A program made the translations under genes and the position numbers. The notes under the pieces are model-generated. The model saw only the letters and a program-made list of their open reading frames with translations, did no database searches and was not told where the DNA came from. From Dehalogenimonas alkenigignens (GTDB lineage: Bacteria; Chloroflexota; Dehalococcoidia; Dehalococcoidales; Dehalococcoidaceae): DNA of 64,000 bases. The stretch covers positions 927,684 through 991,683 of the forward strand of contig NZ_KQ758903.1 in assembly GCF_001466665.1 (NCBI RefSeq), written 5' to 3'. Shown piece by piece: positions 1-64,000 of the stretch; position 1 is the stretch's first letter; every line of letters starts with the position of its first letter.

Positions 1-112
1 CGCGGCTCTTGAACAACTCCAGCAGCGTCAGGTACAGCGGCCGGCCGCTGTGGGTATCAGACTCGCCGATGAACACCCGCATCAGGACCTGTTCGCCCTC
101 TATCTTGCGCAT
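1..112 (-). CDS. DUF190 family protein, partial (runs off left edge)
   Basis: Only the first 37 residues are in the window; the frame opens with ATG at 112 and leaves at base 1. The N-terminus reads MRKIEGEQVLMRVFIGESD and then GRPLY, which matches the start of DUF190 proteins. These are small soluble proteins of unknown biochemical role that are very often encoded next to crcB fluoride channels. The start shares one base with the crcB stop (TGATG), so the two are translationally coupled. A link to fluoride export is inferred from this neighbourhood only. Confidence 0.8.
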   Translation of the reverse strand, partial: MRKIEGEQVLMRVFIGESDTHSGRPLYLTLLELFKSR

Positions 113-498
113 CAGGCGCCTCCCGCGATTAATTTACCCGCTGCCATCCCGGCCACCACCCCGATAATACCCAACACCACTGACCCCGCGATGTTCCCGG
201 CGGCGGCTCCCCAGGCGCCGTCCTGGATCATCCGCACCGTTTCGTAGCTGAACGTGGAGAAAGTGGTGAAAGCGCCCAAAAACCCGACCGCGGCGGCGGT
301 GCGCAGGTGGGGCGGGATGAGGTCGGTATTCAACCCGAGGTGCATTAAAAAACCCAACAGAAAGCTGCCCAGGAGATTGACCGCCAGCGTACCCCAGGCA
401 AAGCTCTGTCCTAGGGCGGCATGGACGGCGCCGGACACGGCGTATCGGGATAAAGAGCCCAGAGCCCCGGCCGCGGCGATCAGCAGAATAGTAGTCAC
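112..498 (-). CDS. crcB: fluoride ion channel CrcB (Fluc)
   Basis: A 128-residue protein with four hydrophobic segments, the usual size of Fluc channels. These act as dual-topology dimers in the inner membrane and export fluoride passively. Family hallmarks are visible: GALGSLSRY near the N-terminus, NLLGSFLLGF in the second helix and GFLGAFTTFSTFSYE around residues 70-90, which holds the pore Phe/Thr/Ser residues. Many genomes encode two crcB copies; only one is seen here, and a DUF190 gene follows in the same operon. I see no fluoride-riboswitch signature directly upstream. Identification is confident. Confidence 0.93.
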   Translation of the reverse strand: MTTILLIAAAGALGSLSRYAVSGAVHAALGQSFAWGTLAVNLLGSFLLGFLMHLGLNTDLIPPHLRTAAAVGFLGAFTTFSTFSYETVRMIQDGAWGAAAGNIAGSVVLGIIGVVAGMAAGKLIAGGA

Positions 499-534
499 GG
501 CGCTATTTTAAGAGGAGAAGTAAAAGAATACAAA

Positions 535-567
535 AAACACGGAGCCTTGCTAAAGGGCTCCGTGTTT
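535..567 (-). terminator. hairpin terminator after the zinc-ribbon gene
   Basis: A perfect 12-bp inverted repeat (AAACACGGAGCC at 535-546, GGCTCCGTGTTT at 556-567) has a 9-nt loop. On the minus strand the stem is followed by a run of T residues, the intrinsic-terminator pattern, and it lies just downstream of the zinc-ribbon gene ending at 589. It also separates that gene from crcB. Confidence 0.85.
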
Positions 568-588
568 GATTCAATTGTCTGGCGGCTT

Positions 589-891
589 TTAGTAGGCGCT
601 TTTGGACTTGGCGAAACAATCGCTGCAGTAAACAGGGCGGCCGTTGCGCGGTTCGAAGGGGACCTGGGTCTCGCGGCCGCACGCGGCGCAGACAGCGGGG
701 AACATCTGGCGGGGACCGCCGGCGGAAGCGCCGCCGCCACCACCGCGGGTCTGTTTCCGGGTTTGGCGGCAGGAAGGGCAGCGTTTGGGCTCGTTGGTGA
801 AGCCCTTGGAGGCGAAGAACTCCTGCTCGGAAGCGCTGAAGGTGAAATCAGCGCCGCAGTCTGCGCATTGGATGATTTTGTCCTGGGCCAT
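589..891 (-). CDS. double zinc-ribbon protein (zf-trcl type)
   Basis: A 100-residue protein with two treble/zinc-ribbon halves: CADCGADF plus CPSC (residues about 9-42) and CAACGRE plus CSDCF (about 68-93), separated by a Gly/Ala-rich linker. This layout fits the small 'probable zinc-ribbon' proteins annotated as CxxC-x(n)-CxxC domain proteins, whose function is unknown; nucleic-acid or protein binding is likely. The start is ATG at 891 with AGGAG about 13 nt upstream, a long spacing. A TATAAT box on the same strand (916-921) lies just upstream with a poor -35. It is a single-gene unit ended by the hairpin at 535-567. Confidence 0.8.
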   Translation of the reverse strand: MAQDKIIQCADCGADFTFSASEQEFFASKGFTNEPKRCPSCRQTRKQTRGGGGGASAGGPRQMFPAVCAACGRETQVPFEPRNGRPVYCSDCFAKSKSAY

Positions 892-1140
892 GGGATGACA
901 CTCGCTCCTTTTTTTATTATACTTTGGTTTACGGTTAGGTCATCCGGACCTCGGGACAAACCTGGGTTGGGATACCAACTTTCAACCGCACTAGAGTATG
1001 CCATTACCCTGTCGACGCTGTCAACTTGTTATCAGGATTATCCGAACGCAATTCCTGAACTCCCGCCCTTATCGGCGATTGCACCAGCCTGGGGAGTAAT
1101 GATGAAATCGGGACGTTATTCAAGGTATCGGGTGTATTAG
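892..1140. other. intergenic region between divergent genes, nothing recognised
   Basis: About 250 bases lie between the zinc-ribbon gene (minus) and the kinase-like gene (plus). I looked for tRNA, riboswitch and small coding sequence. The only signal is a minus-strand TATAAT at 916-921 with a weak ATGACC-like -35. An open frame that crosses the region on the plus strand is the antisense shadow of the zinc-ribbon gene. Confidence 0.4.
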
Positions 1141-1767
1141 GTGAATAATTTTAAACGATTGCCTCAGGCTGTTTTGCTGCTGGGTCCTACCGGCTCCGGA
1201 AAGACGCCGCTCGGCGAGGCGCTGGAGAAAAGCGGGTTTCGCGGCAGGCGATGTCGCCATTTTGATTTTGGTGCCAGCCTGCGTAGCTGCGCGGCGGGGC
1301 TCGGTCCTGAATTCACTCCCGCCGAGCTCCAGGTAGTACGAGAGTCACTGGCTACGGGCGTGCTGTTAAAAGACCAACAATTCCCGATCGCCGCAAAGAT
1401 TCTGAACGAGTTCATTTCCAGAACAGATAGGGACAGTCTCATCATCCTGAATGGCTTGCCGCGGCATACCGGTCAGGCGGCGGCGCTGAACAGCCTGGTT
1501 GAAATGGCTGGGGTAATTGTCCTGGAATGTGACGCCGCAACGGTGATGAGGCGAATTGCAAGCGATACAGGGGGTGATCGGGGCGGTCGCAGTGATGACG
1601 GCGCTTCCATGGTAGCTAGAAAACTGACGATATATGAGCAGCAGACGACGCCCCTGATAGAATATTACCGGAGCCTCGGGGTACCGCTTCTATTGGTGGC
1701 TGTCGGCAAGAACGACGGCGCCGAAACATTAAGGCTTGCCGCTGAAGCGGCTCACGAAGTCATTTGA
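1141..1767 (+). CDS. P-loop nucleoside monophosphate kinase-like protein
   Basis: A 208-residue protein that begins with a Walker A motif, GPTGSGKTPLG (residues 15-25), in an adenylate-kinase-like fold. GATP binding is implied, a later stretch NGLPRH sits where adenylate kinases have the conserved 'GFPR' loop, and R residues follow in VMRRI. Lid and AMP-contact residues are diverged, so it may phosphorylate another nucleotide or have lost activity. An in-frame TAG ends directly before the GTG start at 1141, so no longer N-terminus is possible; the ribosome-binding site is weak. Genuine adk would normally sit in the ribosomal-protein operon, so this is best treated as a paralogue. Confidence 0.7.
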   Translation: MNNFKRLPQAVLLLGPTGSGKTPLGEALEKSGFRGRRCRHFDFGASLRSCAAGLGPEFTPAELQVVRESLATGVLLKDQQFPIAAKILNEFISRTDRDSLIILNGLPRHTGQAAALNSLVEMAGVIVLECDAATVMRRIASDTGGDRGGRSDDGASMVARKLTIYEQQTTPLIEYYRSLGVPLLLVAVGKNDGAETLRLAAEAAHEVI

Positions 1768-1813
1768 CCGGTCTTGGACAATTTCTCCGCCGGTATTAGA
1801 ACTCCATAAATCC

Positions 1814-1842
1814 TTGACTAACAATGTCCATAATAATATACT
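1814..1842 (+). promoter_or_regulatory. promoter for the HTH-receiver gene
   Basis: TTGACT (1814-1819), a 17-bp spacer and TATACT (1837-1842) form a near-consensus vegetative promoter. The predicted transcript starts near 1849, leaving a leader of about 40 nt before the ATG at 1889. The same box pair, TTGACT-17-TATACT, precedes the large PAS kinase gene at 30604. Confidence 0.75.
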
Positions 1843-1888
1843 TATGCCGTTTTTCGGGTTAAAAGCATTTGATTAAGGAGATAACTTG

Positions 1889-2428
1889 ATGCCGGAATTA
1901 CTGACTGTGCGTGAAGTTGCGGATTACCTTAGGGTGACCCAGAAGACGGTCTACAGACTGCTGCAGCAGGGATCGATTCCGGCGCTCAAGGTGAGCCACA
2001 GCTGGCGGTTCGACAAAGCCGCCATTGACGAATGGCTGCGCTCGACAGCGGTCGGTGCCAAAGCCACTATACTTGTCGTCGACGACGACCAGACAATCCG
2101 TGACCTGTTCCGGGATATCCTCGAAGACGCCGGTCATCGTGTCATCACTGCGGGTTCAGGCGCTGAGGCGCTGGAATATATTAAAGCCAAGGATTTCGCC
2201 CTGGTCTTCCTTGATCTCAAGATGCCGGGTATGAGCGGCGCTGACGTCCTGCGTAAGATCCGCGCGTTAGATCCGGATTTGCCGGTGACCATCATCACCG
2301 GATTCCCTGATTCCGAATCAATGGCTCAGGCGCTGTCGCAGGGTCCGTTTGGCGTAATGAACAAGCCTTTCGGAGAGGCTGATGTTCTTAACGCGGTGAA
2401 AAGCTTCATCCGCATCGGCCGAAGCTAA
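1889..2428 (+). CDS. excisionase-type HTH domain fused to a response-regulator receiver
   Basis: A 179-residue two-domain protein. Residues 1-50 (LTVREVADYLRVTQKTVYRLL...IPALKV...WRFDKAAIDEWL) are a MerR-like HTH_17/excisionase DNA-binding domain. Residues 60-175 are a complete CheY-like receiver: VVDDD acidic pocket (65-67), phospho-acceptor D109 in LDLKMP, Thr in TIITG and Lys in NKPF. DNA-binding normally follows the receiver; here it precedes it. AAGGAG at 1875-1880 fixes ATG 1889 over a TTG three bases earlier. The soluble PAS kinase starts 49 bases downstream and is the obvious partner (inference). Confidence 0.88.
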   Translation: MPELLTVREVADYLRVTQKTVYRLLQQGSIPALKVSHSWRFDKAAIDEWLRSTAVGAKATILVVDDDQTIRDLFRDILEDAGHRVITAGSGAEALEYIKAKDFALVFLDLKMPGMSGADVLRKIRALDPDLPVTIITGFPDSESMAQALSQGPFGVMNKPFGEADVLNAVKSFIRIGRS

Positions 2429-2477
2429 TACGCCAGCCAATCTGAGATTATGATCGATTTTTTATCGGACGAATCAG

Positions 2478-4001
2478 ATGCCCGGTCGTGAAAACGGCAA
2501 AAACCAGATTTCCGTTAGAGATTCAATTGAGCAGCGTCTGCTGGCTAATGCGACTTCGACCTTCCGGACTATGTTCGAACGCAGTGGCACCGCCAAGGCT
2601 GTCCTTAATGAGCATGGCATTATCGTTATGGCCAATGAGACGCTTGCCCGGCTAGTTGATCTTTCGGTCGCTGAGATAGAAGGAAAGCACTCTTGGTTTG
2701 AGTTCGTCGCCGAGTCTGACCGGAAAAAAGCTCAGGAATACCACCGGCTGCGCCGTAGTCATCCGGGTACTGCCCCGGAACTCTATGAATTCCGTTTACT
2801 CGATCATAATGGCAGCATCCACGAGATAGAAATCAATGTAGCCATGTTTCCCGGGACAGAACTTTCGCTTCTTTCGTTGATCGATAATACCCATTTGAAA
2901 ACGGCGCAGGAGATGGGCCGTCTGACCCGGTTTGCTGTCGAAAACGCGCCCGAATCGATTTTCTGGCTCAACGAAAGCGGCGCTCTGTTGTATGCCAACG
3001 CCGCTGCCTGCCGCCTTCTCGGTTATAACCTCGGGCAGATCATGTCGCTGTCTATTCATGAGATAGATGCCGGCCACGCGAAGCGTGACTGGCTAAAGCT
3101 GTTCAAGGAACTCAGGCAGGCTGGTTCAATGGTCTGGCAGTCGGAGTACCGGCGTCAGGACGGGCACGTACTGCCGGTGGAACTCATGATTACGTATATC
3201 CAGTTGAATGATAAGCATTATTACTGGGCTTTTGCCAGGGACGTGACGGCTACGCGGCAGGCCGAAAAGAGGGAACAGCAGCTTCAAACCGAGTTAAATG
3301 TATCAGGACGGCTGGCCTCTGTCGGCGAGTTGGCAGCCGGCGTCGCCCACGAGATCAACAACCCTTTGACTGGAATTATCGGCTTTTCGGAAAGGCTGCT
3401 CCGCAAGGCAACCGATGAAAAATTGGCCGCCGACTTGAAAAGGATCCATTCTGAAGCGCTCCGGGCTGCCAGGGTAGTCCAGAATCTGCTTACCTTCGCC
3501 CGTCAGCGCCAGCCCAGTAAGGAGCCTGTGGATGTTAACAGCATAGTCAAGGAGTCGTTGGCTTTACGGGAGTATGAGCTGCGCCAGAGGGGGATTCAGG
3601 TTGTGACTCATCTGGCGGAATTACCTTGCATCATGGCAGACCAGTATCAGTTAGAGCAAGTGCTGGTCAATCTGATTGTCAACGCTGAACAGGCTATCGC
3701 TATCGCCAACAAAGGCGATAGATTGACCGTTACTACCGGCGTTCTTGATGAGTTCATCGTGGTGACCGTGGCTGACAACGGACCGGGCATCAAACCGGAG
3801 AATCTGGACAAACTGTTTGATCCATTTTTTACCACTCGCGTCGACAGCGGCGGCACCGGCCTCGGCCTGTCGATTTGCCATGGCATAGTTGCGGAGCATG
3901 GCGGCCGGTTGACTGTATCCAGCGAGCTTGGCTCCGGCGCGGTTTTCACCGTTGCTCTGCCGCTAAAAGAAAACCGGTGCCCCCCTCCGGATGAATCCTA
4001 G
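2478..4001 (+). CDS. soluble PAS-domain sensor histidine kinase
   Basis: A 507-residue cytoplasmic kinase with no membrane segment. Two PAS domains (about 30-140 and 150-265) precede a HisKA domain with H-box GVAHEINNPL, phospho-acceptor H291, and a HATPase_c domain with the N box (NLIVNAEQAI), G1 (DNGPGIKP), F box (FDPFFTTR) and G2 (GTGLGL). The HEINNPL variant is typical of NtrB/PAS-type kinases. It lies directly downstream of the HTH-receiver gene in one transcription unit and presumably phosphorylates it. The signal is unknown; no haem- or flavin-specific motif is obvious in the PAS domains. It converges on DUF167 with a 3-base gap and no clear terminator. Confidence 0.9.
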   Translation: MPGRENGKNQISVRDSIEQRLLANATSTFRTMFERSGTAKAVLNEHGIIVMANETLARLVDLSVAEIEGKHSWFEFVAESDRKKAQEYHRLRRSHPGTAPELYEFRLLDHNGSIHEIEINVAMFPGTELSLLSLIDNTHLKTAQEMGRLTRFAVENAPESIFWLNESGALLYANAAACRLLGYNLGQIMSLSIHEIDAGHAKRDWLKLFKELRQAGSMVWQSEYRRQDGHVLPVELMITYIQLNDKHYYWAFARDVTATRQAEKREQQLQTELNVSGRLASVGELAAGVAHEINNPLTGIIGFSERLLRKATDEKLAADLKRIHSEALRAARVVQNLLTFARQRQPSKEPVDVNSIVKESLALREYELRQRGIQVVTHLAELPCIMADQYQLEQVLVNLIVNAEQAIAIANKGDRLTVTTGVLDEFIVVTVADNGPGIKPENLDKLFDPFFTTRVDSGGTGLGLSICHGIVAEHGGRLTVSSELGSGAVFTVALPLKENRCPPPDES

Positions 4002-4004
4002 GCG

Positions 4005-4271
4005 TCACGGGATTAGGCGGCGTTTCACTTCCTCCGGTGTCAGACCTTCAAAAGCAACGGACTTATTCCGGCCGAAATGCCCTCGAATTATCTGAATGGC
4101 GTCTTTTGGCAGGCCCAATTCCCTGGAAAGGTATTCGATTAGCGCCGCATTTGCGGCGCCTTTTTCCGGAACCGCTGCTACCTTTATTTTTATGGACCCG
4201 GCATAAAAACCGACGGCCTCGGTCTTTTTGGCGCCTGGCTGGACCCGGAAATTAACGTATGCTTGACTCAC
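4005..4271 (-). CDS. DUF167 / YggU family protein
   Basis: An 88-residue protein matching the YggU family (VRVQPGAKK-like start VNFRVQPGAKKTEAVG, then KIKVAAVPEKGAANAALIEYLSRELGLPKDAIQIIRG and GRNKSVAFEGL). The family is widespread in bacteria, archaea and eukaryotes with a known small alpha/beta fold but no settled function. The start is GTG at 4271, overlapping the stop of the upstream membrane-protein gene by four bases (GTGA), so the two are coupled. Confidence 0.88.
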   Translation of the reverse strand: MSQAYVNFRVQPGAKKTEAVGFYAGSIKIKVAAVPEKGAANAALIEYLSRELGLPKDAIQIIRGHFGRNKSVAFEGLTPEEVKRRLIP

Positions 4272-5695
4272 GAACGCACCATGGTGGTGGAGGTTTGAAA
4301 TGACTCGTCAGTTAATGCTTTGCGCTCGTATTCAATGAGCAGGGCTGCGATTAATGCCAGGTCTATCAAGAAAAAATAAGTGTTGAAACTCCGCCAGGCA
4401 AAAAATATCGGCATGACTGAAAACAGCAGGCCGGTTTGAGGATAACGGCCTCCTCTCAGCAAATACCAGATTAATCCCCCAACAAGAGCGGTAATTTCTA
4501 ATCCTGTGAATAGGAATGGAAAGTCAACATTAACTATGCCGGTCTGTACCAGGCTTACCAGACCGACGCCGAGTGGATAAACTCGATCGAATATGGGCGC
4601 TGTGACTGAGGCCAACCATAGCGCCGGATCATCGACAAGAAAAGGCAGATTAATGGCTATGAAGATAGTGGCGGCAACCACGGAATACCGGAGTGCGCGG
4701 CTAAAACCCCAACAGTGAAACACGTATACGCCCGCGAAAGGCAATAGGAACCAGACTGTCTGGTAAGTAGCCGCAGCCGCTCCCAGTAACAGGGCGGAGA
4801 TTAAAGGTTTCCTGGGAATCAACAGCCAGCCGGCAAGAATGAACGGGAAGAGCAGCAGCCGTTTTTCCAAACCGATAAGGCCGCCGACCCACAATTCCAG
4901 GCTGATTGCAACCGCTAAGACAAACACCATCCAAAAACGGCGCGGCAACAGCCACAACCCGGCGGCGATGCCAATCAACAAGAAGAAAGCGATGACGTAT
5001 TGCATATTGGCGATTCCGACAGAGACAAAAGGCACCTGGATTAAAAAAGAACCCGCGGGGTACGAAAGACGGGATTCCAACTCGACAGGTATATTTTCCG
5101 GGGTCAGCCTGGCTTGTTGCCACAGCGAATTAAGTTGTTCTTTGGCTGGGTACGGGAAGACATCGGCGAACCTTCCTTCTTGCAGCGGCGTAAGGTTGAT
5201 GTAAGGTCCGAGATTTTCCTGGTGACTGTCATACTCCTCCATTGCGGTGATGACATTGGCCGAAGTATAGGGATTTTGGCCTTCGATGAAGTTAACAGTG
5301 GCCTGTTGAACGAGTGCCGCGCCGTCGGAATAGCGGGGTTGTGACTTGAGATAGGCAAGCATACCGTCAACCGGCGGATTGAAAGAGGTGGGCTCGATTA
5401 GGCCAGTTTTTAACCCGGCGAACAGCATGCCCGTAGCCAGACCGAGGCTCAGCAGGAACAGAATGGCTATTTTGGCTATTTTTTTTAGGCCCCAAGCCCA
5501 ACACGATGCAAAGACATCAGTCTGCGGTAAGGCCACAAGCCACAGACTGATAAACCACATGAGCCATAAAATAATTCCCAGGACAGCTTTGCCCTGAGTC
5601 ACTATATAGGGACTGCCGGTCGCGGCAGTGAATCCGAGTTTGCATAATACGCTGATGAAGAATAGGCTGAGTCTTGGAGTTGAAAAAGTGATCAC
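4268..5695 (-). CDS. polytopic membrane protein, possibly GT-C/DUF2029-like
   Basis: A 475-residue integral membrane protein with roughly eleven hydrophobic helices and a large polar loop at about residues 100-215. The loop contains NPYTS, which is reminiscent of the NPY signature in GT87 polyprenyl-phosphate-dependent mannosyltransferases (DUF2029), followed by a YPAGSFL stretch similar to their 'YPP' segment. The resemblance is weak and no catalytic DxD is obvious, so a glycosyltransferase role is only a suggestion. The start is GTG at 5695 with no good Shine-Dalgarno; an extended -10 box lies about 30 bases upstream. It is cotranscribed with DUF167. Confidence 0.6.
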   Translation of the reverse strand: MITFSTPRLSLFFISVLCKLGFTAATGSPYIVTQGKAVLGIILWLMWFISLWLVALPQTDVFASCWAWGLKKIAKIAILFLLSLGLATGMLFAGLKTGLIEPTSFNPPVDGMLAYLKSQPRYSDGAALVQQATVNFIEGQNPYTSANVITAMEEYDSHQENLGPYINLTPLQEGRFADVFPYPAKEQLNSLWQQARLTPENIPVELESRLSYPAGSFLIQVPFVSVGIANMQYVIAFFLLIGIAAGLWLLPRRFWMVFVLAVAISLELWVGGLIGLEKRLLLFPFILAGWLLIPRKPLISALLLGAAAATYQTVWFLLPFAGVYVFHCWGFSRALRYSVVAATIFIAINLPFLVDDPALWLASVTAPIFDRVYPLGVGLVSLVQTGIVNVDFPFLFTGLEITALVGGLIWYLLRGGRYPQTGLLFSVMPIFFAWRSFNTYFFLIDLALIAALLIEYERKALTDESFQTSTTMVRS

Positions 5696-5724
5696 GAGTC
5701 TGATAATAATTCTTACCGCCGGGA

Positions 5725-5733
5725 ATTATAACA
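5725..5733 (-). promoter_or_regulatory. extended -10 promoter for the membrane-protein gene
   Basis: On the minus strand TGTTATAAT (5733 down to 5725) is a perfect extended -10 element about 30 bases before the GTG at 5695. No strong -35 is present, as is usual for TGn promoters. Confidence 0.6.
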
Positions 5734-5768
5734 CAGGTTTAATTTTTCCATCAGAAACCGGGTGAAGA

Positions 5769-6254
5769 TTGGCCGCAGAAGAACAGAAGATCGCCGAATC
5801 GCTCGTCCGTAGAGGTCTTTCGATAGCTACGGTGGAATCCGCCACTGGCGGACTTATGGCGGTCAGATTGACCTCGGTGCCCGGAGCCTCCGAATTTTTC
5901 AGGGGTGGGCTGATTACTTATCATAATGAGATCAAGCTGCGTTTAGCCGGCGTAAAATACGAAACCCTGATGAATTACGGTGCTGTCAGCGCCCAGGTGG
6001 CTGAAGAAATGGCTGCCGGCGGGCGCCGGACTCTCGGGGTTGATATTTGTCTTTCGGATACCGGCATCGCCGGGCCGGGAGGAGAAACCTCAGCCAAGCC
6101 CGTCGGTCTATTCTACATCGGGTTGGCTACTCCCGAAGGGACATGGAGCCGGAAATTCATCTTCAAGGGCGATCGCGACAAGAACCGGGAATCGGCAGCG
6201 GCGGCAGCGCTGAAGTGGGCAGCGGAATATTTGGGGAATTTTAAAGGCTCTTAA
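5769..6254 (+). CDS. pncC: nicotinamide-nucleotide amidohydrolase (CinA C-terminal domain)
   Basis: A 161-residue stand-alone CinA C-terminal domain, which deamidates NMN to nicotinate mononucleotide in pyridine-nucleotide recycling. Visible motifs are TVESATGGLMAVRLTSVPGASEFF, YGAVSAQVAEEMA, DTGIAGPGGETSAKPVGLFYIGL and the terminal helix. The common 'ESCTGG' is ESATGG here. The N-terminal molybdopterin-binding-like domain of full CinA is absent. The start is the TTG at 5769 with a poor ribosome site; no better in-frame start lies upstream. Its 3' end overlaps the convergent rph gene by 14 bases. Confidence 0.9.
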   Translation: MAAEEQKIAESLVRRGLSIATVESATGGLMAVRLTSVPGASEFFRGGLITYHNEIKLRLAGVKYETLMNYGAVSAQVAEEMAAGGRRTLGVDICLSDTGIAGPGGETSAKPVGLFYIGLATPEGTWSRKFIFKGDRDKNRESAAAAALKWAAEYLGNFKGS

Positions 6255-6963
6255 CCGCCTCTAATTGTATCTCGAACAATCTCCTGATCCCCGCTTCTGC
6301 CAAATCCAAAACACCGTCCAGCACCGTTTTTGAGAAAGCCTTTTTTTCCGCCGTGCCCTGAACCTCGATAAACTCACCATTGCCGTTCATCACCAGATTG
6401 AAATCAGATTCAGCCGAACAGTCCTCCTCGAAACAGGGGTCAAGCAATATATTGCCCCGGTTGACCGCCACACTAACTGCCGCCACCTGAGTTCTCAACG
6501 GCATCTGTTTGATGACGCCAAGGCGCCGCAGTTTTTCAAAAGCGATGAAAAGCGCAATATAACCACCGGTAATTGCGGCCGTTCGGGTACCGGCGTCCGC
6601 ATGGAGGACATCGCAGTCAACGACGAAACTTCGCTCGCCGAGAGCGGACAGATCGGTAACCGCCCTCAGGGAACGGCCGACCAGCCGCTGTATTTCCTGG
6701 CCGCGGCCGGACAGTTTGCCCTGGACTGATTCACGCTGGGTGCGTGTTGAAGTCGCCCGAGGCAGCATGGCATACTCCGCGGTCACCCAGCCGGTGCCGG
6801 TGTTCTTAAGAAACTGCGGCACCCGTTCTTCCATTGAGACGGATACCGCGACTCTGGTATTGCCTTGCTCAATCAGCACCGAACCTTCGGCATATGGCTG
6901 GAAGCCGGGAGTGATTTTTATCGAACGCAGTTGATCAGGACCGCGGCCATCTATTCTGGGCAT
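6241..6963 (-). CDS. rph: ribonuclease PH
   Basis: A 240-residue phosphorolytic 3'-5' exoribonuclease that trims tRNA 3' ends. Typical sequence is seen throughout: the start RIDGRGPDQLRSIKI, GNTRVAVSVSMEERVPQFLK, GWVTAEYAMLPRAT followed by TR(T)QRES, GRGQEIQRLVGRSLRAV, DCDVLHADAGTRTAAITGGY and DFNLVMNGNGEFIEVQGTAE. The phosphate-binding Arg in GTRTAAITG is present. The start is ATG at 6963. It converges with and slightly overlaps pncC and follows proA on the same strand with a 42-base gap. Confidence 0.96.
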   Translation of the reverse strand: MPRIDGRGPDQLRSIKITPGFQPYAEGSVLIEQGNTRVAVSVSMEERVPQFLKNTGTGWVTAEYAMLPRATSTRTQRESVQGKLSGRGQEIQRLVGRSLRAVTDLSALGERSFVVDCDVLHADAGTRTAAITGGYIALFIAFEKLRRLGVIKQMPLRTQVAAVSVAVNRGNILLDPCFEEDCSAESDFNLVMNGNGEFIEVQGTAEKKAFSKTVLDGVLDLAEAGIRRLFEIQLEAVKSL

Positions 6964-7005
6964 GTGTAACCTTTCAAGCTCGTTGCGATCGACAAAGACG
7001 CAGTT

Positions 7006-8277
7006 TTAAGGCCGGACGTGACCCGAACCGTAGACCAGCCATTTGTACGAGGTGATCTCCCTGAGGCCCAGCGGGCCGCGGGCGTGCATCTTCTGCGTGG
7101 AGATGCCGACCTCCGCCCCCAAGCCGAACTGGGCGCCGTCTGTAAAGCGGGTGGAGGCGTTGACATAGACCGCCGCGGCGTCCACCTCATTCATGAAGCG
7201 CGAAGCGGCGGAGTAATCCTCGGTGATGATGGCCTCTGAGTGGCCGTCGCCGTAAGCGGCAATATGGTCAACAGCTTCGTCAAGCGAGTCGACCACCTTG
7301 ACTGCGGCGGTCAGGGACAGGTACTCCCGGCCCCAGTCATCCTCGACGGCCGGCACCAGCTTTAACCCGGGACTTTTCGATAGGACTCCCATCGAGCGCG
7401 GGTCGCAATGCAACTCTACGCTCATTCTGTTTAACTCGGCGGCAGCTTTGGGGAGGAAGTGTTCAGCAATATCCTTGTGGACTAGAATGGTATCCAGGGC
7501 GTTACAAGCCGAAGGCTTTTGAATCTTGGCGTTGTAGACAATAGCCACGGCATTCTCGATCTTGGCTGAAGCGTCAACGTAGGTGTGGCAGACGCCGGCG
7601 CCGCCGGCGACTACTGGAACGGTTGAGTTTTCTTTAACGAAATTGATCAGGCCGGTACCGCCGCGAGGGATAACCAGGTCGATCTGGTCGCTCATCTTCA
7701 GGAGATGCGATACTAGGGCTCGGTCCGCCGTGTCGAGGAACTGGACGGCGTTACTGTCGATACCTACGGATTCTATGGCGGCGATGATGACCTCGACCAG
7801 CGCCTTATTGGTATTTAGCGTCTCCTTACCGCCGCGCAGGACGACGGCATTGCCGGATTTGAGGCATAGGGCGGTGATGTCCACCGTGACGTTGGGTCTG
7901 GACTCGTAGATAGCGGCGATGACCCCGAGCGGCACGCGCTTTTTGCCGATGACGAGGCCATTGGGCAGAGTGCGCATGTCGAAAAACTCGCCCACCGGAT
8001 CGGGCAGAGCGGCGACGCAGCGGACGTCGGCGGCTATAACTTCAAGACGATGTTCGGTCAGGATGAGGCGGTCAAGCATGGCCGGGTTCATGCCGGCGTT
8101 CCTGGCCTCGATCTGGTCAATGGCGTTGGCCTCCAGTATCCGGTCCTTATGGGAAATCAGCCCGGCGGCCATGGCCTCAAGCGCTGCGTTTTTTACCGGC
8201 GTGGCGGCATACGACAACCTTCGGCTGGCCTGCCTGGCGCGCCGGCATTTCATTTTCAATTCGCTGAGAGCGTCCAT
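7006..8277 (-). CDS. proA: gamma-glutamyl phosphate reductase
   Basis: A 423-residue aldehyde-dehydrogenase-superfamily enzyme reducing L-glutamyl-5-phosphate to the semialdehyde with NADPH, the second step of proline synthesis. The catalytic Cys is in PSACNALDTILVHK; also seen are SRPNVTVDITALCLKSGNAVVLRGGKE, PVVAGGAGVCHTYVD and FGLGAEVGISTQKMHARGPLGL. The ATG at 8277 with AGGTGA just upstream gives the normal family length; a longer frame to 8334 would add an unconvincing 19-residue N-terminus. The partner proB lies 8 kb away on the same strand rather than adjacent. Confidence 0.95.
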   Translation of the reverse strand: MDALSELKMKCRRARQASRRLSYAATPVKNAALEAMAAGLISHKDRILEANAIDQIEARNAGMNPAMLDRLILTEHRLEVIAADVRCVAALPDPVGEFFDMRTLPNGLVIGKKRVPLGVIAAIYESRPNVTVDITALCLKSGNAVVLRGGKETLNTNKALVEVIIAAIESVGIDSNAVQFLDTADRALVSHLLKMSDQIDLVIPRGGTGLINFVKENSTVPVVAGGAGVCHTYVDASAKIENAVAIVYNAKIQKPSACNALDTILVHKDIAEHFLPKAAAELNRMSVELHCDPRSMGVLSKSPGLKLVPAVEDDWGREYLSLTAAVKVVDSLDEAVDHIAAYGDGHSEAIITEDYSAASRFMNEVDAAAVYVNASTRFTDGAQFGLGAEVGISTQKMHARGPLGLREITSYKWLVYGSGHVRP

Positions 8278-8456
8278 AGGTTCACCTGTAAAAGAAATCA
8301 CGGCCAGTATAGATGAAGACCGGCGGAGGGGCAAGGCCGTAGCGCCCGTCCCGGTAGTATAAGATATTCAAGCCTGGAATCCCATAGATAAGGGCTGGCG
8401 GCGGATATCGAGTACCTGTAAGATAGATAATGTCAAAGCGCTCGGGAGGTTTCGGC

Positions 8457-9038
8457 GTGTCCCAATCAGCTTCAGACGACCGGTTGGAACAGGACTTAGC
8501 CGCAGTCCAGGCTATGGTGGCTGACAAACGGCAAAAGGTGGGCATTAAATACGACCGTTTTATCACCCGGGTGGCTGAGGTGTTGCGGACGAATTATCCT
8601 TCGGCCTTCCCGATGCCCGATGACCAGCTGAAGGAATTGGTGGCCGCGGTTGATGTCATCGGCGAAGAATCCCGCGGCCTGATGAAGAAGCTGGGTGAAT
8701 ACTGCGCTGGCTGCGGCTGGTGCTGCTCCAGGACCAGTAAGATCGTGGTCAACCAGAAAGATGCTGAGCGCATCAGTCGGGAACTGCGGCGTAAGACAGA
8801 AGACTTATTTTCCCATGAAGAGAATGAGTGGACGATCAAGGACGCCTGTCCCTGCCAGTGGTGGAACCCAAGAAACGGCCGATGCACCATCTACAACATC
8901 CGCCCGGAAACTTGCCGTACCTGGCCGCTGGCGATAAATGAGCGCGGCCAGAAAATGCTGCACCCTGTGCCGGAATGCGCGTTTGCCGTGCTGGTGCTGG
9001 CTGACAAGGTGCTCAGGCATCTGCGGGGGATCCGATAA
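8457..9038 (+). CDS. YkgJ-type cysteine-cluster protein
   Basis: A 193-residue protein of the putative zinc/iron-chelating YkgJ family (PF03692). Conserved cysteines are visible in CAGCGWCC (about residues 84-91), CPC, C-TIYNIRPETCRTWPL and PEC, the characteristic spread of an eight-cysteine cluster. The first 75 residues form a helical extension. GGGAGG seven bases before GTG 8457 favours that start over ATG 8430. Family members probably bind a metal or Fe-S cluster; no reaction is established. It stands alone between divergent proA and downstream pheA. Confidence 0.82.
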   Translation: MSQSASDDRLEQDLAAVQAMVADKRQKVGIKYDRFITRVAEVLRTNYPSAFPMPDDQLKELVAAVDVIGEESRGLMKKLGEYCAGCGWCCSRTSKIVVNQKDAERISRELRRKTEDLFSHEENEWTIKDACPCQWWNPRNGRCTIYNIRPETCRTWPLAINERGQKMLHPVPECAFAVLVLADKVLRHLRGIR

Positions 9039-9094
9039 GGCAGGTGCCGGGCCACAGACGTTTTATTCCTGCGTGCCGGTTCACAATAAAGCTA

Positions 9095-9123
9095 TTGCCA
9101 TTGCCCGGGTTTATGGTTATCAT
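9095..9123 (+). promoter_or_regulatory. promoter for pheA
   Basis: TTGCCA (9095-9100), a 17-bp spacer and TATCAT (9118-9123) lie 40 bases before the ATG of the prephenate dehydratase gene, which has its own GAGGAG site. Confidence 0.5.
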
Positions 9124-9163
9124 TAGTTTAAATTGATCTGATCTAATCTTCGAGGAGTCTGAA

Positions 9164-10003
9164 ATGATTAAAATCTCGATTCAGGGCGCCCGGGGTTCAT
9201 TTCACGATATCGTTGCCCGCAAGAAATTTCCTGGAGACTCCGAGATAATCGAGAGCGAAACTTTCAAACAGGTCTTCGAAGACGTCCATAAAGGCCTGAC
9301 TGACTACGGCGTTGTAGCCATTGAGAACTCGCTCTACGGCTCGTTTCTGGAAAACTACGATTTCCTTTTTAAATACGATACGCGTATTGTCGGTGAAGAA
9401 TATATGCGCCTGGTGCTTAACCTGATCGCCCTTCCGGGAACAAAGATGGAGAATATCACCGAGGTTTACACCCACCCGCTGGCCATGAGTCAGGCGGAGG
9501 AATTTCTGGACAAACATCCCAAAATGCGCCGGATTGAAGCCGAAGATACCGCCGCCGCTGTACGCCTTATTAAAGGTCAAGACCTGCATACCGCGGCGGC
9601 CATCGGGTCCACGCTGGCTTCCGAGATCTACGGCATGAAGATACTTGCGCGAGATATCGAGACCGAAAAAAAGAACTATACGCGTTTTTTGATCATCGCC
9701 AGGCCTGACACGCCTTACGACCTGGATGCCGATAAAACTTCGCTGGTGGTTCACGCTAAAAACATTCCAGGCGCCCTCTTCCATGTCCTGAAGTGTTTCA
9801 ACGACGAGAACATTAACCTGTCCAAGATCGAGAGCCGTCCAATCGTGACCAGCCGCGCCTGGGACTATAACTTCTATCTGGATTTTGAGAAAGGGCTAAA
9901 CTCACCGGCGACGCAGCGGGCTCTCAAGGAATTGGAAAAGGTAGCCGACCGGATAAGGGTTCTGGGCAGCTACAAGCGCGACGACAAAGTTGACGAGCAA
10001 TAA
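9164..10003 (+). CDS. pheA: prephenate dehydratase
   Basis: A 279-residue monofunctional enzyme converting prephenate to phenylpyruvate in phenylalanine synthesis. Residues 1-180 are the PDT catalytic domain: IAIENSLYGS-like VAIENSLYGSF, THPLAMSQAEEFL, EDTAAAVRLI, AAIGSTLASEIYG and the key NYTRFLII. Residues 195-270 are the ACT allosteric domain with GALFHVLKCF and the phenylalanine-site motif IESRP. No chorismate mutase domain is present. The N-terminus (GARGSFHDIVARK) is diverged from the usual GPEGTFS. GAGGAG six bases before the ATG supports the start. Confidence 0.93.
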   Translation: MIKISIQGARGSFHDIVARKKFPGDSEIIESETFKQVFEDVHKGLTDYGVVAIENSLYGSFLENYDFLFKYDTRIVGEEYMRLVLNLIALPGTKMENITEVYTHPLAMSQAEEFLDKHPKMRRIEAEDTAAAVRLIKGQDLHTAAAIGSTLASEIYGMKILARDIETEKKNYTRFLIIARPDTPYDLDADKTSLVVHAKNIPGALFHVLKCFNDENINLSKIESRPIVTSRAWDYNFYLDFEKGLNSPATQRALKELEKVADRIRVLGSYKRDDKVDEQ

Positions 10004-10033
10004 GTACAGAGGGTCCAAAAACACTCGTCTGGG

Positions 10034-11386
10034 TTATTTAACTTTCGGCTCTTGTTTTTCGTCGAGCTTACACGTCGGCGGCGGTAACCGCCTCAGATAG
10101 AAGACACCGGCGGACCCCGCTACCAATGACGCGCTCACAACTGCCAGCTTGGCGGAATCGATAAGTCCGGGCTCATCGAAAGCCAATCCCGTGATGAATA
10201 TTGACATGGTGAATCCCACGCCGCCGATGATTCCGGCTCCGATAATGTGATTCCATTGGCACGAATCCGGCTTTCTTATCCAGCCCAGTCGGCTGATCAG
10301 GAATGTCATTCCAACAATGCCGAGTGGTTTACCGATAATTAAACCGGCCAAGACCCCCCAGGCCACAGGCTGCATCAGGTTGACGTCGCCGCCGCCGAGG
10401 GCGACACCAGCGTTAGCCAGGGCGAAGACCGGCATGATCAGGAAAGCGCTGAACGGGTGGAGTGAATGCTCCAGCCGCAGCAGGGGATTTTGGACTTGCT
10501 CGTAGGCTTCGCCGATTTTCTCGACCGCCTCCTGCTGCTCAGATGTCAGCAGCATGTTTTTCCTTTTGCCTTCCGCCCCACCAAAAGTATCCAGTTCCAG
10601 CCTGCAGGTGTCGACAAACTGTTCACTGGTGATTTTTTGACGTACCGGGATTGTCATAGCGAGGATGACTCCGGCGATTGTCGCGTGGATACCTGACTGG
10701 AATACCAGATACCACAACACCATTCCCAGTGCCAGATATGGCACGAGTTTCTTGACGCCCCCGGCGTTCAAAGCGATGAGCGCGCCGGCAACGACCGCCG
10801 CGCCGCCTAAAGCCGCCCAATCTAGATTGGAAGAATATCCGATGGCGATAACCAGAATAGCCCCCAAATCGTCGATGACCGCCAGCGAAACCAGGAAAAC
10901 CTTTAATGCAACCGGCACCCGATTGCCGAGAAGCATGAGAAAGCCGAGCGCGAAGGCAATATCTGTGGCCATTGGAATGCCGAACCCGTGGGGATTTCCG
11001 CCATCGGCCATATTGAAAGCCAGGTAGATGGCGGCAGGAACAATCATCCCGCCAAGAGCGCCTAAAGCCGGGAAGGCTGCCTTGGCCGGGGATGACAACT
11101 CGCCGACTAAGAGTTCGCGTTTGATTTCCAGCCCGATCAATAGGAAAAAAAGCGCCATCAAGCCGTCGTTGATCCAGTGGGCTAGTGAAAGTTCAAGATG
11201 GAAGTTGCCGAAGCTAAAGCCGGCTTCGGTATGCAGGAAGTGGAAGTAAGACTCTGAAATCGGCGAGTTGGCGATAATCATGGCGGCAACAGCCGCTCCA
11301 AAGAGCAGGATGCCGCCGGTTGATTCCCTTTTTAGAAAACGTTCGATGGCGCTGATAAATTTGAGATTCCCGAATGTTGTACTCAT
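10034..11386 (-). CDS. nhaA: Na+/H+ antiporter NhaA
   Basis: A 450-residue inner-membrane antiporter with about twelve helices that exports Na+ in exchange for protons. Diagnostic segments are FFLLIGLEIKREL, MATDIAFALGFL and the ion-binding Asp pair in LAVIDDLGAILVIAI; GIHATIAGVILAM also fits. It is longer than E. coli NhaA (388 residues) because of an insert at about residues 255-310 and a polar C-terminal tail. It is a single gene, convergent with pheA and divergent from the DUF177 operon. Confidence 0.95.
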   Translation of the reverse strand: MSTTFGNLKFISAIERFLKRESTGGILLFGAAVAAMIIANSPISESYFHFLHTEAGFSFGNFHLELSLAHWINDGLMALFFLLIGLEIKRELLVGELSSPAKAAFPALGALGGMIVPAAIYLAFNMADGGNPHGFGIPMATDIAFALGFLMLLGNRVPVALKVFLVSLAVIDDLGAILVIAIGYSSNLDWAALGGAAVVAGALIALNAGGVKKLVPYLALGMVLWYLVFQSGIHATIAGVILAMTIPVRQKITSEQFVDTCRLELDTFGGAEGKRKNMLLTSEQQEAVEKIGEAYEQVQNPLLRLEHSLHPFSAFLIMPVFALANAGVALGGGDVNLMQPVAWGVLAGLIIGKPLGIVGMTFLISRLGWIRKPDSCQWNHIIGAGIIGGVGFTMSIFITGLAFDEPGLIDSAKLAVVSASLVAGSAGVFYLRRLPPPTCKLDEKQEPKVK

Positions 11387-11460
11387 ATTCTGATTATTCC
11401 TTAATAAATGACCGGCTATTTTAACAATTAATGCGGTTGCGTGCTACTGAGCCTAAGACT

Positions 11461-11474
11461 TGAACACGTGTTCA
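11461..11474. promoter_or_regulatory. 14-bp perfect palindrome in the nhaA/DUF177 divergent region
   Basis: TGAACACGTGTTCA reads the same on both strands and contains GAAC-N4-GTTC, the form of a Gram-positive-type LexA box. It lies just upstream of the DUF177 operon -35 and about 75 bases from the nhaA start, so it could be an operator for either side. The regulator is unknown. Confidence 0.5.
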
Positions 11475-11482
11475 GCTTGAAC

Positions 11483-11511
11483 TTGCTTTAAAACAGGTCG
11501 TTGTCTATAAT
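11483..11511 (+). promoter_or_regulatory. promoter of the DUF177-rpmF-fab operon
   Basis: TTGCTT (11483-11488), a 17-bp spacer and a perfect TATAAT (11506-11511). Transcription should begin near 11518, giving a leader of only about 17 nt before GTG 11535; GGAGG at 11523-11527 is the ribosome site. Confidence 0.75.
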
Positions 11512-11534
11512 ACAACGCTTGTGGAGGATGCGGC

Positions 11535-11960
11535 GTGCTAAGTTTTAATGTGGCGCAGCTGGAAAAAGGGCCTGTTGGCGCCACGCGGGACTATCAAATT
11601 GACGACTCACTGACGGTGGAAGGCGTCGGGATCAACGTTAAAGGCGACATCAAATTCACCAGGACGCCGCGTTCGGTGTTAGTCAAGGCGGCCTTCAAGA
11701 CGATTTTGCCCCAGGAATGCTGCCGCTGCCTTAACGAGTATCAGTGTTCCCTGGATGTCAGGTTCGAGGAGGAATTTTTACCAACCCTGGATGTGGCCAG
11801 CGGCCTGCCGCTGGATATTGAAGAGGCAGAACAGAGCTTTACCATTGACGAACATCACATTCTTGACATTTCGGATGCTTTACGTCAGTACATCATCCTG
11901 GCCCAGCCGATGAAACCCCTGTGCCGGGCGGATTGTCCGGGCATTAATACCATGCAGTAA
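11535..11960 (+). CDS. YceD / DUF177 family protein
   Basis: A 141-residue protein with the DUF177 core (VKAAFKTILPQECCRCLNEYQCSLDVRFEEEF, then ISDALRQYIILAQPMKPLCRADCPG). Family members sit upstream of rpmF in most bacteria and influence 23S rRNA or ribosome assembly in plants and bacteria. The usual C-terminus ends with a second CPxCG knuckle; here the protein stops soon after CPG (CPGINTMQ), and no shifted frame restores it. GTG 11535 is set by GGAGG seven bases upstream. It is the first gene of the operon that continues with rpmF, fabD, fabG, nusB and acpP. Confidence 0.88.
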   Translation: MLSFNVAQLEKGPVGATRDYQIDDSLTVEGVGINVKGDIKFTRTPRSVLVKAAFKTILPQECCRCLNEYQCSLDVRFEEEFLPTLDVASGLPLDIEEAEQSFTIDEHHILDISDALRQYIILAQPMKPLCRADCPGINTMQ

Positions 11961-11987
11961 CGCTAATAAGGATAAATGGAGAAATAA

Positions 11988-12371
11988 ATGGCCCCGCTAC
12001 CTAAACGGAAACTCGGTAAATCACGCCAGGGCGAACGGCGCAGTCACCTGCACCTGGAACCCAAGGAATTGATGGAATGTCCTCAGTGCCGCCAGCCGAT
12101 GCTGCCGCATCGCGCCTGCCCGTCCTGTGGTACCTACGACGGCCGCGTCATTCTGGATCTTGAAACCAAAATTAAGAAGAAGTCGGAAAAGACCGACAAA
12201 GCCGCCAAAGAAGCCGCCGAAACCGCCAAGGCTGAAAAACCCGAGAAATCAAAGAAAACCAAGCCTGAAAAAGCGGAGAAGGCCGCTAAGTCTGATAAAG
12301 ACAAGAAGGTCAAGGCGGAAAAGCCTGCGAAGCCGGAGAAGCCGGCCAAGGACAAGAAAAAAGCCGAGTAG
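11988..12371 (+). CDS. rpmF: 50S ribosomal protein bL32 with long Lys/Glu/Ala tail
   Basis: Residues 1-58 are a normal bL32: MAPLPKRKLGKSRQGERRSH followed by the four-cysteine zinc ribbon CPQC...CPSCG and GTYDGRVIL. Usual length is about 60 residues; this protein continues to 127 with a low-complexity tail of KAEKPxK-like units, very rich in Lys, Glu, Ala and Pro. The tail reads in one open frame with no interruption before the stop at 12371, so it looks like part of the protein. It would extend from the 50S surface; role unknown. Confidence 0.92.
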   Translation: MAPLPKRKLGKSRQGERRSHLHLEPKELMECPQCRQPMLPHRACPSCGTYDGRVILDLETKIKKKSEKTDKAAKEAAETAKAEKPEKSKKTKPEKAEKAAKSDKDKKVKAEKPAKPEKPAKDKKKAE

Positions 12372-12419
12372 TTTTGGCGCAAGCTTTGATATCGCTTGAC
12401 AACGGTGGAGGGGCGACAG

Positions 12420-13352
12420 GTGGTTAAACCGATGCTTGCCTTCGTGTTTCCCGGCCAGGGTGCCCAGGCGCCGGGTATGGGTTTGGATGTCTATGAAGAA
12501 TACGATTCAGCCCGGGCGGTGTTCAAAGCAGCGGATGAGCGATTGGGTTTCTCCATCTCCCGCCTGTGCTTTGAAGGCCCGGAGGAAAAACTCAGAGAAA
12601 CGGCTATTGCCCAGCCCGCCATCGTAACGGCCAGCCTGGCTTATTTAGCCGCCCTCCGTGACATGGATATTCTGCCGGAACCTGATTTTGTGGCCGGCCA
12701 TTCTCTCGGTGAATACACCGCGCTGGCGGCCGCCGGCGCGCTTGATGTTGCCGATGCCGTTCAACTGGCCGCTCTGCGAGGCCGGTTGATGCAGCTGGCA
12801 AGCCAGCAGTCGCCAGGCGTTATGGCTGCGGTGATGGGGTTGGATGAAGCCGTCATCAACCAGACTGCCGCCGAGTCCGGCATCCTCATCGCCAACTTCA
12901 ACTCGCCAGGCCAGATCGTTATTTCAGGTGACCGCGATAGGATGGCTACTGCCTCTGAAATATTAGTCAGCAAGGGCGCCAGGGTAGTGCCGCTTGCTGT
13001 CTCCGGCGCCTTCCATACGCCCTTGATGGCGCCGGCTGCCGAAGGTTTGAGTAAAGTTGTCGAGCGCCTTAATTTCAAAGACACCGCCGTCCCCATTGTA
13101 GCTAATACCACTGGCTTGCCGATCACCGGCGCCGAAGATATCCGGGCCGAACTCCTCAAACAGTTGACAACCTCGGTTTATTGGCAGAAATCGGTGGAGT
13201 ATATGATCGGCGCCGGAGTCAGCACATTCATTGAGGTCGGCCCGGGCAAGGTGCTGTCCGGGCTTGTCCGGCGTATCAACCGCGACGTCAGGACGATTAA
13301 CATTTCCGAGGCGCAGGCAATCAAGAACCTGCAGGCTAATCCATGGAACTGA
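12420..13352 (+). CDS. fabD: malonyl-CoA:ACP transacylase
   Basis: A 310-residue enzyme loading malonyl groups onto acyl carrier protein for type II fatty-acid synthesis. Hallmarks: FVFPGQGAQ (residues 8-16), the nucleophile S95 in GHSLGEYTA, the active-site His in SGAFHTPLM and the C-terminal EVGPGKVLSGLV. GGAGG eight bases before GTG 12420 selects that start; an open frame to a TTG at 12396 adds eight doubtful residues. It overlaps fabG by ten bases. Confidence 0.95.
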   Translation: MVKPMLAFVFPGQGAQAPGMGLDVYEEYDSARAVFKAADERLGFSISRLCFEGPEEKLRETAIAQPAIVTASLAYLAALRDMDILPEPDFVAGHSLGEYTALAAAGALDVADAVQLAALRGRLMQLASQQSPGVMAAVMGLDEAVINQTAAESGILIANFNSPGQIVISGDRDRMATASEILVSKGARVVPLAVSGAFHTPLMAPAAEGLSKVVERLNFKDTAVPIVANTTGLPITGAEDIRAELLKQLTTSVYWQKSVEYMIGAGVSTFIEVGPGKVLSGLVRRINRDVRTINISEAQAIKNLQANPWN

Positions 13353-14092
13353 GGCGGCTGGAAGGCAAGGTCGCCGTCGTCACCGGCGCTGGCCGTGGCA
13401 TAGGCGCCGCAATCGCCCGCCGCTTCTCCGTCGAAGGGGCGTCGCTGGTCCTGAACAGCCTGTCCGATTCGGCTTTCAGGATCGCTGACGAAATCAACGC
13501 CGCCGGCGGCAGGGCCGTGGCGGTACAGGGTAACGTATCAGTCGCCGCCGAAGCGGTCCGGGTTATCGAAACCGCGGGTGCCAGCTTCGGTCGCCTGGAT
13601 ATCCTGATCAACAACGCCGGCATCACCCGCGACGGCCTCCTCTTGCGGATGAGCGAGGAAGACTGGGACGCCGTCCTGGATACCAATTTGAAGAGTGTTT
13701 ACCTCTGTTGCCGCGCCGCGCTGCGTCCAATGCTCAAGAGCCGCGGCGGCGGGCGGATTATCAACCTGTCCTCAGTAATCGGTCTTTCCGGCAACGCCGG
13801 TCAGGCTAACTACGCTGCTTCTAAGGCCGGCATCATTGGCTTTACCAAGTCATTGGCCAAGGAACTGGCTTCCCGGCAGGTGACGGTCAACGCTATAGCG
13901 CCCGGTTTTATTGTCACCGACATGACCGCCGGTTTGACCGGCGAGGCTAAAGAGGCGCTCCTGGCCCGCATCCCGCTGGGAAGTCTCGGCGCGGCTGAGG
14001 ATATCGCCGCTGCCGCCGCCTACCTGGCTTCCGAAGAAGCGCGCTACATTACCGGCCAGACCCTGACCGTCGACGGCGGAATGACCCTGTAA
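13343..14092 (+). CDS. fabG: 3-oxoacyl-[ACP] reductase
   Basis: A 249-residue short-chain dehydrogenase that reduces beta-ketoacyl-ACP with NADPH. It has the Rossmann motif TGAGRGIGAAIA, NNAGITRD, the catalytic Ser in NLSSVIG, YAASK (Tyr/Lys) and the C-terminal GQTLTVDGGMTL. Its start lies inside the end of fabD and nusB follows after four bases. Neighbouring fabD and acpP make the fatty-acid role secure, although no ketosynthase gene (fabH/fabF) is nearby. Confidence 0.94.
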   Translation: MELRRLEGKVAVVTGAGRGIGAAIARRFSVEGASLVLNSLSDSAFRIADEINAAGGRAVAVQGNVSVAAEAVRVIETAGASFGRLDILINNAGITRDGLLLRMSEEDWDAVLDTNLKSVYLCCRAALRPMLKSRGGGRIINLSSVIGLSGNAGQANYAASKAGIIGFTKSLAKELASRQVTVNAIAPGFIVTDMTAGLTGEAKEALLARIPLGSLGAAEDIAAAAAYLASEEARYITGQTLTVDGGMTL

Positions 14093-14096
14093 GTCT

Positions 14097-14507
14097 ATGA
14101 CCAAGCGCCACGAGGCCCGGGTCCTAGCCCTTAAGGTTCTTTATGAAGCGGATATCGTCCGGCATGACGCCGCCGCGGTGCTTGACCGCCAGATGGCCGG
14201 CGCCGACCTGCCAGCCGAGAACGACGTTTTCGCCCGGGCGCTTGTCGAGGGGACGCTGAAACACCAGGCCGAGGCCGACGGCATCATTACCAGGCTGGCC
14301 CCGGCTTACCCTGTGTCACAGCTTTCACCCATTGACCGCAACGTCCTGCGGCTTGCAATCTACGAGCTTTTCCACGATAATAATGTCCCAGTTCGAGTCG
14401 CCATCAACGAAGCGGTGGAACTGGCCAAGGAGTTCGGCTCGGAAAGTTCCGCCAAGTTTGTCAACGGAGTGCTGAGTTCAGTGGCGACGCTGGTTCAGCG
14501 AGACTGA
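14097..14507 (+). CDS. nusB: transcription antitermination factor NusB
   Basis: A 136-residue all-helical protein with MTKRHEARVLALKVLYEADI, the central SQLSPIDRNVLRLAIYELF and VAINEAVELAKEFGSESSAKFVNGVLSSV, which are NusB hallmarks. It binds boxA RNA with NusE (S10) in rRNA antitermination. Its insertion between fabG and acpP mixes lipid and ribosome functions in one operon, as DUF177 and rpmF also do. Confidence 0.94.
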   Translation: MTKRHEARVLALKVLYEADIVRHDAAAVLDRQMAGADLPAENDVFARALVEGTLKHQAEADGIITRLAPAYPVSQLSPIDRNVLRLAIYELFHDNNVPVRVAINEAVELAKEFGSESSAKFVNGVLSSVATLVQRD

Positions 14508-14522
14508 TTCAGGAGGGTATTA

Positions 14523-14780
14523 GTGGCCACAGTTTTGGAACGCGTCAAGAAAATCGCCGTCGAGCAGCTCTCGGTGGAGGAAAAGGACGTCATCCCGGAG
14601 TCCAAATTCACCGAGGACCTGGGCGCCGACTCGCTCGACCTGGTTGAGCTCATCATGGCCCTTGAGGAAGAGTTCTCCACCCCGGAAGCCAAGCTGGAGA
14701 TCCCGGACGAGGAAGCCGAGAAACTGCTCACCGTCAAGGATGTCGTCGATTACGTCAAGGCCAAAGGCGTTAAGGACTAG
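14523..14780 (+). CDS. acpP: acyl carrier protein
   Basis: An 85-residue acidic protein carrying the 4'-phosphopantetheine site S37 in [19 protein letters not shown]. The rest ([34 protein letters not shown]) is typical of fatty-acid ACP. GGAGGG seven bases before the GTG start is a strong ribosome site, suiting an abundant protein. It is the last gene of the operon; the base stretch after it ends in a T7 run after a weak GGCG/CGCC stem (about 14764-14792), a possible terminator. Confidence 0.95.
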
Positions 14781-14847
14781 CCGCCCTTTTTTTCACCATT
14801 TTCGCTGGTCGTACGTTCATTCAATAATTAAAGGCACGGTGGCTGGG

Positions 14848-15174
14848 CTATTCTTCAGCGGTTTTGCCGTGGGAACGAAAACTCCCTCCGCCAAGCCGGC
14901 CGCGGCCGTTGAAACTGTACTGAAAGCGGCCGTTCTTATTTGATGCCGCTCCGCTGGCAAAGACGACAATCTCGCCGCGGGTGCCGTCATCGAACTCAAT
15001 GATGAACTCCCCGAGCGTTTTGAGTTCTTTGCCGGAGGAGAAATCCCCCCACCACTTCATGCGGGTGAATTTGGTGGCCTGGGTCAGCATCATCTGGTAA
15101 CGCACATCGGCCACCGGTTTTTCAACGTCCTTGGCGTATAGCCTGGCCGAACCCCCCTGATATCTGACTGTCAT
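14848..15174 (-). CDS. conserved hypothetical protein downstream of proB
   Basis: A 108-residue protein from ATG 15174, with no family I recognise. It contains YQMMLTQATKFTRMKWWGDFSSGKELKTLGEFIIEFDDGTRGEIVVF, a mixed alpha/beta stretch, and ends with a Gly/Arg-rich disordered tail. A longer frame back to 15267 overlaps the end of proB and is unlikely. It follows proB by 49 bases on the same strand. The last residues converge on the acpP gene. Confidence 0.6.
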   Translation of the reverse strand: MTVRYQGGSARLYAKDVEKPVADVRYQMMLTQATKFTRMKWWGDFSSGKELKTLGEFIIEFDDGTRGEIVVFASGAASNKNGRFQYSFNGRGRLGGGSFRSHGKTAEE

Positions 15175-15223
15175 TCCTGACCGGTGACCTGTTTCTTGAT
15201 CGGGTTGCGCCAGCAGACCATTG

Positions 15224-16342
15224 TTAGCAAACCGCCAGGTTGTTACGGTGAATAATCTCGTCGCCATAGCTGTGGCCTAGCTTCCCGGCGATGGCGTCGG
15301 AATGCAGGCCTTTGATCTTATCGATCTCGGCGGCGTCGTAGTTGACGATGCCGAATCCCAACTGGGAGCCCCCCGGGGAGATCAGCCGGACAATGTCGCC
15401 GCGTTTGAAAACACCCTCGACAGCCTTTATTCCTGCGGGCAGCAGGCTGGAGCATTTCATCACAGCCCGGACGGCACCTTCGTCAATCAGTACCCGGCCG
15501 CGGGTCGAAAGCCCGGAAACCAACCAGCGGTGACGAGCATCCGGAAATGCCTGGGGAAGGAAGTGGGTCCCAGGGCAGCCTCCGACGGCAATCTGCTCGA
15601 TGACTTTATCCAGCCTTCCGGAAGCAATGATGACATGGACGCCTGAAGCCGTGGCCAGTTTAGCGGCTTCGATTTTGGTGATCATGCCCCCGGTGCCGGC
15701 CGCACTGCCGGCGCCGCCGGCCAGCGCTTCGATCTCGGCGGTGATCCGCTCGACAACCGGGATGAGCCGGGCTTCAGGGTCGGTCCGCGGATTGGCGGTA
15801 TACAAGCCGTTGACGTCAGAAAGAATAAGCAGCAAGTCGGCGTCAACCAGATTGGCCACCATTGCCGAAAGGCTGTCGTTATCGCCGAACTTGGCTTCCT
15901 GAATCTCGTCCACCGCCACCACGTCGTTTTCATTCACAATAGCAATGACGCCCAGTTCCATTATCGCCAGCAGTGTGTTGCGGGCGTTGAGGTAACCGGA
16001 ACGGTCGCTCAGGTCGGTCCGGGTTAAAAGCGCCTGTGCCACGGTCAGATCATGGGCGGCAAATAACCCTTCATAAACATTCATCAGCCGACTCTGCCCA
16101 ACTGCGGCTAAAACCTGCTTGTAGGGAATGTCGCGGTGCTTTTTGTAAGCACTCAGTTTCTCTTTGCCGGCGGCGATGGCGCCTGATGTTACGATGATTG
16201 CCTGGCTGCCTTGGCGGATAACGGCGGCGACCTGCGCTACCAGGCCGGACATGACCGTTTGATCAAGCTTGCCGGTACCGCCGGTGAGGAGGTTTGTACC
16301 CAGTTTGATGACAATGCGGCGGTATTGAGGCTTTTCGTTCAT
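15224..16342 (-). CDS. proB: glutamate 5-kinase
   Basis: A 372-residue enzyme phosphorylating L-glutamate as the first step of proline synthesis. The amino-acid-kinase domain shows IVIKLGTNLLTGG, IIVTSGAIAAG, VGQSRLM, LLTRTDLSDRSGYLNARNTL, PIVNENDVVAVDEI-like IVNENDVVAVDEIQEAKFGDNDSLSAMVA, and SDVNGLYTANPR. Residues about 280-370 form a C-terminal PUA domain. ATG 16342 is the family-consistent start; the open frame reaches 16456 without a match. It is divergent from mfd. Confidence 0.95.
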   Translation of the reverse strand: MNEKPQYRRIVIKLGTNLLTGGTGKLDQTVMSGLVAQVAAVIRQGSQAIIVTSGAIAAGKEKLSAYKKHRDIPYKQVLAAVGQSRLMNVYEGLFAAHDLTVAQALLTRTDLSDRSGYLNARNTLLAIMELGVIAIVNENDVVAVDEIQEAKFGDNDSLSAMVANLVDADLLLILSDVNGLYTANPRTDPEARLIPVVERITAEIEALAGGAGSAAGTGGMITKIEAAKLATASGVHVIIASGRLDKVIEQIAVGGCPGTHFLPQAFPDARHRWLVSGLSTRGRVLIDEGAVRAVMKCSSLLPAGIKAVEGVFKRGDIVRLISPGGSQLGFGIVNYDAAEIDKIKGLHSDAIAGKLGHSYGDEIIHRNNLAVC

Positions 16343-16460
16343 AAGGTTCCCGCCATTATAGCAACGGCCTTTACCTTTGGACAACCGGTGCCGGCGCGTG
16401 TAAAATGCCCCAAGGGCAGGCGCCGGTCTGGCCCGGGGTATTTTCAAAAATAACATACAT

Positions 16461-19400
16461 ATGAATCTTAACGGGCTGTTCCCACTGATTACCGAATCTC
16501 AGCCTCTCCGTGACTGGCTGTCTGATAACCGGCGAAAACGGCAGACCATCAGCCGTTTTTCGGTTACCGAGGCTGCCAGGCCGTACCTGATCGGCGCATT
16601 GTTAAACCAATTGCGCCGGCCGGGACTGGTGATCGCAGCCAACGCCGAAAAAGCCCGCAATCTAACCGAACAGCTTGGTTTGTGGCTGAACGAAGATGCT
16701 GTCCGGTCGTTTCCCGGGCCCGATCTCCTGCCCTACCAGCGGGCAGCTGTCGACAGGGGGACTGAACTTGAGACGGTTCGCGCGCTGGCTGAAATCGGCG
16801 GGCAGCCGGTATCGAAACCTTTAATTACCATCGTCGCTGCTGATGCCTTGCTGCGGCTTTTGCCTGATCCGGAGACTTTCAGAAGCAGCTGGATCACTGT
16901 CGCCGCGGGTACCGAAACACCTCCGCTGGAGTTGGCGCGAAAACTCGCAAGCATAGGGTACCGGGCTGAACATCTGGTTGAAACTCCCGGGACATATGCC
17001 CGGCGGGGCGGCATTATGGATGTTTTTTCGCCCGCCGGAGACAACCCGGTGCGCCTGGAGTTTTTCGGGGATGTCATCGACAGGATCCACGTATTTGACG
17101 CCGCCACTCAGCGTTCGCTGAAATCGCTGGATCACGTGAGTTTCAGCCCAGCCACCCTGGTGCTCGAACCGGAACTGCTGCCGGGGATTGACCTGAGCGG
17201 GATTGTCGACGAAATGCGCACCGAGCTGGCTGAAGAACTTGACGGATTGAAGTGCGGCATCCGGCCGGAAACAGCGGCTTTCTGGGCACCATACCAAAAC
17301 CGGTCTTCGCTCCTGGATTTCCTCTCTCCGGATTCCCTGGTAATTATTGACGAGCCGGTCGCGGTCGAACAAGCCTGGGAGATTTTTAGCCGGGAAGCAG
17401 AGACCCTCCGCGCCGAGAAGACCGCCGCGGCCGAACTGCCGGCCGATTTCCCTTTGCCTTATCTCCCTTGGAAACCAATACGTGAAAGCATGGCTTCGTT
17501 TCAGACCGCTGAATTGTCTTCGTGGGGATCCGGGGAGGGCGGCGTTATCGAACTGCCGCTTATGCCGGCTCCCAGTTATGCCGGGCGGCTGAATTCATTT
17601 TTCACCAGGGTTAATGAGCTTAGAGATCAAGGTTTGCGTCTGGTGGTAGCCAGTTATCAATCCGACCGGCTGAAAGAGCTGTTCTCTGAGGCAGGTATTT
17701 CTTACCACTTCACCAGCAGTCTTGCCGCGCCGCCGGCCGCTGGCACCGTTACCTTGGTCCACGCTTTGCTGGATCGGGGATGGGTCCTGGCTGGAACAAC
17801 CTTCTTTTTTACCGATGCCGAGTTGTTCGGTTTCGTCAAGGAACGCTCTCGCCCGCGCCGGCGCGCTCAAACGCAAAGGCTCTTCCTGCCTGAATTGACT
17901 CCGGGAGATCATGTCGTTCACATCGATCATGGCGTCGCCAGATTCGGCGGCATCGTCATTATGGAAGTTTCCGGCGCTCGACGCGAATATCTGCAGTTGG
18001 AATACGCCTCCAGCGATCGGTTGTATGTGCCGACGGATCAGGTTGACCGGGTTAGCCGCTATGTTGGGGGTGACGGCGAAGCCCCGGTTCTGAACCGTCT
18101 GAGCACTCAGGAGTGGGCGCGTTCCAAAGAACGGGCCAAAGCAGCCGCCGAAGAGGTGGCTGCTGAGCTCATTGAGCTTTACGCCGCCCGCCAGATCGTC
18201 CCCGGCTACGCCTACTCACGCGACACGATGTGGCAGCGGGAATTAGAAGGTTCCTTTCCTTACGTGGAGACGCTGGACCAGTTCCGGGCTCTGGCCGACG
18301 TCAAGGAAGACATGGAAAAGCCTGTACCGATGGATCGCCTGATCCTAGGCGATGTCGGCTATGGTAAGACCGAGGTGGCGCTGCGCGCCGCCTTTAAAGC
18401 GGTCATGGACGGCAAGCAGGTGGCTGTGCTGGTGCCGACCACCGTCCTAGCCCAGCAGCATTACTCAACCTTTAAGAGCCGCCTGGCTGCCTTCCCGGTG
18501 AAAGTGGGGGTGATTTCCCGCTTCCGCAGCGATAAAGAACAGAAAGCCATCCTGGAATCTCTGGAGCAGGGCGGCATTGATATTCTGATCGGCACCCACC
18601 GCCTGCTGCAGCCTGATGTCCATTTCAAGAAGCTGGGTCTCCTCATCATTGACGAAGAACAGCGTTTCGGTGTGATGCATAAGGAGTTTTTGAAGCGGAT
18701 GAGGCAGGAAGTTGACGTGCTTACCCTGTCGGCTACCCCTATCCCCCGCACCCTGCACCTGTCGCTGGTAGGGGTGCGCGACCTGAGCGTCATCGAAACA
18801 CCGCCGAACGAGCGGCTGCCGGTCAAGACTTTCGTCTCCGGCTACGACGACCACCTGGTACGCGAAGCTATCCTGCGGGAGAAGGAGCGGGGCGGCCAGG
18901 TTTTCTTTGTCCACAACCGCGTTCAAAGCATCTACTTCATCGCCGAGCGGCTCAAGAAACTGGTGCCGGAGGTTTCTTTCATCGTCGGTCACGGCCAGAT
19001 GCCGGAGGGCGAACTTGAGGCGGCCATGGCCCGCTTTGCCGAGGGCTCGGTGGACGTGCTGGTCTGCACCACCATCATCGAGAGCGGGCTGGACGTGCCC
19101 AACGCCAACACCCTGATCGTCAATCAAGCTGACCGTTTCGGTCTGACCCAGCTTTATCAGCTAAGAGGCCGTGTCGGCCGCGGCGCTGTACTGGCTTATG
19201 CCTACTTCCTGTATGAGAAGGGTAAGCGTCTCACCGGCGACGCCGAAAAGCGCCTCCGCACCATCTTTGAGGCGGCAGAATTGGGAGCGGGCTACGGCAT
19301 CGCTATGAAAGACCTGGAGATCCGCGGCGCCGGGTCGCTGCTCGGCACGCGGCAAAGCGGCCACATCTCGGCGGTGGGGTTTCACCTTTACACCCAGATG

Positions 19401-19895
19401 CTCTCCGAGGCGGTGGCTGAACAGAAAGCCAAAAAAACAGGCAAAGAAACCGAACTGCTTAAGTCCAGCCGGATACCGCCCCCGACAATCGAACTGCCGC
19501 TGTCAGCCTATATCCCTGACAGTTATATTCCCGAAGAGGCGCTTCGGTTAGGATTGTATAAACGCCTGGCGGCGATACAAAATGAGAAAGAATTGTCCGA
19601 TTTCGAACGGGAGCTTACCGACCGGTTCGGCCCGCCGCCGCCCGAGGCGCAGAACCTATCCTACATCATTCGCATCAGATTGCTGGGTCTGAAGGCTGGG
19701 ATCAAAGCAGTAGGCATGGAGAGCGGCCTTATCGCCATTTCGTTCCTGGCGGGGATCGCGCCTGATCTTAAGAGAATCTCGCCTCTGAAGGACGGCCTCC
19801 GCGCTTCGGCCAGCAAGCTGTGGCTGGACTACCTCCGCCTCGGCCGCCGCTGGCGCGACTTGCTGGAAGAAACAGTGTGGCGGTTGGGTAAATGA
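16461..19895 (+). CDS. mfd: transcription-repair coupling factor
   Basis: An 1144-residue ATP-dependent translocase that removes RNA polymerase stalled at lesions and recruits UvrA. The N-terminal UvrB-like part shows PGPDLLPYQR and YARRGGIMDVFSPAG; the RNA-polymerase-interacting/CarD-like domain is at about 475-545 (LTPGDHVVHIDHGVARFGGI). The helicase domains contain GDVGYGKTEVALRAAFKA (Walker A), DEEQRFG, LSATPIPRTL and QLRGRVGRG; a TRCF C-terminal domain follows. The length is standard. ATG 16461 lies 119 bases from the divergent proB start. Confidence 0.97.
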   Translation: MNLNGLFPLITESQPLRDWLSDNRRKRQTISRFSVTEAARPYLIGALLNQLRRPGLVIAANAEKARNLTEQLGLWLNEDAVRSFPGPDLLPYQRAAVDRGTELETVRALAEIGGQPVSKPLITIVAADALLRLLPDPETFRSSWITVAAGTETPPLELARKLASIGYRAEHLVETPGTYARRGGIMDVFSPAGDNPVRLEFFGDVIDRIHVFDAATQRSLKSLDHVSFSPATLVLEPELLPGIDLSGIVDEMRTELAEELDGLKCGIRPETAAFWAPYQNRSSLLDFLSPDSLVIIDEPVAVEQAWEIFSREAETLRAEKTAAAELPADFPLPYLPWKPIRESMASFQTAELSSWGSGEGGVIELPLMPAPSYAGRLNSFFTRVNELRDQGLRLVVASYQSDRLKELFSEAGISYHFTSSLAAPPAAGTVTLVHALLDRGWVLAGTTFFFTDAELFGFVKERSRPRRRAQTQRLFLPELTPGDHVVHIDHGVARFGGIVIMEVSGARREYLQLEYASSDRLYVPTDQVDRVSRYVGGDGEAPVLNRLSTQEWARSKERAKAAAEEVAAELIELYAARQIVPGYAYSRDTMWQRELEGSFPYVETLDQFRALADVKEDMEKPVPMDRLILGDVGYGKTEVALRAAFKAVMDGKQVAVLVPTTVLAQQHYSTFKSRLAAFPVKVGVISRFRSDKEQKAILESLEQGGIDILIGTHRLLQPDVHFKKLGLLIIDEEQRFGVMHKEFLKRMRQEVDVLTLSATPIPRTLHLSLVGVRDLSVIETPPNERLPVKTFVSGYDDHLVREAILREKERGGQVFFVHNRVQSIYFIAERLKKLVPEVSFIVGHGQMPEGELEAAMARFAEGSVDVLVCTTIIESGLDVPNANTLIVNQADRFGLTQLYQLRGRVGRGAVLAYAYFLYEKGKRLTGDAEKRLRTIFEAAELGAGYGIAMKDLEIRGAGSLLGTRQSGHISAVGFHLYTQMLSEAVAEQKAKKTGKETELLKSSRIPPPTIELPLSAYIPDSYIPEEALRLGLYKRLAAIQNEKELSDFERELTDRFGPPPPEAQNLSYIIRIRLLGLKAGIKAVGMESGLIAISFLAGIAPDLKRISPLKDGLRASASKLWLDYLRLGRRWRDLLEETVWRLGK

Positions 19896-19929
19896 GCCTC
19901 AATTTCGTACGCGGCGCACGGGCAACGGG

Positions 19930-19959
19930 TTGACAGATCCGGAATTTCTCTGGTATATA
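19930..19959 (+). promoter_or_regulatory. strong promoter for the small HNH-like gene
   Basis: A perfect TTGACA (19930-19935), an 18-bp spacer and TATATA (19954-19959) preceded by TGG, giving an extended -10 as well. It serves a 72-residue gene alone. Confidence 0.75.
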
Positions 19960-19994
19960 ACTTTGCCGAAAAAAGTAAATGGAGGTTGAGTATC

Positions 19995-20213
19995 GTGGCT
20001 TTCCTTGACAGCCAGGTCAAGCAGACTGTACTGGAAAGATCGGGCGGCAGGTGCGAGTGCACTGAAACCGAACACGAGCACGGAGAAACGTGCGGCAACC
20101 CATTGGACGCCGAATGCCAGTATGTATTTGCCCCGGACGCGCCCAACAGACTTAAGGTGATCTGTTATTCCTGCTATCGGAAAAGAAAGGCACTGCGGAA
20201 AAAACAATATTGA
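19995..20213 (+). CDS. small cysteine-rich HNH-like protein
   Basis: A 72-residue basic protein: LDSQVKQTVLERSGGRCECTE, a His/Glu-rich loop EHEHGETC, then YVFAPDAPNRLKVICYSCYRKRKA. The order R-S-G-G-R-C-x-C ... N-x-x-x-x-C-x-x-C resembles an HNH-nuclease zinc frame, but the catalytic His of HNH is not where expected, so nuclease activity is doubtful. GGAGG nine bases before GTG 19995 sets the start. It has a strong promoter of its own, so it may be highly expressed. Function unknown. Confidence 0.7.
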   Translation: MAFLDSQVKQTVLERSGGRCECTETEHEHGETCGNPLDAECQYVFAPDAPNRLKVICYSCYRKRKALRKKQY

Positions 20214-20304
20214 TCTGGGGGTTAGCCTGCCGGGTTTTATGAGGCGCTGTATGGAGTCTCATATCTTTTTAAGCTGTCCGGGATCGGTCACACCCTGTTC
20301 GGTT

Positions 20305-20889
20305 TTAAGTTCCAGTTAGTTCCTTGAATCGGAAGCAGTTTACCAGGTGGTCGTTAACGATACCCACCGCCTGAAGGTGGGCGTAGATAATGGTGGAACC
20401 GACGAACTTAAAACCGCGGCGCTTCAGGTCAGCCGAAATTTGGTCTGACAACCCGGTTCTTGCCGGCAGTTCTGCCAGCGAAGTCCAACCGCCGATAACA
20501 GGCTTACCCCTGGTGAAATGCCAGAGATAAGCGTCAAAGCTGCCGAATTCGGCTTGGACTTCAAGAAACCGCCCCGCGTTGTTTACTGCCGCCCGGATTT
20601 TCAAACGGTTGCGGATGATGCCCGGGTTTGACAGCAGTTCTTTGATTCTCAGGTCATCGAAGGCCGCCACGGCGGCGGCGTCGAAGTCGGCGAAGGCCTC
20701 TCTGAAGGCGGCCCTCTTGCGCAGGACGGTCAGCCACGATAACCCAGCCTGAAAGGCTTCCAGTACCAGGAACTCAAAGTGCTGAGCATCGGTGTGAGCC
20801 GGCGCTCCCCATTCCTCGTCATGGTACCTGATCATTATCTCGCCGCCGGACAGGGGCCAGGGACAGCGCTCGATGTTGTCGTTGATCAT
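20305..20889 (-). CDS. tag: DNA-3-methyladenine glycosylase I
   Basis: A 194-residue base-excision repair enzyme removing 3-methyladenine. It reads ERCPWPLSGGEIMIRYHDEEWG, FEFLVLEAFQAGLSWLTVLRKRAAFREAF, then NRLKIRAAVNNAG and FKFVGSTIIYAHLQAVGIVNDH, all typical of Tag. Zinc-snap residues Cys (near the N-terminus) and His (VNDH) are present. The start is ATG 20889, overlapping the stop of the acetyltransferase gene by four bases (ATGA). Confidence 0.94.
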   Translation of the reverse strand: MINDNIERCPWPLSGGEIMIRYHDEEWGAPAHTDAQHFEFLVLEAFQAGLSWLTVLRKRAAFREAFADFDAAAVAAFDDLRIKELLSNPGIIRNRLKIRAAVNNAGRFLEVQAEFGSFDAYLWHFTRGKPVIGGWTSLAELPARTGLSDQISADLKRRGFKFVGSTIIYAHLQAVGIVNDHLVNCFRFKELTGT

Positions 20890-21704
20890 TTCCGGTTGGC
20901 CTCCAGCCATGCCGTCGCGAAATCCACGAGGTCGCGCACCGGCATTAACCTGGCTTCAGCTAGACCGATTCGGCCGGTCGTAACCTTGTGAGGGTGTGCC
21001 GCCTCAAAGGCGGCTCCGATTTCCGGAAACCTGTCGGACTCCTCCGAAAAATCTTCCAGGATCTTCCAGATGCGCCGGCCGTTTTCGTTGACTGCCGCAC
21101 CGCCGCGCTCGACCTTCTTCCCCGGGAAATTAGCTCGGAATTCGGCCAGGTGCAGGGCGGTATTGTTCTCATAACCTACGCCGAGCAACAGTATAAAGCC
21201 GCCGATTTCGTACAATCGGCCAAGCGGAGAGGCGTCCCCCAGCGCATAATTCAGGCTGTGATCGGATACGATCCTCGCCGCCAGCGGGCCGCGGGCGGCG
21301 AACGACACCTGGGGGTGGTTGCTCCGGACGGTCCCTGGCTGCTTGCGGAAAGTCTCCGGTATCGCGCCCATCTTGCGGGTCGGCGTCAATTCCGGATCAA
21401 AGGCCGGCGTCTCGGCGCGAATGATGTCCCACCACTGGCTCGGTACCGGCGGGCGGCTCCAGAAAGCGGGGTCGGAGTTATCGCTGGTGTGGGTCGGCAT
21501 GACAAGGGTACCGGTTTCGCCGATAGCCGCCTCCAGCGCCATGATGACCGACTGGGCGTTGCCGCATACCCAACCCATGGAGGAGAGAGATGAGTGGACA
21601 ATGAGGGTCATCCCCGGACGCACTCCGATCCGCCGGAAGTCGTCGGTCAATGAGCTTACGGTCAATGGCAACGGGTTGTATTTGACCCGGTCGGTTTCAG
21701 CCAA
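20886..21704 (-). CDS. AAC(3)-family N-acetyltransferase
   Basis: A 272-residue protein of the aminoglycoside 3-N-acetyltransferase / YokD superfamily: LTDDFRRIGVRPGMTLIVHSSLSSMGWVCG, GTLVMPTHT, SNHPQVSFAARG, PLGRLYEIGGFILLLGVGYENNTALHLAE. The signature HSSLSS and NHP motifs of the acetyl-CoA fold are present. Many chromosomal members act on unknown amines, so antibiotic resistance should not be assumed. A TTG at 21704, four bases after the upstream stop and behind GAAGAAGAG, is the most plausible start; an open frame to 21818 would overlap the preceding gene. Coupled to tag. Confidence 0.82.
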   Translation of the reverse strand: MAETDRVKYNPLPLTVSSLTDDFRRIGVRPGMTLIVHSSLSSMGWVCGNAQSVIMALEAAIGETGTLVMPTHTSDNSDPAFWSRPPVPSQWWDIIRAETPAFDPELTPTRKMGAIPETFRKQPGTVRSNHPQVSFAARGPLAARIVSDHSLNYALGDASPLGRLYEIGGFILLLGVGYENNTALHLAEFRANFPGKKVERGGAAVNENGRRIWKILEDFSEESDRFPEIGAAFEAAHPHKVTTGRIGLAEARLMPVRDLVDFATAWLEANRK

Positions 21705-21708
21705 CGGA

Positions 21709-22089
21709 CTACTCTTCTTCCCCTTCAAGCCAGCCGGCCTCGATGTCGTCGAGTTCGTCGTCCGACATGCCGAAGAAATGGGCAACTTCATGTTTAACCG
21801 TTTTCTCGACCTGATCAATGATTTCGGAGTCGGTGCGGCAAATGGCTTCGATCGGTTTTTGGAAAATGGTGATTTTATCGGGTAACACCAGGCTGTAGCG
21901 TGAATCCCTCTCGGTCAGCGGAACGCCTTCATACAAGCCCAGGAGTTCCGTTTTCTTAGCTCCGGCGCACTGGGATTTGGTGGGGTAGTCTTCGACCAGG
22001 ACCTCAACGTTATCCATGATTTCCAGAAATTCATCGGGGAGTTTATCCAGAGCCTGTTCCACGAGGTTTGCAAAGCGGTTCTTGTCCAT
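21709..22089 (-). CDS. metallopeptidase-family (zincin-like) protein
   Basis: A 126-residue protein with a short zincin signature, VKHEVAHFFGMSDDELD, near the C-terminus (HExxHxxGxxD). It belongs to the DUF1025/PF06262 'possibl zinc metallopeptidase' family found in many Chloroflexota and Actinobacteria. Proteolysis has not been shown for the family. It sits between a small coiled-coil gene and the acetyltransferase gene with gaps of six and four bases, so the four genes to tag form one operon. Confidence 0.85.
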   Translation of the reverse strand: MDKNRFANLVEQALDKLPDEFLEIMDNVEVLVEDYPTKSQCAGAKKTELLGLYEGVPLTERDSRYSLVLPDKITIFQKPIEAICRTDSEIIDQVEKTVKHEVAHFFGMSDDELDDIEAGWLEGEEE

Positions 22090-22095
22090 CGGGAG

Positions 22096-22314
22096 TTAAT
22101 TATTCCGGTAGTTGTCGCCCAGGATGTTGCGGATTTCGGTTATGCGGCGTTCCAGCTCGGCGACGGCTTTTTCTAATTCGGCGCGGCGGCGGGAAGCCTC
22201 GGTGGTGAACACTCGGGAGATAAGCTGCTTTTGACCCAGGAGCTTGCGGCGTTCCGCCAGCAGTTCTTCCTCTTCCTTGCGGAACTCCCATTTGTAGTCT
22301 TCAAGGTTAGGCAT
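22096..22314 (-). CDS. small coiled-coil hypothetical protein
   Basis: A 72-residue, highly charged protein made almost wholly of predicted helix (EFRKEEEELLAERRKLLGQ, RAELEKAVAELERRITEIRN), compatible with a coiled coil. No family recognised. ATG 22314 with GAGGA five bases upstream is better than the ATG at 22359, which has no ribosome site. It is the first gene of the operon with the zincin, acetyltransferase and tag. Confidence 0.6.
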   Translation of the reverse strand: MPNLEDYKWEFRKEEEELLAERRKLLGQKQLISRVFTTEASRRRAELEKAVAELERRITEIRNILGDNYRNN

Positions 22315-22395
22315 GGCGTCCTCGTCCGGGGGAATTATACAGCAATCCACCTCGGCCATGACAACGCGACACTTACAGTCCGTTTCAGGAGGCTA

Positions 22396-22421
22396 TTGAC
22401 ACTTGGCGGGGGGGGTATAAT
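22396..22421 (+). promoter_or_regulatory. TTGACA / G8 tract / TATAAT promoter (possible phase variation)
   Basis: A perfect TTGACA (22396-22401) and perfect TATAAT (22416-22421) are separated by only 14 bp, and eight of those bases are an unbroken G run (22408-22415). The lipoprotein gene starts at 22436. Adding three G residues would restore the ideal 17-bp spacing, so slipped-strand change of the tract could switch expression. Inference from sequence only. Confidence 0.6.
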
Positions 22422-22435
22422 GGGTCGAGGGGTAA

Positions 22436-23230
22436 ATGAAAAAAGCCGGGTTTTTAAGGACAAGCTTCACATTTGCCGGTATAGTGCTATTGGTCGCCGT
22501 ACCTGGCTGTGACAGCTCAGTACCCAAAAACATCGTCGTTAAGCCGTCAACCTTTGCCCTCTACGCCGTCGAGGGTTTTGATCCAATGCCGGCAGAGTGT
22601 CGGGTGACGGTCGGTGGTGGTGAGCTCGAATGGATTGTCTCCTCGGACCAGCCGTGGCTGTGGGTTTATCCGTCATCCGGGAAGGCCACGGAGTCGATTG
22701 CGGTTCTTGCCGATACCGATAACTTCGAGCCGGGCATTTATACAGCGAACTTAACCCTGCGCGCCTTTGAAGGCCAGGGCGCAATCCGGAAGTTTCCGGT
22801 ACAGGTCACGGTTTTTAAGATGGACCAGCCGCTTAGCACAGGGTTTAAGGAAGGAACCGGGACGGCTTGGGGCAGCGGTGGTTTTACCTTGTCCCAGGGG
22901 CGGCTCGAAGTCGGAGTCTTAGAGTATGACGTGATGTCGCTTTCGTTGAACCGGGTAGTTAAAGCCGGCGAAATATGCCTGTTTGCCAGCCTGACCCTGA
23001 ATAATACGACCGACGAAGAATGGCAATTGCTTTTCGATGTCGGGGGATATACCGCCTTGGGCGGGCAGGCATCCTGGATGCTTGTTAACGGGCCTGTAAT
23101 AGGGAAGGCGGCTCTCAGCGTGCCGGCTGAACAGAGCAGGGAAATCAGGGTGCCCATCAGCTGGAGCCCGGGCATCGACAGCGTCCAGGTGAATGCGGTG
23201 GTCTACCCGGCCTATCCTCCGATTCCGTGA
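22436..23230 (+). CDS. lipoprotein with BACON-type domain
   Basis: A 264-residue exported protein. It has a signal sequence ending in a lipobox (LLVAVPGC, Cys25). Residues about 40-130 contain PWLWVYPSSGKATESIAVLADTDNFEPGIYTANLTLRA, which matches a BACON domain, a bacterial immunoglobulin-like fold thought to bind carbohydrate or protein. The C-terminal half is beta-rich and unassigned. GAGGGG five bases before the ATG is a good ribosome site. Expression may depend on the G-tract promoter immediately upstream. It converges on the TfoX-like gene. Confidence 0.78.
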   Translation: MKKAGFLRTSFTFAGIVLLVAVPGCDSSVPKNIVVKPSTFALYAVEGFDPMPAECRVTVGGGELEWIVSSDQPWLWVYPSSGKATESIAVLADTDNFEPGIYTANLTLRAFEGQGAIRKFPVQVTVFKMDQPLSTGFKEGTGTAWGSGGFTLSQGRLEVGVLEYDVMSLSLNRVVKAGEICLFASLTLNNTTDEEWQLLFDVGGYTALGGQASWMLVNGPVIGKAALSVPAEQSREIRVPISWSPGIDSVQVNAVVYPAYPPIP

Positions 23231-23241
23231 AGCGGGCGGGA

Positions 23242-23563
23242 TTACTGTTTTTTCTTCTTCGGAGCGGTATGGGCGATGTTTACTGACTTCTGTCCCCACT
23301 TAGTGAGTTCGGCGGTGTCCTCGAAGACATCGGCAGGAACGGCCCAGTAAGGCATCGGTTTGTATTGCCGGCTGCCGGGTCTTTACATAATCTTCGCGGT
23401 TGGAGTCGTCGGCTTTCAAATACAGGACGTCGTTGGAGATCAGTCCGAACATTTCGCCTTCATGGAAGACACCGAAACCGCCGAACATGCTCCTGCCGGT
23501 GACGGCGCCCAGGGGCGCCAACTTTTCCAGGACCAGCTCGAGGAACTCTTTTGAGGCGGGCAT
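23242..23563 (-). pseudogene. TfoX N-terminal-domain protein, frameshifted
   Basis: From ATG 23563 the frame encodes a clear TfoX N-terminal domain (EKLAPLGAVTGRSMFGGFGVFHEGEMFGLI, YLKADDSNREDYVKT) and then goes out of register, ending at 23300. Removing one base from the GGG at 23377-23379 restores the family's conserved continuation, KPMPYWAVPADVFEDTAEL and WGQKSVNIA, to a stop at 23242 (106 residues, normal size). So this is a recent one-base insertion, a sequencing error in a homopolymer, or rarely a programmed shift. TfoX-like proteins without the C-terminal domain have no established role. Confidence 0.85.
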
Positions 23564-23566
23564 TGG

Positions 23567-24559
23567 CTATTCCTCCTTCCTGATTTCATCAATGACGCAC
23601 GTCGCGCCATCTTCCTTCGGCGGGCAGGACAGGTCGGGCACCGGCCGGGGCTCCGGCGGCCGCCGCAGGGAAGCGATGACCGCCGCGGCCAGGATTGAAC
23701 CAATGATAAGAAGCGACAGGAGTGTGGGGATATGCAGTATATCGGAAAGGACCATCTTGATGCCCAGGAAGATCAGCACCGCGGACAACCCGTAGTGGAG
23801 GTAGTGCAAGCGCTCGGCAAAGCCCGATAAGGCGAAATAGACTGAGCGCAGGCCCATGATGGCGAACATATTTGAGGTATAGACGATAAACGGGTCGTCG
23901 GTGATAGCCAGGATAGCTGGAATGGAGTCAACGGCAAAGATGATGTCGGTCAGGTTAATGGCGGCAAATACCATGAACAGCGGCGTCGCCACCCGCCGCC
24001 CGTTTTCTTTGGTGAAGAATTTACCGCCGTGGTATTTGGGCGTCATCGGCAGGAATTTACATAATAATTTCACCACCGGGTTGGCTTCCGGATGAGGATT
24101 GTCTTCTTTTTGCATGCCCATGCGGACGCCGGTGAAAATCAGGAAAGCCCCGAATACGTAAACCATCCATTCCAGGGCATGGAACAGGGCAATGCCGCCA
24201 ACGATGAACGCCGCCCGCAGCACAATAGCGATCAGGATACCCCAGAATAAGACGCGGTACTGGTGTTCCTTCGGCACACAGAAATAGGTGAAAAGCATCA
24301 GGAAGACAAATAGATTGTCTACCGAGAGCGATTCTTCGACGAGATAGCCGCTGAAGAAATCCAGGGCGGAGCCTGAGCCTTCAAAGTACCAGATGCCCAG
24401 GCCGAAGATGATCGCCAGGCCGACCCAAAAAGCCGTCCACCGCAATGATTCCTTCATTTGAATCACGTGCGCCTTTCGGTGGAAGACAAACAGGTCAAGC
24501 ATGAGCATTGTGACCAGGAAAACATTGAATCCGACCCAGTGCCAGATAGTTACGTCCAT
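23567..24559 (-). CDS. TerC / Alx family integral membrane protein
   Basis: A 330-residue membrane protein with about nine helices. Conserved intramembrane acidic motifs are visible: EESLSVDNLFVFLML (residues about 75-90) and INLTDIIFAVDSIPAILAIT (about 205-225). The Alx/TerC family has been linked to tellurite resistance and, for several bacterial members, to manganese export. I looked for a yybP-ykoY manganese riboswitch upstream and see no convincing core. It is transcribed from the promoter at 24616-24644 and ends four bases from the TfoX-like gene. Confidence 0.9.
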   Translation of the reverse strand: MDVTIWHWVGFNVFLVTMLMLDLFVFHRKAHVIQMKESLRWTAFWVGLAIIFGLGIWYFEGSGSALDFFSGYLVEESLSVDNLFVFLMLFTYFCVPKEHQYRVLFWGILIAIVLRAAFIVGGIALFHALEWMVYVFGAFLIFTGVRMGMQKEDNPHPEANPVVKLLCKFLPMTPKYHGGKFFTKENGRRVATPLFMVFAAINLTDIIFAVDSIPAILAITDDPFIVYTSNMFAIMGLRSVYFALSGFAERLHYLHYGLSAVLIFLGIKMVLSDILHIPTLLSLLIIGSILAAAVIASLRRPPEPRPVPDLSCPPKEDGATCVIDEIRKEE

Positions 24560-24615
24560 TGCCTTCCTTATGTTCTCAAACCCGAAGTGGGGTAATCAGG
24601 GCGTGCCGAAGGCTG

Positions 24616-24644
24616 AGTATATCCCAGCCTGAGATTATTGTAAA
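24616..24644 (-). promoter_or_regulatory. promoter for the TerC gene
   Basis: Reading the minus strand, TTTACA (24644-24639), a 17-bp spacer and TATACT (24621-24616) form a good promoter, leaving a leader of about 50 nt before ATG 24559. Confidence 0.7.
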
Positions 24645-24694
24645 TCGGGTGATGTGGTAAACTTTAGGTCATCATAACTGTTGAGGAGATAAAT

Positions 24695-25024
24695 ATGGCG
24701 GAAACGCAATCGATCATCGGCCACGCCGCGGCCATGGCCAAACTGGTGGCATACCAGCCCGGCGCCGTGGTCAGCCGCACCCTGACTGACCGGTCCGCCG
24801 GCACAATAACGCTGTTTGCCTTTGACGCCGGCCACGGACTGTCTGAGCATTCGGCGCCCTTCGACGCTTTTGTATATATCGTTGACGGCGAATCTGAAAT
24901 TAGCATCGGCGGCGAGAAGCACCGGGTCATTGAAGGCCAGGCGATCATCATGCCGGCAAACATCCCTCATGCCCTGAAAGCGGTAACGGCGTTCAAGATG
25001 CTGCTGGTGATGATCCGTTCGTAG
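24695..25024 (+). CDS. cupin-domain protein
   Basis: A 109-residue single-domain cupin. Motif 1 region is HSAPFDAFVYIVDGESEISIGG and motif 2 is IMPANIPHALKAVTAFKMLLVMI, giving the beta-barrel metal-binding frame. Only some metal ligands are retained (H in EHSAPFDA, H in PHAL), so it may bind a small ligand rather than catalyse. GAGGAG with seven bases to the ATG is a clear ribosome site. It is a single gene, divergent from terC and convergent with the kinase gene. Confidence 0.88.
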   Translation: MAETQSIIGHAAAMAKLVAYQPGAVVSRTLTDRSAGTITLFAFDAGHGLSEHSAPFDAFVYIVDGESEISIGGEKHRVIEGQAIIMPANIPHALKAVTAFKMLLVMIRS

Positions 25025-25045
25025 TGAGCCTTATGTTTTGGCTGT

Positions 25046-26416
25046 TCAGCCCGCCGCAGGCAGGGTGATATGGAATGTCGAGCCACGGCCGGGGCGGCTT
25101 TCGACCCTGACCCGGCCGTGATGGGCGGCCACCATCTGTTTGACAATTGCCAGCCCCAGTCCGGCGCCATTGCCCTCGGCGCGGGCGCGAGAATCTTCGA
25201 CGCGGTAGAACCGGTCGAAGATATGTTCCAGTTGCTCGATGGTCATACCCTCGCCGGTATCCGTCACCGCGGCGGTGACCGCCGGAGTTCCTTCGAGCGT
25301 GTCGGGATTGAAAGAGACAGTGATCCGGCCGCCAGCCGGGGTGTGGCGGATGGCGTTGGAAAACAGGTTGGCGAAAACCTGTTCCAACCGCACCCAGTCC
25401 CCCGGTACTGAGGGCAGGGCTTCAGCCGCTTCTGAAATCAGGGAGATGCCTTTAGCTTCGGCCAGTGGCTTGAACTGTTCCGCTTTTCGGCGGACCAGGT
25501 CTGCCAGGTCAACCGATGACAGTTCCAATTTCAGCTCGCCGGCTTCGGCCAGAGACAGGTCGCGGAGATCAGCGATCAGTCTGGTCAGGACTTGAGATTC
25601 GCTTTTAATGATTTTTAACTGCTTCTCATCGGCGGGCAGGACGCCGTCGCTGATCGCGTCAACCGTACCGCTGATGATCGTTAAGGGTGTTCTTAGTTCG
25701 TGAGCGACATCGGCAAGCAGCCGCTTGCGGGCTTCCTCGCTCTGCTGCAGCGAACCCGCCATGGCATTGAAAGATTCCGCCAGCCGACCGGCTTCGTCGC
25801 CGCTGTCGATCTTCACTCTATAGCCGAGGTTGCCGGAGGCAATTTCCCTGGCGCCGGTGTCAAGCGCCCGGAGCGGCCGGATGAAATTTCGGGCTAGGAT
25901 GACGGCGAGTACGACAGCGAGGATGACGGCGATACCGCCGGAAAGCCACAACCAGCGGTTGGTTTGATTCAGGAAAGCCTGTTCGGCGGCGACCCCGGTT
26001 TGCCCGACGTAGAAAGCCTGACCCACGATCTGGCCCCCGCCGCCCATGCCGCCCTGGAATCCCATCATGGTGCGGATGGTATAGCCGCCGGTCAAATCAG
26101 TCTGGCTGAGATTAACCCCGGATAATTCGCCGGCGGTATCGCCGACAATCTGCCCTGAACTGTCGGCAACAACCAACCGGTCGCTGGTGTTGGCCACCAG
26201 CTGCGGCAGCAGGTTTTCAACGCCGGCCCACGACCGGTTCTGAGCGTAAAAAACAGCCAGCGTCCGGCTGACTGTTTCAATAAAAGCCGGGCTGGTTTCG
26301 ATATAAGATTGGAACTGCCGGCTGGTGTTCAGGTTGGTGATAACCGCCATAATGCCTATGGCGATTACGGCTACCATTACAAGCGCCGCGCCCAGCTTCC
26401 AGGCCAGGCTTCTCAT
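25046..26416 (-). CDS. membrane sensor histidine kinase (BaeS/CpxA-like)
   Basis: A 456-residue kinase: transmembrane helix at about 7-29, an extracytoplasmic sensor of about 125 residues, a second helix at about 157-177, HAMP (to about 230), HisKA with H239 in DVAHELRTPLT, and HATPase_c with NLFSNAIRHTP, DTGEGM and GAGLGLAIVKQMV. The sensor loop contains a Gly/Met-rich stretch (MMGFQGGMGGGGQ), echoing the Gly/Met-rich secreted protein encoded just upstream in the cluster. The start overlaps the regulator stop by four bases (ATGA). Confidence 0.92.
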   Translation of the reverse strand: MRSLAWKLGAALVMVAVIAIGIMAVITNLNTSRQFQSYIETSPAFIETVSRTLAVFYAQNRSWAGVENLLPQLVANTSDRLVVADSSGQIVGDTAGELSGVNLSQTDLTGGYTIRTMMGFQGGMGGGGQIVGQAFYVGQTGVAAEQAFLNQTNRWLWLSGGIAVILAVVLAVILARNFIRPLRALDTGAREIASGNLGYRVKIDSGDEAGRLAESFNAMAGSLQQSEEARKRLLADVAHELRTPLTIISGTVDAISDGVLPADEKQLKIIKSESQVLTRLIADLRDLSLAEAGELKLELSSVDLADLVRRKAEQFKPLAEAKGISLISEAAEALPSVPGDWVRLEQVFANLFSNAIRHTPAGGRITVSFNPDTLEGTPAVTAAVTDTGEGMTIEQLEHIFDRFYRVEDSRARAEGNGAGLGLAIVKQMVAAHHGRVRVESRPGRGSTFHITLPAAG

Positions 26417-27102
26417 TTCGGTTCCTCTAATTTGTAACCGGCGCCGTAAATAGTGTGGATGTACGAAGGTTTGGATGCGTCGGGCGCCAGTTTACGCCGG
26501 AGATTCTTAATATGGGAGTCTATAGTCCGTTCGTAAGCCTCGTATGAATCGCCCTGGAGCCGGTCTAACAGTTCGCTCCGGGAGAAGACCCTCCCCGGGT
26601 GGGCGGCCAGGAGGCGCAGCAGTTCAAATTCGGTGGTTGTCAGTTCCACCTGCCGGCCGCCGGCGGTGACCTGCCGCCGTTCAAGGTCAATAGTCAGGCT
26701 CCCTGCCTGGATGAGGCGATTTTCGGATTTGGGCTCTGACCGGCGCAGTATGGCTTTGGCCCGGGCCACCAGTTCCCGGCCCTCGAACGGTTTGGTTAGA
26801 TAATCGTCGGCGCCCAGCTCCAGCCCCACGATTTTATCGGTCAATTCATCCCTGGCTGTCAGCATGATAATGGGGATGTCGGACTCCTTGCGGATCGCCC
26901 GGCAGACCTCATTGCCCGAGAGGCGCGGCAGCATCAGGTCCAGGATTATGAGGTCAGGTTTTTCCTGGCGAAAAGTTTTCAAAGCCGTTTCGCCGTCGAA
27001 CGCGGTGATCACCCGGTAGCCTTCTCTTTCGAGGTAAGCCCGGACGATGTCCACAATCTTTTTTTCATCATCGACGACCAGAACTTTTCTAATCACGTTC
27101 AT
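26413..27102 (-). CDS. OmpR/PhoB-family response regulator
   Basis: A 229-residue regulator: receiver with VVDDE, phospho-acceptor D55 in LDLMLP, Thr in LTARDE and Lys in TKPFEGREL; then a winged-helix DNA-binding domain (VELTTTEFELLRLLAAHPGRVFSRSELLDRLQGD, RTIDSHIKNLRRKL, IHTIYGAGYKLE). ATG 27102 is the domain-consistent start; the frame stays open to 27270 but those residues match nothing. It precedes its cognate kinase gene by overlap and follows the secreted-protein gene by 100 bases. Confidence 0.93.
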   Translation of the reverse strand: MNVIRKVLVVDDEKKIVDIVRAYLEREGYRVITAFDGETALKTFRQEKPDLIILDLMLPRLSGNEVCRAIRKESDIPIIMLTARDELTDKIVGLELGADDYLTKPFEGRELVARAKAILRRSEPKSENRLIQAGSLTIDLERRQVTAGGRQVELTTTEFELLRLLAAHPGRVFSRSELLDRLQGDSYEAYERTIDSHIKNLRRKLAPDASKPSYIHTIYGAGYKLEEPK

Positions 27103-27202
27103 AATATTAGCCCCGGTTAGACATAAGGGCAAATAAAATAGACCGGATGCCGGGCGGTTGATCCGCCCGGCATCCCCAACGTAAAAACAGTCGGGAGGAA
27201 GA

Positions 27203-27697
27203 TTAACGCCGCATTCCGCCAAAGCCGTGCATGCCGCCTGAGGCTGGAGTGGCGCCGTCATCGGCCGCAATGCCGCAGCCGAAACCGCGGGGGCCGAGGC
27301 TCGACTTGATCTGCAGGCGCATGTTGGCCTCCATGTTCTGCAGCATCAGGTTAGCCTGTTCCTGAGTTAGCCTGCCAGCGGCGACCGCCGCGGTCAGGGC
27401 TTCTTTACGGGGTTCGAGCAGGGCGCTGATCAAGGCGTCTTCGCTGATACCCTTGGAGGCAGCGATCTCGGCCAGCGTCTTACCGTCGGTACGGAGCTGG
27501 TGCAGTTCTTCAGCGGTTATGCCCAGCAGGTCGGTAAGGACGCCGGAGTTCCCGCCGAAGCCGCGCATGCCGAAACCGCCGCAAGTCCCAGCGCCCGGCG
27601 CCGGGTCGGTGGTCTGAGCAAAGGCGAAGGTGCCCGCTCCGGCAATCAGGGCGATGCTCACTGCCACAATGGCTGCTGTTTTCCAGGTTCGTTTCAT
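27203..27697 (-). CDS. secreted Gly/Met-rich helical protein
   Basis: A 164-residue exported protein with a signal peptide (AAIVAVSIALIAGAGTFAFA). The mature part has LTDLLGITAEELHQLRTDGKTLAEIAASKGIS, then helical units (ALLEPRKEALTAAVAAGRLTQEQANLMLQNMEANM) and Gly/Phe/Met-rich flanks. This resembles small envelope proteins encoded next to two-component systems, analogous in position to CpxP, but without the LTxxQ repeat. GGAAGGAG lies directly before a first ATG (27706) and nine bases before the ATG at 27697, so the latter is preferred. Probably cotranscribed with the regulator and kinase. Confidence 0.72.
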   Translation of the reverse strand: MKRTWKTAAIVAVSIALIAGAGTFAFAQTTDPAPGAGTCGGFGMRGFGGNSGVLTDLLGITAEELHQLRTDGKTLAEIAASKGISEDALISALLEPRKEALTAAVAAGRLTQEQANLMLQNMEANMRLQIKSSLGPRGFGCGIAADDGATPASGGMHGFGGMRR

Positions 27698-27845
27698 TTT
27701 TCTCATCTCCTTCCATTATTTGGTGGTAATTCCATGTTATCAAGGCTTTGTGGAGAGAGTATGAATTTAATCTGATGATATTAAGGATCAAAGACATCAG
27801 CAGCGGGTCAGGGCGGGCTGGCGCTCTGAGTCAGCCTCTGACACG

Positions 27846-27866
27846 AGTGATGTAAGTCACTTACAT
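27846..27866. promoter_or_regulatory. Crp/Fnr-type palindromic operator
   Basis: AGTGA-TGTAAG-TCACT (27846-27861) is a perfect inverted repeat with the 5-6-5 layout of Crp/Fnr operators. A second perfect palindrome, ATGTAAGT-C-ACTTACAT (27850-27866), overlaps it. The site lies 65 to 85 bases before the zinc-ribbon gene at 27931 and upstream of the divergent secreted-protein gene, and near a TACAAT-like -10 at about 27883. Confidence 0.6.
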
Positions 27867-27930
27867 AAAGAAACTTTAACTGTACAATATGGCCGTCTCA
27901 GAACTGCATGAGACATCGGAGGTAACTAAA

Positions 27931-28128
27931 TTGTATAGAATAAAAAGCTGCCCGCGTTGCCATTACGGCGATGTTTACGAAGACACCGATGAATACGGGG
28001 CTTACGAGCAGTGCTTCCAGTGCGGTTGGGTTAACTATCCCAATCGGCATGTGACTCAGGCGCAGGCCGAAGCCGAGAAGCGCCAGACTGCCTCCAGTTC
28101 GCGGGGTGAACGCCGCCGCGTCCGGTAG
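27931..28128 (+). CDS. small zinc-ribbon protein
   Basis: A 65-residue protein with one zinc ribbon, CPRCHYGDVYEDTDEYGAY followed by CFQCGW, and a polar Gln/Ala/Arg-rich tail. Such four-cysteine small proteins often bind nucleic acid, but no function is assigned. GGAGG eight bases before TTG 27931 selects that start; an upstream open frame to 27889 lacks a ribosome site. It lies behind the Crp/Fnr-type palindrome and ahead of a strong terminator, so it is a one-gene unit. Confidence 0.7.
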   Translation: MYRIKSCPRCHYGDVYEDTDEYGAYEQCFQCGWVNYPNRHVTQAQAEAEKRQTASSSRGERRRVR

Positions 28129-28144
28129 GCCGTGACCGCAAGTA

Positions 28145-28172
28145 AAATGCCCCCTCGCAAGAGGGGGCATTT
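28145..28172 (+). terminator. hairpin terminator with GCAA tetraloop
   Basis: A perfect 12-bp stem (AAATGCCCCCTC 28145-28156, GAGGGGGCATTT 28161-28172) closed by a GCAA loop and followed by GTTTTTGG. It ends the zinc-ribbon transcript and may also act on the convergent aminopeptidase transcript. Confidence 0.9.
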
Positions 28173-28195
28173 GTTTTTGGTGGACAGCCGGTCAT

Positions 28196-29302
28196 TTAAA
28201 AATCGATAACGAACTTACTGTCCTTGTACAGCAGGTCGCCATCAACGGTGATCTGCCCGCCCTGCCGCAGGTCGCAGACCATGTCCCAGTGGATGGCTGA
28301 TTCATTGACCGATCCCGTCTCCGGGTAGCCGGCGCCGAGCGCCAGGTGGAAGCTGCCGCCGATTTTTTCATCGAAGAGGATCTCGCCGGTGAATTTGGTG
28401 ATGCCCTCGTTGGTGCCGATGGCGAACTCGCCCAACCGCCGGGCCCCCTCGTCAGTATCGAGGGTCTTCAACAGGAATTCCTCGTTTTTCTCGGCAGTAG
28501 CTTTGATGACTTTGCCGTTCTCGAACCACAGCCTGACGCCGGTGACCTCGCGTCCGCTCTCGATGGCGGGGTAGGAAAAATAGACGTGGCCGTTGGCAGA
28601 GTCTTCCACCGGGCCGGTGAAGACCTCGCCGTCGGGCATGTTGTTCTCGCCGTCGCACTTGATGAACTTGCGGCCTCTGATGGACAACCTGAGGTCGGTC
28701 TCCCGGCCGGTGATATGGACGTTTTTGCGGCCCTTCAGCCAGTCAACTACCTTCTGCAGCCGGTCGCTTTGCTGCTTCCAGTAGCCAATAGGATCGGAGG
28801 GGTCCGGCATGCAGGCGCCGTAGACAAAGTCTTCGTATTCCTCCAGGCTCATCTCGGCGTCCTGGGCCATGGCGGCGGTGGGGAAGGGAGCTACCACCCA
28901 GTTGAACTCGCCCTGGGCGGCGCGCTTGAGCATGGTTTTCATCAACCCGGAGCGCGCCCGGTCGAAGAGGACCATCTTTTCCGGGGCGACCGTGGACAGC
29001 TTCTTGGTATTGTCGTCGGCCAGGATGGCGAAGCGGGCGTTGTACTCCTCGGCGACATAGCGCTGCGGCTGGTGGACATACTGGAGTTGTTCGTCAGAAC
29101 CGTGCCGGTATAAAAGGTCTTCGAAGTCGCCGCGCTGCATGATGAATGGCAGCCCGCCGGCCTTCAAAACCTCCAGGTAGATAGCCCGGGTCAGCGGCAG
29201 AGCGGCCGCCGGGGCGTTGATGATCACCTTGTCGCCGTCCTTGATTTTGGTGGAATACCTGACTAGAAGCTCGGCCAGTTTCTGGATGCGGGGGTCGGCC
29301 AT
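28196..29302 (-). CDS. M29-family aminopeptidase
   Basis: A 368-residue leucyl-aminopeptidase/AmpS-type metalloenzyme. Its N-terminal domain begins KLAELLVRYSTKIKDGDKVIINAP. The dinuclear-metal ligands of the family are visible: E in NMPDGEVFTGP, E in GTNEGITKFTG, H in GGSFHLALG and H/D in SAIHWDMVCD. These enzymes release N-terminal amino acids in the cytoplasm. The start is ATG 29302 after a clear AAGGAG site. It is a single gene with a long region of about 380 bases upstream. Confidence 0.93.
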   Translation of the reverse strand: MADPRIQKLAELLVRYSTKIKDGDKVIINAPAAALPLTRAIYLEVLKAGGLPFIMQRGDFEDLLYRHGSDEQLQYVHQPQRYVAEEYNARFAILADDNTKKLSTVAPEKMVLFDRARSGLMKTMLKRAAQGEFNWVVAPFPTAAMAQDAEMSLEEYEDFVYGACMPDPSDPIGYWKQQSDRLQKVVDWLKGRKNVHITGRETDLRLSIRGRKFIKCDGENNMPDGEVFTGPVEDSANGHVYFSYPAIESGREVTGVRLWFENGKVIKATAEKNEEFLLKTLDTDEGARRLGEFAIGTNEGITKFTGEILFDEKIGGSFHLALGAGYPETGSVNESAIHWDMVCDLRQGGQITVDGDLLYKDSKFVIDF

Positions 29303-29683
29303 GATTTTCTCCTTATAATTCTATATGGCAGATATTCTAGTCCCCCGGGGTGGTTGAAGCAAGGCATTCCGGTCAGGTGAGTCGTGGGCTAGGCGTTTGT
29401 GTGGCGCGCTGATGATGTAAAAAACGATTGAAACGACTCGCTGCGGCGAAGATTGACGAGGAGGAGCGGCGCCGCAACCGTGGCACACCTGTGCTGATAA
29501 TCATACGGGTATTATAGCACTAGTGTTCCCAGTTCTGTCAATCGAGTTTTGTCGTTTTTGGTGCCATATTTTGTACCGTCGGTCATGAGCCAAATATTCC
29601 TGAGCCGCGCCGATATTCTCGACCTCCGCCCTGCTCACCTCAAGGTTTGACTTAACACCTTGAACCCGCCACAATGTGCGCCA
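29303..29683. other. long intergenic region with promoter-like and palindromic elements
   Basis: About 380 bases between the divergent aminopeptidase and prepilin-peptidase genes. No supported gene is seen. It holds a minus-strand promoter-like element (29511-29541), a GCGGCGCCGC palindrome near 29467-29476, and a 7-bp inverted repeat TCAAGGT (29640-29646)/ACCTTGA (29657-29663) just upstream of the prepilin-peptidase start. A 43-codon frame reading left from about 29508 lacks a ribosome site and is not proposed as a gene. A small RNA is possible but unproven. Confidence 0.4.
29511..29541 (-). promoter_or_regulatory. promoter-like element with TGC-TATAAT and TTGACA
   Basis: On the minus strand a perfect TTGACA (29541-29536) and a perfect TATAAT (29516-29511) are separated by 19 bp, and TGC directly before TATAAT makes an extended -10. 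The sequence GAACACTAGTGC overlaps the spacer, one base off a GAAC-N4-GTTC dyad. The next gene on this strand begins 209 bases downstream, implying a long leader or an unannotated short transcript. Confidence 0.5.
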
Positions 29684-30454
29684 ATGGAAATTGCCTATGC
29701 TGCCGTCTTCTTTCTCTTCGGCGCCGTCATCGGCAGTTTCCTGAATGTCCTGTGCGACCGGCTGCCGCAGGAGGAGTCGGTCGTTGCCCCGCCTTCGAGA
29801 TGCCCCGGCTGCGGCCGCCGCCTGTCGCCGCTGGACATGATCCCCATTGTCTCGTGGCTGGTCCTCCGCGGCCGCTGCCGCACCTGCGGCAGCCAGATAC
29901 CGGCAAGGGTGTTTTGGGTTGAACTCGTCACCGCCGCGGTTTTCGGCGGTCTGTACCTGCATCTGGGCTTAAACCTGACGCTGGTTGCCGCTCTCATCTA
30001 TGCCTCATTCACCATCGTTATCTTCGTCATTGACATGGAACACCAGCTGATATTAAACGGCATACTGCTGCCGGCCATAGTGCTGGCTCTGGGAGTCAGT
30101 CTTTTAAGCAGCCGGATTGAACTGGCGCCGTCGCTGCTAGCTGCCGCCATCGGCGGCGCCGCGGGATTCGGTATCTTCCTGCTGGTATATATCCTGTCCC
30201 GGGGCGGCATGGGCGAGGGCGATGTCAAACTGGGCGCCTTCGCCGGGCTGGTCACCGGCTGGCCGAACGTCATCGCCGCGGTGATCTTGTCCTGGATTCT
30301 CGGGGGTCTGGTGGCGGTTGGTCTGCTGGCTTTTAAACGCAAAGAACGGCGGCAGGCCATCGCCTTCGGCCCTTTTTTAGCGCTGACCACCTTCATCACT
30401 TTCCTGTGGGGCGGGCCTATCATTGACTGGTACCTGGACGTATTTCTTCCCTGA
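29684..30454 (+). CDS. type IV prepilin peptidase / leader peptidase
   Basis: A 256-residue inner-membrane aspartyl protease of the PilD/A24 family that cleaves and may methylate type IV prepilin-like proteins. Seen: FGAVIGSFLNVLCDRLP, two CxxC zinc pairs (CPGCGRRL, CRTCGSQI) in the cytoplasmic loop, and the catalytic Asp motifs FVIDMEHQLILN and GEGDVKLGAFAG. About seven helices follow. ATG 29684 is preferred to a TTG at 29660; neither has a strong ribosome site. No pilin or pilus assembly gene is nearby. Confidence 0.93.
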   Translation: MEIAYAAVFFLFGAVIGSFLNVLCDRLPQEESVVAPPSRCPGCGRRLSPLDMIPIVSWLVLRGRCRTCGSQIPARVFWVELVTAAVFGGLYLHLGLNLTLVAALIYASFTIVIFVIDMEHQLILNGILLPAIVLALGVSLLSSRIELAPSLLAAAIGGAAGFGIFLLVYILSRGGMGEGDVKLGAFAGLVTGWPNVIAAVILSWILGGLVAVGLLAFKRKERRQAIAFGPFLALTTFITFLWGGPIIDWYLDVFLP

Positions 30455-30473
30455 ACCAGAGTAATTACATTTT

Positions 30474-30502
30474 TTGACTGAGGTGTAAATAAAGCTTATA
30501 CT
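30474..30502 (+). promoter_or_regulatory. promoter for the multi-PAS kinase gene
   Basis: TTGACT (30474-30479), a 17-bp spacer and TATACT (30497-30502), identical in boxes and spacing to the promoter at 1814-1842 that serves the other PAS-kinase system. The leader is about 95 nt and has no riboswitch that I recognise. Confidence 0.75.
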
Positions 30503-30603
30503 TGGGTCTTAATTTCGGTATTAGTACCTGATCGGCAAGGGGGATTCACACCACAGGCTAAAGCCTTAACGGTTCTTCTAAGTGATCGGTCCAACGGCTT
30601 AAG

Positions 30604-33600
30604 ATGACAGTCAGCAAGCAAAAAATTCTGCTCGTCACTCCGCTCGCCGCCGACGCCCGGGAGGTCAACGACCTTCTGGCGCGATTTGGCGGCGAACGTT
30701 TTATTATCGAATCGGTGTCCCAAATTGAGACCGCTCTGGAAATGATCGAAAACGGCGCACACCTGGACCTGCTTATCTTCGACGCCGCCATAGCCGATGG
30801 AGCCGCGCTGGATATCGTCCGGGCAGCCGTCCGCCGGGCGCCTCAAGTGCCTCTGGTAGTCTTGAGCGGCGAATCCGGCGGCGCTATCGCGGCCGAATAC
30901 CTCAGAGCCGGCGCCGGCGAAGTCGCGGCGCTAAAGGACGGCGGCGCGTCTCTGGTGCAGGCGCTTGACGCGGCTTTCGAACGCCATCGCAAGGAACAGT
31001 CACTGAGGCAGGCCCAGCGGCGGCTGGAAGCCATGGGTGAAGTGCTGGGCCTCGGGCGCTGGGAAATCCTGCTTGATGAGATGAAAGTTGTCGCCTCGGA
31101 AAGCGCCCGTATCATATACGGGTTGGAGGGGACCGAATGGACGCTGTCCCAGGTGCAGGCGGTGCCGCTGCTGGAGTACCGGGCGATGCTGGACCGCGCC
31201 CTGTCCGAGTTGATCAGCGGCGGCCAACTTTACAACGTGGAGTTCCGCATCAGGCGCCCTAATGACGGGCAAACCGCCTGGGTCCAATCGGTGGCTGAAT
31301 ATGACGCGGCCGGGCGCCGCGTTTTAGGCATCATCAAAGATATCACCCAGGCCAAAAATGCCGAAGAGGCGCTGCGGGAATCGGAACACCGGTACCGGCT
31401 GCTGGCGGAAAAATCGACAGATGTAATCTGGACCATGTCTTTTGACGGGCGGTTTACCTACGTCAGTCCATCTGTTTACCAGCTCCGGGGCTTCACGCCG
31501 GAAGAAGTGATGCGGCAATCCATTGAAGAGGCGGTTTGCCCGGACTCGGCGGTGGTGGTGCGGCAGGGGTTGGCTCAGGCGATTGCCGCGGCCGCCACGG
31601 CCCGTACCCTGGGACCGGCATATCTGGAAATAGAACAACCGCGGAAAGACGGGGGTACCGTTTGGACCGAGGTGTCCGTCAGCGTCGTTAAAGATGAAGG
31701 CCGGCCTTCCCATATCCTGGGCGTCACCAGGGACATCACCGAGCGGCGCCGCATTCAGGCCGAACTCAAAGAGCGTGAAGCGGAGCTGGCGGCTATTTTT
31801 ATGGCCGAACCGGTGGGCATCGTGGTTTCGGTAGACCGGGTGATCTGGGAGGTCAACGACGCTGCCTGCAATATGTGCGGATACCAGCGGGAAGAATTGG
31901 TCGGCCATTCGTCCAGGATTCTTTATTCCAGCGACGCCGACTACCGCAGGCTGGGCGATGAACTTTACGCCGGGCTTGAAAGCGCCGGGCGCGTTACTCT
32001 GGAGATGCCGGTAAGGCGCAAAGACGGATCGGTATTCCAGGCTGTTGTTTCAGGCGCCGTTCTGGAGAGAACCGACCTGTCGCGGGGTATTGTCTTTGCC
32101 ATCCAGGATATCACCGAAAGAAAACTATTTGAGACCTCTCTCAAGGAGAGGGAAGCCAAACTGGCGGCCATATTCCGCGCCGCGCCGGTGGGCATCGCCG
32201 TCGCTGTCGGGCGGGTGATCGTAGAAGCCAACGACACTATGTACCAGATGGCGGGCTACAGCCGGGAGGATTTTATCGGCCGGAGTACCCGGATCTTATA
32301 TGACAGCGACGCTGAATATGAAAAGGTCGGCGCCGAGCTGTATTCGCGGCTGCAGGCGAACGGTCACATGACCGGGGAAATAACCGGCCGGCGCCGCGAC
32401 GGCAGCCATTTCCCGATGCTGCTCTCAGCTTCGCCTCTGGATATGGCTGACCTTTCCAGGGGTATCGTTTTTACTGCAATGGATATCTCTGAACGGAAAG
32501 CAGCCGAAGAAGCGATCAGGCTGTCAGAGCAAAAGTACCGGCTGTTGTTCAACAGCTCCAACGACGCCGTGTTGTTCCACGATGAACAGGGCCGCTTCAT
32601 CGAGGTCAACGACCGGGCCTGCCAAATCCTTGGCTACCGGCGCGATGAATTACTGGGAATGACTGTGGCGGACATTGATGACCCGGCGGTTATACTTGAT
32701 TCCGGGGTGGTGGAACAGATGGCCGCCTGCGGTTCCGTCGTTTTTGAGCAGGTGCATGTAGCTAAAGACGGGCGGCGCATCCCGGTCGAAATCAGTTCCC
32801 GGCAGATACAGCTCGGCGGGCGGCAGATGGTGCTGTCGGTGGCCCGAGACATTACCGAGAGGAAAAAAGCCGAGGCGGAGCTCCGGCGCTCGATGTCCCT
32901 CCTGGCGGCCACTCTCGAAGCTACCGCCGACGGCATTCTGGTGGTCGGCCTTGACGGCAAGGTTCAGCGGTATTCCAGCCGTTTCGCCAAGATGTGGGGC
33001 ATCCCCAAGTCCCTGCTGGCCAAGGGGGATGACAATGCCCTTCTCGACAACGTGCTTAGCCAGCTGGCGGAGCCCCAACAATTCCTGGATAAAGTTCACG
33101 AACTCTACGCTCACCCGTCAAGGTCCAGTTTCGACACCTTGCTCTTTAAAGACGGCCGCGTCTTCGAGCGTTATTCCCGGCCGCAGAAAATCGGAGAGCA
33201 AATCGTCGGCCGCGTCTGGAGTTTCCGCGACGTCACCCAGCATCAAACAATGGAGGACCGGCTGCTGCGGGCCGCCGAAGAGTGGCGGGCGACATTCGAC
33301 GCCATTTCCACCCCCGTTTCCATTCAGGACCGTGATTTTAAAATCCTCCGGGTCAACAAAGCCTACGCCGAATCGCTGAACACGACGGCGGAGGAACTCA
33401 TCGGCAAGACCTGCTTCGAGGTTTCACACGGCACTGGCGAGCCGGTAGAAAATTGCCCTCACCTCCGGACTCTGGACAGCGGTCAGCCGGCCGAGGTCGA
33501 AATACACAACGCGGCAAAGGGAACTTATACCGTTGTTTCAACCTATCCAATGTTCGGTCCCGCCGGAGAGGTGGTTGCCACCGTCCACATCGCTCAGGAT

Positions 33601-34356
33601 ATTACCGAACGCAAGAAGATGCAGGAAAAGCTGATGGTGACCAACCGGCTGGCTTCGGTCGGCGAGCTGGCGGCGGGCATTGCCCATGAAATCAACAACC
33701 CTCTAACCGGCGTTCTGGGGTTCTCAGAGCTGGCGCTTTCGGCTGATTTGCCTCAAAGCGTCCGCGCCGACATTGAAGTCATTCATTCCGAGGCGCGCCG
33801 GGCGGCTGATGTAGTCAAAAACTTGTTGATTTTCGCCCGGCGGCACCAGCAGGCCAGGGCGCCCCTTTCAATCAATGACGTCATTTCCCGGACGCTGGCG
33901 CTGCGGGCTTACGAGCAAAAAATCCACAACATAGAAATGATCACCGACCTTGAGCAGGAGTTGCCGGAGATCACCGCGGACTATTTCCAGCTTCAGCAAG
34001 TGTTTTTGAATATCATTATAAACGCCGAATTTTTCATGATCCAGACCCACAACCGCGGCCGGCTGGTGGTAACCACCCGCTTCCTCCCTGGCGAAAGGGT
34101 GATCCGCGTCAGCTTTGCGGATGACGGTCCGGGGATACCCGCGGATGTGCTGCCCCGGCTCTTCGATCCCTTCTTTACCACCAAAGAGGTGGGTCAGGGC
34201 ACCGGTCTGGGACTGTCCATCAGCCATGGCGTGGTGCAGAGCCACGGCGGCAGGATATGGGCTGAAAGCCAGCAGGGCGCAGGCGCTACTTTCTTTATTG
34301 ATTTGCCGCTTCGACCGCCGGAATCTTCTCCGGAACAGGCCGGGATTATCGTCTAG
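30604..34356 (+). CDS. large soluble multi-PAS sensor histidine kinase with N-terminal receiver-like domain
   Basis: A 1250-residue cytoplasmic kinase. Residues 1-125 resemble a receiver: D60 in LLIFDAAIADG is in the phospho-acceptor position, but the usual acidic pair after strand 1 is missing (LLVTPLAAD). About seven PAS repeats follow (140-1005), several ending in the DITERK linker typical of PAC motifs. HisKA has H1028 in GIAHEINNPLTGVLGF, and HATPase_c shows NIIINAEFF, DDGPGIP, FDPFFTTK and GTGLGLSISHG. No membrane helix. PAS repeats 3 and 4 are close copies (both have AAIF..AP/EPVGI and SRILY/TRILY). No partner regulator gene is adjacent. Confidence 0.9.
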   Translation: MTVSKQKILLVTPLAADAREVNDLLARFGGERFIIESVSQIETALEMIENGAHLDLLIFDAAIADGAALDIVRAAVRRAPQVPLVVLSGESGGAIAAEYLRAGAGEVAALKDGGASLVQALDAAFERHRKEQSLRQAQRRLEAMGEVLGLGRWEILLDEMKVVASESARIIYGLEGTEWTLSQVQAVPLLEYRAMLDRALSELISGGQLYNVEFRIRRPNDGQTAWVQSVAEYDAAGRRVLGIIKDITQAKNAEEALRESEHRYRLLAEKSTDVIWTMSFDGRFTYVSPSVYQLRGFTPEEVMRQSIEEAVCPDSAVVVRQGLAQAIAAAATARTLGPAYLEIEQPRKDGGTVWTEVSVSVVKDEGRPSHILGVTRDITERRRIQAELKEREAELAAIFMAEPVGIVVSVDRVIWEVNDAACNMCGYQREELVGHSSRILYSSDADYRRLGDELYAGLESAGRVTLEMPVRRKDGSVFQAVVSGAVLERTDLSRGIVFAIQDITERKLFETSLKEREAKLAAIFRAAPVGIAVAVGRVIVEANDTMYQMAGYSREDFIGRSTRILYDSDAEYEKVGAELYSRLQANGHMTGEITGRRRDGSHFPMLLSASPLDMADLSRGIVFTAMDISERKAAEEAIRLSEQKYRLLFNSSNDAVLFHDEQGRFIEVNDRACQILGYRRDELLGMTVADIDDPAVILDSGVVEQMAACGSVVFEQVHVAKDGRRIPVEISSRQIQLGGRQMVLSVARDITERKKAEAELRRSMSLLAATLEATADGILVVGLDGKVQRYSSRFAKMWGIPKSLLAKGDDNALLDNVLSQLAEPQQFLDKVHELYAHPSRSSFDTLLFKDGRVFERYSRPQKIGEQIVGRVWSFRDVTQHQTMEDRLLRAAEEWRATFDAISTPVSIQDRDFKILRVNKAYAESLNTTAEELIGKTCFEVSHGTGEPVENCPHLRTLDSGQPAEVEIHNAAKGTYTVVSTYPMFGPAGEVVATVHIAQDITERKKMQEKLMVTNRLASVGELAAGIAHEINNPLTGVLGFSELALSADLPQSVRADIEVIHSEARRAADVVKNLLIFARRHQQARAPLSINDVISRTLALRAYEQKIHNIEMITDLEQELPEITADYFQLQQVFLNIIINAEFFMIQTHNRGRLVVTTRFLPGERVIRVSFADDGPGIPADVLPRLFDPFFTTKEVGQGTGLGLSISHGVVQSHGGRIWAESQQGAGATFFIDLPLRPPESSPEQAGIIV

Positions 34357-34414
34357 CAATCTGACGGCGCGACGGCGCGGCACCAGGTCGGAGGCGGTTT
34401 ATTACCCGTTTGTC

Positions 34415-34443
34415 TTGACCCTCCGGACATCATTTGTTATAGT
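34415..34443 (+). promoter_or_regulatory. promoter for guaB3
   Basis: TTGACC (34415-34420), a 17-bp spacer and TATAGT (34438-34443) with TGT directly before the -10, an extended -10. It lies 26 bases before GTG 34469. Confidence 0.75.
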
Positions 34444-34468
34444 TACCCTTCAAACAAGGAGGCCAGAA

Positions 34469-35611
34469 GTGACCCACCCCCAGTTCAAAGAATTACGCCG
34501 TTCATATGGATTCGATGAGGTCGCCATCGTCCCCGGCGATGTGACCATTAATCCCGAACAGACCGATATCGGCTTCAAGATCGGCGAGGTGGCCTTCAAA
34601 ATACCTGTGGTCGCCTCGGCGATGGACGCTGTCACCGATGTCAGGATGGCGGTCAGGATGAGCCAGCTCGGCGGCCTGGCGGTGCTGCACGGCGAGGGCA
34701 TCCAGGCCCGCTACCACGACGCGGAAGCGGTTCTGGCTGAGATCGCCGAAACGCCTCAATCCGAAGTCACCGCCCTGCTCCAAAAGATCTACACCGAACC
34801 TATAAAAGACGATCTGGTCGCCGACAGGGTCAAGGCCGTCAAAGCCGCCGGCGGCACCGCCGCCGTGGCCGTCATGCCGGCCAACGCCAAGCGGCTGGCC
34901 CCGGTCATCGCTGAAGCCGGCGCCGATATCCTGGTCGTCGCCTCCACCGTCACCACCGCCCGCCATATCTCCAAAAGCTACCGCGGCCTCATCTTCTCCG
35001 AACTTTGCGCCAGTCTCAAGATTCCGGTCATGGTCGGCAACTGCGTCAGCTACTCCGCCAGCCTGGAGCTGATGCGCCAGGGCGTGGCCGCGATCCTGGT
35101 CGGCGTCGGGCCCGGCGCCGCCTGCACCTCCCGTGAAGTTTTAGGTCTGGGCGTGCCGCAGATCACCGCCACCATGGACTGCGCCGCCGCCCGGGAGGCT
35201 TATCTGGCTGAAACCGGACGCTATGTTTCGATTATTACCGACGGCGGTTTCAAGAAAGGCGGCGATTTCTGCAAGGCCATCGCCGCCGGCGCTGACGCCG
35301 CCATGTTCGGCTCCATCATCGCCCAGGCCAAAGAAGCGCCGGGTCACGGCTACCACTGGGGGATGAGCCATCCGCACCCGTCGCTGCCCCGCGGCACCCG
35401 CATCAAGGTCGGCACCACCGCGCCGCTGGAGCAGATACTTTTTGGCCCCACCTCAGTCGTCGACGGCTCCCAGAATTTCGTCGGCGCTCTGCGGACGGTT
35501 ATGGGCGTCTGCGGCGCCGCCACCATCCGCGACATGCAGCGGGCGGAAATGGTTATCGCTCCGGCCATCACCACCGAAGGCAAGAGCTACCAGCTGTCTA
35601 AATGCGTCTAA
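34469..35611 (+). CDS. GuaB3-family IMP dehydrogenase-like protein
   Basis: A 380-residue TIM-barrel protein of the IMPDH/GMP reductase superfamily lacking CBS domains. The active-site loop reads GVGPGAACTSREVLGLGVPQ, with the catalytic Cys in ACTSR; FDEVAIVPGD, VASAMDAVTD, GGLAVLHGEG and IITDGGFKKGGDFCKAIAAGADAAMFGS also fit. GuaB3 proteins in actinobacteria and Chloroflexota have an uncertain reaction; some relatives are active on IMP, others on GMP. AAGGAGG six bases before GTG 34469 sets the start; an open frame extends 118 codons upstream across the previous gene end but is not translated in my view. Confidence 0.88.
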   Translation: MTHPQFKELRRSYGFDEVAIVPGDVTINPEQTDIGFKIGEVAFKIPVVASAMDAVTDVRMAVRMSQLGGLAVLHGEGIQARYHDAEAVLAEIAETPQSEVTALLQKIYTEPIKDDLVADRVKAVKAAGGTAAVAVMPANAKRLAPVIAEAGADILVVASTVTTARHISKSYRGLIFSELCASLKIPVMVGNCVSYSASLELMRQGVAAILVGVGPGAACTSREVLGLGVPQITATMDCAAAREAYLAETGRYVSIITDGGFKKGGDFCKAIAAGADAAMFGSIIAQAKEAPGHGYHWGMSHPHPSLPRGTRIKVGTTAPLEQILFGPTSVVDGSQNFVGALRTVMGVCGAATIRDMQRAEMVIAPAITTEGKSYQLSKCV

Positions 35612-35632
35612 CTCGATAATCGGGATAAAACT

Positions 35633-35656
35633 GAAGAGGGGCGAAAGCCCCTCTTC
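35633..35656. terminator. bidirectional hairpin terminator with GAAA loop
   Basis: GAAGAGGGGC (35633-35642) pairs perfectly with GCCCCTCTTC (35647-35656) across a GAAA tetraloop. Flanking A and T runs allow it to end guaB3 (plus) and the convergent cytochrome gene (minus). Confidence 0.9.
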
Positions 35657-35660
35657 TTAT

Positions 35661-36011
35661 TTACGGCGTCTTCAGAAAGGTGGCCAGGAGGTTGCGTTCG
35701 GCGGAAGACAGCGGTACCGGGGAATGGGTTGAAATCCAGACCACCAGGGCGTTTTCAGTCTTGCCGCTGATGCGCGGAGAATTGACACTGATATCTGGAG
35801 CTAAAGTCGTGCCGGTACGGTTGACGCCGTGGCAGGAGGCGCAGGTATTGGAATAAATGAGGGCGCCTCCGGTGAGGGTGCCGGTCGGCGGGTTTGAAGT
35901 CGTCGGTTGGGTAGTGGGCGTGCCGCCGCCGCAGGCTGACAGCCCGATGCCGGTTAATATCAGACCGGCGGCGGCTATTGAACGCAGTCCCGTGTTTTTC
36001 AGGTTATTCAT
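35661..36011 (-). CDS. lipoprotein monohaem c-type cytochrome 1
   Basis: A 116-residue exported lipoprotein: signal sequence with lipobox LSACGGG, a short Thr/Pro-rich linker, then a class I cytochrome c core with haem site CASCH and the C-terminal helix SSAERNLLATFLKT. No Met occurs after the haem motif, so the usual His/Met ligation is not possible; a His in STHSP or another residue may be the sixth ligand. GGAGGG five bases before ATG 36011 fixes the start. It is the shorter member of a tandem pair with the next gene and has its own terminators on both sides. Confidence 0.85.
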   Translation of the reverse strand: MNNLKNTGLRSIAAAGLILTGIGLSACGGGTPTTQPTTSNPPTGTLTGGALIYSNTCASCHGVNRTGTTLAPDISVNSPRISGKTENALVVWISTHSPVPLSSAERNLLATFLKTP

Positions 36012-36073
36012 TGGTTCCCTCCGCAAAATAGCTCTCCCACTTAATGTAGCAATAAAATATTCCATCTCAAAAC

Positions 36074-36102
36074 AAAAAAGAGGCTTTTTAAGCCTCTTTT
36101 TT
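36074..36102 (-). terminator. hairpin terminator between the two cytochrome genes
   Basis: A 13-bp perfect stem (36074-36086 with 36090-36102) built on AAGAGGCTT/AAGCCTCTT and closed by a 3-base loop, ending in T6 on the minus strand. It separates the two paralogous cytochrome genes into different transcripts. Confidence 0.88.
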
Positions 36103-36119
36103 ATATCAGGTTTACGCCT

Positions 36120-36587
36120 TCAGGGGTTTTTCAGGAAAGTTGCCAGGGCAGCCCGTTCAGCGTTGGTCATATTGATGCTCGTGGCGTGGCCGGAAAGGAA
36201 CATCGCCAGCTGGGCTTCGGTCCGGTTGACGATGAAATTCAAGGTAGGCGGAATTGCGGGTCCCAGCACGGTTGTCCCGGAAACCACCCCCTGGCGGTTG
36301 GCGCCGTGGCAGGCCGCGCAGCTGTTGGCGTAAAGCGCGCTGCCGCTAACCGCCGCCGGAGTGGTTGTCGGGGCTGGCGTGGTAGCCGGCGTGGTAGTGG
36401 GCGTGGTAGTCGGCGTGGTGGTGGCCGGTGTGGTGGTTGGCGCCGATGTCGTCGGGTTTGTCGTCACGGATGGCGGATGGCTGGTGGTTGCGGCCGGATC
36501 TCCGCCGCCGCAGCCTGAAAAGGCGACGGCGCAGGTTAAAAGAATCGCGGTCAGGCGCCAAGCAAGCCGAAAATTATGCTTATTCAT
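36120..36587 (-). CDS. lipoprotein monohaem c-type cytochrome 2
   Basis: A 155-residue exported lipoprotein with lipobox FSGCGGG (Cys26), a 45-residue linker made almost only of Thr and Pro (residues about 35-80) and a cytochrome c core with CAACH. The C-terminal part reads LAMFLSGHATSINMTNAERAALATFL, so Met is available as sixth ligand, unlike its neighbour. The core is clearly homologous to the 35661-36011 gene. The Thr/Pro arm would hold the haem domain away from the membrane. Electron-transfer partners are not encoded nearby. Confidence 0.88.
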   Translation of the reverse strand: MNKHNFRLAWRLTAILLTCAVAFSGCGGGDPAATTSHPPSVTTNPTTSAPTTTPATTTPTTTPTTTPATTPAPTTTPAAVSGSALYANSCAACHGANRQGVVSGTTVLGPAIPPTLNFIVNRTEAQLAMFLSGHATSINMTNAERAALATFLKNP

Positions 36588-36654
36588 CGAGCGTTACTCC
36601 TGGATGCGGCACCATTGTACATCCCGGATGCTCAAAAATAAATGGCTGCGGGCG

Positions 36655-37428
36655 TCAACTGCGCCTGGCGGCGTCGACGCCGTTTTGGAAGATCCTTAGC
36701 CCAGCGCCGGGTTCCTCGATGTTCCGGCGCGTCCAACCAGGGTGCTGGGAGGCTCGGACAAACCGTTCCGGGTGGGGCATCAAAGCAAAGACGCGGCCGG
36801 TATCGTCCGTCAGCGCGGCGATATTGCCCACCGAGCCGTTGGGATTGGCGGGGTATTCAGCGGTCGGCCGCCAATTATTGTCGGCATAATAAAAAACAGC
36901 GCGCAGGCGGCACAGGGTGGATGGCGCGGCAACCAGTTTGCCTTCTCCATGGGCCACCGGCGCTTCCAGCTGCTCGATGCCCTCAGTCCAAACGCAGCGG
37001 TTGCCGGGGGTGCTGGACAGTTTCACCCAACGGCATTCAAAACGCCCGGAATCGTTATTGGTCAGAGTAACGTGGGGCAGTTCCTGCCTGGCCGGCCCGG
37101 GCAGGATGCCGGTTTTGATAAGCACCTGAAAGCCGTTGCAGATCCCAATAATCAGACCGCCGCGGTCGATAAAAGCGGCAAGCTGTTCAAAAAGGCGCAG
37201 CCGCATCTCGTTGGCCTGCACTTTGCCGGCGCCGAGGTCGTCGCCATAGGAGAAGCCGCCCGGCAGTCCCAGGATATGGTAATCGGACAGCGTTTGCGAG
37301 CCGCCGATCAGTTCGTTCATGTGGGTTATCCTTGGTTTACCTCCGGCGATCTCGAAGGCATGGGCCAGTTCCCGGTCACAGTTGGTACCCGGCGCCCGCA
37401 ATACCATGACGCGCACTTCTGTTACCAT
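36655..37428 (-). CDS. purQ: phosphoribosylformylglycinamidine synthase, glutaminase subunit
   Basis: A 257-residue class I glutamine amidotransferase supplying ammonia to PurL in purine synthesis. Seen: RAPGTNCDRELAHAFE, GLPGGFSYGDDLGAG, nucleophile Cys in GICNGFQVLIKTGILPG, and the His/Glu pair in ALMPHPERF. It is longer than the 225-residue PurQ of small-type complexes. The ATG overlaps the purL stop by seven bases, so the two are translated together. Confidence 0.94.
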   Translation of the reverse strand: MVTEVRVMVLRAPGTNCDRELAHAFEIAGGKPRITHMNELIGGSQTLSDYHILGLPGGFSYGDDLGAGKVQANEMRLRLFEQLAAFIDRGGLIIGICNGFQVLIKTGILPGPARQELPHVTLTNNDSGRFECRWVKLSSTPGNRCVWTEGIEQLEAPVAHGEGKLVAAPSTLCRLRAVFYYADNNWRPTAEYPANPNGSVGNIAALTDDTGRVFALMPHPERFVRASQHPGWTRRNIEEPGAGLRIFQNGVDAARRS

Positions 37429-40268
37429 TTCAGCGGCCTCTGCCAGGCGTTTTTCAGCTCGGTTAACGGCTGGTCGATGACCAGGCTGCCGTTAAGCCCC
37501 TGGACCTTCAGGCGCGGGCTGCTGGTCACTTCGCCGATAAGACCGAAGGCTGAACTTTCCATAATCAGCTCAAAATCAGCCCGGTCAGCGGGCGCCACCT
37601 CCACCAGAAGTCGGGAATTGGACTCGGAGAAGAGGAGGTAGTCATCCCGAATGATGTCGCCGGGCTGTGGTACCCGGCTCAAATTTATCCTGGCGCCAAG
37701 CCCGCCGGCAAAAGCCATCTCTGCCAGGGCGACCCCCAGACCGCCTTCCGACAGGTCGTGGCAGGCGCGCGCCAGGCCGCGGGCGGTAGCGGCGGACAGC
37801 CGTTGGTAAGACGCCTTCGCCGGCGCCGGAGCCACTGCCGGGGCCGAATTCCCTATAAAGCCGTGGGCGGCGTAATAAGCGGAACCGCCGAGTTCGGCTT
37901 TGGTTTCGCCCACCAGGTAGATCAGGTTCCCTTCGCCTTTAAAGTCCATAGTCACCGCCCGTTCGGCGTCGGGCATGATTCCGATGGCCGAAACCAGGAG
38001 GGTGTGCGGGATGGAAACCACTCTGTCGCCGACCCGAAATTGGTTATTGAGCGAGTCCTTGCCGGAGATGAACGGGGTACCGTAGGCCAGGGAAAGGTCG
38101 GCGCATGCCTGCGCGGCTCGGACCAGCGCGCCCAGGCTTTGCTCGTCCTTGACCGAGCCCCAGCAGAAATTATCCAGCAAGGCCAGTCTGCCGAGCGAAC
38201 CGCCGGCGGCGACGGTGTTCCTGACGGCTTCATCGATGGCTGAGGCCGCCATGCGGTAGGTATCGATCTCGGAGTACGCCGGGTTAATGCCGCAGGCCAC
38301 AATAACGCCGCGCCCTGAATCCAGCACCGGGCGGATAACGGCGGCATCGCCCGGACCGTCGGAATTATGTCCCACCAGGGGCTTCAGCACGCTGCCGCCC
38401 TGCACTTCATGGTCGTATTGGCGGATGACCCACTCTTTGGCGCAGGTGTTCCAGCGTGACAGCAGTCTTAGAAGGTCGTCATCAAGCCGCGCCGGGCAGG
38501 GGAAGGTCGGCTCCGGGAAAGCCGCCGCCTTATAGCTTGCCCTGAGTTCGAGCTGCGGCCGGCCGCCGTGCAGGAATTCCATATCAAGGTCACAGACAAG
38601 GTTCTCGTCATAATAAAGCTTGAGTTTTTTATCGGAGGTGAATTCGCCGATGGCGGTTGCTTCCACGCCTTCGCCGCGGCAGATTTCCAGCAACCTGTCG
38701 AAATTTTGCGGCGGCACGGCGAGGACCATGCGCTCCTGAGACTCGGAGATCCAGATCTCGGCGTAGGACAAGCCGGAGTATTTCAGCGGCACCCGATCGA
38801 GATAAACCTTTGCCCCGGTGCTTTCGCCCATTTCGCCGACGGCTGAAGACAGGCCGCCGCCGCCGACGTCGGTAATCCGGGTGAAGAGTCTCTCATCCCG
38901 GGCTTTCAGGATGGCTTCGGTCATCCGCTTCTCGACAATGGGATTGCCGATCTGCACCGAAGAGAAGGACTGCTCGTTTGACTTATCGGACAATTCCTCC
39001 GATGAGAAGGTGACGCCATGAATGCCGTCGCGGCCGGTCCTGCCGCCCATGAGGACGATGAGATCGCCTGGAGACTGCCTGCCCGGCCTGGCCGCCCAGG
39101 CCGGCATGATGCCGGCGGTGCCGCAAAAAACCAGCGGGTTGCCGGTGTAGCGGTTATCGAACAGCACGGCGCCGTTCACCGTGGGTATGCCCATGCGGTT
39201 GCCGTAGTCCGCTACCCCTGAGCGAACACCTTTAAAAACACGGCGCGGGTGGAGCGTCCCCGGCGGCAACTCCTCATCAGCCATGTCCGGTTCGCCGAAG
39301 CAGAAAACATCGGTGTTGAAAATTGGCCGCGCTGCGAGGCCGGTGCCGAGCACGTCGCGGATGACGCCGCCCAGGCCGGTGGCGGCGCCGCCGTACGGCT
39401 CGACAGCCGATGGGTGGTTGTGGGTCTCGACCTTGAAACAGACGGCGTTCTCGCCGTCGAAATCGATGACGCCGGAGTTGTCCACGAATACGGACAGGCA
39501 CCAATCCTTGTCAAGCTGGTTCGTCGCCCGCGCGATGGTTGTTTTGAGGAGGTTGTCGATGACCTGGCCGTCGAAATCATACCTGGCTTTGAAGGTCTTG
39601 TGGACGCAATGCTCACTCCATGACTGGGCCAGGGTTTCCAGTTCCACGTCGGTCGGTTTACGTCCTGCCTTGGCATAATATTCAGCGGCAGCTCTTACCT
39701 CGTCCGGCGACAGGCAGAAAAGTTTACCCACGTCGCACAGCGCGGCATCTCCGTCCGGCAGGTCTATTTGGCGGAGCTGGAAATGATAAGCGGGATTTTC
39801 CCCGAAGATGACCGATTGCTCGTTTACCGCGTGCTGGACGATGGGGTTAAGCAGCAGGCGGTTGGTGACCAGATCGAGCGTCGGCCGGCTGAAAGAACCG
39901 CCGAGGAGATACAGCCGCCCGGTACGGGCGGCTTCGAGCGCGATGCCCAGATCGGCGGCGGCTTTCAGAATGGTTTCTTCGACCGGGTCGGTGACCCCGG
40001 GGTTGTGGGCGACCAGTACGGCGCGGCCGGCGGTGGTTTTTTCCCCAGGCTCGTCGATTCGGAATGTTTCGGTCACCGGATCGGTCAGCGCTTCGCGGGC
40101 AATTGTCTCCGCCGCCGCCCGGTCGATGTTGCCCTTCAGCCAGTAGACTTCAACTACCCGGGCGGAATTCACCCCGGACAGGTTCAGGTCGGCGATGTCC
40201 TTGAGGAGAGCGGCGCCGCGGCGGTCCGGCAGCCCCGGCGCTGGCATAACTTCAATGCGGTAAATCAA
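37422..40268 (-). CDS. purL: phosphoribosylformylglycinamidine synthase, PurS-like domain fused to PurL
   Basis: A 948-residue ATP-dependent enzyme forming FGAM from FGAR. Residues 1-160 contain two PurS-like units (IYRIEVMPAPG...DRRGAALLKDIADL and VLVAHNPGVTDPVEETILKAAADLGI), then the linker and PurL catalytic halves with SWSEHCVHKTF, VETHNHPSAVEPYGGAATGLGG and ISGKDSL. The layout equals large-type PurL without its C-terminal glutaminase, which is the separate purQ. TTG 40268 behind GAGG gives the family-consistent YRIEV start; an open frame reaches 40331. Confidence 0.94.
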   Translation of the reverse strand: MIYRIEVMPAPGLPDRRGAALLKDIADLNLSGVNSARVVEVYWLKGNIDRAAAETIAREALTDPVTETFRIDEPGEKTTAGRAVLVAHNPGVTDPVEETILKAAADLGIALEAARTGRLYLLGGSFSRPTLDLVTNRLLLNPIVQHAVNEQSVIFGENPAYHFQLRQIDLPDGDAALCDVGKLFCLSPDEVRAAAEYYAKAGRKPTDVELETLAQSWSEHCVHKTFKARYDFDGQVIDNLLKTTIARATNQLDKDWCLSVFVDNSGVIDFDGENAVCFKVETHNHPSAVEPYGGAATGLGGVIRDVLGTGLAARPIFNTDVFCFGEPDMADEELPPGTLHPRRVFKGVRSGVADYGNRMGIPTVNGAVLFDNRYTGNPLVFCGTAGIMPAWAARPGRQSPGDLIVLMGGRTGRDGIHGVTFSSEELSDKSNEQSFSSVQIGNPIVEKRMTEAILKARDERLFTRITDVGGGGLSSAVGEMGESTGAKVYLDRVPLKYSGLSYAEIWISESQERMVLAVPPQNFDRLLEICRGEGVEATAIGEFTSDKKLKLYYDENLVCDLDMEFLHGGRPQLELRASYKAAAFPEPTFPCPARLDDDLLRLLSRWNTCAKEWVIRQYDHEVQGGSVLKPLVGHNSDGPGDAAVIRPVLDSGRGVIVACGINPAYSEIDTYRMAASAIDEAVRNTVAAGGSLGRLALLDNFCWGSVKDEQSLGALVRAAQACADLSLAYGTPFISGKDSLNNQFRVGDRVVSIPHTLLVSAIGIMPDAERAVTMDFKGEGNLIYLVGETKAELGGSAYYAAHGFIGNSAPAVAPAPAKASYQRLSAATARGLARACHDLSEGGLGVALAEMAFAGGLGARINLSRVPQPGDIIRDDYLLFSESNSRLLVEVAPADRADFELIMESSAFGLIGEVTSSPRLKVQGLNGSLVIDQPLTELKNAWQRPLKW

Positions 40269-40421
40269 GGCAGCCTCATTATAGCTAAAAACGCTTGAGG
40301 GGGCTAGGCAAATTACAGACCGTCCGTACAACCGGAATCCGTCATTCCAGGGAAAAGGCCGCCGCAGAACTCGCTTTAAACAAGATTGATGGATTCTGCT
40401 TCGTGAAAAACGAGCATTTGG

Positions 40422-41315
40422 CTACCAGCCCCGTTTGGCCAGTAATTTATCCGGGGCGATCTGTCCGATCTCGATACCCGGCATGGCATCGCCCAGGCTT
40501 TCCGAGACTTCAGCGACGATCACCGGGTCCTGGTAATGGGTGGTCGCTTTGACGATGGCATGGGCCCGGCGCGCCGGATCGGAACTCTTGAAAATGCCGG
40601 AGCCGACAAAGACGCCTTCGGCGCCGAGCTGCATCATTAAAGCGGCATCGGCCGGGGTGGCGATGCCGCCGGCGGCAAAGTTGACTACCGGCAGTTTGCC
40701 GGTCTTATGAATCTCAAGCACCAGTTCGAAAGGAGCGCCCAGTTCTTTAGCGATGGCCATGAGCGTCTCTGGCGGCGCCGCGGTGACGCGCCGGATGCCT
40801 TCCTGCACGGCGCGCATATGCCGCACCGCCTCGACGACGTTGCCGGTGCCGGCCTCGCCTTTGGTGCGGATCATGGCGGCGCCTTCGCCGATGCGGCGCA
40901 GCGCTTCACCCAGATCGCGGCAGCCGCAAACGAAAGGCACCTTGAAATCATGTTTCCAGACGTGGTGAGCCTCGTCGGCCGGGGTCAGCACCTCTGACTC
41001 GTCGATAAAATCGACGCCCATGGCCTCGAGCACCCGGGCTTCGACAAAATGACCGATGCGGCACTTGGCCATGACCGGGATGGTGACCGTTTTCATAATG
41101 GCTTTGATCACCGTGGGATCAGCCATTCTGGCGACGCCGCCCTCGGCCCGGATATCGGAGGGCACCCGTTCCAGAGCCATTACGGCGCAGGCGCCTGCCT
41201 CCTCGGCGATGAGCGCCTGGTCCGGGGTAGTGACATCCATGATCACGCCCCCCTTCAGCATCTGGGCCAGGCCGCTTTTAACCCTGAAAGTTCCGGTGGT
41301 TATTTCCTGTTCCAT
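40422..41315 (-). CDS. pdxS: pyridoxal 5'-phosphate synthase PdxS subunit
   Basis: A 297-residue TIM-barrel enzyme that makes PLP from ribose 5-phosphate, glyceraldehyde 3-phosphate and ammonia. Conserved stretches: [47 protein letters not shown] with the substrate-binding Lys, [21 protein letters not shown] and [10 protein letters not shown]. Normal length. ATG 41315 with AAGGA is preferred to a TTG 18 bases earlier. Its partner glutaminase gene pdxT is not adjacent, although the two usually are. Confidence 0.96.
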
Positions 41316-41461
41316 AAATGATCCTTCTTTCAATCGGTGAACTATTATTCTACATTCCCGGGGCTGGTGTCGGCAACCGGGGTTTTATGCCTCAGCCGGA
41401 TTGCGCCGACAGCGTCAGGGGGCTACCATATTATCATACCGATTAGTAAAGGAGGCGGCCT

Positions 41462-42169
41462 GTGAGTGAAGAAACCCCGATGCCGGCGGCTCCCGGTTAT
41501 AAGATCAAAGTGACAGCCAACGGACCGTATATTGTCACCGGCGGCGTACCGCTTTCGGAGTGGATCATCTGCCATGACCCGGACGGGCACAGCCACGGCT
41601 GGCGGGAAGGCCGAAAATTCGGGGCCCCGTCAGCTTACGCACTGTGCCGCTGCGGCGGGTCAAAGACCAAACCGTTTTGCGATGGGTCACATTTCAGCAA
41701 CGGTTTTGACGGCACGGAAACCGCCAGCCGGGAACCGTTCGCCGCCCGGTCGATGGAGCTTGCCGGCCCGGAACTGACCCTGTCGGAGGTACCGGTACTA
41801 TGCTCCCAGGCCAGGTTCTGCCAGCGAGCCGGCGATACCTGGCATCTGGTGCAGAAGTCTGATGACGCCGTATCGAAGGAAATCGCGATCGAAGAAGCCG
41901 CCGAATGCCCGTCGGGGCGGATCGTGCTCAGAGATAAAAGCGGCAAATTACTGGAGCCGCTCCTTCCGCCTTCAATCGGCCTCGTCGAAGATCCGGTCAA
42001 GGGCAGATCCGGTCCTATTTGGGTCCGCGGCGGCATCGCCGTTGAAGCCGCTGACGGCTTTGTCTATGAAATCAGGAACCGGGTCACCCTCTGCCGCTGC
42101 GGCCATTCCAATAACAAGCCCTTCTGCGACGGCCGTCACGTTAAAGTTAAGTTCAGGTCGTCCGAATAA
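41462..42169 (+). CDS. double-CDGSH iron-sulfur protein
   Basis: A 235-residue protein with two CDGSH iron-binding motifs, CRCGGSKTKPFCDGSH (residues about 60-75) and CRCGHSNNKPFCDGRH (about 212-227), each able to hold a 2Fe-2S cluster with three Cys and one His. Between them lies a divergent mono-cluster domain (CSQARFCQRAG ... CPSGRIVLRD, GPIWVRGGI). This tripartite form is known in bacteria and probably transfers electrons or clusters. AAGGAGG before GTG 41462 is a strong ribosome site. Single gene, ended by the shared terminator. Confidence 0.9.
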   Translation: MSEETPMPAAPGYKIKVTANGPYIVTGGVPLSEWIICHDPDGHSHGWREGRKFGAPSAYALCRCGGSKTKPFCDGSHFSNGFDGTETASREPFAARSMELAGPELTLSEVPVLCSQARFCQRAGDTWHLVQKSDDAVSKEIAIEEAAECPSGRIVLRDKSGKLLEPLLPPSIGLVEDPVKGRSGPIWVRGGIAVEAADGFVYEIRNRVTLCRCGHSNNKPFCDGRHVKVKFRSSE

Positions 42170-42203
42170 AAAAGAGACGCCCCGCCCGGGGCGCCTCTTT
42201 TTT
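42168..42203. terminator. bidirectional terminator between CDGSH gene and frr
   Basis: A six-A/GAG/CGCCCC arm (42168-42183) pairs with GGGGCG/CTC/T6 (42188-42203) with one A-C mismatch and a GCCC loop. T runs on both strands mean it can end both convergent transcripts. Confidence 0.9.
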
Positions 42204-42220
42204 ATCCAGTTCAGGCGTCT

Positions 42221-42781
42221 CTAAACGGTAAGGAGTTCCTGCTCCTTGTCTTTGCCGAGCTTGTCTGCCTTGGCGATATATGAGTCGGTCAGCTTCTGAA
42301 GCTGATCCTGGGCTCTCTTGCAGTCGTCCTGGGATAATTCCTTATCCTTCTCCAGCTTCTTAATATGCTCCAGCGCGTCGCGGCGGAGGTTGCGGATGGC
42401 CACCTTATCCTCTTCCACCCGTTTGTGAACCATCTTCGTCAGCTCAACGCGCCGTTCCTGAGACAGCGGCGGGATAATCAGTCGGATGACCTGCCCGTCG
42501 CTCGAAGGCGTCAGCCCCAGGTCGGATTTCATAAGGGCTTTTTCAACCTGGCCGACCATAGTGCGGTCCCACGGCTGGATCAGGATCTGGCGGGCGTCCG
42601 GAACCGAAATGTTCGCCAGGTGGTGAATCGGGGTCGGCGTGCCGGCATAGTCCACCCGAACGTGTTCGATAATGTGGGAAGAGGCGCGCCCGGTGCGGAT
42701 GGCGGCCAGTTCCCGGTGCAGCACCTCGATGGATACCGTCATCTTCTTTTCGGCGCCTTGCAGGATCTCGTTGACAGTCAT
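42221..42781 (-). CDS. frr: ribosome recycling factor
   Basis: A 186-residue protein that with EF-G splits post-termination ribosomes. Family sequence: LHRELAAIRTGRASSHIIEHVRVDYAGTPTPIHHLANISVPDARQILIQPWD, and RLIIPPLSQERRVELTKMVHKRVEEDKVAIRNLRRDAL. Normal length. It is the last gene of rpsB-tsf-pyrH-frr, the standard bacterial order, four bases after pyrH. Confidence 0.97.
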   Translation of the reverse strand: MTVNEILQGAEKKMTVSIEVLHRELAAIRTGRASSHIIEHVRVDYAGTPTPIHHLANISVPDARQILIQPWDRTMVGQVEKALMKSDLGLTPSSDGQVIRLIIPPLSQERRVELTKMVHKRVEEDKVAIRNLRRDALEHIKKLEKDKELSQDDCKRAQDQLQKLTDSYIAKADKLGKDKEQELLTV

Positions 42782-42785
42782 AATT

Positions 42786-43580
<795 letters not shown>

Positions 43581-44084
43581 TTAGCCGCCGAGTTCGAAAC
43601 GGACAAACCTCTTCAGCCGGATATTCTCCCCGGTGCGGGCGATGGTATCGGTGATCAGGTCCTTGATCGTCTTCGAAGGATCCTTGATGAACGGCTGCGT
43701 CATGAGGCAGGCGGCGCTGGCTTCCGCTTCACAGTCGGCCGGCCGATCGGCCTCGGTGAGATACAACGGGCACATGGCGGCAACCTGCATGGCGATGTCA
43801 TGGGCCAGTTTTTTGAATTCCTCGGTGCGGGCTACGAAATCGGTTTCGCAATTGAGTTCAATCAACGCGCCGACACGGCCGCCGGTATGGACGTATCCCT
43901 CAACCAGTCCCTGGCCGGTTACCCGCTCCGCCTTTTTGGCGGCTTTAAGGAAACCCTTGGCCTGAAGGGTTTCGAAGGCTTTATCTATATCCCCCTGGCT
44001 CTCGATCAGGGCGTTGCGGCACTCCATGACTCCGGCGCCGCATTTTTCGCGCAGTTGTTTGACGGCTTCGGCTGATATCTGCAA
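43581..44084 (-). CDS. tsf: elongation factor Ts, short form
   Basis: A 167-residue nucleotide-exchange factor for EF-Tu. It has the N-terminal UBA-like domain (AEAVKQLREKCGAGVMECRNAL), the exchange motif ELNCETDFVART and one core subdomain, ending KRFVRFELGG. E. coli EF-Ts has about 283 residues; this short one-subdomain form is like those of several deep-branching phyla. TTG 44084 with AAAGGA about ten bases upstream is the best start. Confidence 0.95.
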   Translation of the reverse strand: MQISAEAVKQLREKCGAGVMECRNALIESQGDIDKAFETLQAKGFLKAAKKAERVTGQGLVEGYVHTGGRVGALIELNCETDFVARTEEFKKLAHDIAMQVAAMCPLYLTEADRPADCEAEASAACLMTQPFIKDPSKTIKDLITDTIARTGENIRLKRFVRFELGG

Positions 44085-44109
44085 TGTCGTTTTTCCTTTG
44101 TAATCTCGT

Positions 44110-44880
44110 TTAGGCGGCGTCCGCGTCGGCGGCCAGTTTCTCGTCGAGCTCGGCGTCGGGGGTCACCACCTGATCAACCTCAATCTTGGACAGGTTTTCG
44201 CGGGCGGCGATAGCCACATCGGCTACCCGGGAAAGAATGAGCTTGATAGCCCGCATGGCATCGTCATTGGACGGGATGGGATAGTCGATGCCCACCGGGC
44301 TGCAGTTGGTGTCCACCATGGCCACAATCGGTATGCCCATGCGCTGGGCTTCGGCCAGGGCGATTTTTTCCTTGGTTGGGTCGACGATAAAGACGACATC
44401 CGGTAAAGCGGTCATCTCTTTGAAGCCGCCCATCATTTTGTTCAATCTGGCCATTTCATCGGTCAGCTGCTGCTGCTCTTTTTTGGGCAGCCTGGCCAGT
44501 TCGCCGCGGGCTTGCTGGTCTTCCAGCCGTACCAGGTAATCGATGCGGTTCTGAATCGCGGCGAAATTGGTCAGAATGCCGCCGATCCAGCGCTGGTTGA
44601 TGTAGTACAGGCCGGCGCGTTTGGCTTCCTCGGCCACGATTTCCTGGGCTTGTTTCTTGGTGCCGACAATCAGGATCTTGCCGCCCTCGGCCACGACCCT
44701 CTGCAGGTACTCAAGCGCTTTCTCGAGCATCACCACCGTTTTTTCCAGGTCAATGATGTGGATGTCGTTGCGCTTGGTGAAAATGTACTTCTTCATTTTG
44801 GGGTGCCAGCGGCTGGTCTGATGGCCGAAGTGCGCCCCTGACTCCAGTAATTCCTTAATGGTGGTGGTCGTGGTCGGCAA
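44110..44880 (-). CDS. rpsB: 30S ribosomal protein uS2
   Basis: A 256-residue protein with LLESGAHFGHQTSRWHPKMKKYIFTKRNDIHIIDLEKTV, ILIVGTKKQAQ, YINQRWIGGILTNF and DVVFIVDPTKEKIALAEAQRMGIPIVAMVDTNCSP, all standard for uS2. AGGAGG seven bases before TTG 44880 is the ribosome site, so the longer open frame to 44946 is excluded. A Glu/Ala/Asp-rich tail closes the protein. It is the first gene of rpsB-tsf-pyrH-frr. Confidence 0.96.
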   Translation of the reverse strand: MPTTTTTIKELLESGAHFGHQTSRWHPKMKKYIFTKRNDIHIIDLEKTVVMLEKALEYLQRVVAEGGKILIVGTKKQAQEIVAEEAKRAGLYYINQRWIGGILTNFAAIQNRIDYLVRLEDQQARGELARLPKKEQQQLTDEMARLNKMMGGFKEMTALPDVVFIVDPTKEKIALAEAQRMGIPIVAMVDTNCSPVGIDYPIPSNDDAMRAIKLILSRVADVAIAARENLSKIEVDQVVTPDAELDEKLAADADAA

Positions 44881-44923
44881 GTGAACTCCTCCTAAAAAAT
44901 GCGCGCGTTTTTGCCAAGTTGCT

Positions 44924-44942
44924 AGTATAACACAGCAGTATA
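44924..44942 (-). promoter_or_regulatory. tandem -10 elements for the rpsB operon
   Basis: TATACT occurs twice on the minus strand, at 44942-44937 and at 44929-44924; the latter is preceded by TGT, an extended -10. The two lie in an 11-base direct repeat of the form AGTATARCACA (plus strand), 13 bases apart. They may be two start sites for the ribosomal operon. Confidence 0.5.
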
Positions 44943-45021
44943 GCACAACGCCAAAATCCGGAGCAACGTTCGGAAGCTGCCGGCGGCTGCCCGGATAATC
45001 ACGGGATGGGGCTTCTCACCG

Positions 45022-45432
45022 TCAGCCGGCCGGTTCGACTGAGTCAGGTTGTTGGGCGGTCGCGGCAAACTCCGGCCGCGCCAGCACGGTCAGGATCAAA
45101 GCCGGCACGCCGGTGGGAAAAAACAGGAACAGGCTGACGATGGAACCGGCCAGTCCCAGGCCCCAGGCGCGGCGGCGGGTGGTATATACCCCGGCGACGA
45201 TGGTGAAGACTGAAAGAATCAGCCCGAATACGCCCCAGAAACCGACGAAAGCAGTGGTGAAGTCAATCAGCAACTCCATTTCGGAAGGCGTCAGCGACGG
45301 GTCCTGAAACTGCGGGTCGTTGAGGATGGTTCTGATCATCGGCAGCAGGGCGAAAGCCAGCAGCGAACCGATTATTCCAATGGCCCCGGAAACAATCGTC
45401 AGTATGCCGGCGGTAGTCGATTTCTGGTTCAT
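45022..45432 (-). CDS. small four-helix membrane protein (DUF4064-like)
   Basis: A 136-residue protein with about four hydrophobic helices (AGILTIVSGAIGIIGSLLAFALLP, GFWGVFGLILSVFTIVAGVY, WGLGLAGSIVSLFLFFPTGVPALILTVLA). The arrangement matches DUF4064-type membrane proteins of unknown function. AAGGA before ATG 45432 supports the start. The CPBP protease gene ending... starts on the same strand 55 bases upstream of it. Confidence 0.65.
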   Translation of the reverse strand: MNQKSTTAGILTIVSGAIGIIGSLLAFALLPMIRTILNDPQFQDPSLTPSEMELLIDFTTAFVGFWGVFGLILSVFTIVAGVYTTRRRAWGLGLAGSIVSLFLFFPTGVPALILTVLARPEFAATAQQPDSVEPAG

Positions 45433-45487
45433 TTTCTTGTCCTTAATACACTTTTTTGGAGCTATCCGAGAAGCCCTGGGACAGCCC

Positions 45488-46279
45488 TCAGGCGACGCTG
45501 ACCTGGATCATGGCAACGGCGTTCCATACCGCGTGCACTGTTATCGGACCCCAAAGGGATCCGGTTTTCCATCTCACGATGCCGAGTATGATCCCCAGGG
45601 CGACAATTACCGCCTGGTCGAATCCGCCGTACTGGACGTGCAGCAGCCCCCACCACAGGGCAGGCAAACCTATCGCCAGGGCGGCGCCGTAGCGGGTGCC
45701 GCTGAAGCCCCGGAACATGAAGCCGCGGAACAAAGCCTCCTCAAATAACGGGGCAACGCCTACGACAGCCAGCCAGACGAATACCGGCCACACTCCCTGA
45801 AAAACCGCTCCGGCGGAGCCGCCCGGCGCCTCCCGGAACACCGTATCGATCAACCCTGAAAGCAGCGCCAGCCCAAAGGTCAACAGAACGAGTTTGCCGA
45901 TAGTTCCAAACGGCAGAGGCCTGATTGCCAGATACTCTTTGATTGAGGCGCCGTGCCTGGCTTTGATAAGCGCACCGATAAGTAACAGCGAGACCGCGCC
46001 GGAAAATATGATGGAGAAAACGATAACGGCGTTGAACTCGGTGCCGAACTCGGAAAAAATGTAATCTGTCCAATTAAGGTCCGGGTCTGAGAGCAGCGCC
46101 ACGTCCAGGGCAATGAACACCGCCAGCATCGAGGCCATGGCGTTGACCATGCCGATGAGGACGCTAAATCCCATCGTCGGCCAGAAGCCCCAGGCGGGTA
46201 TGGCTTTTTCCGAAGCCGGCGCCGGCGCGTCAGCCGCGGCACCGGCGCTGTCGAATGGGTTGGATCCGGTTTCAGCCAT
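45488..46279 (-). CDS. CPBP-family intramembrane metalloprotease
   Basis: A 263-residue membrane protein with about eight helices and the three CPBP/Abi motifs: APLFEEALFRGFMFRG (EExxxR), LLHVQYGG (first His) and ITVHAVWNA (second His). Such proteases resemble type II CAAX prenyl endopeptidases; substrates in bacteria are mostly unknown. The N-terminal 28 residues are Ala/Pro-rich and cytoplasmic. Probably cotranscribed with the small membrane protein gene after it. Confidence 0.88.
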   Translation of the reverse strand: MAETGSNPFDSAGAAADAPAPASEKAIPAWGFWPTMGFSVLIGMVNAMASMLAVFIALDVALLSDPDLNWTDYIFSEFGTEFNAVIVFSIIFSGAVSLLLIGALIKARHGASIKEYLAIRPLPFGTIGKLVLLTFGLALLSGLIDTVFREAPGGSAGAVFQGVWPVFVWLAVVGVAPLFEEALFRGFMFRGFSGTRYGAALAIGLPALWWGLLHVQYGGFDQAVIVALGIILGIVRWKTGSLWGPITVHAVWNAVAMIQVSVA

Positions 46280-46321
46280 TGATTCAGGATAGCCTTAACA
46301 TAGGTGGGTGTCAATCGCGTC

Positions 46322-46350
46322 TTGACTTTGAACTGCGCCGCCCCTAGACT
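46322..46350 (+). promoter_or_regulatory. promoter for coaE with a very short leader
   Basis: TTGACT (46322-46327), a 17-bp spacer and TAGACT (46345-46350). The start site would fall near 46357, only about five bases before the coaE ATG at 46362, which has no Shine-Dalgarno. Confidence 0.6.
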
Positions 46351-46361
46351 TGAGCCTTGCT

Positions 46362-46955
46362 ATGATAGTCATTGGCTTGACCGGAGGTATCGGCAGCGGC
46401 AAGACCACTGTCGGCGCCATGCTCAAGGAACTCGGCGCCGCTTTTATAGACGCAGATAAAGTCGGCCATCGGCTGCTGCGGGAAGACCACGACCTCAAAT
46501 GGGCCATCGTCGCCGCTTTCGGCGAGGGGATCCTGGACGCCGATGACGCTATTGACCGCCGGAAACTGGCCCGGATCGTTTTCTGTGACACCGCGGCGCT
46601 TGAGACCCTCAACGCCATCACCCACCCGGCCATCAGCCAGGCTGTTTCCGAAGAAGTTGCGGAGTTCCGGTCGCAGGGCTATAAAGTCGCCGTTGTCGAG
46701 GCTGCCCTGCTCATCGAAGCCGGCTGGATGCGGCAGACTGACGTAATCTGGCTGACGGCGGCGCCGCCGGAGGTAGTCCTGGACCGGCTGGTCAATAAAA
46801 TGGGTTACACTGAAGCCGAAGCCCGGGCCCGCATCGCCTGCCAGACCTCTAATGAGGTGCGCCGGCGCTACGCCTCGGCGGTCATCGACACCGATCTCCC
46901 GATGGCCGATCTCAGGCACCGGGTCGAGGAGCTCTGGCGGGCGCTTAAGTCTTGA
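46362..46955 (+). CDS. coaE: dephospho-CoA kinase
   Basis: A 197-residue P-loop kinase performing the last step of coenzyme A synthesis. It starts with MIVIGLTGGIGSGKTTVGAMLKELGA and has FIDADKVGHRLL, KLARIVFCD, LNAITHPAI, VVEAALLIEAGW and the lid region RLVNKMGYTEAEARARIACQ. ATG 46362 is chosen because it begins the conserved strand; a TTG at 46350 falls inside the -10 box. Its end overlaps the convergent NDUFA9-like gene by 11 bases. Confidence 0.94.
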   Translation: MIVIGLTGGIGSGKTTVGAMLKELGAAFIDADKVGHRLLREDHDLKWAIVAAFGEGILDADDAIDRRKLARIVFCDTAALETLNAITHPAISQAVSEEVAEFRSQGYKVAVVEAALLIEAGWMRQTDVIWLTAAPPEVVLDRLVNKMGYTEAEARARIACQTSNEVRRRYASAVIDTDLPMADLRHRVEELWRALKS

Positions 46956-47835
46956 TTTTAAGGTAGCCCAGGCCGTCCCGGATGGGCATCGGCTTAAAGC
47001 CGAATTCCTTCTCCACCGCTTCCGGATCGGTGATGTTGGGGATTTCCATTGATTTAAATTCAACCATGGTGATCGGCGGATTGCTGAGCAGCGCCTCCAT
47101 GACCGCCACCCCCGGTTTCATCAGCCATCTCGGCACGTGAAGGCGGAAACGTTTTTCTCCCAGCGCGGCAAGGATATACCCAATCAGTTCATCGTAGGTC
47201 ATGATTTCCGGGCCGCCGATTGCTACGCTCTGGCCTATTTTTTGGCCTTCCAGCAGCTTCAACACGCAGTTTGCCACATCTCCCACCCAAATCGGCTGCA
47301 GCATGGTCTTGCCGTCGCCGGCCACGGGCACGATGAACGGCGCCATGTGTATTGACCGGAGCAGCGAGGCGATAAATCCGGCGCCTTCGCCGAACATAAC
47401 CGAAGGCATCAGGATCGACCAGTCCAGCCCGCTGGCTTTAACCGCTTCCATGCCCAGCCATTTGGAGTTCAAGTACTTGTAGGCCGGATCAGGGGTGGCG
47501 CCCAGGGCGCCCATGTGGATGAAGCGTCTCACCCCGGCCTTTTTGGCCGCTTCGACGACGTTTTGCGTCCCCTCAACATTTACTTTCCGGAAGTTGAACG
47601 GGCCTTTTTCCCTGATGACCGCCACCAGGTGGATGACGGTCTCAACACCTTCCATGGCATCGGGCAGGGAAGCCGGGTCGGTGACGTTGCCGATGGCCAG
47701 CTCAGCCCCGGGGGCTTTGATCCGCCCGCCCTCGGCGGCGTTGGTTACCAGGCAGCGCAGCCGGTGCCCCTCTCTCTGCAGCCTTGGTATCAGATGGCTG
47801 GCCACGAAACCGCTGGCGCCTGTAACAAGAATCAT
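46945..47835 (-). CDS. NAD(P)-binding NDUFA9-like / epimerase-family protein
   Basis: A 296-residue Rossmann protein of the atypical short-chain dehydrogenase group related to complex I subunit NDUFA9. It begins MILVTGASGFVASHLIPRL (third Gly of the motif is Ala), with VIHLVAVI, VNVEGTQNVVEAAKKAGVRRFIHMGALGA, a YxxxK-like YKYLNSK and PIWVGDVANCVL. Bacterial members may act in quinone or lipid metabolism; no reaction is assigned. ATG 47835 is well placed. Single gene. Confidence 0.82.
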   Translation of the reverse strand: MILVTGASGFVASHLIPRLQREGHRLRCLVTNAAEGGRIKAPGAELAIGNVTDPASLPDAMEGVETVIHLVAVIREKGPFNFRKVNVEGTQNVVEAAKKAGVRRFIHMGALGATPDPAYKYLNSKWLGMEAVKASGLDWSILMPSVMFGEGAGFIASLLRSIHMAPFIVPVAGDGKTMLQPIWVGDVANCVLKLLEGQKIGQSVAIGGPEIMTYDELIGYILAALGEKRFRLHVPRWLMKPGVAVMEALLSNPPITMVEFKSMEIPNITDPEAVEKEFGFKPMPIRDGLGYLKIKT

Positions 47836-47953
47836 CTCTCAACCTCTTTCGGTAGAATTCGGCATCCAAAGTATAGCGCGCCCGGCGACCCGCCGTAAGG
47901 TGTTTTACCGGAATATTTTGGCGCAAACGCCGGCAACCGTTTCATGAGCCAGG

Positions 47954-47962
47954 TGCTATAAT
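47954..47962 (+). promoter_or_regulatory. extended -10 promoter for the radical SAM gene
   Basis: TGCTATAAT (47954-47962) is a perfect extended -10 just 18 bases before ATG 47981; AGGAG follows it. No -35 is recognisable. Confidence 0.6.
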
Positions 47963-47980
47963 TTACCCAGGAGAATCTTG

Positions 47981-48997
47981 ATGCGCCCTGCGCTTTTGTG
48001 GGAAAAGCTGGCGGGAAACCGGGTGAAATGCCGCACCTGCCAGTGGTACTGTGAGATCAACGCCGGCAAAGCGGGCGTCTGCCGCAAGTATTTAAACCAG
48101 AGCGGCGAATTATTCAACCTGAACTACGCCAAGATTTCATCCGCGGCTGTCGATCCTATCGAAAAAAAGCCGCTTTACCACTTCCATCCCGGGACTAAGG
48201 TCTTCTCGCTAGGTTCATGGGGCTGCAACTTCCACTGCCGAGGCTGCCAGAACTGGGAGATCGCCTGCCCGGAGGACGGCGCCTGCCTGGAGCGTTCCCG
48301 CGAAATGCCGCCGGCTGAAGCCGTCGCCGCGGCGCGGAACTCCGGCTGCGGGGGCATCGCCTGGACTTATAACGAGCCGTCGGTGTGGCTGGAATACACC
48401 TTTGAATCCGCCAGACTGGCTAAGGCCAAAGGCCTGTACACTGTATATGTCACCAACGGCTATGCCTCGGAGGAACACCTTGATGCCGTCGGTCCCTACC
48501 TGGACGCCTGGCGGGTGGACGTCAAAGGCTTCCGCGACGACACTTATCAAAAGATCGGGCGCATCCCCCATTTCGAGGGCATTCTTTCGATCGCTGAACG
48601 GGCCAGGCACAAGTGGGGCATGCATGTTGAGGTAGTGACCAACGTCATCCCCGGCATCAATGACGATGACGCTCAGATCTCCGGCATCGCCGGCTGGATC
48701 GCCGCCAGCCTGGGCAAAGACACGCCGTGGCACATTACCCGTTTTCACCCCCGCCGGCAAATGCTGGACTGCCCGGCCACGCCGCTGGAGACGCTGGAAC
48801 GCGCCTACGGGCACGGCAAGGCCGCCGGCCTTAACTTCGTCTACCTGGGCAACGTGCCCGGCAACTGTCATGCCAATACCGTCTGCCCCGTTTGCGGCCA
48901 AACGGCTGTCGAACGCTCCGGTTTTTACGCCCGGCTGGTTGGGCTCGAAGGGGACAGGTGCAAATATTGCGGCACAGCCCTAAACATCCGGGTTTAG
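47981..48997 (+). CDS. AmmeMemoRadiSam system radical SAM enzyme
   Basis: A 338-residue PFL-activating-enzyme-like radical SAM protein. The cluster motif is CNFHCRGC (about residue 80), and an N-terminal CRTCQWYCEINAGKAGVCR precedes it; the phrase DPIEKKPLYHFHPGTKVFSLGSWGCNFHC is characteristic of the subfamily that cooccurs with Memo and AMMECR1. A C-terminal rubredoxin-like knuckle (CPVCG...CKYCG) is present. ATG 47981 with AGGAG seven bases upstream is preferred to the adjacent TTG. The Memo-AMMECR1 gene follows 59 bases later. Confidence 0.92.
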   Translation: MRPALLWEKLAGNRVKCRTCQWYCEINAGKAGVCRKYLNQSGELFNLNYAKISSAAVDPIEKKPLYHFHPGTKVFSLGSWGCNFHCRGCQNWEIACPEDGACLERSREMPPAEAVAAARNSGCGGIAWTYNEPSVWLEYTFESARLAKAKGLYTVYVTNGYASEEHLDAVGPYLDAWRVDVKGFRDDTYQKIGRIPHFEGILSIAERARHKWGMHVEVVTNVIPGINDDDAQISGIAGWIAASLGKDTPWHITRFHPRRQMLDCPATPLETLERAYGHGKAAGLNFVYLGNVPGNCHANTVCPVCGQTAVERSGFYARLVGLEGDRCKYCGTALNIRV

Positions 48998-49021
48998 ATA
49001 AGCCATGATAAAAGGTAGAAT
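48993..49021 (+). promoter_or_regulatory. possible internal promoter before the Memo-AMMECR1 gene
   Basis: TTTAGA (48993-48998), a 17-bp spacer and TAGAAT (49016-49021). It overlaps the stop of the radical SAM gene and could add transcription of the next gene. Confidence 0.4.
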
Positions 49022-49056
49022 AACCGAACACTAACCTGAGAGTGAGGAGGGGGACT

Positions 49057-50379
49057 ATGGCAATGATCAGGCAGCCCATCGCCTCCGGCCGTTTTTATCC
49101 CGGCGCCGCCGGCAGCCTCCGGTCGCTTATCGAGACATTCGTTGAGGAGGTCGAGGATAAAATCGACGCCATCGGCATCGTCTCGCCCCACGCCGGCTAT
49201 ATTTATTCCGGGGCGGTCGCCGCCTCGGTTATCGCCCGCATCGAGCCGGCCGACACCTATATCATTCTCGGTCCCAACCACACCGGCATGGGTAAGCCGT
49301 TCTCGATTATGACCGTGGGCTCCTGGCAGACGCCCCTTGGCGAGGTGCCAATTGATTCAGCCCTGGCGCAGAACATCCTGGCCACCTCCAAGTACCTTCA
49401 GGAGGACCGCACCGCTCACCAGGGGGAGCACTCCATCGAGGTGCAGCTGCCGCTGCTGCAGTACTTCAAGCCGGATCTTAAGATTGTGCCTATCATCCTG
49501 GCTGTGGCAACTCTCGATATCTACCGGGAGATCGGCGCCAGCATCGCCCAGGCCATAAAGGAGGCGCCGGGCAAAAAGGTCGTCATCGTCGCCTCGTCCG
49601 ACATGTCGCACTATGAGCCTCAGGAATCGGCCTCGGCCAAGGACCGCCGCGCCATCGAGGAAATCCTCAATATGGACGAAGCGGCCTTGTTGGACCGGGT
49701 GATCAGGGAGCGCATCTCGATGTGCGGCTACGCCCCGGTGGTGGCCATGCTGGCCGCCGCCAGGGCGCTGGGAGCCAGGAGCGCCGAACTGGTCCGCTAC
49801 CAGACCTCCGGCGATGCCTCTGGCGACTATTCCTCTGTGGTCGGTTACGCCGGGGTCATCGTCCGCCGTACGGAAATGTCGCCGCTGGTGAAGCTGGCTA
49901 GAGACACCGTCGAGGCGTATGTCAAAGAGCGCAGGATTATTAAGCCGCCGGAGGGCCTGGTGCCGGAGATGCGTGAGCGAGCCGGCGTGTTCGTGTCCAT
50001 CAAAAAAGACGGCCAGCTCCGCGGCTGCATCGGCACCTTCGAGCCGTCGCGGCCGAATGTGGCCGAGGAAATCATCGTCAACGCAATTTCCGCCGCCACC
50101 CGCGACCCTCGCTTCCTGCCCATCACGCCGCAGGAACTTGAGCGCCTATCTTACAGCGTTGACGTGCTGACGGCGCCTGAGCCTGCGGTGTTCGCCGAAC
50201 TCGATCCTAAAAAATACGGCGTCATCGTCGAACGCGGCTGGCGCCGCGGCCTGCTGCTGCCTGACCTGGAGGGGGTGAATACACCCCAGGAGCAGATAGA
50301 TATTTGCTGCCAGAAGGCCGGCATTTCCCCTGGCGAGCCGCTTAAGTTGTCCAAGTTCCAGGTGAAGAGGTACCGCTAG
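49057..50379 (+). CDS. Memo-AMMECR1 fusion protein (AmmeMemoRadiSam system)
   Basis: A 440-residue fusion. Residues 1-265 are a Memo domain ([77 protein letters not shown]), whose His residues bind a metal. Residues about 275-440 are an AMMECR1 domain ([54 protein letters not shown]). The two are separate genes in many organisms. The trio with the radical SAM enzyme is conserved in bacteria and archaea, and its product is not established. GGAGG fixes ATG 49057. Confidence 0.93.
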
Positions 50380-50381
50380 AG

Positions 50382-50933
50382 GTGCCCGTCGTACCCCCGC
50401 GGGGTGAAGAGCTTTACCGGGAAGAAATTTCGATCACGCCCATGAAGTTCCTGGCGGCGTTTGAGGTGCTTCTCGGCATCCTCTTTTTAGGCATGGCGCT
50501 GGTACAGGTTTTTTCGGGTCCCGTTGTGTCCAATCCCCCTCCGGCGTTTGTCTGGTTTTTAATGGCTGCGGTTTTCCTGGGGACGGCATGGTTCATTACA
50601 AGTTTCATTACCTACAGTCTCACCGTAGAACCGGGCGCCGTCAATCTGGCCTTCGGCCGCTTCAAGACCGCCGTCCGCTATGAGGATATCGAATCTTCCG
50701 AACAGGACAAGCGGTCAGGGTTGGCCTACGGCGGCTGGGGTTACCGCGTCAATCTGACTAAAGAAGGCTGGGTCAAAGCCTATACCCTGGTCGGCAAGCA
50801 TAGGATAGACCTCAAGTTGAAAACCGGCCGCTACCGGCATATAGTCTTTTCCACCGACCAGCCGGAAACGGTTATGGAGATTCTCCGCGGGAGGCTGAAA
50901 AATGCCCCGGGACATGTTCGAAGCCCATTTTGA
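50382..50933 (+). CDS. two-helix membrane protein with PH-like C-terminal domain
   Basis: A 183-residue protein: a short N-terminus, two hydrophobic helices (LAAFEVLLGILFLGMALVQVF and AFVWFLMAAVFLGTAWFITSFI), then a soluble beta-rich stretch (YSLTVEPGAVNLAFGRFKTAVRYEDIESSEQ ... RIDLKLKTGRYRHIVFSTDQPE) with the feel of a bacterial PH domain. No family is confirmed. The frame begins at GTG 50382 two bases after the Memo gene; an ATG at 50442 is a possible alternative start. Its end overlaps rarA by 32 bases, so the three are coupled. Confidence 0.65.
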   Translation: MPVVPPRGEELYREEISITPMKFLAAFEVLLGILFLGMALVQVFSGPVVSNPPPAFVWFLMAAVFLGTAWFITSFITYSLTVEPGAVNLAFGRFKTAVRYEDIESSEQDKRSGLAYGGWGYRVNLTKEGWVKAYTLVGKHRIDLKLKTGRYRHIVFSTDQPETVMEILRGRLKNAPGHVRSPF

Positions 50934-52248
50934 GAAACTGCGCGATCAGTCGGCGCCTTTAGCCGCCCGGATGCGCCCCAGAACCCTGGACGAGTACGTC
51001 GGCCAGGAGCACCTGGTGGCCGAAGGCCGGGCTCTGCGGCGGGCTATCGACGCCGGGGAGTTACCCAGCATCATCTTATGGGGGCCGCCGGGCTCCGGCA
51101 AGACGACGCTGGCCAATCTGATGGCTAAAGCCACCAACGCCCATTTCGCCCAGGTGAGCGCCGTATCCGCCGGCGTTGCCGACCTTAGAAAGATCATCGA
51201 CGAGGCCAAGCAGCGGCGGTTGGCACAGAACCAGAAGACCATACTCTTCATCGACGAGATCCATCGCTTCAACAAGGGCCAGCAGGACACAATCCTGCCC
51301 TACGTCGAGGACGGCACGGTGACCCTTATCGGCGCGACGACGGAGAACCCGTCGTTCGAGGTCATCTCGCCGCTCCTGTCGCGGGCGAGGACCTATGTAT
51401 TAAAAGGCCTGACCGAGGACCAGATGCGGGTCATCCTCGACCGGGCGATTGCCGACGCCGAGCGCGGCATCGGGTCATCGAACGTCGTCCTGTCTGACGA
51501 GGCCGCCGCCCAGGTCATCAATCTTGCCAGCGGCGACGCCAGAATCGCGTTGAATATCCTGGAGTTGGCCGCCCGCACCACGCCGCCCGACGCCGAGGGC
51601 CGGCGGCAGCTTACCAACGAGGCCATCGATGACGCCGCCCAGGCTAAAACACTGCTCTACGACCGGGCGGGAGAGCAGCACTACGACATCATCTCGGCTT
51701 TACATAAATCTCTCCGCGGCTCCGATCCGGACGCCTCGCTCTACTGGCTGGGACGGATGCTGGAGGCCGGGGAGGACCCGCTGTACGTCGTCCGCCGCCT
51801 GATCCGCTTCGCCTCGGAAGACATCGGCATGGCTGACCCTCAGGCGCTGGTGCTCGCCATGGCGGCGCAGCAGGCGGTCCATTTCGTCGGCATGCCGGAG
51901 TGCAATGTGGCGCTGGCGCAGCTGGTGGTTTACCTGGCCGCGGCGCCCAAGAGCAACTCGCTCTATATGGCCTACAAACGGGTGCAGGAGACCATCGCTA
52001 AGAACCCCATCGAACCGGTGCCCCTCCACCTCCGCAACGCCCCGACAGGCCTGATGAAAGACCTCGGTTACGGCAAGGGCTACAAATACGCCCACGATTT
52101 CCCCGGCGGCTTCGTGAAACAGCAGAACCTGCCTGACTCGCTCAAGAACAAGCGCTTTTACTTCCCGTCGGAAATCGGGCAGGAGAAGATTATTAATACC
52201 CGGCTCAAGAATTGGTTCCCGGAACGGGAAGACAAGAAGCCCGAATAA
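50902..52248 (+). CDS. rarA: replication-associated recombination protein A (AAA+ ATPase)
   Basis: A 448-residue MgsA/RarA/WRNIP1 family ATPase acting at stalled replication forks. Motifs: MRPRTLDEYVGQEHL, WGPPGSGKTTLA (Walker A), FIDEIHRFNKGQQD (Walker B), GATTENPSFEV with sensor residues, and the C-terminal SDPDASLYWLGRMLEAGEDPLYVVRRLIRFASEDIG. GGGAGG seven bases before ATG 50902 sets the start within the preceding gene. Normal length. Confidence 0.95.
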   Translation: MPRDMFEAHFEKLRDQSAPLAARMRPRTLDEYVGQEHLVAEGRALRRAIDAGELPSIILWGPPGSGKTTLANLMAKATNAHFAQVSAVSAGVADLRKIIDEAKQRRLAQNQKTILFIDEIHRFNKGQQDTILPYVEDGTVTLIGATTENPSFEVISPLLSRARTYVLKGLTEDQMRVILDRAIADAERGIGSSNVVLSDEAAAQVINLASGDARIALNILELAARTTPPDAEGRRQLTNEAIDDAAQAKTLLYDRAGEQHYDIISALHKSLRGSDPDASLYWLGRMLEAGEDPLYVVRRLIRFASEDIGMADPQALVLAMAAQQAVHFVGMPECNVALAQLVVYLAAAPKSNSLYMAYKRVQETIAKNPIEPVPLHLRNAPTGLMKDLGYGKGYKYAHDFPGGFVKQQNLPDSLKNKRFYFPSEIGQEKIINTRLKNWFPEREDKKPE

Positions 52249-52574
52249 TATTTGTCGTTACGGGACTTGCCGGCGACAGGTCATGGCAATCGCCCGGGTT
52301 GGTCCTCCGAAGGCGCTTCTCCCTTTCGTAAAGGAGAATGATAACGGGTTTTGCGGTGGCGCGCCGGGCATGTCTTTTGGTCGTCGCCCCGATCAGGCAT
52401 CTTGTAAAACCACGTAGTAAAATCGCCCGTCACTAAGTACAAATACCTATTGACATTGTTCCCGCCGGTACTATATAATGCGGTCACTTCCCCACACCGG
52501 TACTAGTCCTTAAGTACACTGGTATCGTACCATCGGTCTGGGGCATGTCCAAATAGATCGGGAGGAACAGGCAG
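52249..52574. other. intergenic region with palindrome and promoter before the Cys-rich gene
   Basis: About 325 bases with no supported gene. It holds an imperfect palindrome TTCTCC (52317-52322)/GGAGAA (52333-52338) of the same style as other repeats in this segment, the strong promoter at 52450-52479, a direct repeat CCGGTACTA (52465-52473 and 52497-52505), and the inverted repeat TGGTA-TCG-TACCA (52520-52532) inside the 5' leader of the small gene. Confidence 0.5.
52450..52479 (+). promoter_or_regulatory. strong promoter for the Cys-rich small gene
   Basis: Perfect TTGACA (52450-52455) and perfect TATAAT (52474-52479) with an 18-bp spacer. The leader is about 90 nt. A direct repeat CCGGTACTA spans the spacer edge and the start-site region and might be an operator. 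Confidence 0.8.
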
Positions 52575-52757
52575 ATGACGAAATCAAGTTTCCAGGTCGC
52601 CACTCAGCACTGCGGTCTATGTCACTACTCGGGCTTTTCCAACCGCTGCACCTTCTTTGACGACGGCTACTGCCCCTACATCCAGTCCGTCAAAGAGATC
52701 AAGAAGAGCAGCCGCGCCGCCGATGAGACCGAAGCCCGCATCTCGGTCGCCGTCTAG
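52575..52757 (+). CDS. small Cys-rich protein of unknown function
   Basis: A 60-residue protein with five cysteines in CGLCHYSGFSNRCTFFDDGYCPYI (split here: CGLC, then C and C), flanked by short polar stretches. No known family is recognised; a zinc or Fe-S site is plausible. Ribosome site GGGAGG is 9 bases before ATG 52575. The perfect promoter, long leader and double terminator mark a deliberately regulated, probably abundant transcript. It stands between rarA and the carbon cluster without being part of either. Confidence 0.7.
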   Translation: MTKSSFQVATQHCGLCHYSGFSNRCTFFDDGYCPYIQSVKEIKKSSRAADETEARISVAV

Positions 52758-52788
52758 AACTGTTCCGGCGCCTTTAATCGAATATCGC

Positions 52789-52845
52789 CGTAGCCCTTCG
52801 CAAGGAGGGCTACGCTTGTTCTGGCCCGTTGTCGCGGGCTTTTTT
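52789..52845 (+). terminator. two successive hairpins ending the Cys-rich gene
   Basis: CGTAGCCCT (52789-52797) pairs with AGGGCTACG (52806-52814). A second stem, GCCCG (52824-52828) with CGGGC (52835-52839), is followed directly by a T-rich run to 52845. The second has the classical intrinsic-terminator form. Confidence 0.82.
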
Positions 52846-52846
52846 A

Positions 52847-52875
52847 TTGCCTGTCTGATACCCCTGTGCTAAGAT
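52847..52875 (+). promoter_or_regulatory. promoter for the carboxyltransferase gene
   Basis: TTGCCT (52847-52852), 17 bp, TAAGAT (52870-52875) with TGC before the -10 (extended). It begins immediately after the preceding T run, so the unit is insulated from the Cys-rich gene. Confidence 0.6.
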
Positions 52876-52907
52876 AGCGGCATCCTGTTTAGGTGAATGA
52901 TTGTTCA

Positions 52908-54455
52908 ATGAAAGAAAAACTGACCGAACTTGAAGCCAAAAAGCAGCAGATCGCCTGCGGCGGCGGCGAGGCGCGGATCAAGGCGCAGCACGCCCGCGGC
53001 AAGCTGACCGCCCGGGAGCGCATCGAAAAACTGCTCGACCCCGGCTCTTTCACCGAGTTATCCGCCTTTTGCTCGCACCGGTCCGCCGATTTCGGCCTGG
53101 CCGATGCCATCCACCCCGGCGACGCCGTGGTGACAGGTTGCGGGACTATTGACGGGCGAAAGGTTTTTATCTACTCCCAGGATTTCACGGTTCTCGGCGG
53201 TTCCATCTCTGAGGTGGTCGGCCAGAAGGTGCGCCAGATCGTGGATATGGCCATTGACCAGGGCGCGCCGCTGCTGGCTATCAATGACTCCGGCGGCGCC
53301 CGCATCCAGGAGGGCGTGGCTTCCCTGTGCGGCGTCGGCGATATTCTGCTCCTGAATGCCCTGGCTTCGGGTTCCATCCCGCAGATCTCGATCGTCGTCG
53401 GCCCATCGGCCGGCGGCGCGGTTTACGGCCCGGCCTTGACCGATTTCGTCTTCATGGTCAAGGGCCTGGGACAGATGTACATCACCGGCCCGGACGTGGT
53501 CAAGGCGGTCACCGGCGAAGAAGTGACCCACGAGGCCTTAGGCGGTGCCGACGTTCATGCCAAAAAGAGCGGCGTGTCCCATTTCACCTTCAACTCCGAG
53601 GTGGACTGCTTCGCCGCGGTGCGGCGGCTGCTGTCCTTCATCCCGTCGAGCTTCAAGGAAAGCCCGCCGAAACTGGCGGTAAAGAAGACCCACGCTCCAC
53701 AGACTGACGAGTCTCTTAACTCCATCGTCCCTGACGACCCCAAGCGGCCTTACGACATGAAGAAGATCATTACCGCCGTCATTGATGGCGGCGACTTTAT
53801 GGAGGTCCACGCCGGTTTCGCCCCCAACATGATCGTCGGCTTCGGCCGGCTGGACGGCCAGAGCGTCGGTATCGTCGCCCAGCAGCCGAACTACCTGGCC
53901 GGTGTCATAGACATCAACGCCTCGGTCAAGGCGGCGCGCTTCGTCCGTTTCTGCGATGCCTTCAACATCCCGCTGGTCAGTTTCGTGGACGTGCCCGGCT
54001 TCATGCCCGGCGTCGACCAGGAGCACGGCGGCATCATCCGCCACGGAGCCAAGCTCATCTTCGCCTACGCCGAGGCGACGGTGCCCAAGATTACCGTCAT
54101 CACCAGGAAAGCCTACGGCGGCGCCTACATCGTCATGAGCTCGCGCCATCTCCGTGGCGACATCAACCTGGCCTGGCCCTGCGCCGAGATCGCCGTCATG
54201 GGGGCGGAGGGCGCGGTGGCCGTCATCCACCGTAAAAAGATCGCCGAAGCCGCCGAACCCGATGCGGAACGCCAGCGCTGCGTCTCGGAATACCGGGAGA
54301 AATTCGACAATCCGTACCAGGCCGCGGCCTTGGGCTACATCGATGATGTCATCGTCCCCGCCGAAACCCGCCCCCGCCTGATCCAGGCCCTGAAGGTCCT
54401 GGCCGGCAAGCAGGGTAAGAACCCGGCCAAGAAGCACGGGAATATCCCTTTATAA
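52908..54455 (+). CDS. acyl-CoA carboxyltransferase (PccB/MmdA/12S type)
   Basis: A 515-residue crotonase-fold carboxyltransferase for propionyl/methylmalonyl- or acetyl-CoA-type substrates. It starts KEKLTELEAKKQQI, with GKLTARERIEKLLDPGSF, the acyl-CoA oxyanion loops INDSGGARIQEGVASLCG and GPSAGGAVYGPALTDFV, VVDVPGFMPG-like VDVPGFMPGVDQEHGGIIRHGAK and RKAYGGAYIVMSS. It takes CO2 from carboxybiotin or gives it. ATG 52908 matches the family start; ATG 52893 is also possible. The biotin carrier partner is the protein at 55072. Substrate cannot be told from sequence by eye. Confidence 0.9.
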   Translation: MKEKLTELEAKKQQIACGGGEARIKAQHARGKLTARERIEKLLDPGSFTELSAFCSHRSADFGLADAIHPGDAVVTGCGTIDGRKVFIYSQDFTVLGGSISEVVGQKVRQIVDMAIDQGAPLLAINDSGGARIQEGVASLCGVGDILLLNALASGSIPQISIVVGPSAGGAVYGPALTDFVFMVKGLGQMYITGPDVVKAVTGEEVTHEALGGADVHAKKSGVSHFTFNSEVDCFAAVRRLLSFIPSSFKESPPKLAVKKTHAPQTDESLNSIVPDDPKRPYDMKKIITAVIDGGDFMEVHAGFAPNMIVGFGRLDGQSVGIVAQQPNYLAGVIDINASVKAARFVRFCDAFNIPLVSFVDVPGFMPGVDQEHGGIIRHGAKLIFAYAEATVPKITVITRKAYGGAYIVMSSRHLRGDINLAWPCAEIAVMGAEGAVAVIHRKKIAEAAEPDAERQRCVSEYREKFDNPYQAAALGYIDDVIVPAETRPRLIQALKVLAGKQGKNPAKKHGNIPL

Positions 54456-54464
54456 CCAAAACCA

Positions 54465-54822
54465 TTGTCATTCCCCGCTATAGCGGGGAATCTATAAGCC
54501 ATGCATGAGTATTATGTCTATATAATGGCAAGCAAACGCCATGGTACTTTATACATCGGAATGACGAATGATCTGGTCCGCCGGGTTTGCCAACACCGGA
54601 ACGATCTGATTGAGGGATTCACTAAAAGATACGGCGTTCATTTACTGGTGCATTATGAGCAGACCACCGATGTCGCCGCGGCTATATGGCGGGAAAAACG
54701 CCTAAAGAAATGGAATCGCGCCTGGAAAATCGAACTTATCGAGACTCAGAACCCCGAATGGCATGACCTGTACCCGGAACTAGTTTCGTGAATGGATTCT
54801 CCGCTTTGGCGGAGAATGACAA
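54465..54822. mobile_element. GIY-YIG gene bracketed by inverted palindromic repeats
   Basis: The left repeat (54465-54495) begins TTGTCATTCCCCGC and contains the perfect palindrome ATTCCCCGCTA/TAGCGGGGAAT (54470-54491). The right one (54795-54822), read on the other strand, begins TTGTCATTCTCCGC and contains ATTCTCCGC-TTTG-GCGGAGAAT (54796-54817). They are thus terminal inverted copies around one small nuclease gene, in a 40-base gap of a conserved gene cluster. A mobile or repeat-propagating unit is inferred. Confidence 0.65.
54501..54791 (+). CDS. small GIY-YIG nuclease-domain protein
   Basis: A 96-residue UPF0213-type protein: YYVYIMASKRHGTLYIGMTNDLVRRVCQHRN (GIY-YIG strands YVYI and LYIG, catalytic Arg in VRR), a Tyr/Glu-bearing YGVHLLVHYEQTTDVAAAIWREKRLKKWNRAWKIELIE and ending NPEWHDLYPEL. 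The catalytic Glu is likely in AAAIWREKRLK. Domains of this size are common singletons in bacterial genomes. It has no detectable ribosome site beyond a weak AAGCC, and it lies inside a pair of palindromic inverted repeats. Confidence 0.88.
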   Translation: MHEYYVYIMASKRHGTLYIGMTNDLVRRVCQHRNDLIEGFTKRYGVHLLVHYEQTTDVAAAIWREKRLKKWNRAWKIELIETQNPEWHDLYPELVS

Positions 54823-54870
54823 ATACAATACTCCGCCTTTCCCACCGCCGCCCTTTTCCGCTAGAATAGC

Positions 54871-55059
54871 ATGGGTTTTTGTTTGGCATCGCCGATGATG
54901 ATGAATTACCCTGAAATCGCTATAATAAGCGCTGCCGTTCTGGCTTATCTTGAGTCGGAGGGCATTAGCGCGCCGCCGCCTGACATGACGCGGCTCAAGA
55001 CGCTCATCGCCGCTGCCGTGGCCGCCTACCTGCAAACTGAATCGACAGCCTCGGTATAG
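54871..55059 (+). CDS. small protein with duplicated IxAAVxAYL motif, probable carboxylase accessory
   Basis: A 62-residue protein (or 52-54 residues if one of the ATG codons at 54895-54901 is used; none has a clear ribosome site). It contains IISAAVLAYLESEG and IAAAVAAYLQTE, two copies of the same helix joined by a Pro-rich link. Small proteins with such helices sit beside biotin-dependent decarboxylases and carboxylases in other bacteria, where they help assemble the complex. It lies 12 bases before the biotin-carrying carboxyltransferase gene, so a structural role is inferred. Confidence 0.55.
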   Translation: MGFCLASPMMMNYPEIAIISAAVLAYLESEGISAPPPDMTRLKTLIAAAVAAYLQTESTASV

Positions 55060-55071
55060 AAGGGGGAGAAC

Positions 55072-57075
55072 ATGCCGGCTCAGCCACTCAAGATTACCGA
55101 CCTGACGCTCCGCGACGGCCACCAGTCGCTCTTCGCCACCCGGATGCGCACCGACGACATCCTGGGCATCATCGGCGACATGGACCAGGCCGGCTTCCAT
55201 TCCATGGAGGTCTGGGGCGGCGCCACCTTTGATGTACCCATCCGCTTTCTCAACGAGGACCCCTGGGACCGGCTGCGCGAGATGAAAAAACGCGCCACCA
55301 GGACGCCGCTGCAGATGCTGCTCCGCGGTCAGAACCTGGTGGGTTACCGCAACTACGCCGATGACGTGGTCACCGCCTTCGTGGAGCACGCCGCGGACTG
55401 CGGCGTGGATATCTTCCGCGTTTTCGACGCCGTCAACGACGAACGCAATTTCGAAACAGCCCTTGCGGCCATCAAGTCCAGGGGCAAGCACGCCCAGCTG
55501 GCCATTTCCTACTCGCTGACCGAACGGACGATGGGCGGCCCGGTCTACAACCTCGATTATTATATTGAAAAAGCCAAAAAGTTCGAGGCTATGGGTGCCG
55601 ATTCCTTCTGCATCAAGGATATGGCCGGCATCATCGCCCCGAACGACGCTTACACCCTGGTCAAGGCGCTCAAAAAAGCGTTGAAGATACCGGTTCAGTT
55701 CCACACCCACTACACCTCCGGCATGGCCTCGATGAGCATGTACAAGGCCGTTGAGGCAGGCGCCGACATCGTCGACACCTGCCTGGCGCCCTGGGCCCTG
55801 CGGACTTCGCACCCGGCGGTCGAACCTTTTGTTGCCGCTTTTTCCGGCCAGCCGCGGGACACCGGCCTCAACCTGCACCAGCTTCTCAAGCTGGGTGACT
55901 ATTTCGAGTCCATCACCCCCAAATACCGCGATTTCCAGGACACCACCAGGATGTCGGCTATAGATACGGCGGTGCTGGAGCACCAGGTGCCGGGCGGCAT
56001 GATCTCCAATCTTGTCTCGCAGCTGCGCGAGGCCGGCGCCCTCAACCGCATCGACGAGGTTTATGAAGAGATTCCCCGCGTTCGCAGGGAGATGGGTTTC
56101 CCGCCGCTGGTCACGCCGACCAGCCAGATCGTCGGCATTCAGGCAGTGCAGAACGTCCTCTTCGGTCGGTACAAGGTCATCTCCGCCCAGGTCAAAGACT
56201 ACTTCTATGGCCTCTACGGCCGCCCGCCGATGCCGGTCGACCCGGAAATCCAGAGGTTGGCCCTCAAAGGCTACGAGCGCGGCGAGTCGCCCATCACCGT
56301 CCGCCCCGCCGACGTCCTGAAACCGGAGCTTGAGGCGGCCAAAGAAGCTACCAAGGGCATCGCCAGGGACATCGGCGACGTTTTGACCTATGCCCTGTAC
56401 CCGCAGGTCGGCCTGCGCTTCCTGAAATGGAAGTATGGCCTTGAAACCCCGCCGGCCGACGTCAAAGCTAAAACCCTCGACGACGTCAAGCGCGAGGACG
56501 AGCTTATCGCCAAAGCCAGGGCCGGAAAGCTGGCCGAAAAGACCGCCGAGAAGCCCGCCGCCCCGGCGCCCTCTCCGGTGTCTGTCCCCGCCAGCGGCCT
56601 GCGGCACTTCAACGTCCATCTGGACGGCAAGGTGTACTGCGTCGGCGTAGAACCGACGGCCACCGCCGCGCCGGCAGTCTACGCCGCTCCTCCGGCCCAG
56701 CGTTCGGCCGCAGCCCCGCCCCCGGCGACGGCTGTTCGTCATGAGCCTGTCGAAGGACCGAAAGCGGTTGAACCGCCCAAACCGGTCGTGACGCCGAAAC
56801 CAGTCGAGTCCCCGGTGGCCGAAGCCGAGGCAAAACCCGCTGCCGCCCCGGAGCCCTGCGGCGAAGACGTGCTGGCTCCTATGCCCGGTGTCGTCCTGCG
56901 CTATGAAGTCAAGGTCGGCGACAAGGTCAAGTCCGGCGATACCGTGGTTGTCCTGGAGGCGATGAAAATGGCCATCGACCTGCCGTCGCCGGCTGACGGC
57001 ACGGTGGCGGCGGTCAAATTCGGCGTCGGCGACCGCGTTTCTCGTGACGACGTCCTGGCTATCATCGTCCCTTGA
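55072..57075 (+). CDS. pyruvate/oxaloacetate carboxyltransferase with biotin carrier domain (PycB/OadA/5S+1.3S type)
   Basis: A 667-residue protein. Residues 1-290 are an HMGL-like TIM barrel (ITDLTLRDGHQSLFATRMRTDDI, FRVFDAVND, HTHYTSGMASM) with a metal site and the usual catalytic Lys in CIKDMAG. Residues about 300-470 are the conserved PYC_OADA region. A Pro/Ala/Glu-rich linker (about 495-605) leads to a biotinyl domain ending with the biotin Lys in EAMKMAID. It transfers carboxyl between biotin and pyruvate. AGAAGGGGGAG before ATG 55072 is strong. No biotin carboxylase gene is adjacent. Confidence 0.92.
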   Translation: MPAQPLKITDLTLRDGHQSLFATRMRTDDILGIIGDMDQAGFHSMEVWGGATFDVPIRFLNEDPWDRLREMKKRATRTPLQMLLRGQNLVGYRNYADDVVTAFVEHAADCGVDIFRVFDAVNDERNFETALAAIKSRGKHAQLAISYSLTERTMGGPVYNLDYYIEKAKKFEAMGADSFCIKDMAGIIAPNDAYTLVKALKKALKIPVQFHTHYTSGMASMSMYKAVEAGADIVDTCLAPWALRTSHPAVEPFVAAFSGQPRDTGLNLHQLLKLGDYFESITPKYRDFQDTTRMSAIDTAVLEHQVPGGMISNLVSQLREAGALNRIDEVYEEIPRVRREMGFPPLVTPTSQIVGIQAVQNVLFGRYKVISAQVKDYFYGLYGRPPMPVDPEIQRLALKGYERGESPITVRPADVLKPELEAAKEATKGIARDIGDVLTYALYPQVGLRFLKWKYGLETPPADVKAKTLDDVKREDELIAKARAGKLAEKTAEKPAAPAPSPVSVPASGLRHFNVHLDGKVYCVGVEPTATAAPAVYAAPPAQRSAAAPPPATAVRHEPVEGPKAVEPPKPVVTPKPVESPVAEAEAKPAAAPEPCGEDVLAPMPGVVLRYEVKVGDKVKSGDTVVVLEAMKMAIDLPSPADGTVAAVKFGVGDRVSRDDVLAIIVP

Positions 57076-57077
57076 CC

Positions 57078-57120
57078 TCCTCGCCCGCGCGGACTCGCGG
57101 GAGAGGATAAGAGGTGAGGG
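57078..57120. repeat. G+C-rich palindromic repeat after the carboxyltransferase gene
   Basis: CCTCGCCCGCG and CGCGGGAGAGG arms form a stem around CGGACT (about 57081-57105), followed by AAGAGGTGAGGG. The GGGAGAGG then A/TAAG then GAGGG order recurs in the repeat at 58451-58487, so both belong to one repeat family. Confidence 0.5.
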
Positions 57121-57130
57121 CGATGTTTCT

Positions 57131-57185
57131 GGATTATGATTTGGAATTTGTTTTCGGATTTCGCACTTCGATATTCGGATTTTGA
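57131..57185. repeat. AT-rich TTCG-type degenerate repeat
   Basis: A 55-base stretch between the carboxyltransferase and aconitase-type genes made of variants of ATTTGGAATTT, TTTTCGGATTTCG and TTCGATATTCGGATTT. Base composition is far more A+T-rich than the genes around it. It looks like a short degenerate tandem repeat; function unknown. Confidence 0.5.
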
Positions 57186-57191
57186 GGTTGT

Positions 57192-58442
57192 ATGGCTAAA
57201 ACTTTAACTGAAAAAATCCTCTCGATGAAAACCGGTCTTGAAGTTAAGCCCGGAGACATCGTCGTCTCGCCGGTTGATTGGGCTTTAGTTCAGGACACCA
57301 CCGGGCCTTTGACAGTCCGCGAGTTCTTAAGCCTCGGCCTGCCGAAACTGGCCAACCCGACGCACACCATCCTCTTTATTGATCACGCCGCGCCGTCGCC
57401 GCAAAAACAGCTTTCGTGCGACCACACCTTCCTGCGCAAGTTCGCCAAAGATTACGGCGCGGTGCTGTCCGATGTCGGCGAAGGCGTTTGCCATCAGATC
57501 ATGGCTGAAAAGTACGCCCGCCCCGGCGATGTCATCGTCGGCGCCGATTCGCACACCGTTACCGCCGGCGGCCTCGGCGCCTTCGCCACCGGCATGGGCT
57601 CGTCGGACGTAGCCGCGGCCTTCGGCCTGGGCAAGACCTGGTTCCGGGTGCCGGAGACCTACTTCATCCGTCTGACCGGGAAATTGCAGCGCCATGTCAC
57701 CGCCAAGGATGTTATCCTGCATCTTATAGGCATGATCGGCGCTGACGGGGCGACCTACAAATCGCTGGAGTTCGGCGGCCCGGGGGCCGCTGCCATGCCG
57801 GTGACCGACCGGCTCACCATCGCCAATATGGCCGTTGAGGCTGGCGCCAAGGTCGGCCTGTTCCCGTCAGACGACGCGACCCTGGAATATCTCACCCAGC
57901 AGGGCCGGTCTCAAGACCACATCCGCCTCTTTGCGGATGAGGACGCGGTCTACGAGCGCGTTATCGACATCGATCTTGCGGCTCTCGAGCCAACCGTCGC
58001 CCGGCCGCACACCGTTGACAACACCGCCGCTGTCGGCGAACTGAAGGGTATAAAAGTTGATCAGGTCTTTATCGGCACCTGCACCAACGGCCGCCTCGAA
58101 GACCTGAAACTGGCCGCCGATATCCTGCGCGGCAAGCGACGCAACCCGGCCACCCGCCTTTTAGTGGCTCCCGCCTCCCCCCGGGTAATGCTGGCTGGGA
58201 TGAGGATGGGCTACATCCAGGACCTGGTTCAGGCCGGGGCAACGATTCTGCCTCCGGGTTGCGCCGGCTGTCTGGGCGTTCATCAGGGCGTATTGGGCGA
58301 CGGCGAGACCTGCCTGTCTACCGCCAACCGCAATTTCCTGGGCCGCATGGGCAATCCTGAAGGACTGATATATCTTGCCAGCACGCCGACAGCCGCCGCC
58401 TCGGCCGTCACCGGCGTCATCACCGACCCGCGGGAGGTCTAG
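57192..58442 (+). CDS. aconitase-superfamily large subunit (isopropylmalate-isomerase type)
   Basis: A 416-residue 4Fe-4S hydro-lyase large subunit. The cluster cysteines are in GTCTNGR and GCAGCLG; also HTILFIDHAAPSP, VGADSHTVTAGGLGAFATGMGSSDVA and PASPRVM fit LeuC/HacA. Sequence type is isopropylmalate/homoaconitate isomerase, but its place between a carboxyltransferase, isocitrate dehydrogenase, malate dehydrogenase and fumarase makes an aconitase role (citrate to isocitrate) likely. Works with the small subunit encoded at 58503. Confidence 0.85.
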   Translation: MAKTLTEKILSMKTGLEVKPGDIVVSPVDWALVQDTTGPLTVREFLSLGLPKLANPTHTILFIDHAAPSPQKQLSCDHTFLRKFAKDYGAVLSDVGEGVCHQIMAEKYARPGDVIVGADSHTVTAGGLGAFATGMGSSDVAAAFGLGKTWFRVPETYFIRLTGKLQRHVTAKDVILHLIGMIGADGATYKSLEFGGPGAAAMPVTDRLTIANMAVEAGAKVGLFPSDDATLEYLTQQGRSQDHIRLFADEDAVYERVIDIDLAALEPTVARPHTVDNTAAVGELKGIKVDQVFIGTCTNGRLEDLKLAADILRGKRRNPATRLLVAPASPRVMLAGMRMGYIQDLVQAGATILPPGCAGCLGVHQGVLGDGETCLSTANRNFLGRMGNPEGLIYLASTPTAAASAVTGVITDPREV

Positions 58443-58450
58443 CCCATTTT

Positions 58451-58487
58451 CCTCTCCCTTTGTGGGAGAGGAACTTAAGGAGAGGGG
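58451..58487. repeat. palindromic repeat between aconitase-type subunit genes
   Basis: CCTCTCCC (58451-58458) pairs perfectly with GGGAGAGG (58464-58471) across TTTGT, followed by AACTTAAGGAGAGGGG. It sits in the 60-base gap between the large and small subunit genes and resembles the repeat at 57078-57120. Confidence 0.6.
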
Positions 58488-58502
58488 TATTTAAACACCA
58501 TT

Positions 58503-59012
58503 ATGGATAATTCCCGAGTATTAAAAGGCACAGCCTTCAAGTTCGGCGACAACATCTCCACCGACCTGATCGCCCCCGGCCGCCTCGTCCATCTCCGCAG
58601 CAACCTGCCGGAGCTGGCCAAGCATGTCCTCGAGGATGCCGACCCGACCTTCGCTTCGAGGGTCAAGAGGGGTGATTTCGTCGTCGGCGGCAGCAATTTC
58701 GGCCTCGGCTCGTCGCGGGAGCACGCGCCGGTTATCATCAAGATGGCCGGAGTCTCTGCCGTCCTGGCCAAGTCCGTCGCCCGCATCTTTTTCCGGAACG
58801 CCATCAATGTCGGCTTGCCGGTGTTGGTCTGCGACACCGACCGCATCGCTGACGGCGACACACTCGAGGTTGACCTGGCGGCGGGCGTCATCCGCGACCT
58901 GACCAACGGCGAGACTTTAACTTTCGGCAAGATACCGGACGCTATGCTGGCCATCCTGAACGAAGGCGGATTGATGCCCTACATCAAGAAACACGGCGAT
59001 TTCAAGCTGTAG
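58503..59012 (+). CDS. aconitase-superfamily small (swivel) subunit
   Basis: A 169-residue swivelling-domain protein: GTAFKFGDNISTDLIAPGRLVHLRS, LAKHVLEDADPTFASRVKRGDFVVGGSNFGLGSSREHAPVIIKMAG and ARIFFRNAINVGLPVLVC. The SSRE motif provides active-site Ser/Arg. The loop GRLVHLRS (residues about 24-31) lies where substrate selectivity among isopropylmalate, homocitrate and citrate isomerases is set. It completes the heterodimer with the 57192 protein. Confidence 0.88.
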   Translation: MDNSRVLKGTAFKFGDNISTDLIAPGRLVHLRSNLPELAKHVLEDADPTFASRVKRGDFVVGGSNFGLGSSREHAPVIIKMAGVSAVLAKSVARIFFRNAINVGLPVLVCDTDRIADGDTLEVDLAAGVIRDLTNGETLTFGKIPDAMLAILNEGGLMPYIKKHGDFKL

Positions 59013-59074
59013 CCATCAAATTATTTTGAGCACAGCCAGTAAACCCTATCCGTGATTGTCATTAAAGGAGCGCC

Positions 59075-60148
59075 ATGATTCACAACGTAACCCTCATCCC
59101 CGGCGACGGCATCGGCCCGGAAATCTCGGACGCCACCCGCCGCGTCCTTGAAGCCACCGGGGTCAAATTCAACTGGGAAGTGGTGCATGCCGGCGTTGAT
59201 GTCATCGCCCAGTACGGCACGCCGCTGCCGGACAACGTTTTAGACTCCATCAGGAAGAATAAAGTAGCCATCAAAGGCCCCATCACCACCCCCGTCGGCT
59301 CCGGCTTTCGCAGCGTCAACGTCGCTATTCGTAAGGCCCTCGATCTCTACACCTGCCTTCGTCCGTGCAAAACCTATAAAGGCGTTCCCTCGCGATACGA
59401 AGATGTCGACCTCGTGATCGTCCGAGAAAATATGGAAGACCTCTACGCCGGCATCGAGTTCGAGCGCGGCACTGAATGGGCCGAGAAGCTCAAGCGGATG
59501 CTCAAAGACAAGGGAGAGAAGCAGATCCGCGAGGACGCCGGCTTCTCCATCAAGATGATCTCAGAAACCGGCACCCGCCGCATCGTGAAGTACGCCTTCG
59601 AATACGCCCGCCGCTACGGCCGTAAAAAAGTCACCGCGGTACATAAAGCCAACATCCTGAAATTCTCCGACGGCCTGTTCCTGGCGGTAGCCCGGGACGT
59701 GGCTGCCGCCTACGCGGACATCGAGTTCGAGGACCGCATCGTAGACAATATGACCATGCAGCTGGTCCGGAATCCGCAGCAATTTGACGTCATCGTCTGT
59801 CCTAACCTCTATGGGGACATCCTGTCTGATTTATGCGCCGGGCTGATTGGCGGCCTGGGCGTCGCTCCCGGCGGCAACATCGGCGATGACTTCGCCGTCT
59901 TCGAGCCAACCCACGGTTCGGCCCCCAAGTACAAGGGCTTGAACAAGGTCAATCCCATGGCCATGATGCTCTCCGGCGTGCTGATGCTGCGGCACCTCAA
60001 CGAGACTTCCGCGGCTGACCGGCTGGAAACAGCCATCGCCGCCGTAATCGCCGAAGGCAAATCCGTCACTTACGACCTGGCTGCCCCGGGCGCAACCCCG
60101 GTCGGGACGTCGCAGGTGGCCGACGCCATCATCGAAAAACTGCGCTAG
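59075..60148 (+). CDS. isocitrate/isopropylmalate-family dehydrogenase, probable isocitrate dehydrogenase
   Basis: A 357-residue beta-decarboxylating dehydrogenase. N-terminal LIPGDGIGPEISDATRR, the substrate helix FRSVNVAIRKALDLYTCLRP (the Ser-x-Asn form of isocitrate dehydrogenases), IVRENMEDLYAGIEF, VHKANILKFSDGLFL, CPNLYGDILSDLCAGLIGGLGVAPG and AVFEPTHGSAPKYKG are present. It should oxidise isocitrate to 2-oxoglutarate; cofactor choice (NAD or NADP) is not decided here. It is preceded by GGAG and follows the aconitase-type pair. Confidence 0.9.
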   Translation: MIHNVTLIPGDGIGPEISDATRRVLEATGVKFNWEVVHAGVDVIAQYGTPLPDNVLDSIRKNKVAIKGPITTPVGSGFRSVNVAIRKALDLYTCLRPCKTYKGVPSRYEDVDLVIVRENMEDLYAGIEFERGTEWAEKLKRMLKDKGEKQIREDAGFSIKMISETGTRRIVKYAFEYARRYGRKKVTAVHKANILKFSDGLFLAVARDVAAAYADIEFEDRIVDNMTMQLVRNPQQFDVIVCPNLYGDILSDLCAGLIGGLGVAPGGNIGDDFAVFEPTHGSAPKYKGLNKVNPMAMMLSGVLMLRHLNETSAADRLETAIAAVIAEGKSVTYDLAAPGATPVGTSQVADAIIEKLR

Positions 60149-60154
60149 TAATCT

Positions 60155-60194
60155 TCCCCTTTGAAAAAGGGGGACTAAAGGGGATTTAATCCCC
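60155..60194. repeat. double-hairpin repeat between the isocitrate dehydrogenase and malate dehydrogenase genes
   Basis: CCCCTTT/AAAAGGGGG (about 60155-60174) is followed by the perfect dyad GGGGATT-T-AATCCCC (60180-60194). Such twin hairpins are common as dispersed intergenic repeats. It could also serve as an attenuating structure before mdh. Confidence 0.6.
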
Positions 60195-60214
60195 GGTTGG
60201 AGTAGGAATCTAAG

Positions 60215-61135
60215 ATGAAAATCACCGTTGTCGGCGCCGGCAATGTCGGCGCCACCCTGGCCCAGCGTCTCATCGAGAAAGATTTCGCAGATATCGCCCT
60301 GGTAGATGTTGTCGAAGGTATCCCCCAGGGCAAAGCCCTTGACCTGCGGCAGTCGGCCAATGTCCTTGGCTTCACCCATAAACTGATCGGCTCGAACTCT
60401 TACGAGGTGACGGCAGGCTCTGACATCGTCGTCATCACTGCCGGCATAGCCCGCAAGCCGGGTATGACCCGCGACGAGCTTATCGGCATCAATGCCAGGA
60501 TCGTCCGCGAGGTGGTGGAGAAATCGCTGGCCGTGTCCTCCAACGCCGTCTTCATTATCGTCACCAACCCGGTGGACGCCATGACCTACCTGGCTCTGAA
60601 GGTCTCCGGCCTGCCTCGGGAGCGCATCTTCGGCCTGTCCGGCGTTTTGGACGGCGGCCGCCTGGCCGCCTTCATCGCCGAAGAACTGAACGTCGATGCC
60701 AGGGACGTCGTCCCCTGCGTCATGGGCGAACACGGCGGCAGCATGGTGGTCTATCCCCGCTTCACCACGGTGAAAGGCATGCCTCTCTCCGTCCTGGCCG
60801 ACGCGGCTAAACAGCAGGCCCTGGCCGAGCGCACGGTAAACGGCGGCGCCGAGATCGTCGGCTTCCTGAAGACCGGCTCAGCCTTTTATGCTCCTTCGGC
60901 TTCTGTTGCTCATATGGTTAATGCCGTCGTCAACGATTCCGGCACACGGATGAACTGTGCCGCCTATCTCGACGGCGAGTATGGTCTATCGGATGTGGTC
61001 CTTGGTGTGCCGGTGAGGCTAGGCCGCCGTGGCATCGAAGAAATCGTCGAACTCCCCCTGAACGATGATGAATTAGCGGCGCTCAAAGCCTCATCCGAAG
61101 CCGTTCGCAAGCTGATTGCCGCTTTGAACTTGTGA
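60215..61135 (+). CDS. mdh: malate dehydrogenase
   Basis: A 306-residue NAD-dependent enzyme of the LDH-like MDH group: MKITVVGAGNVGATLAQRL (Rossmann), ALVDVVEGIPQGKALDL, the substrate loop ARKPGMTRDEL, VTNPVDAMTYLAL, LSGVLDGGRL and the catalytic His in GEHGGSMV. It interconverts malate and oxaloacetate, linking to fumarase encoded downstream and to the carboxyltransferase upstream. Normal length; an ATG with GGAG about 20 bases upstream. Preceded by the double hairpin repeat. Confidence 0.95.
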   Translation: MKITVVGAGNVGATLAQRLIEKDFADIALVDVVEGIPQGKALDLRQSANVLGFTHKLIGSNSYEVTAGSDIVVITAGIARKPGMTRDELIGINARIVREVVEKSLAVSSNAVFIIVTNPVDAMTYLALKVSGLPRERIFGLSGVLDGGRLAAFIAEELNVDARDVVPCVMGEHGGSMVVYPRFTTVKGMPLSVLADAAKQQALAERTVNGGAEIVGFLKTGSAFYAPSASVAHMVNAVVNDSGTRMNCAAYLDGEYGLSDVVLGVPVRLGRRGIEEIVELPLNDDELAALKASSEAVRKLIAALNL

Positions 61136-61263
61136 GAGCGGGTTTCTGACCCGACCGCCCCGTGCCAGGGTCGCCGCATGGTCTGGCGAGGGTGAACAGA
61201 GTTGTTATTACCTGAAATCTGGTTAATTGCACTTGGGTGTAGAATATAGACGGGTCAGGCTCG

Positions 61264-62112
61264 ATGCTTATCTACATCCCGTTTTATATCCTCTTTATTT
61301 TCGGTAACATCCGCATTCTGGACATGCTTGGCATGCCCAGGGGGATAAGCGTTTTTACCGCATGCGCCTTGTTCGGTTTAGGTGCAGGATTGATCTCATC
61401 GGTGTTCATGCCGGGGTCGGAGTTATGGTGGGGCTTCAACTTCCTTTCCGCGCCGATAGCCGAGCAGATCAGCCTCGAAGCCCTCCAACGGTTCGGAAAC
61501 ACCCATTCCTTCTTCGTTTCTTCGACGGTGCCCTGGGTCTTCCGCCAACCGCAGATTGGGTTTTTTATGGCCACCTTTATTTGGAGCATTATCGGTTTGA
61601 TCGCCCAGGTGTCGGTGAATTTCAGAAGCGGCCGCGCTAGCGAGGCTAATGAAGGAAAAGGTGGCAAGCTTAGCAAGCCCTCCTTTATCATAACTGGTTT
61701 GGTGACCATGGTGCTTGTCTCGACCGCGTTCCTTTACATCCGCAGCGGCGAACACCTCGGTCCGCAGCCTTACGCCGTTGCCACTCTACCGTCTGCTTTC
61801 CCGGTATACGCTCAGGTAGCTGATTCGCCCAAGATCGATACCTGGCAAGTTACGGATATTATGTTTGAAGATGCTATTATCGCCACTGATAGGATGCATA
61901 AAGTCATTTTCTTCGTCGAACACACGGGGGATATCGCAGGGTTGGTTATGTTTGAAATCAAGATTGACGGTGTCGTCCGCGCCTTTAATCAAGGGTATAT
62001 CAGTCCGGGACAAAGAGGTCCTGTCAGTTTCATGATAGCCTTTCCGTTCCCTGGTGAATACACCATTTCTTTGAAAAACCTATCGCAAAAGATAGAAGTT
62101 CAGGCAAACTAA
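61264..62112 (+). CDS. membrane protein with exported beta-domain, unknown
   Basis: A 282-residue protein: four hydrophobic helices in residues 1-160 (FYILFIFGNIRIL, ALFGLGAGLISSVFM, FMATFIWSIIGLIAQV, FIITGLVTMVLVSTAF) and a C-terminal domain of about 110 residues rich in beta strands (VIFFVEHTGDIAGLVMFEIKIDGV, SFMIAFPFPGEYTISL) presumably outside the cell. No family recognised. Its codon and base use is less G+C-rich than the enzymes around it. It interrupts the mdh-fumarase order, so it may be a later insertion. Confidence 0.6.
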   Translation: MLIYIPFYILFIFGNIRILDMLGMPRGISVFTACALFGLGAGLISSVFMPGSELWWGFNFLSAPIAEQISLEALQRFGNTHSFFVSSTVPWVFRQPQIGFFMATFIWSIIGLIAQVSVNFRSGRASEANEGKGGKLSKPSFIITGLVTMVLVSTAFLYIRSGEHLGPQPYAVATLPSAFPVYAQVADSPKIDTWQVTDIMFEDAIIATDRMHKVIFFVEHTGDIAGLVMFEIKIDGVVRAFNQGYISPGQRGPVSFMIAFPFPGEYTISLKNLSQKIEVQAN

Positions 62113-62133
62113 TCTTGAAGTGCAGTCATCCCA

Positions 62134-62163
62134 ATGACAGCCCCTTCCACTCTGCCCTATAAT
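62134..62163 (+). promoter_or_regulatory. promoter of the fumarase genes, implying a leaderless message
   Basis: ATGACA (62134-62139), an 18-bp spacer and a perfect TATAAT (62158-62163). The ATG of the fumarase alpha gene begins at 62171, only seven bases after the -10, where transcription should start, and there is no Shine-Dalgarno. Confidence 0.7.
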
Positions 62164-62170
62164 ATACCCC

Positions 62171-63016
62171 ATGCGTGAAATCCAGGCCGTCGCCGTCACC
62201 GCCGCCGTCGCCCGCCTTGCCGAGGAAGCCAATTATGAAATGTCGCCCGACGTTTTGGTGGCTCTAACCCGGGCGCATGATGTTGAAAAATCCTCGCTCG
62301 GCCGTGAAATGCTGGAAATGATCATTGAAAACGTCCACCAGGCGATGTCGCACCGCAAGCCGCTCTGTCAGGACTGCGGCGTGGCCGTGGTCTTCGTCGA
62401 TGTCGGGCAGGAGGTTCACGTCACCGGCGGCGACCTCGAAACGGCGATTGTCGACGGCGTCCGCAAAGGCTACGGTGAAGGTTATCTGCGCAAATCGATG
62501 GTCGCCTGCCCCTTCACCGAGCGTACTAATACCGGCGACAACACCCCGCCGGTCATTCATTACCGCGTCGTTCCGGGCGATGAAATTAAGATCAGCCTGA
62601 TGGCCAAGGGGTCAGGCGCCGAGAACATGAGCCGCCTCTACATGCTCAAGCCGGCCGAAGGCCGGGGCGGCGTCATCGAGGCCGCCGTACGCGCCGTTGA
62701 GGAAGCCGGCGGCAAACCTTGCCCGCCCCTCATTATCGGCATTGGCATCGGCGGCACCGCCGAGGCAGCTATGCTTTTAGCCAAGCGCTCGCTTCTGCGC
62801 AAGGTCGGAAAGCCCAGCCCGGAGGCCGACGCCGCCGCGCTCGAGCGGGAAATCCTGGAGAAGGTCAACAGGTTGGGCATCGGGCCGCTGGGGCTGGGCG
62901 GCAGCGTTACCGCCATGGCCGTGCATATCGAGAGCATGCCCTGCCACATCGCCAGCCTGCCGGTGGCGGTCAACCTCCAGTGCCACAGCGCCCGCCACAA
63001 GGAGGCGGTGCTGTGA
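62171..63016 (+). CDS. fumarate hydratase class I, alpha subunit
   Basis: A 281-residue subunit of the two-part Fe-S fumarase. Cys residues are in LCQDCGVAVVF, VACPFTERTNTGDNTPPVIH and LPVAVNLQCHSARH, likely cluster ligands, with GSGAENMSRLYMLKPAEG and GIGIGGTAEAAMLLAK as family motifs. It hydrates fumarate to malate together with the beta subunit, with which it overlaps by four bases. It lacks a ribosome site, and a promoter lies immediately before it. Confidence 0.93.
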   Translation: MREIQAVAVTAAVARLAEEANYEMSPDVLVALTRAHDVEKSSLGREMLEMIIENVHQAMSHRKPLCQDCGVAVVFVDVGQEVHVTGGDLETAIVDGVRKGYGEGYLRKSMVACPFTERTNTGDNTPPVIHYRVVPGDEIKISLMAKGSGAENMSRLYMLKPAEGRGGVIEAAVRAVEEAGGKPCPPLIIGIGIGGTAEAAMLLAKRSLLRKVGKPSPEADAAALEREILEKVNRLGIGPLGLGGSVTAMAVHIESMPCHIASLPVAVNLQCHSARHKEAVL

Positions 63017-63570
63017 ACGAGTGGCGCAGGATAAGACTGCCCATGCCGGCTCAGACTATCGCCGAGCTTAAAGCCGGCGACAGAGTGCTGCTCTCCGGCA
63101 CCATTTACGCCGCCCGCGACGCGGCCCACAAACGCTTCATCGAGGCGCTCGACCGCGGTGAGAGCCTGCCGATTGATCTTGCAACGGCGGTGATTTATTA
63201 CATGGGTCCTTCGCCGGCTCGTCCGAGACAGATCATCGGTTCTTGCGGCCCGACGACGTCGGCCCGCATGGACAAATACACGCCGCGCCTTATTGAAGGG
63301 GGCCTCCGGGTAATGATGGGCAAAGGCGAACGCTCGCCGCAGGTCGCCGAAGCCATTAAACAACACGGCGCCGTATATCTGGCAACCATCGGCGGCGCCG
63401 GGGCGCTGCTCTCCCTGAGAGTGAAATCGGCGGAGGTTGTGGCTTACCATGACCTCGGCGCCGAGGCGGTATTGAAGCTTGAGGTGGAGCATTTTCCGGC
63501 TGTTGTCGCCATTGACGCCCAGGGCAGCGACCAGTTCAAAATCGGGCAGGCTCGTTATCGTTCTAAATAG
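63013..63570 (+). CDS. fumarate hydratase class I, beta subunit
   Basis: A 185-residue beta subunit: LKAGDRVLLSGTIYAARDAAHKRFIEAL, AVIYYMGPSPARP, IGSCGPTTSARMDKYTPRLIEGGLRVMMGKGERS and AAVVAYHDLGAEAVLKLEVEHFPAVVAIDAQG-like sequence. GGAGG seven bases before GTG 63013 supports that start, which overlaps the alpha stop (GTGA). Frames extending further upstream belong to the alpha gene in another register. Confidence 0.94.
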   Translation: MNEWRRIRLPMPAQTIAELKAGDRVLLSGTIYAARDAAHKRFIEALDRGESLPIDLATAVIYYMGPSPARPRQIIGSCGPTTSARMDKYTPRLIEGGLRVMMGKGERSPQVAEAIKQHGAVYLATIGGAGALLSLRVKSAEVVAYHDLGAEAVLKLEVEHFPAVVAIDAQGSDQFKIGQARYRSK

Positions 63571-63639
63571 CGTGCTATTCTGACATGGGCGATAAGAGTC
63601 GAATCTCAAAGCCCCGCGAATATAGAAGGAGAACCAAAA

Positions 63640-63981
63640 ATGAGCTGTATTTTCTGCCAGATCGCCGCCGGGACTATTCCGGCGGATATTTTACATAAAG
63701 ATGACAAGGTTATTGCTTTCCGTGATATCCGCCCCCAGGCCCCGACACACGTACTGATCGTGCCGGTGAAGCATATTGCCTCTTTGAGCGATATCCGCGG
63801 CGATGATTTCGGCCTGGTCGCTTATGTCTTTGACCTGGCTAATGATCTCGCCCATTCAGAGGGTATCTCTGAAAAAGGGTACCGGGTAACGGTCAACTCC
63901 GGCAAAGAGGGCGGCCAGGTCGTCCAGCACCTCCACTTCCACCTTCTGGGCGGGCGGCAGCTTTCGGGGGAACTTGGATAG
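63640..63981 (+). CDS. HIT family (histidine-triad) protein
   Basis: A 113-residue HIT hydrolase: CIFCQIAAGTIPADILHKDDKVIAFRDIRPQAPTHVLIVPVKHI and the catalytic triad QHLHFHLLGG (HxHxH) at residues about 97-106. Such HinT-like proteins hydrolyse adenosine phosphoramidates. AAGGAG eight bases before the ATG supports the start. It follows the fumarase genes by 69 bases, and the frame ends within the window. Confidence 0.95.
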   Translation: MSCIFCQIAAGTIPADILHKDDKVIAFRDIRPQAPTHVLIVPVKHIASLSDIRGDDFGLVAYVFDLANDLAHSEGISEKGYRVTVNSGKEGGQVVQHLHFHLLGGRQLSGELG

Positions 63982-64000
63982 GGCGGGTTGTCCCGGTAAC

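Follow-up and report, generated by a model that had tools for sequence, protein, structure and literature searches.

The hexamers TTGACA and TATAAT at positions 22396-22421 of the window, the whole 64,000-nucleotide stretch analysed here, probably make up a true promoter of the housekeeping sigma factor, weak and fixed, for a lineage-specific lipoprotein gene, with an unusually short, G-rich 14-bp spacer kept in two species. This reading is likelier than an active length switch, and as a tuning promoter the locus would be incipient at most. The features of the locus are as follows.

22096-22359, minus strand: divergent, conserved gene of 87 aa, with a 76-bp intergenic gap to the lipoprotein gene
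22396-22401, plus strand: -35 hexamer TTGACA, perfect consensus, identical in the sister species (G009)
22408-22415, plus strand: G8 tract, abutting the -10 hexamer inside the 14-bp spacer 22402-22415; GAAGGGGG in the sister species, of the same length
22416-22421, plus strand: -10 hexamer TATAAT, perfect consensus, identical in the sister species
22408-22432, plus strand: G-quadruplex motif GGGGGGGG-TATAAT-GGG-TCGA-GGGG from a pattern scan, with the -10 hexamer as a loop
22427-22435, plus strand: expected start-site region and Shine-Dalgarno-like GAGGGG, as read from the sequence
22436-23230, plus strand: gene for a probable lipoprotein of 264 aa, with a hydrophobic N-terminus ending VPGC and a BACON-like region at about residues 59-110

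Promoter, G tract and probable lipoprotein gene

The locus reads TTGACA-CTTGGC-GGGGGGGG-TATAAT. Both hexamers are perfect and eight of the 14 spacer bases are a G run, exactly as located and counted in the earlier note. Judged by its conservation in the sister species and its position directly 5' of an ORF with a putative signal peptide, the hexamer pair is a real promoter. A homopolymeric G tract lies between -35 and -10, as in porA-type promoters, and a conserved consensus -35 and -10 lie upstream of a gene, as in promoters of the housekeeping sigma factor (sigma-70/A type). The spacer of the latter is usually about 16-18 bp; here it is 14 bp in both species, below that range, and none of the hexamers 16-18 bp upstream of the -10 looks like a -35. 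The -10 hexamer is about 14 nt from the ATG, and the leader from the expected start site would be about 7-9 nt, making the transcript near-leaderless. Translational phase variation was rejected, since the tract lies 5' of where transcription is expected to start and the ATG comes directly after an in-frame TAA (22433-22435). The G-quadruplex motif is one of three canonical motifs found by the pattern scan in the window. It requires the unbroken G8 and is absent from the sister species.

The window contains 37 runs of G5, none of G6 or G7, and one of G8, with no other run longer than five. Shuffled sequence gives 6.6 where the window has this single G8, so long G runs are depleted in the window and the tract at 22408-22415 stands out. 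The window lies at G000:C1:927684-991683 of a complete, Dehalogenimonas-type genome of 1.85 Mb, in which there are six tracts of at least eight G (8, 9, 11, 10, 8, and 8 G). Its 9-, 10-, and 11-G tracts were considered as further promoter spacers, and none is between promoter hexamers. Among 37 TTGACA-N12-20-TATAAT pairs in the genome, the 22396-22421 locus has the sole 14-bp spacer and the sole G8. Across the 11 genomes of the family, with 128 tracts of at least eight G and 283 perfect pairs (N10-21), about 0.01 coincidences of tract and pair are expected and two are observed, this locus and one in the sister species; since it was this very locus that led to the test, only a further case should be counted, and the chance of one is about 0.01.

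Two other promoter patterns were seen in the genome. A long-spacer promoter, TTGACA-N19/20-TATAAT, recurs at 29511-29541 of the window (minus strand) and at some 20 further sites across the genome (L119-L137). Its GTGC-TATAAT (extended -10, TGCTATAAT) follows GAAC or GTAC at a distance of a few bases. Many of the genes downstream of it read as housekeeping-like, putatively pheS, valS, ligA, hisS, fabF, accC, leuB, and ispD, and the promoter is also frequent in several other members of the genus. An operator for a global regulator is one possibility, a special promoter class another. A palindrome over the spacer, TTGACAGGC-N-GCCTGTATAAT, is common to three promoters whose spacers measure 16 bp (G000:C1:636095, 1757058, and 1848462) and is likely a shared operator.

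The earlier note described the downstream product as a surface lipoprotein with a BACON domain. The N-terminus of the probable lipoprotein is hydrophobic and ends VPGC in both species; proline is unusual at position -2 of a lipobox. The BACON assignment falls short, with a BACON_2 (PF19190) match of 20 bits against a cut-off of 25 bits, and no other named domain was found in the protein. A divergent BACON-like domain is plausible, since the relatives in the class, which are large proteins, align mainly over residues 27-127. AlphaFold on a two-row alignment gave a mean pLDDT of 36, which is not usable. The full-length ortholog (82% identity) is found only in the sister genome, and in most other members of the genus different genes, read for example as TfoX-like or thymidylate-synthase-like, stand after the 87-aa gene. 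On these grounds the lipoprotein gene and its promoter are specific to the two-species pair among the genomes compared. A weak match, to the C-terminal half, occurs at another place in one further genome (G004). Contig searches with the lipoprotein sequence and with the promoter pattern gave no matches in a set from which near genomes were perhaps left out.

Sister-species comparison and rival explanations

The orthologous promoter in the sister species is TTGACA CTTGGCGAAGGGGG TATAAT, and its spacer is also 14 bp. The hexamers and the first 12 bases 3' of the -10 are identical between the two species, and indels are found around this conserved promoter, of 3 nt just upstream and 1 nt just downstream. 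A porA-type repeat tract would be kept in orthologs; in this single comparison with one ortholog, the tract is GAAGGGGG against G8, with two A/G substitutions, no length change, and a longest run of G5. That the spacer length is conserved and the tract is not points to a weak and fixed promoter with a short spacer rather than to a length switch. Between the two species, the lipoprotein gene has dN 0.093, dS 0.359, and dN/dS 0.26, corresponding to purifying selection as an average that does not show expression in either strain. Based on this ratio, the gene appears to be used. Its use in the sister species with a G5 tract, where slippage is not expected, argues that the promoter is functional at 14 bp, if probably weak.

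For such a fixed promoter, it can be supposed that the perfect hexamers compensate for the short spacer, leaving a presumably low strength. The uninterrupted G8 is a state particular to this species, separated from the sister's tract by two A/G substitutions, not by slippage. Slippage at G8 would probably be rare; any added G's would lengthen the spacer to 15, 16, or 17 bp and raise expression. Against this explanation, 14 bp is an unusual spacing for perfect hexamers and is found in no other perfect pair of the genome, runs of G8 are scarce there, the class repeatedly shows long poly-G spacers upstream of surface-type genes, and the selection between the species, being an average, is no proof of expression in either strain.

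The earlier note had proposed a phase-variable promoter. The promoter itself stands, and the likeness to porA is apt, where expression is graded by the G count (PMC3639595), but variability of the tract is unlikely. It would imply slipped-strand mispairing, an isolate that is low or off at 14 bp and reaches 16-17 bp with two or three more G's, and a sister locus that is a locked derivative. The sister genome does have a G12 promoter with a 21-bp spacer before another secreted protein, and the class survey below found 24 poly-G spacers, with related sets differing in tract or spacer length. On the other hand, the ortholog has a spacer of equal length with a broken tract and its gene is still under purifying selection, a run of eight G is rather short for slippage, and the 14-bp state requires two or three G additions. 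Less probable again is a near-leaderless transcript driven by the -10 hexamer alone or with a regulator, with no need of TTGACA at 14 bp, where G8 would act, if at all, via the G-quadruplex motif overlapping the -10. The short distance from the -10 to the ATG, the predicted quadruplex (by pattern only), and the absence of a -35-like hexamer at 16-18 bp are consistent with it; TTGACA is nevertheless perfect and conserved in the sister species, and the motif is absent there, so it is not a conserved device. It is very improbable that the hexamer pair is a chance occurrence and not a promoter. Perfect pairs over N12-20 are expected about once per genome by the reversed-pattern control, but this one occupies an intergenic gap of 76 bp, directly 5' of an ORF, and is kept in the sister species.

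Poly-G spacers in the sister species and the class

The second coincidence in the family is the promoter at G009:C1:409608-409640 in the locus G009:C1:409608-412759 (L066/L085/L108), TTGACA ACTGATT G12 TA TATAAT, with perfect hexamers and a spacer of 21 bp. Loss of four G would give 17 bp. It is 77 nt upstream of a gene whose 1013-aa product has Big_1 domains, a calcineurin-like phosphoesterase, and an N-terminus resembling a signal peptide. This gene is absent at the matching place in the window's genome, where only a flanking gene matches. The two promoters of the same genus share perfect TTGACA and TATAAT, a G run between them, and a secreted protein downstream, but the one in the sister species differs in its 12 G, its 21 bp, its 77-nt leader, and its unrelated gene. 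It is a better candidate for phase variation than the window locus.

A survey of 393 Dehalococcoidia genomes with the pattern TTGAC-N3-16-G7-N0-6-TANAAT found 24 poly-G spacers, against 9 poly-C spacers in the same position and 1 match of a reversed control. For tracts of at least 10 bases there were 12 poly-G matches against 2 poly-C. The reversed control shows only that the matches are real promoters, as ordinary pairs exceed it similarly; enrichment was therefore judged by tract base rates, which are those of the family and not class-wide, and by poly-C. The bias of G over C is modest (24 against 9, p 0.014), and with poly-G collapsed to 18 related groups and poly-C left at 9, p is 0.12. 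No Rfam match was found at eleven of the poly-G promoter loci.

About half of the poly-G spacers precede secreted, surface-like, or DNA-methylase genes. These include two lipoprotein-like relatives (G054), fibre-like proteins in related sets (G027 and G081), a substrate-binding lipoprotein, a secreted endonuclease/phosphatase-like protein, and a C5 DNA methylase. Others are before a response regulator, TrkA-like, NifU-like, and Nudix genes, and a tRNA operon; names of genes lacking a Pfam match are sequence readings. Related sets within one genome differ in tract (G12/G13, G11/G10) or spacer (20/21). These differences are only suggestive of tract variation, as they come from single assemblies, some of them fragmented, in which homopolymer lengths are error-prone.

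The Phe-Leu-Gln-Asn tRNA operon has the promoter TTGACA-N18-TAAAAT in two congeneric genomes (G079 and G214), one carrying G9 and the other GTGGGGGGG, both at 18 bp. Switching of a tRNA operon is implausible, and G-run spacers therefore arise or persist for other reasons too. The equal length of the two promoters implies that a G-run spacer alone does not indicate phase variation. It can be speculated, tentatively and with considerable doubt, that Dehalococcoidia use poly-G spacers throughout the class as contingency switches of genes for secreted and surface proteins and DNA methylases. The sister G12 and the sets of G027, G054, and G081 would then be active switches and the window G8 a short or decaying member.

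Three of the poly-G promoters (L100, L101, and L106), in genomes of two families, have a common leader like TTTTGGAAAAACTAAACTATTAC. The genes after it appear to differ for L100 and L106, none was identified for L101, and there is no Rfam match. They may be copies of a shared promoter/leader cassette. Outside promoter spacers, G tracts of 15-19 G are seen in several genomes of the genus (G19 at L065, G18 at L067, and G15 at L050 and L051), apparently mostly in intergenic regions.

Known systems and significance

The poly-G spacer architecture is already known from Neisseria. In Neisseria meningitidis, the poly-G tract between -35 and -10 of porA varies over 9-11 G, and surface expression is full at 11G, half at 10G, and one-thirteenth at 9G (PMC3639595). 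The window locus resembles porA in its unbroken G tract in a sigma-70-type spacer before a surface-type gene, where a length change would alter the spacing. Unlike porA, which has been shown to vary, it is represented by one genome per species, with G8 and 14 bp, and the ortholog tract is broken at equal length. Like an ordinary housekeeping-sigma promoter it has consensus hexamers upstream of an ORF and is conserved from one species to the other, but its spacer is 14 bp, not the usual 16-18, and mostly G. As the earlier note supposed, phase variation appears to be unreported in this group: a search of the open-access literature found no paper joining phase variation with Dehalogenimonas, and its single match for Dehalococcoidia is, by title and abstract, a genome paper on a different bacterium.

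Simple-repeat phase variation has been described mostly in host-associated bacteria. Dehalococcoidia is a mostly free-living class that includes organohalide respirers. The window locus is a modest case, and the G12 promoter of the sister species and the class pattern are better leads. If the recurring poly-G promoters do switch, the cells of a clonal culture would differ in their surface proteins and DNA methylation.
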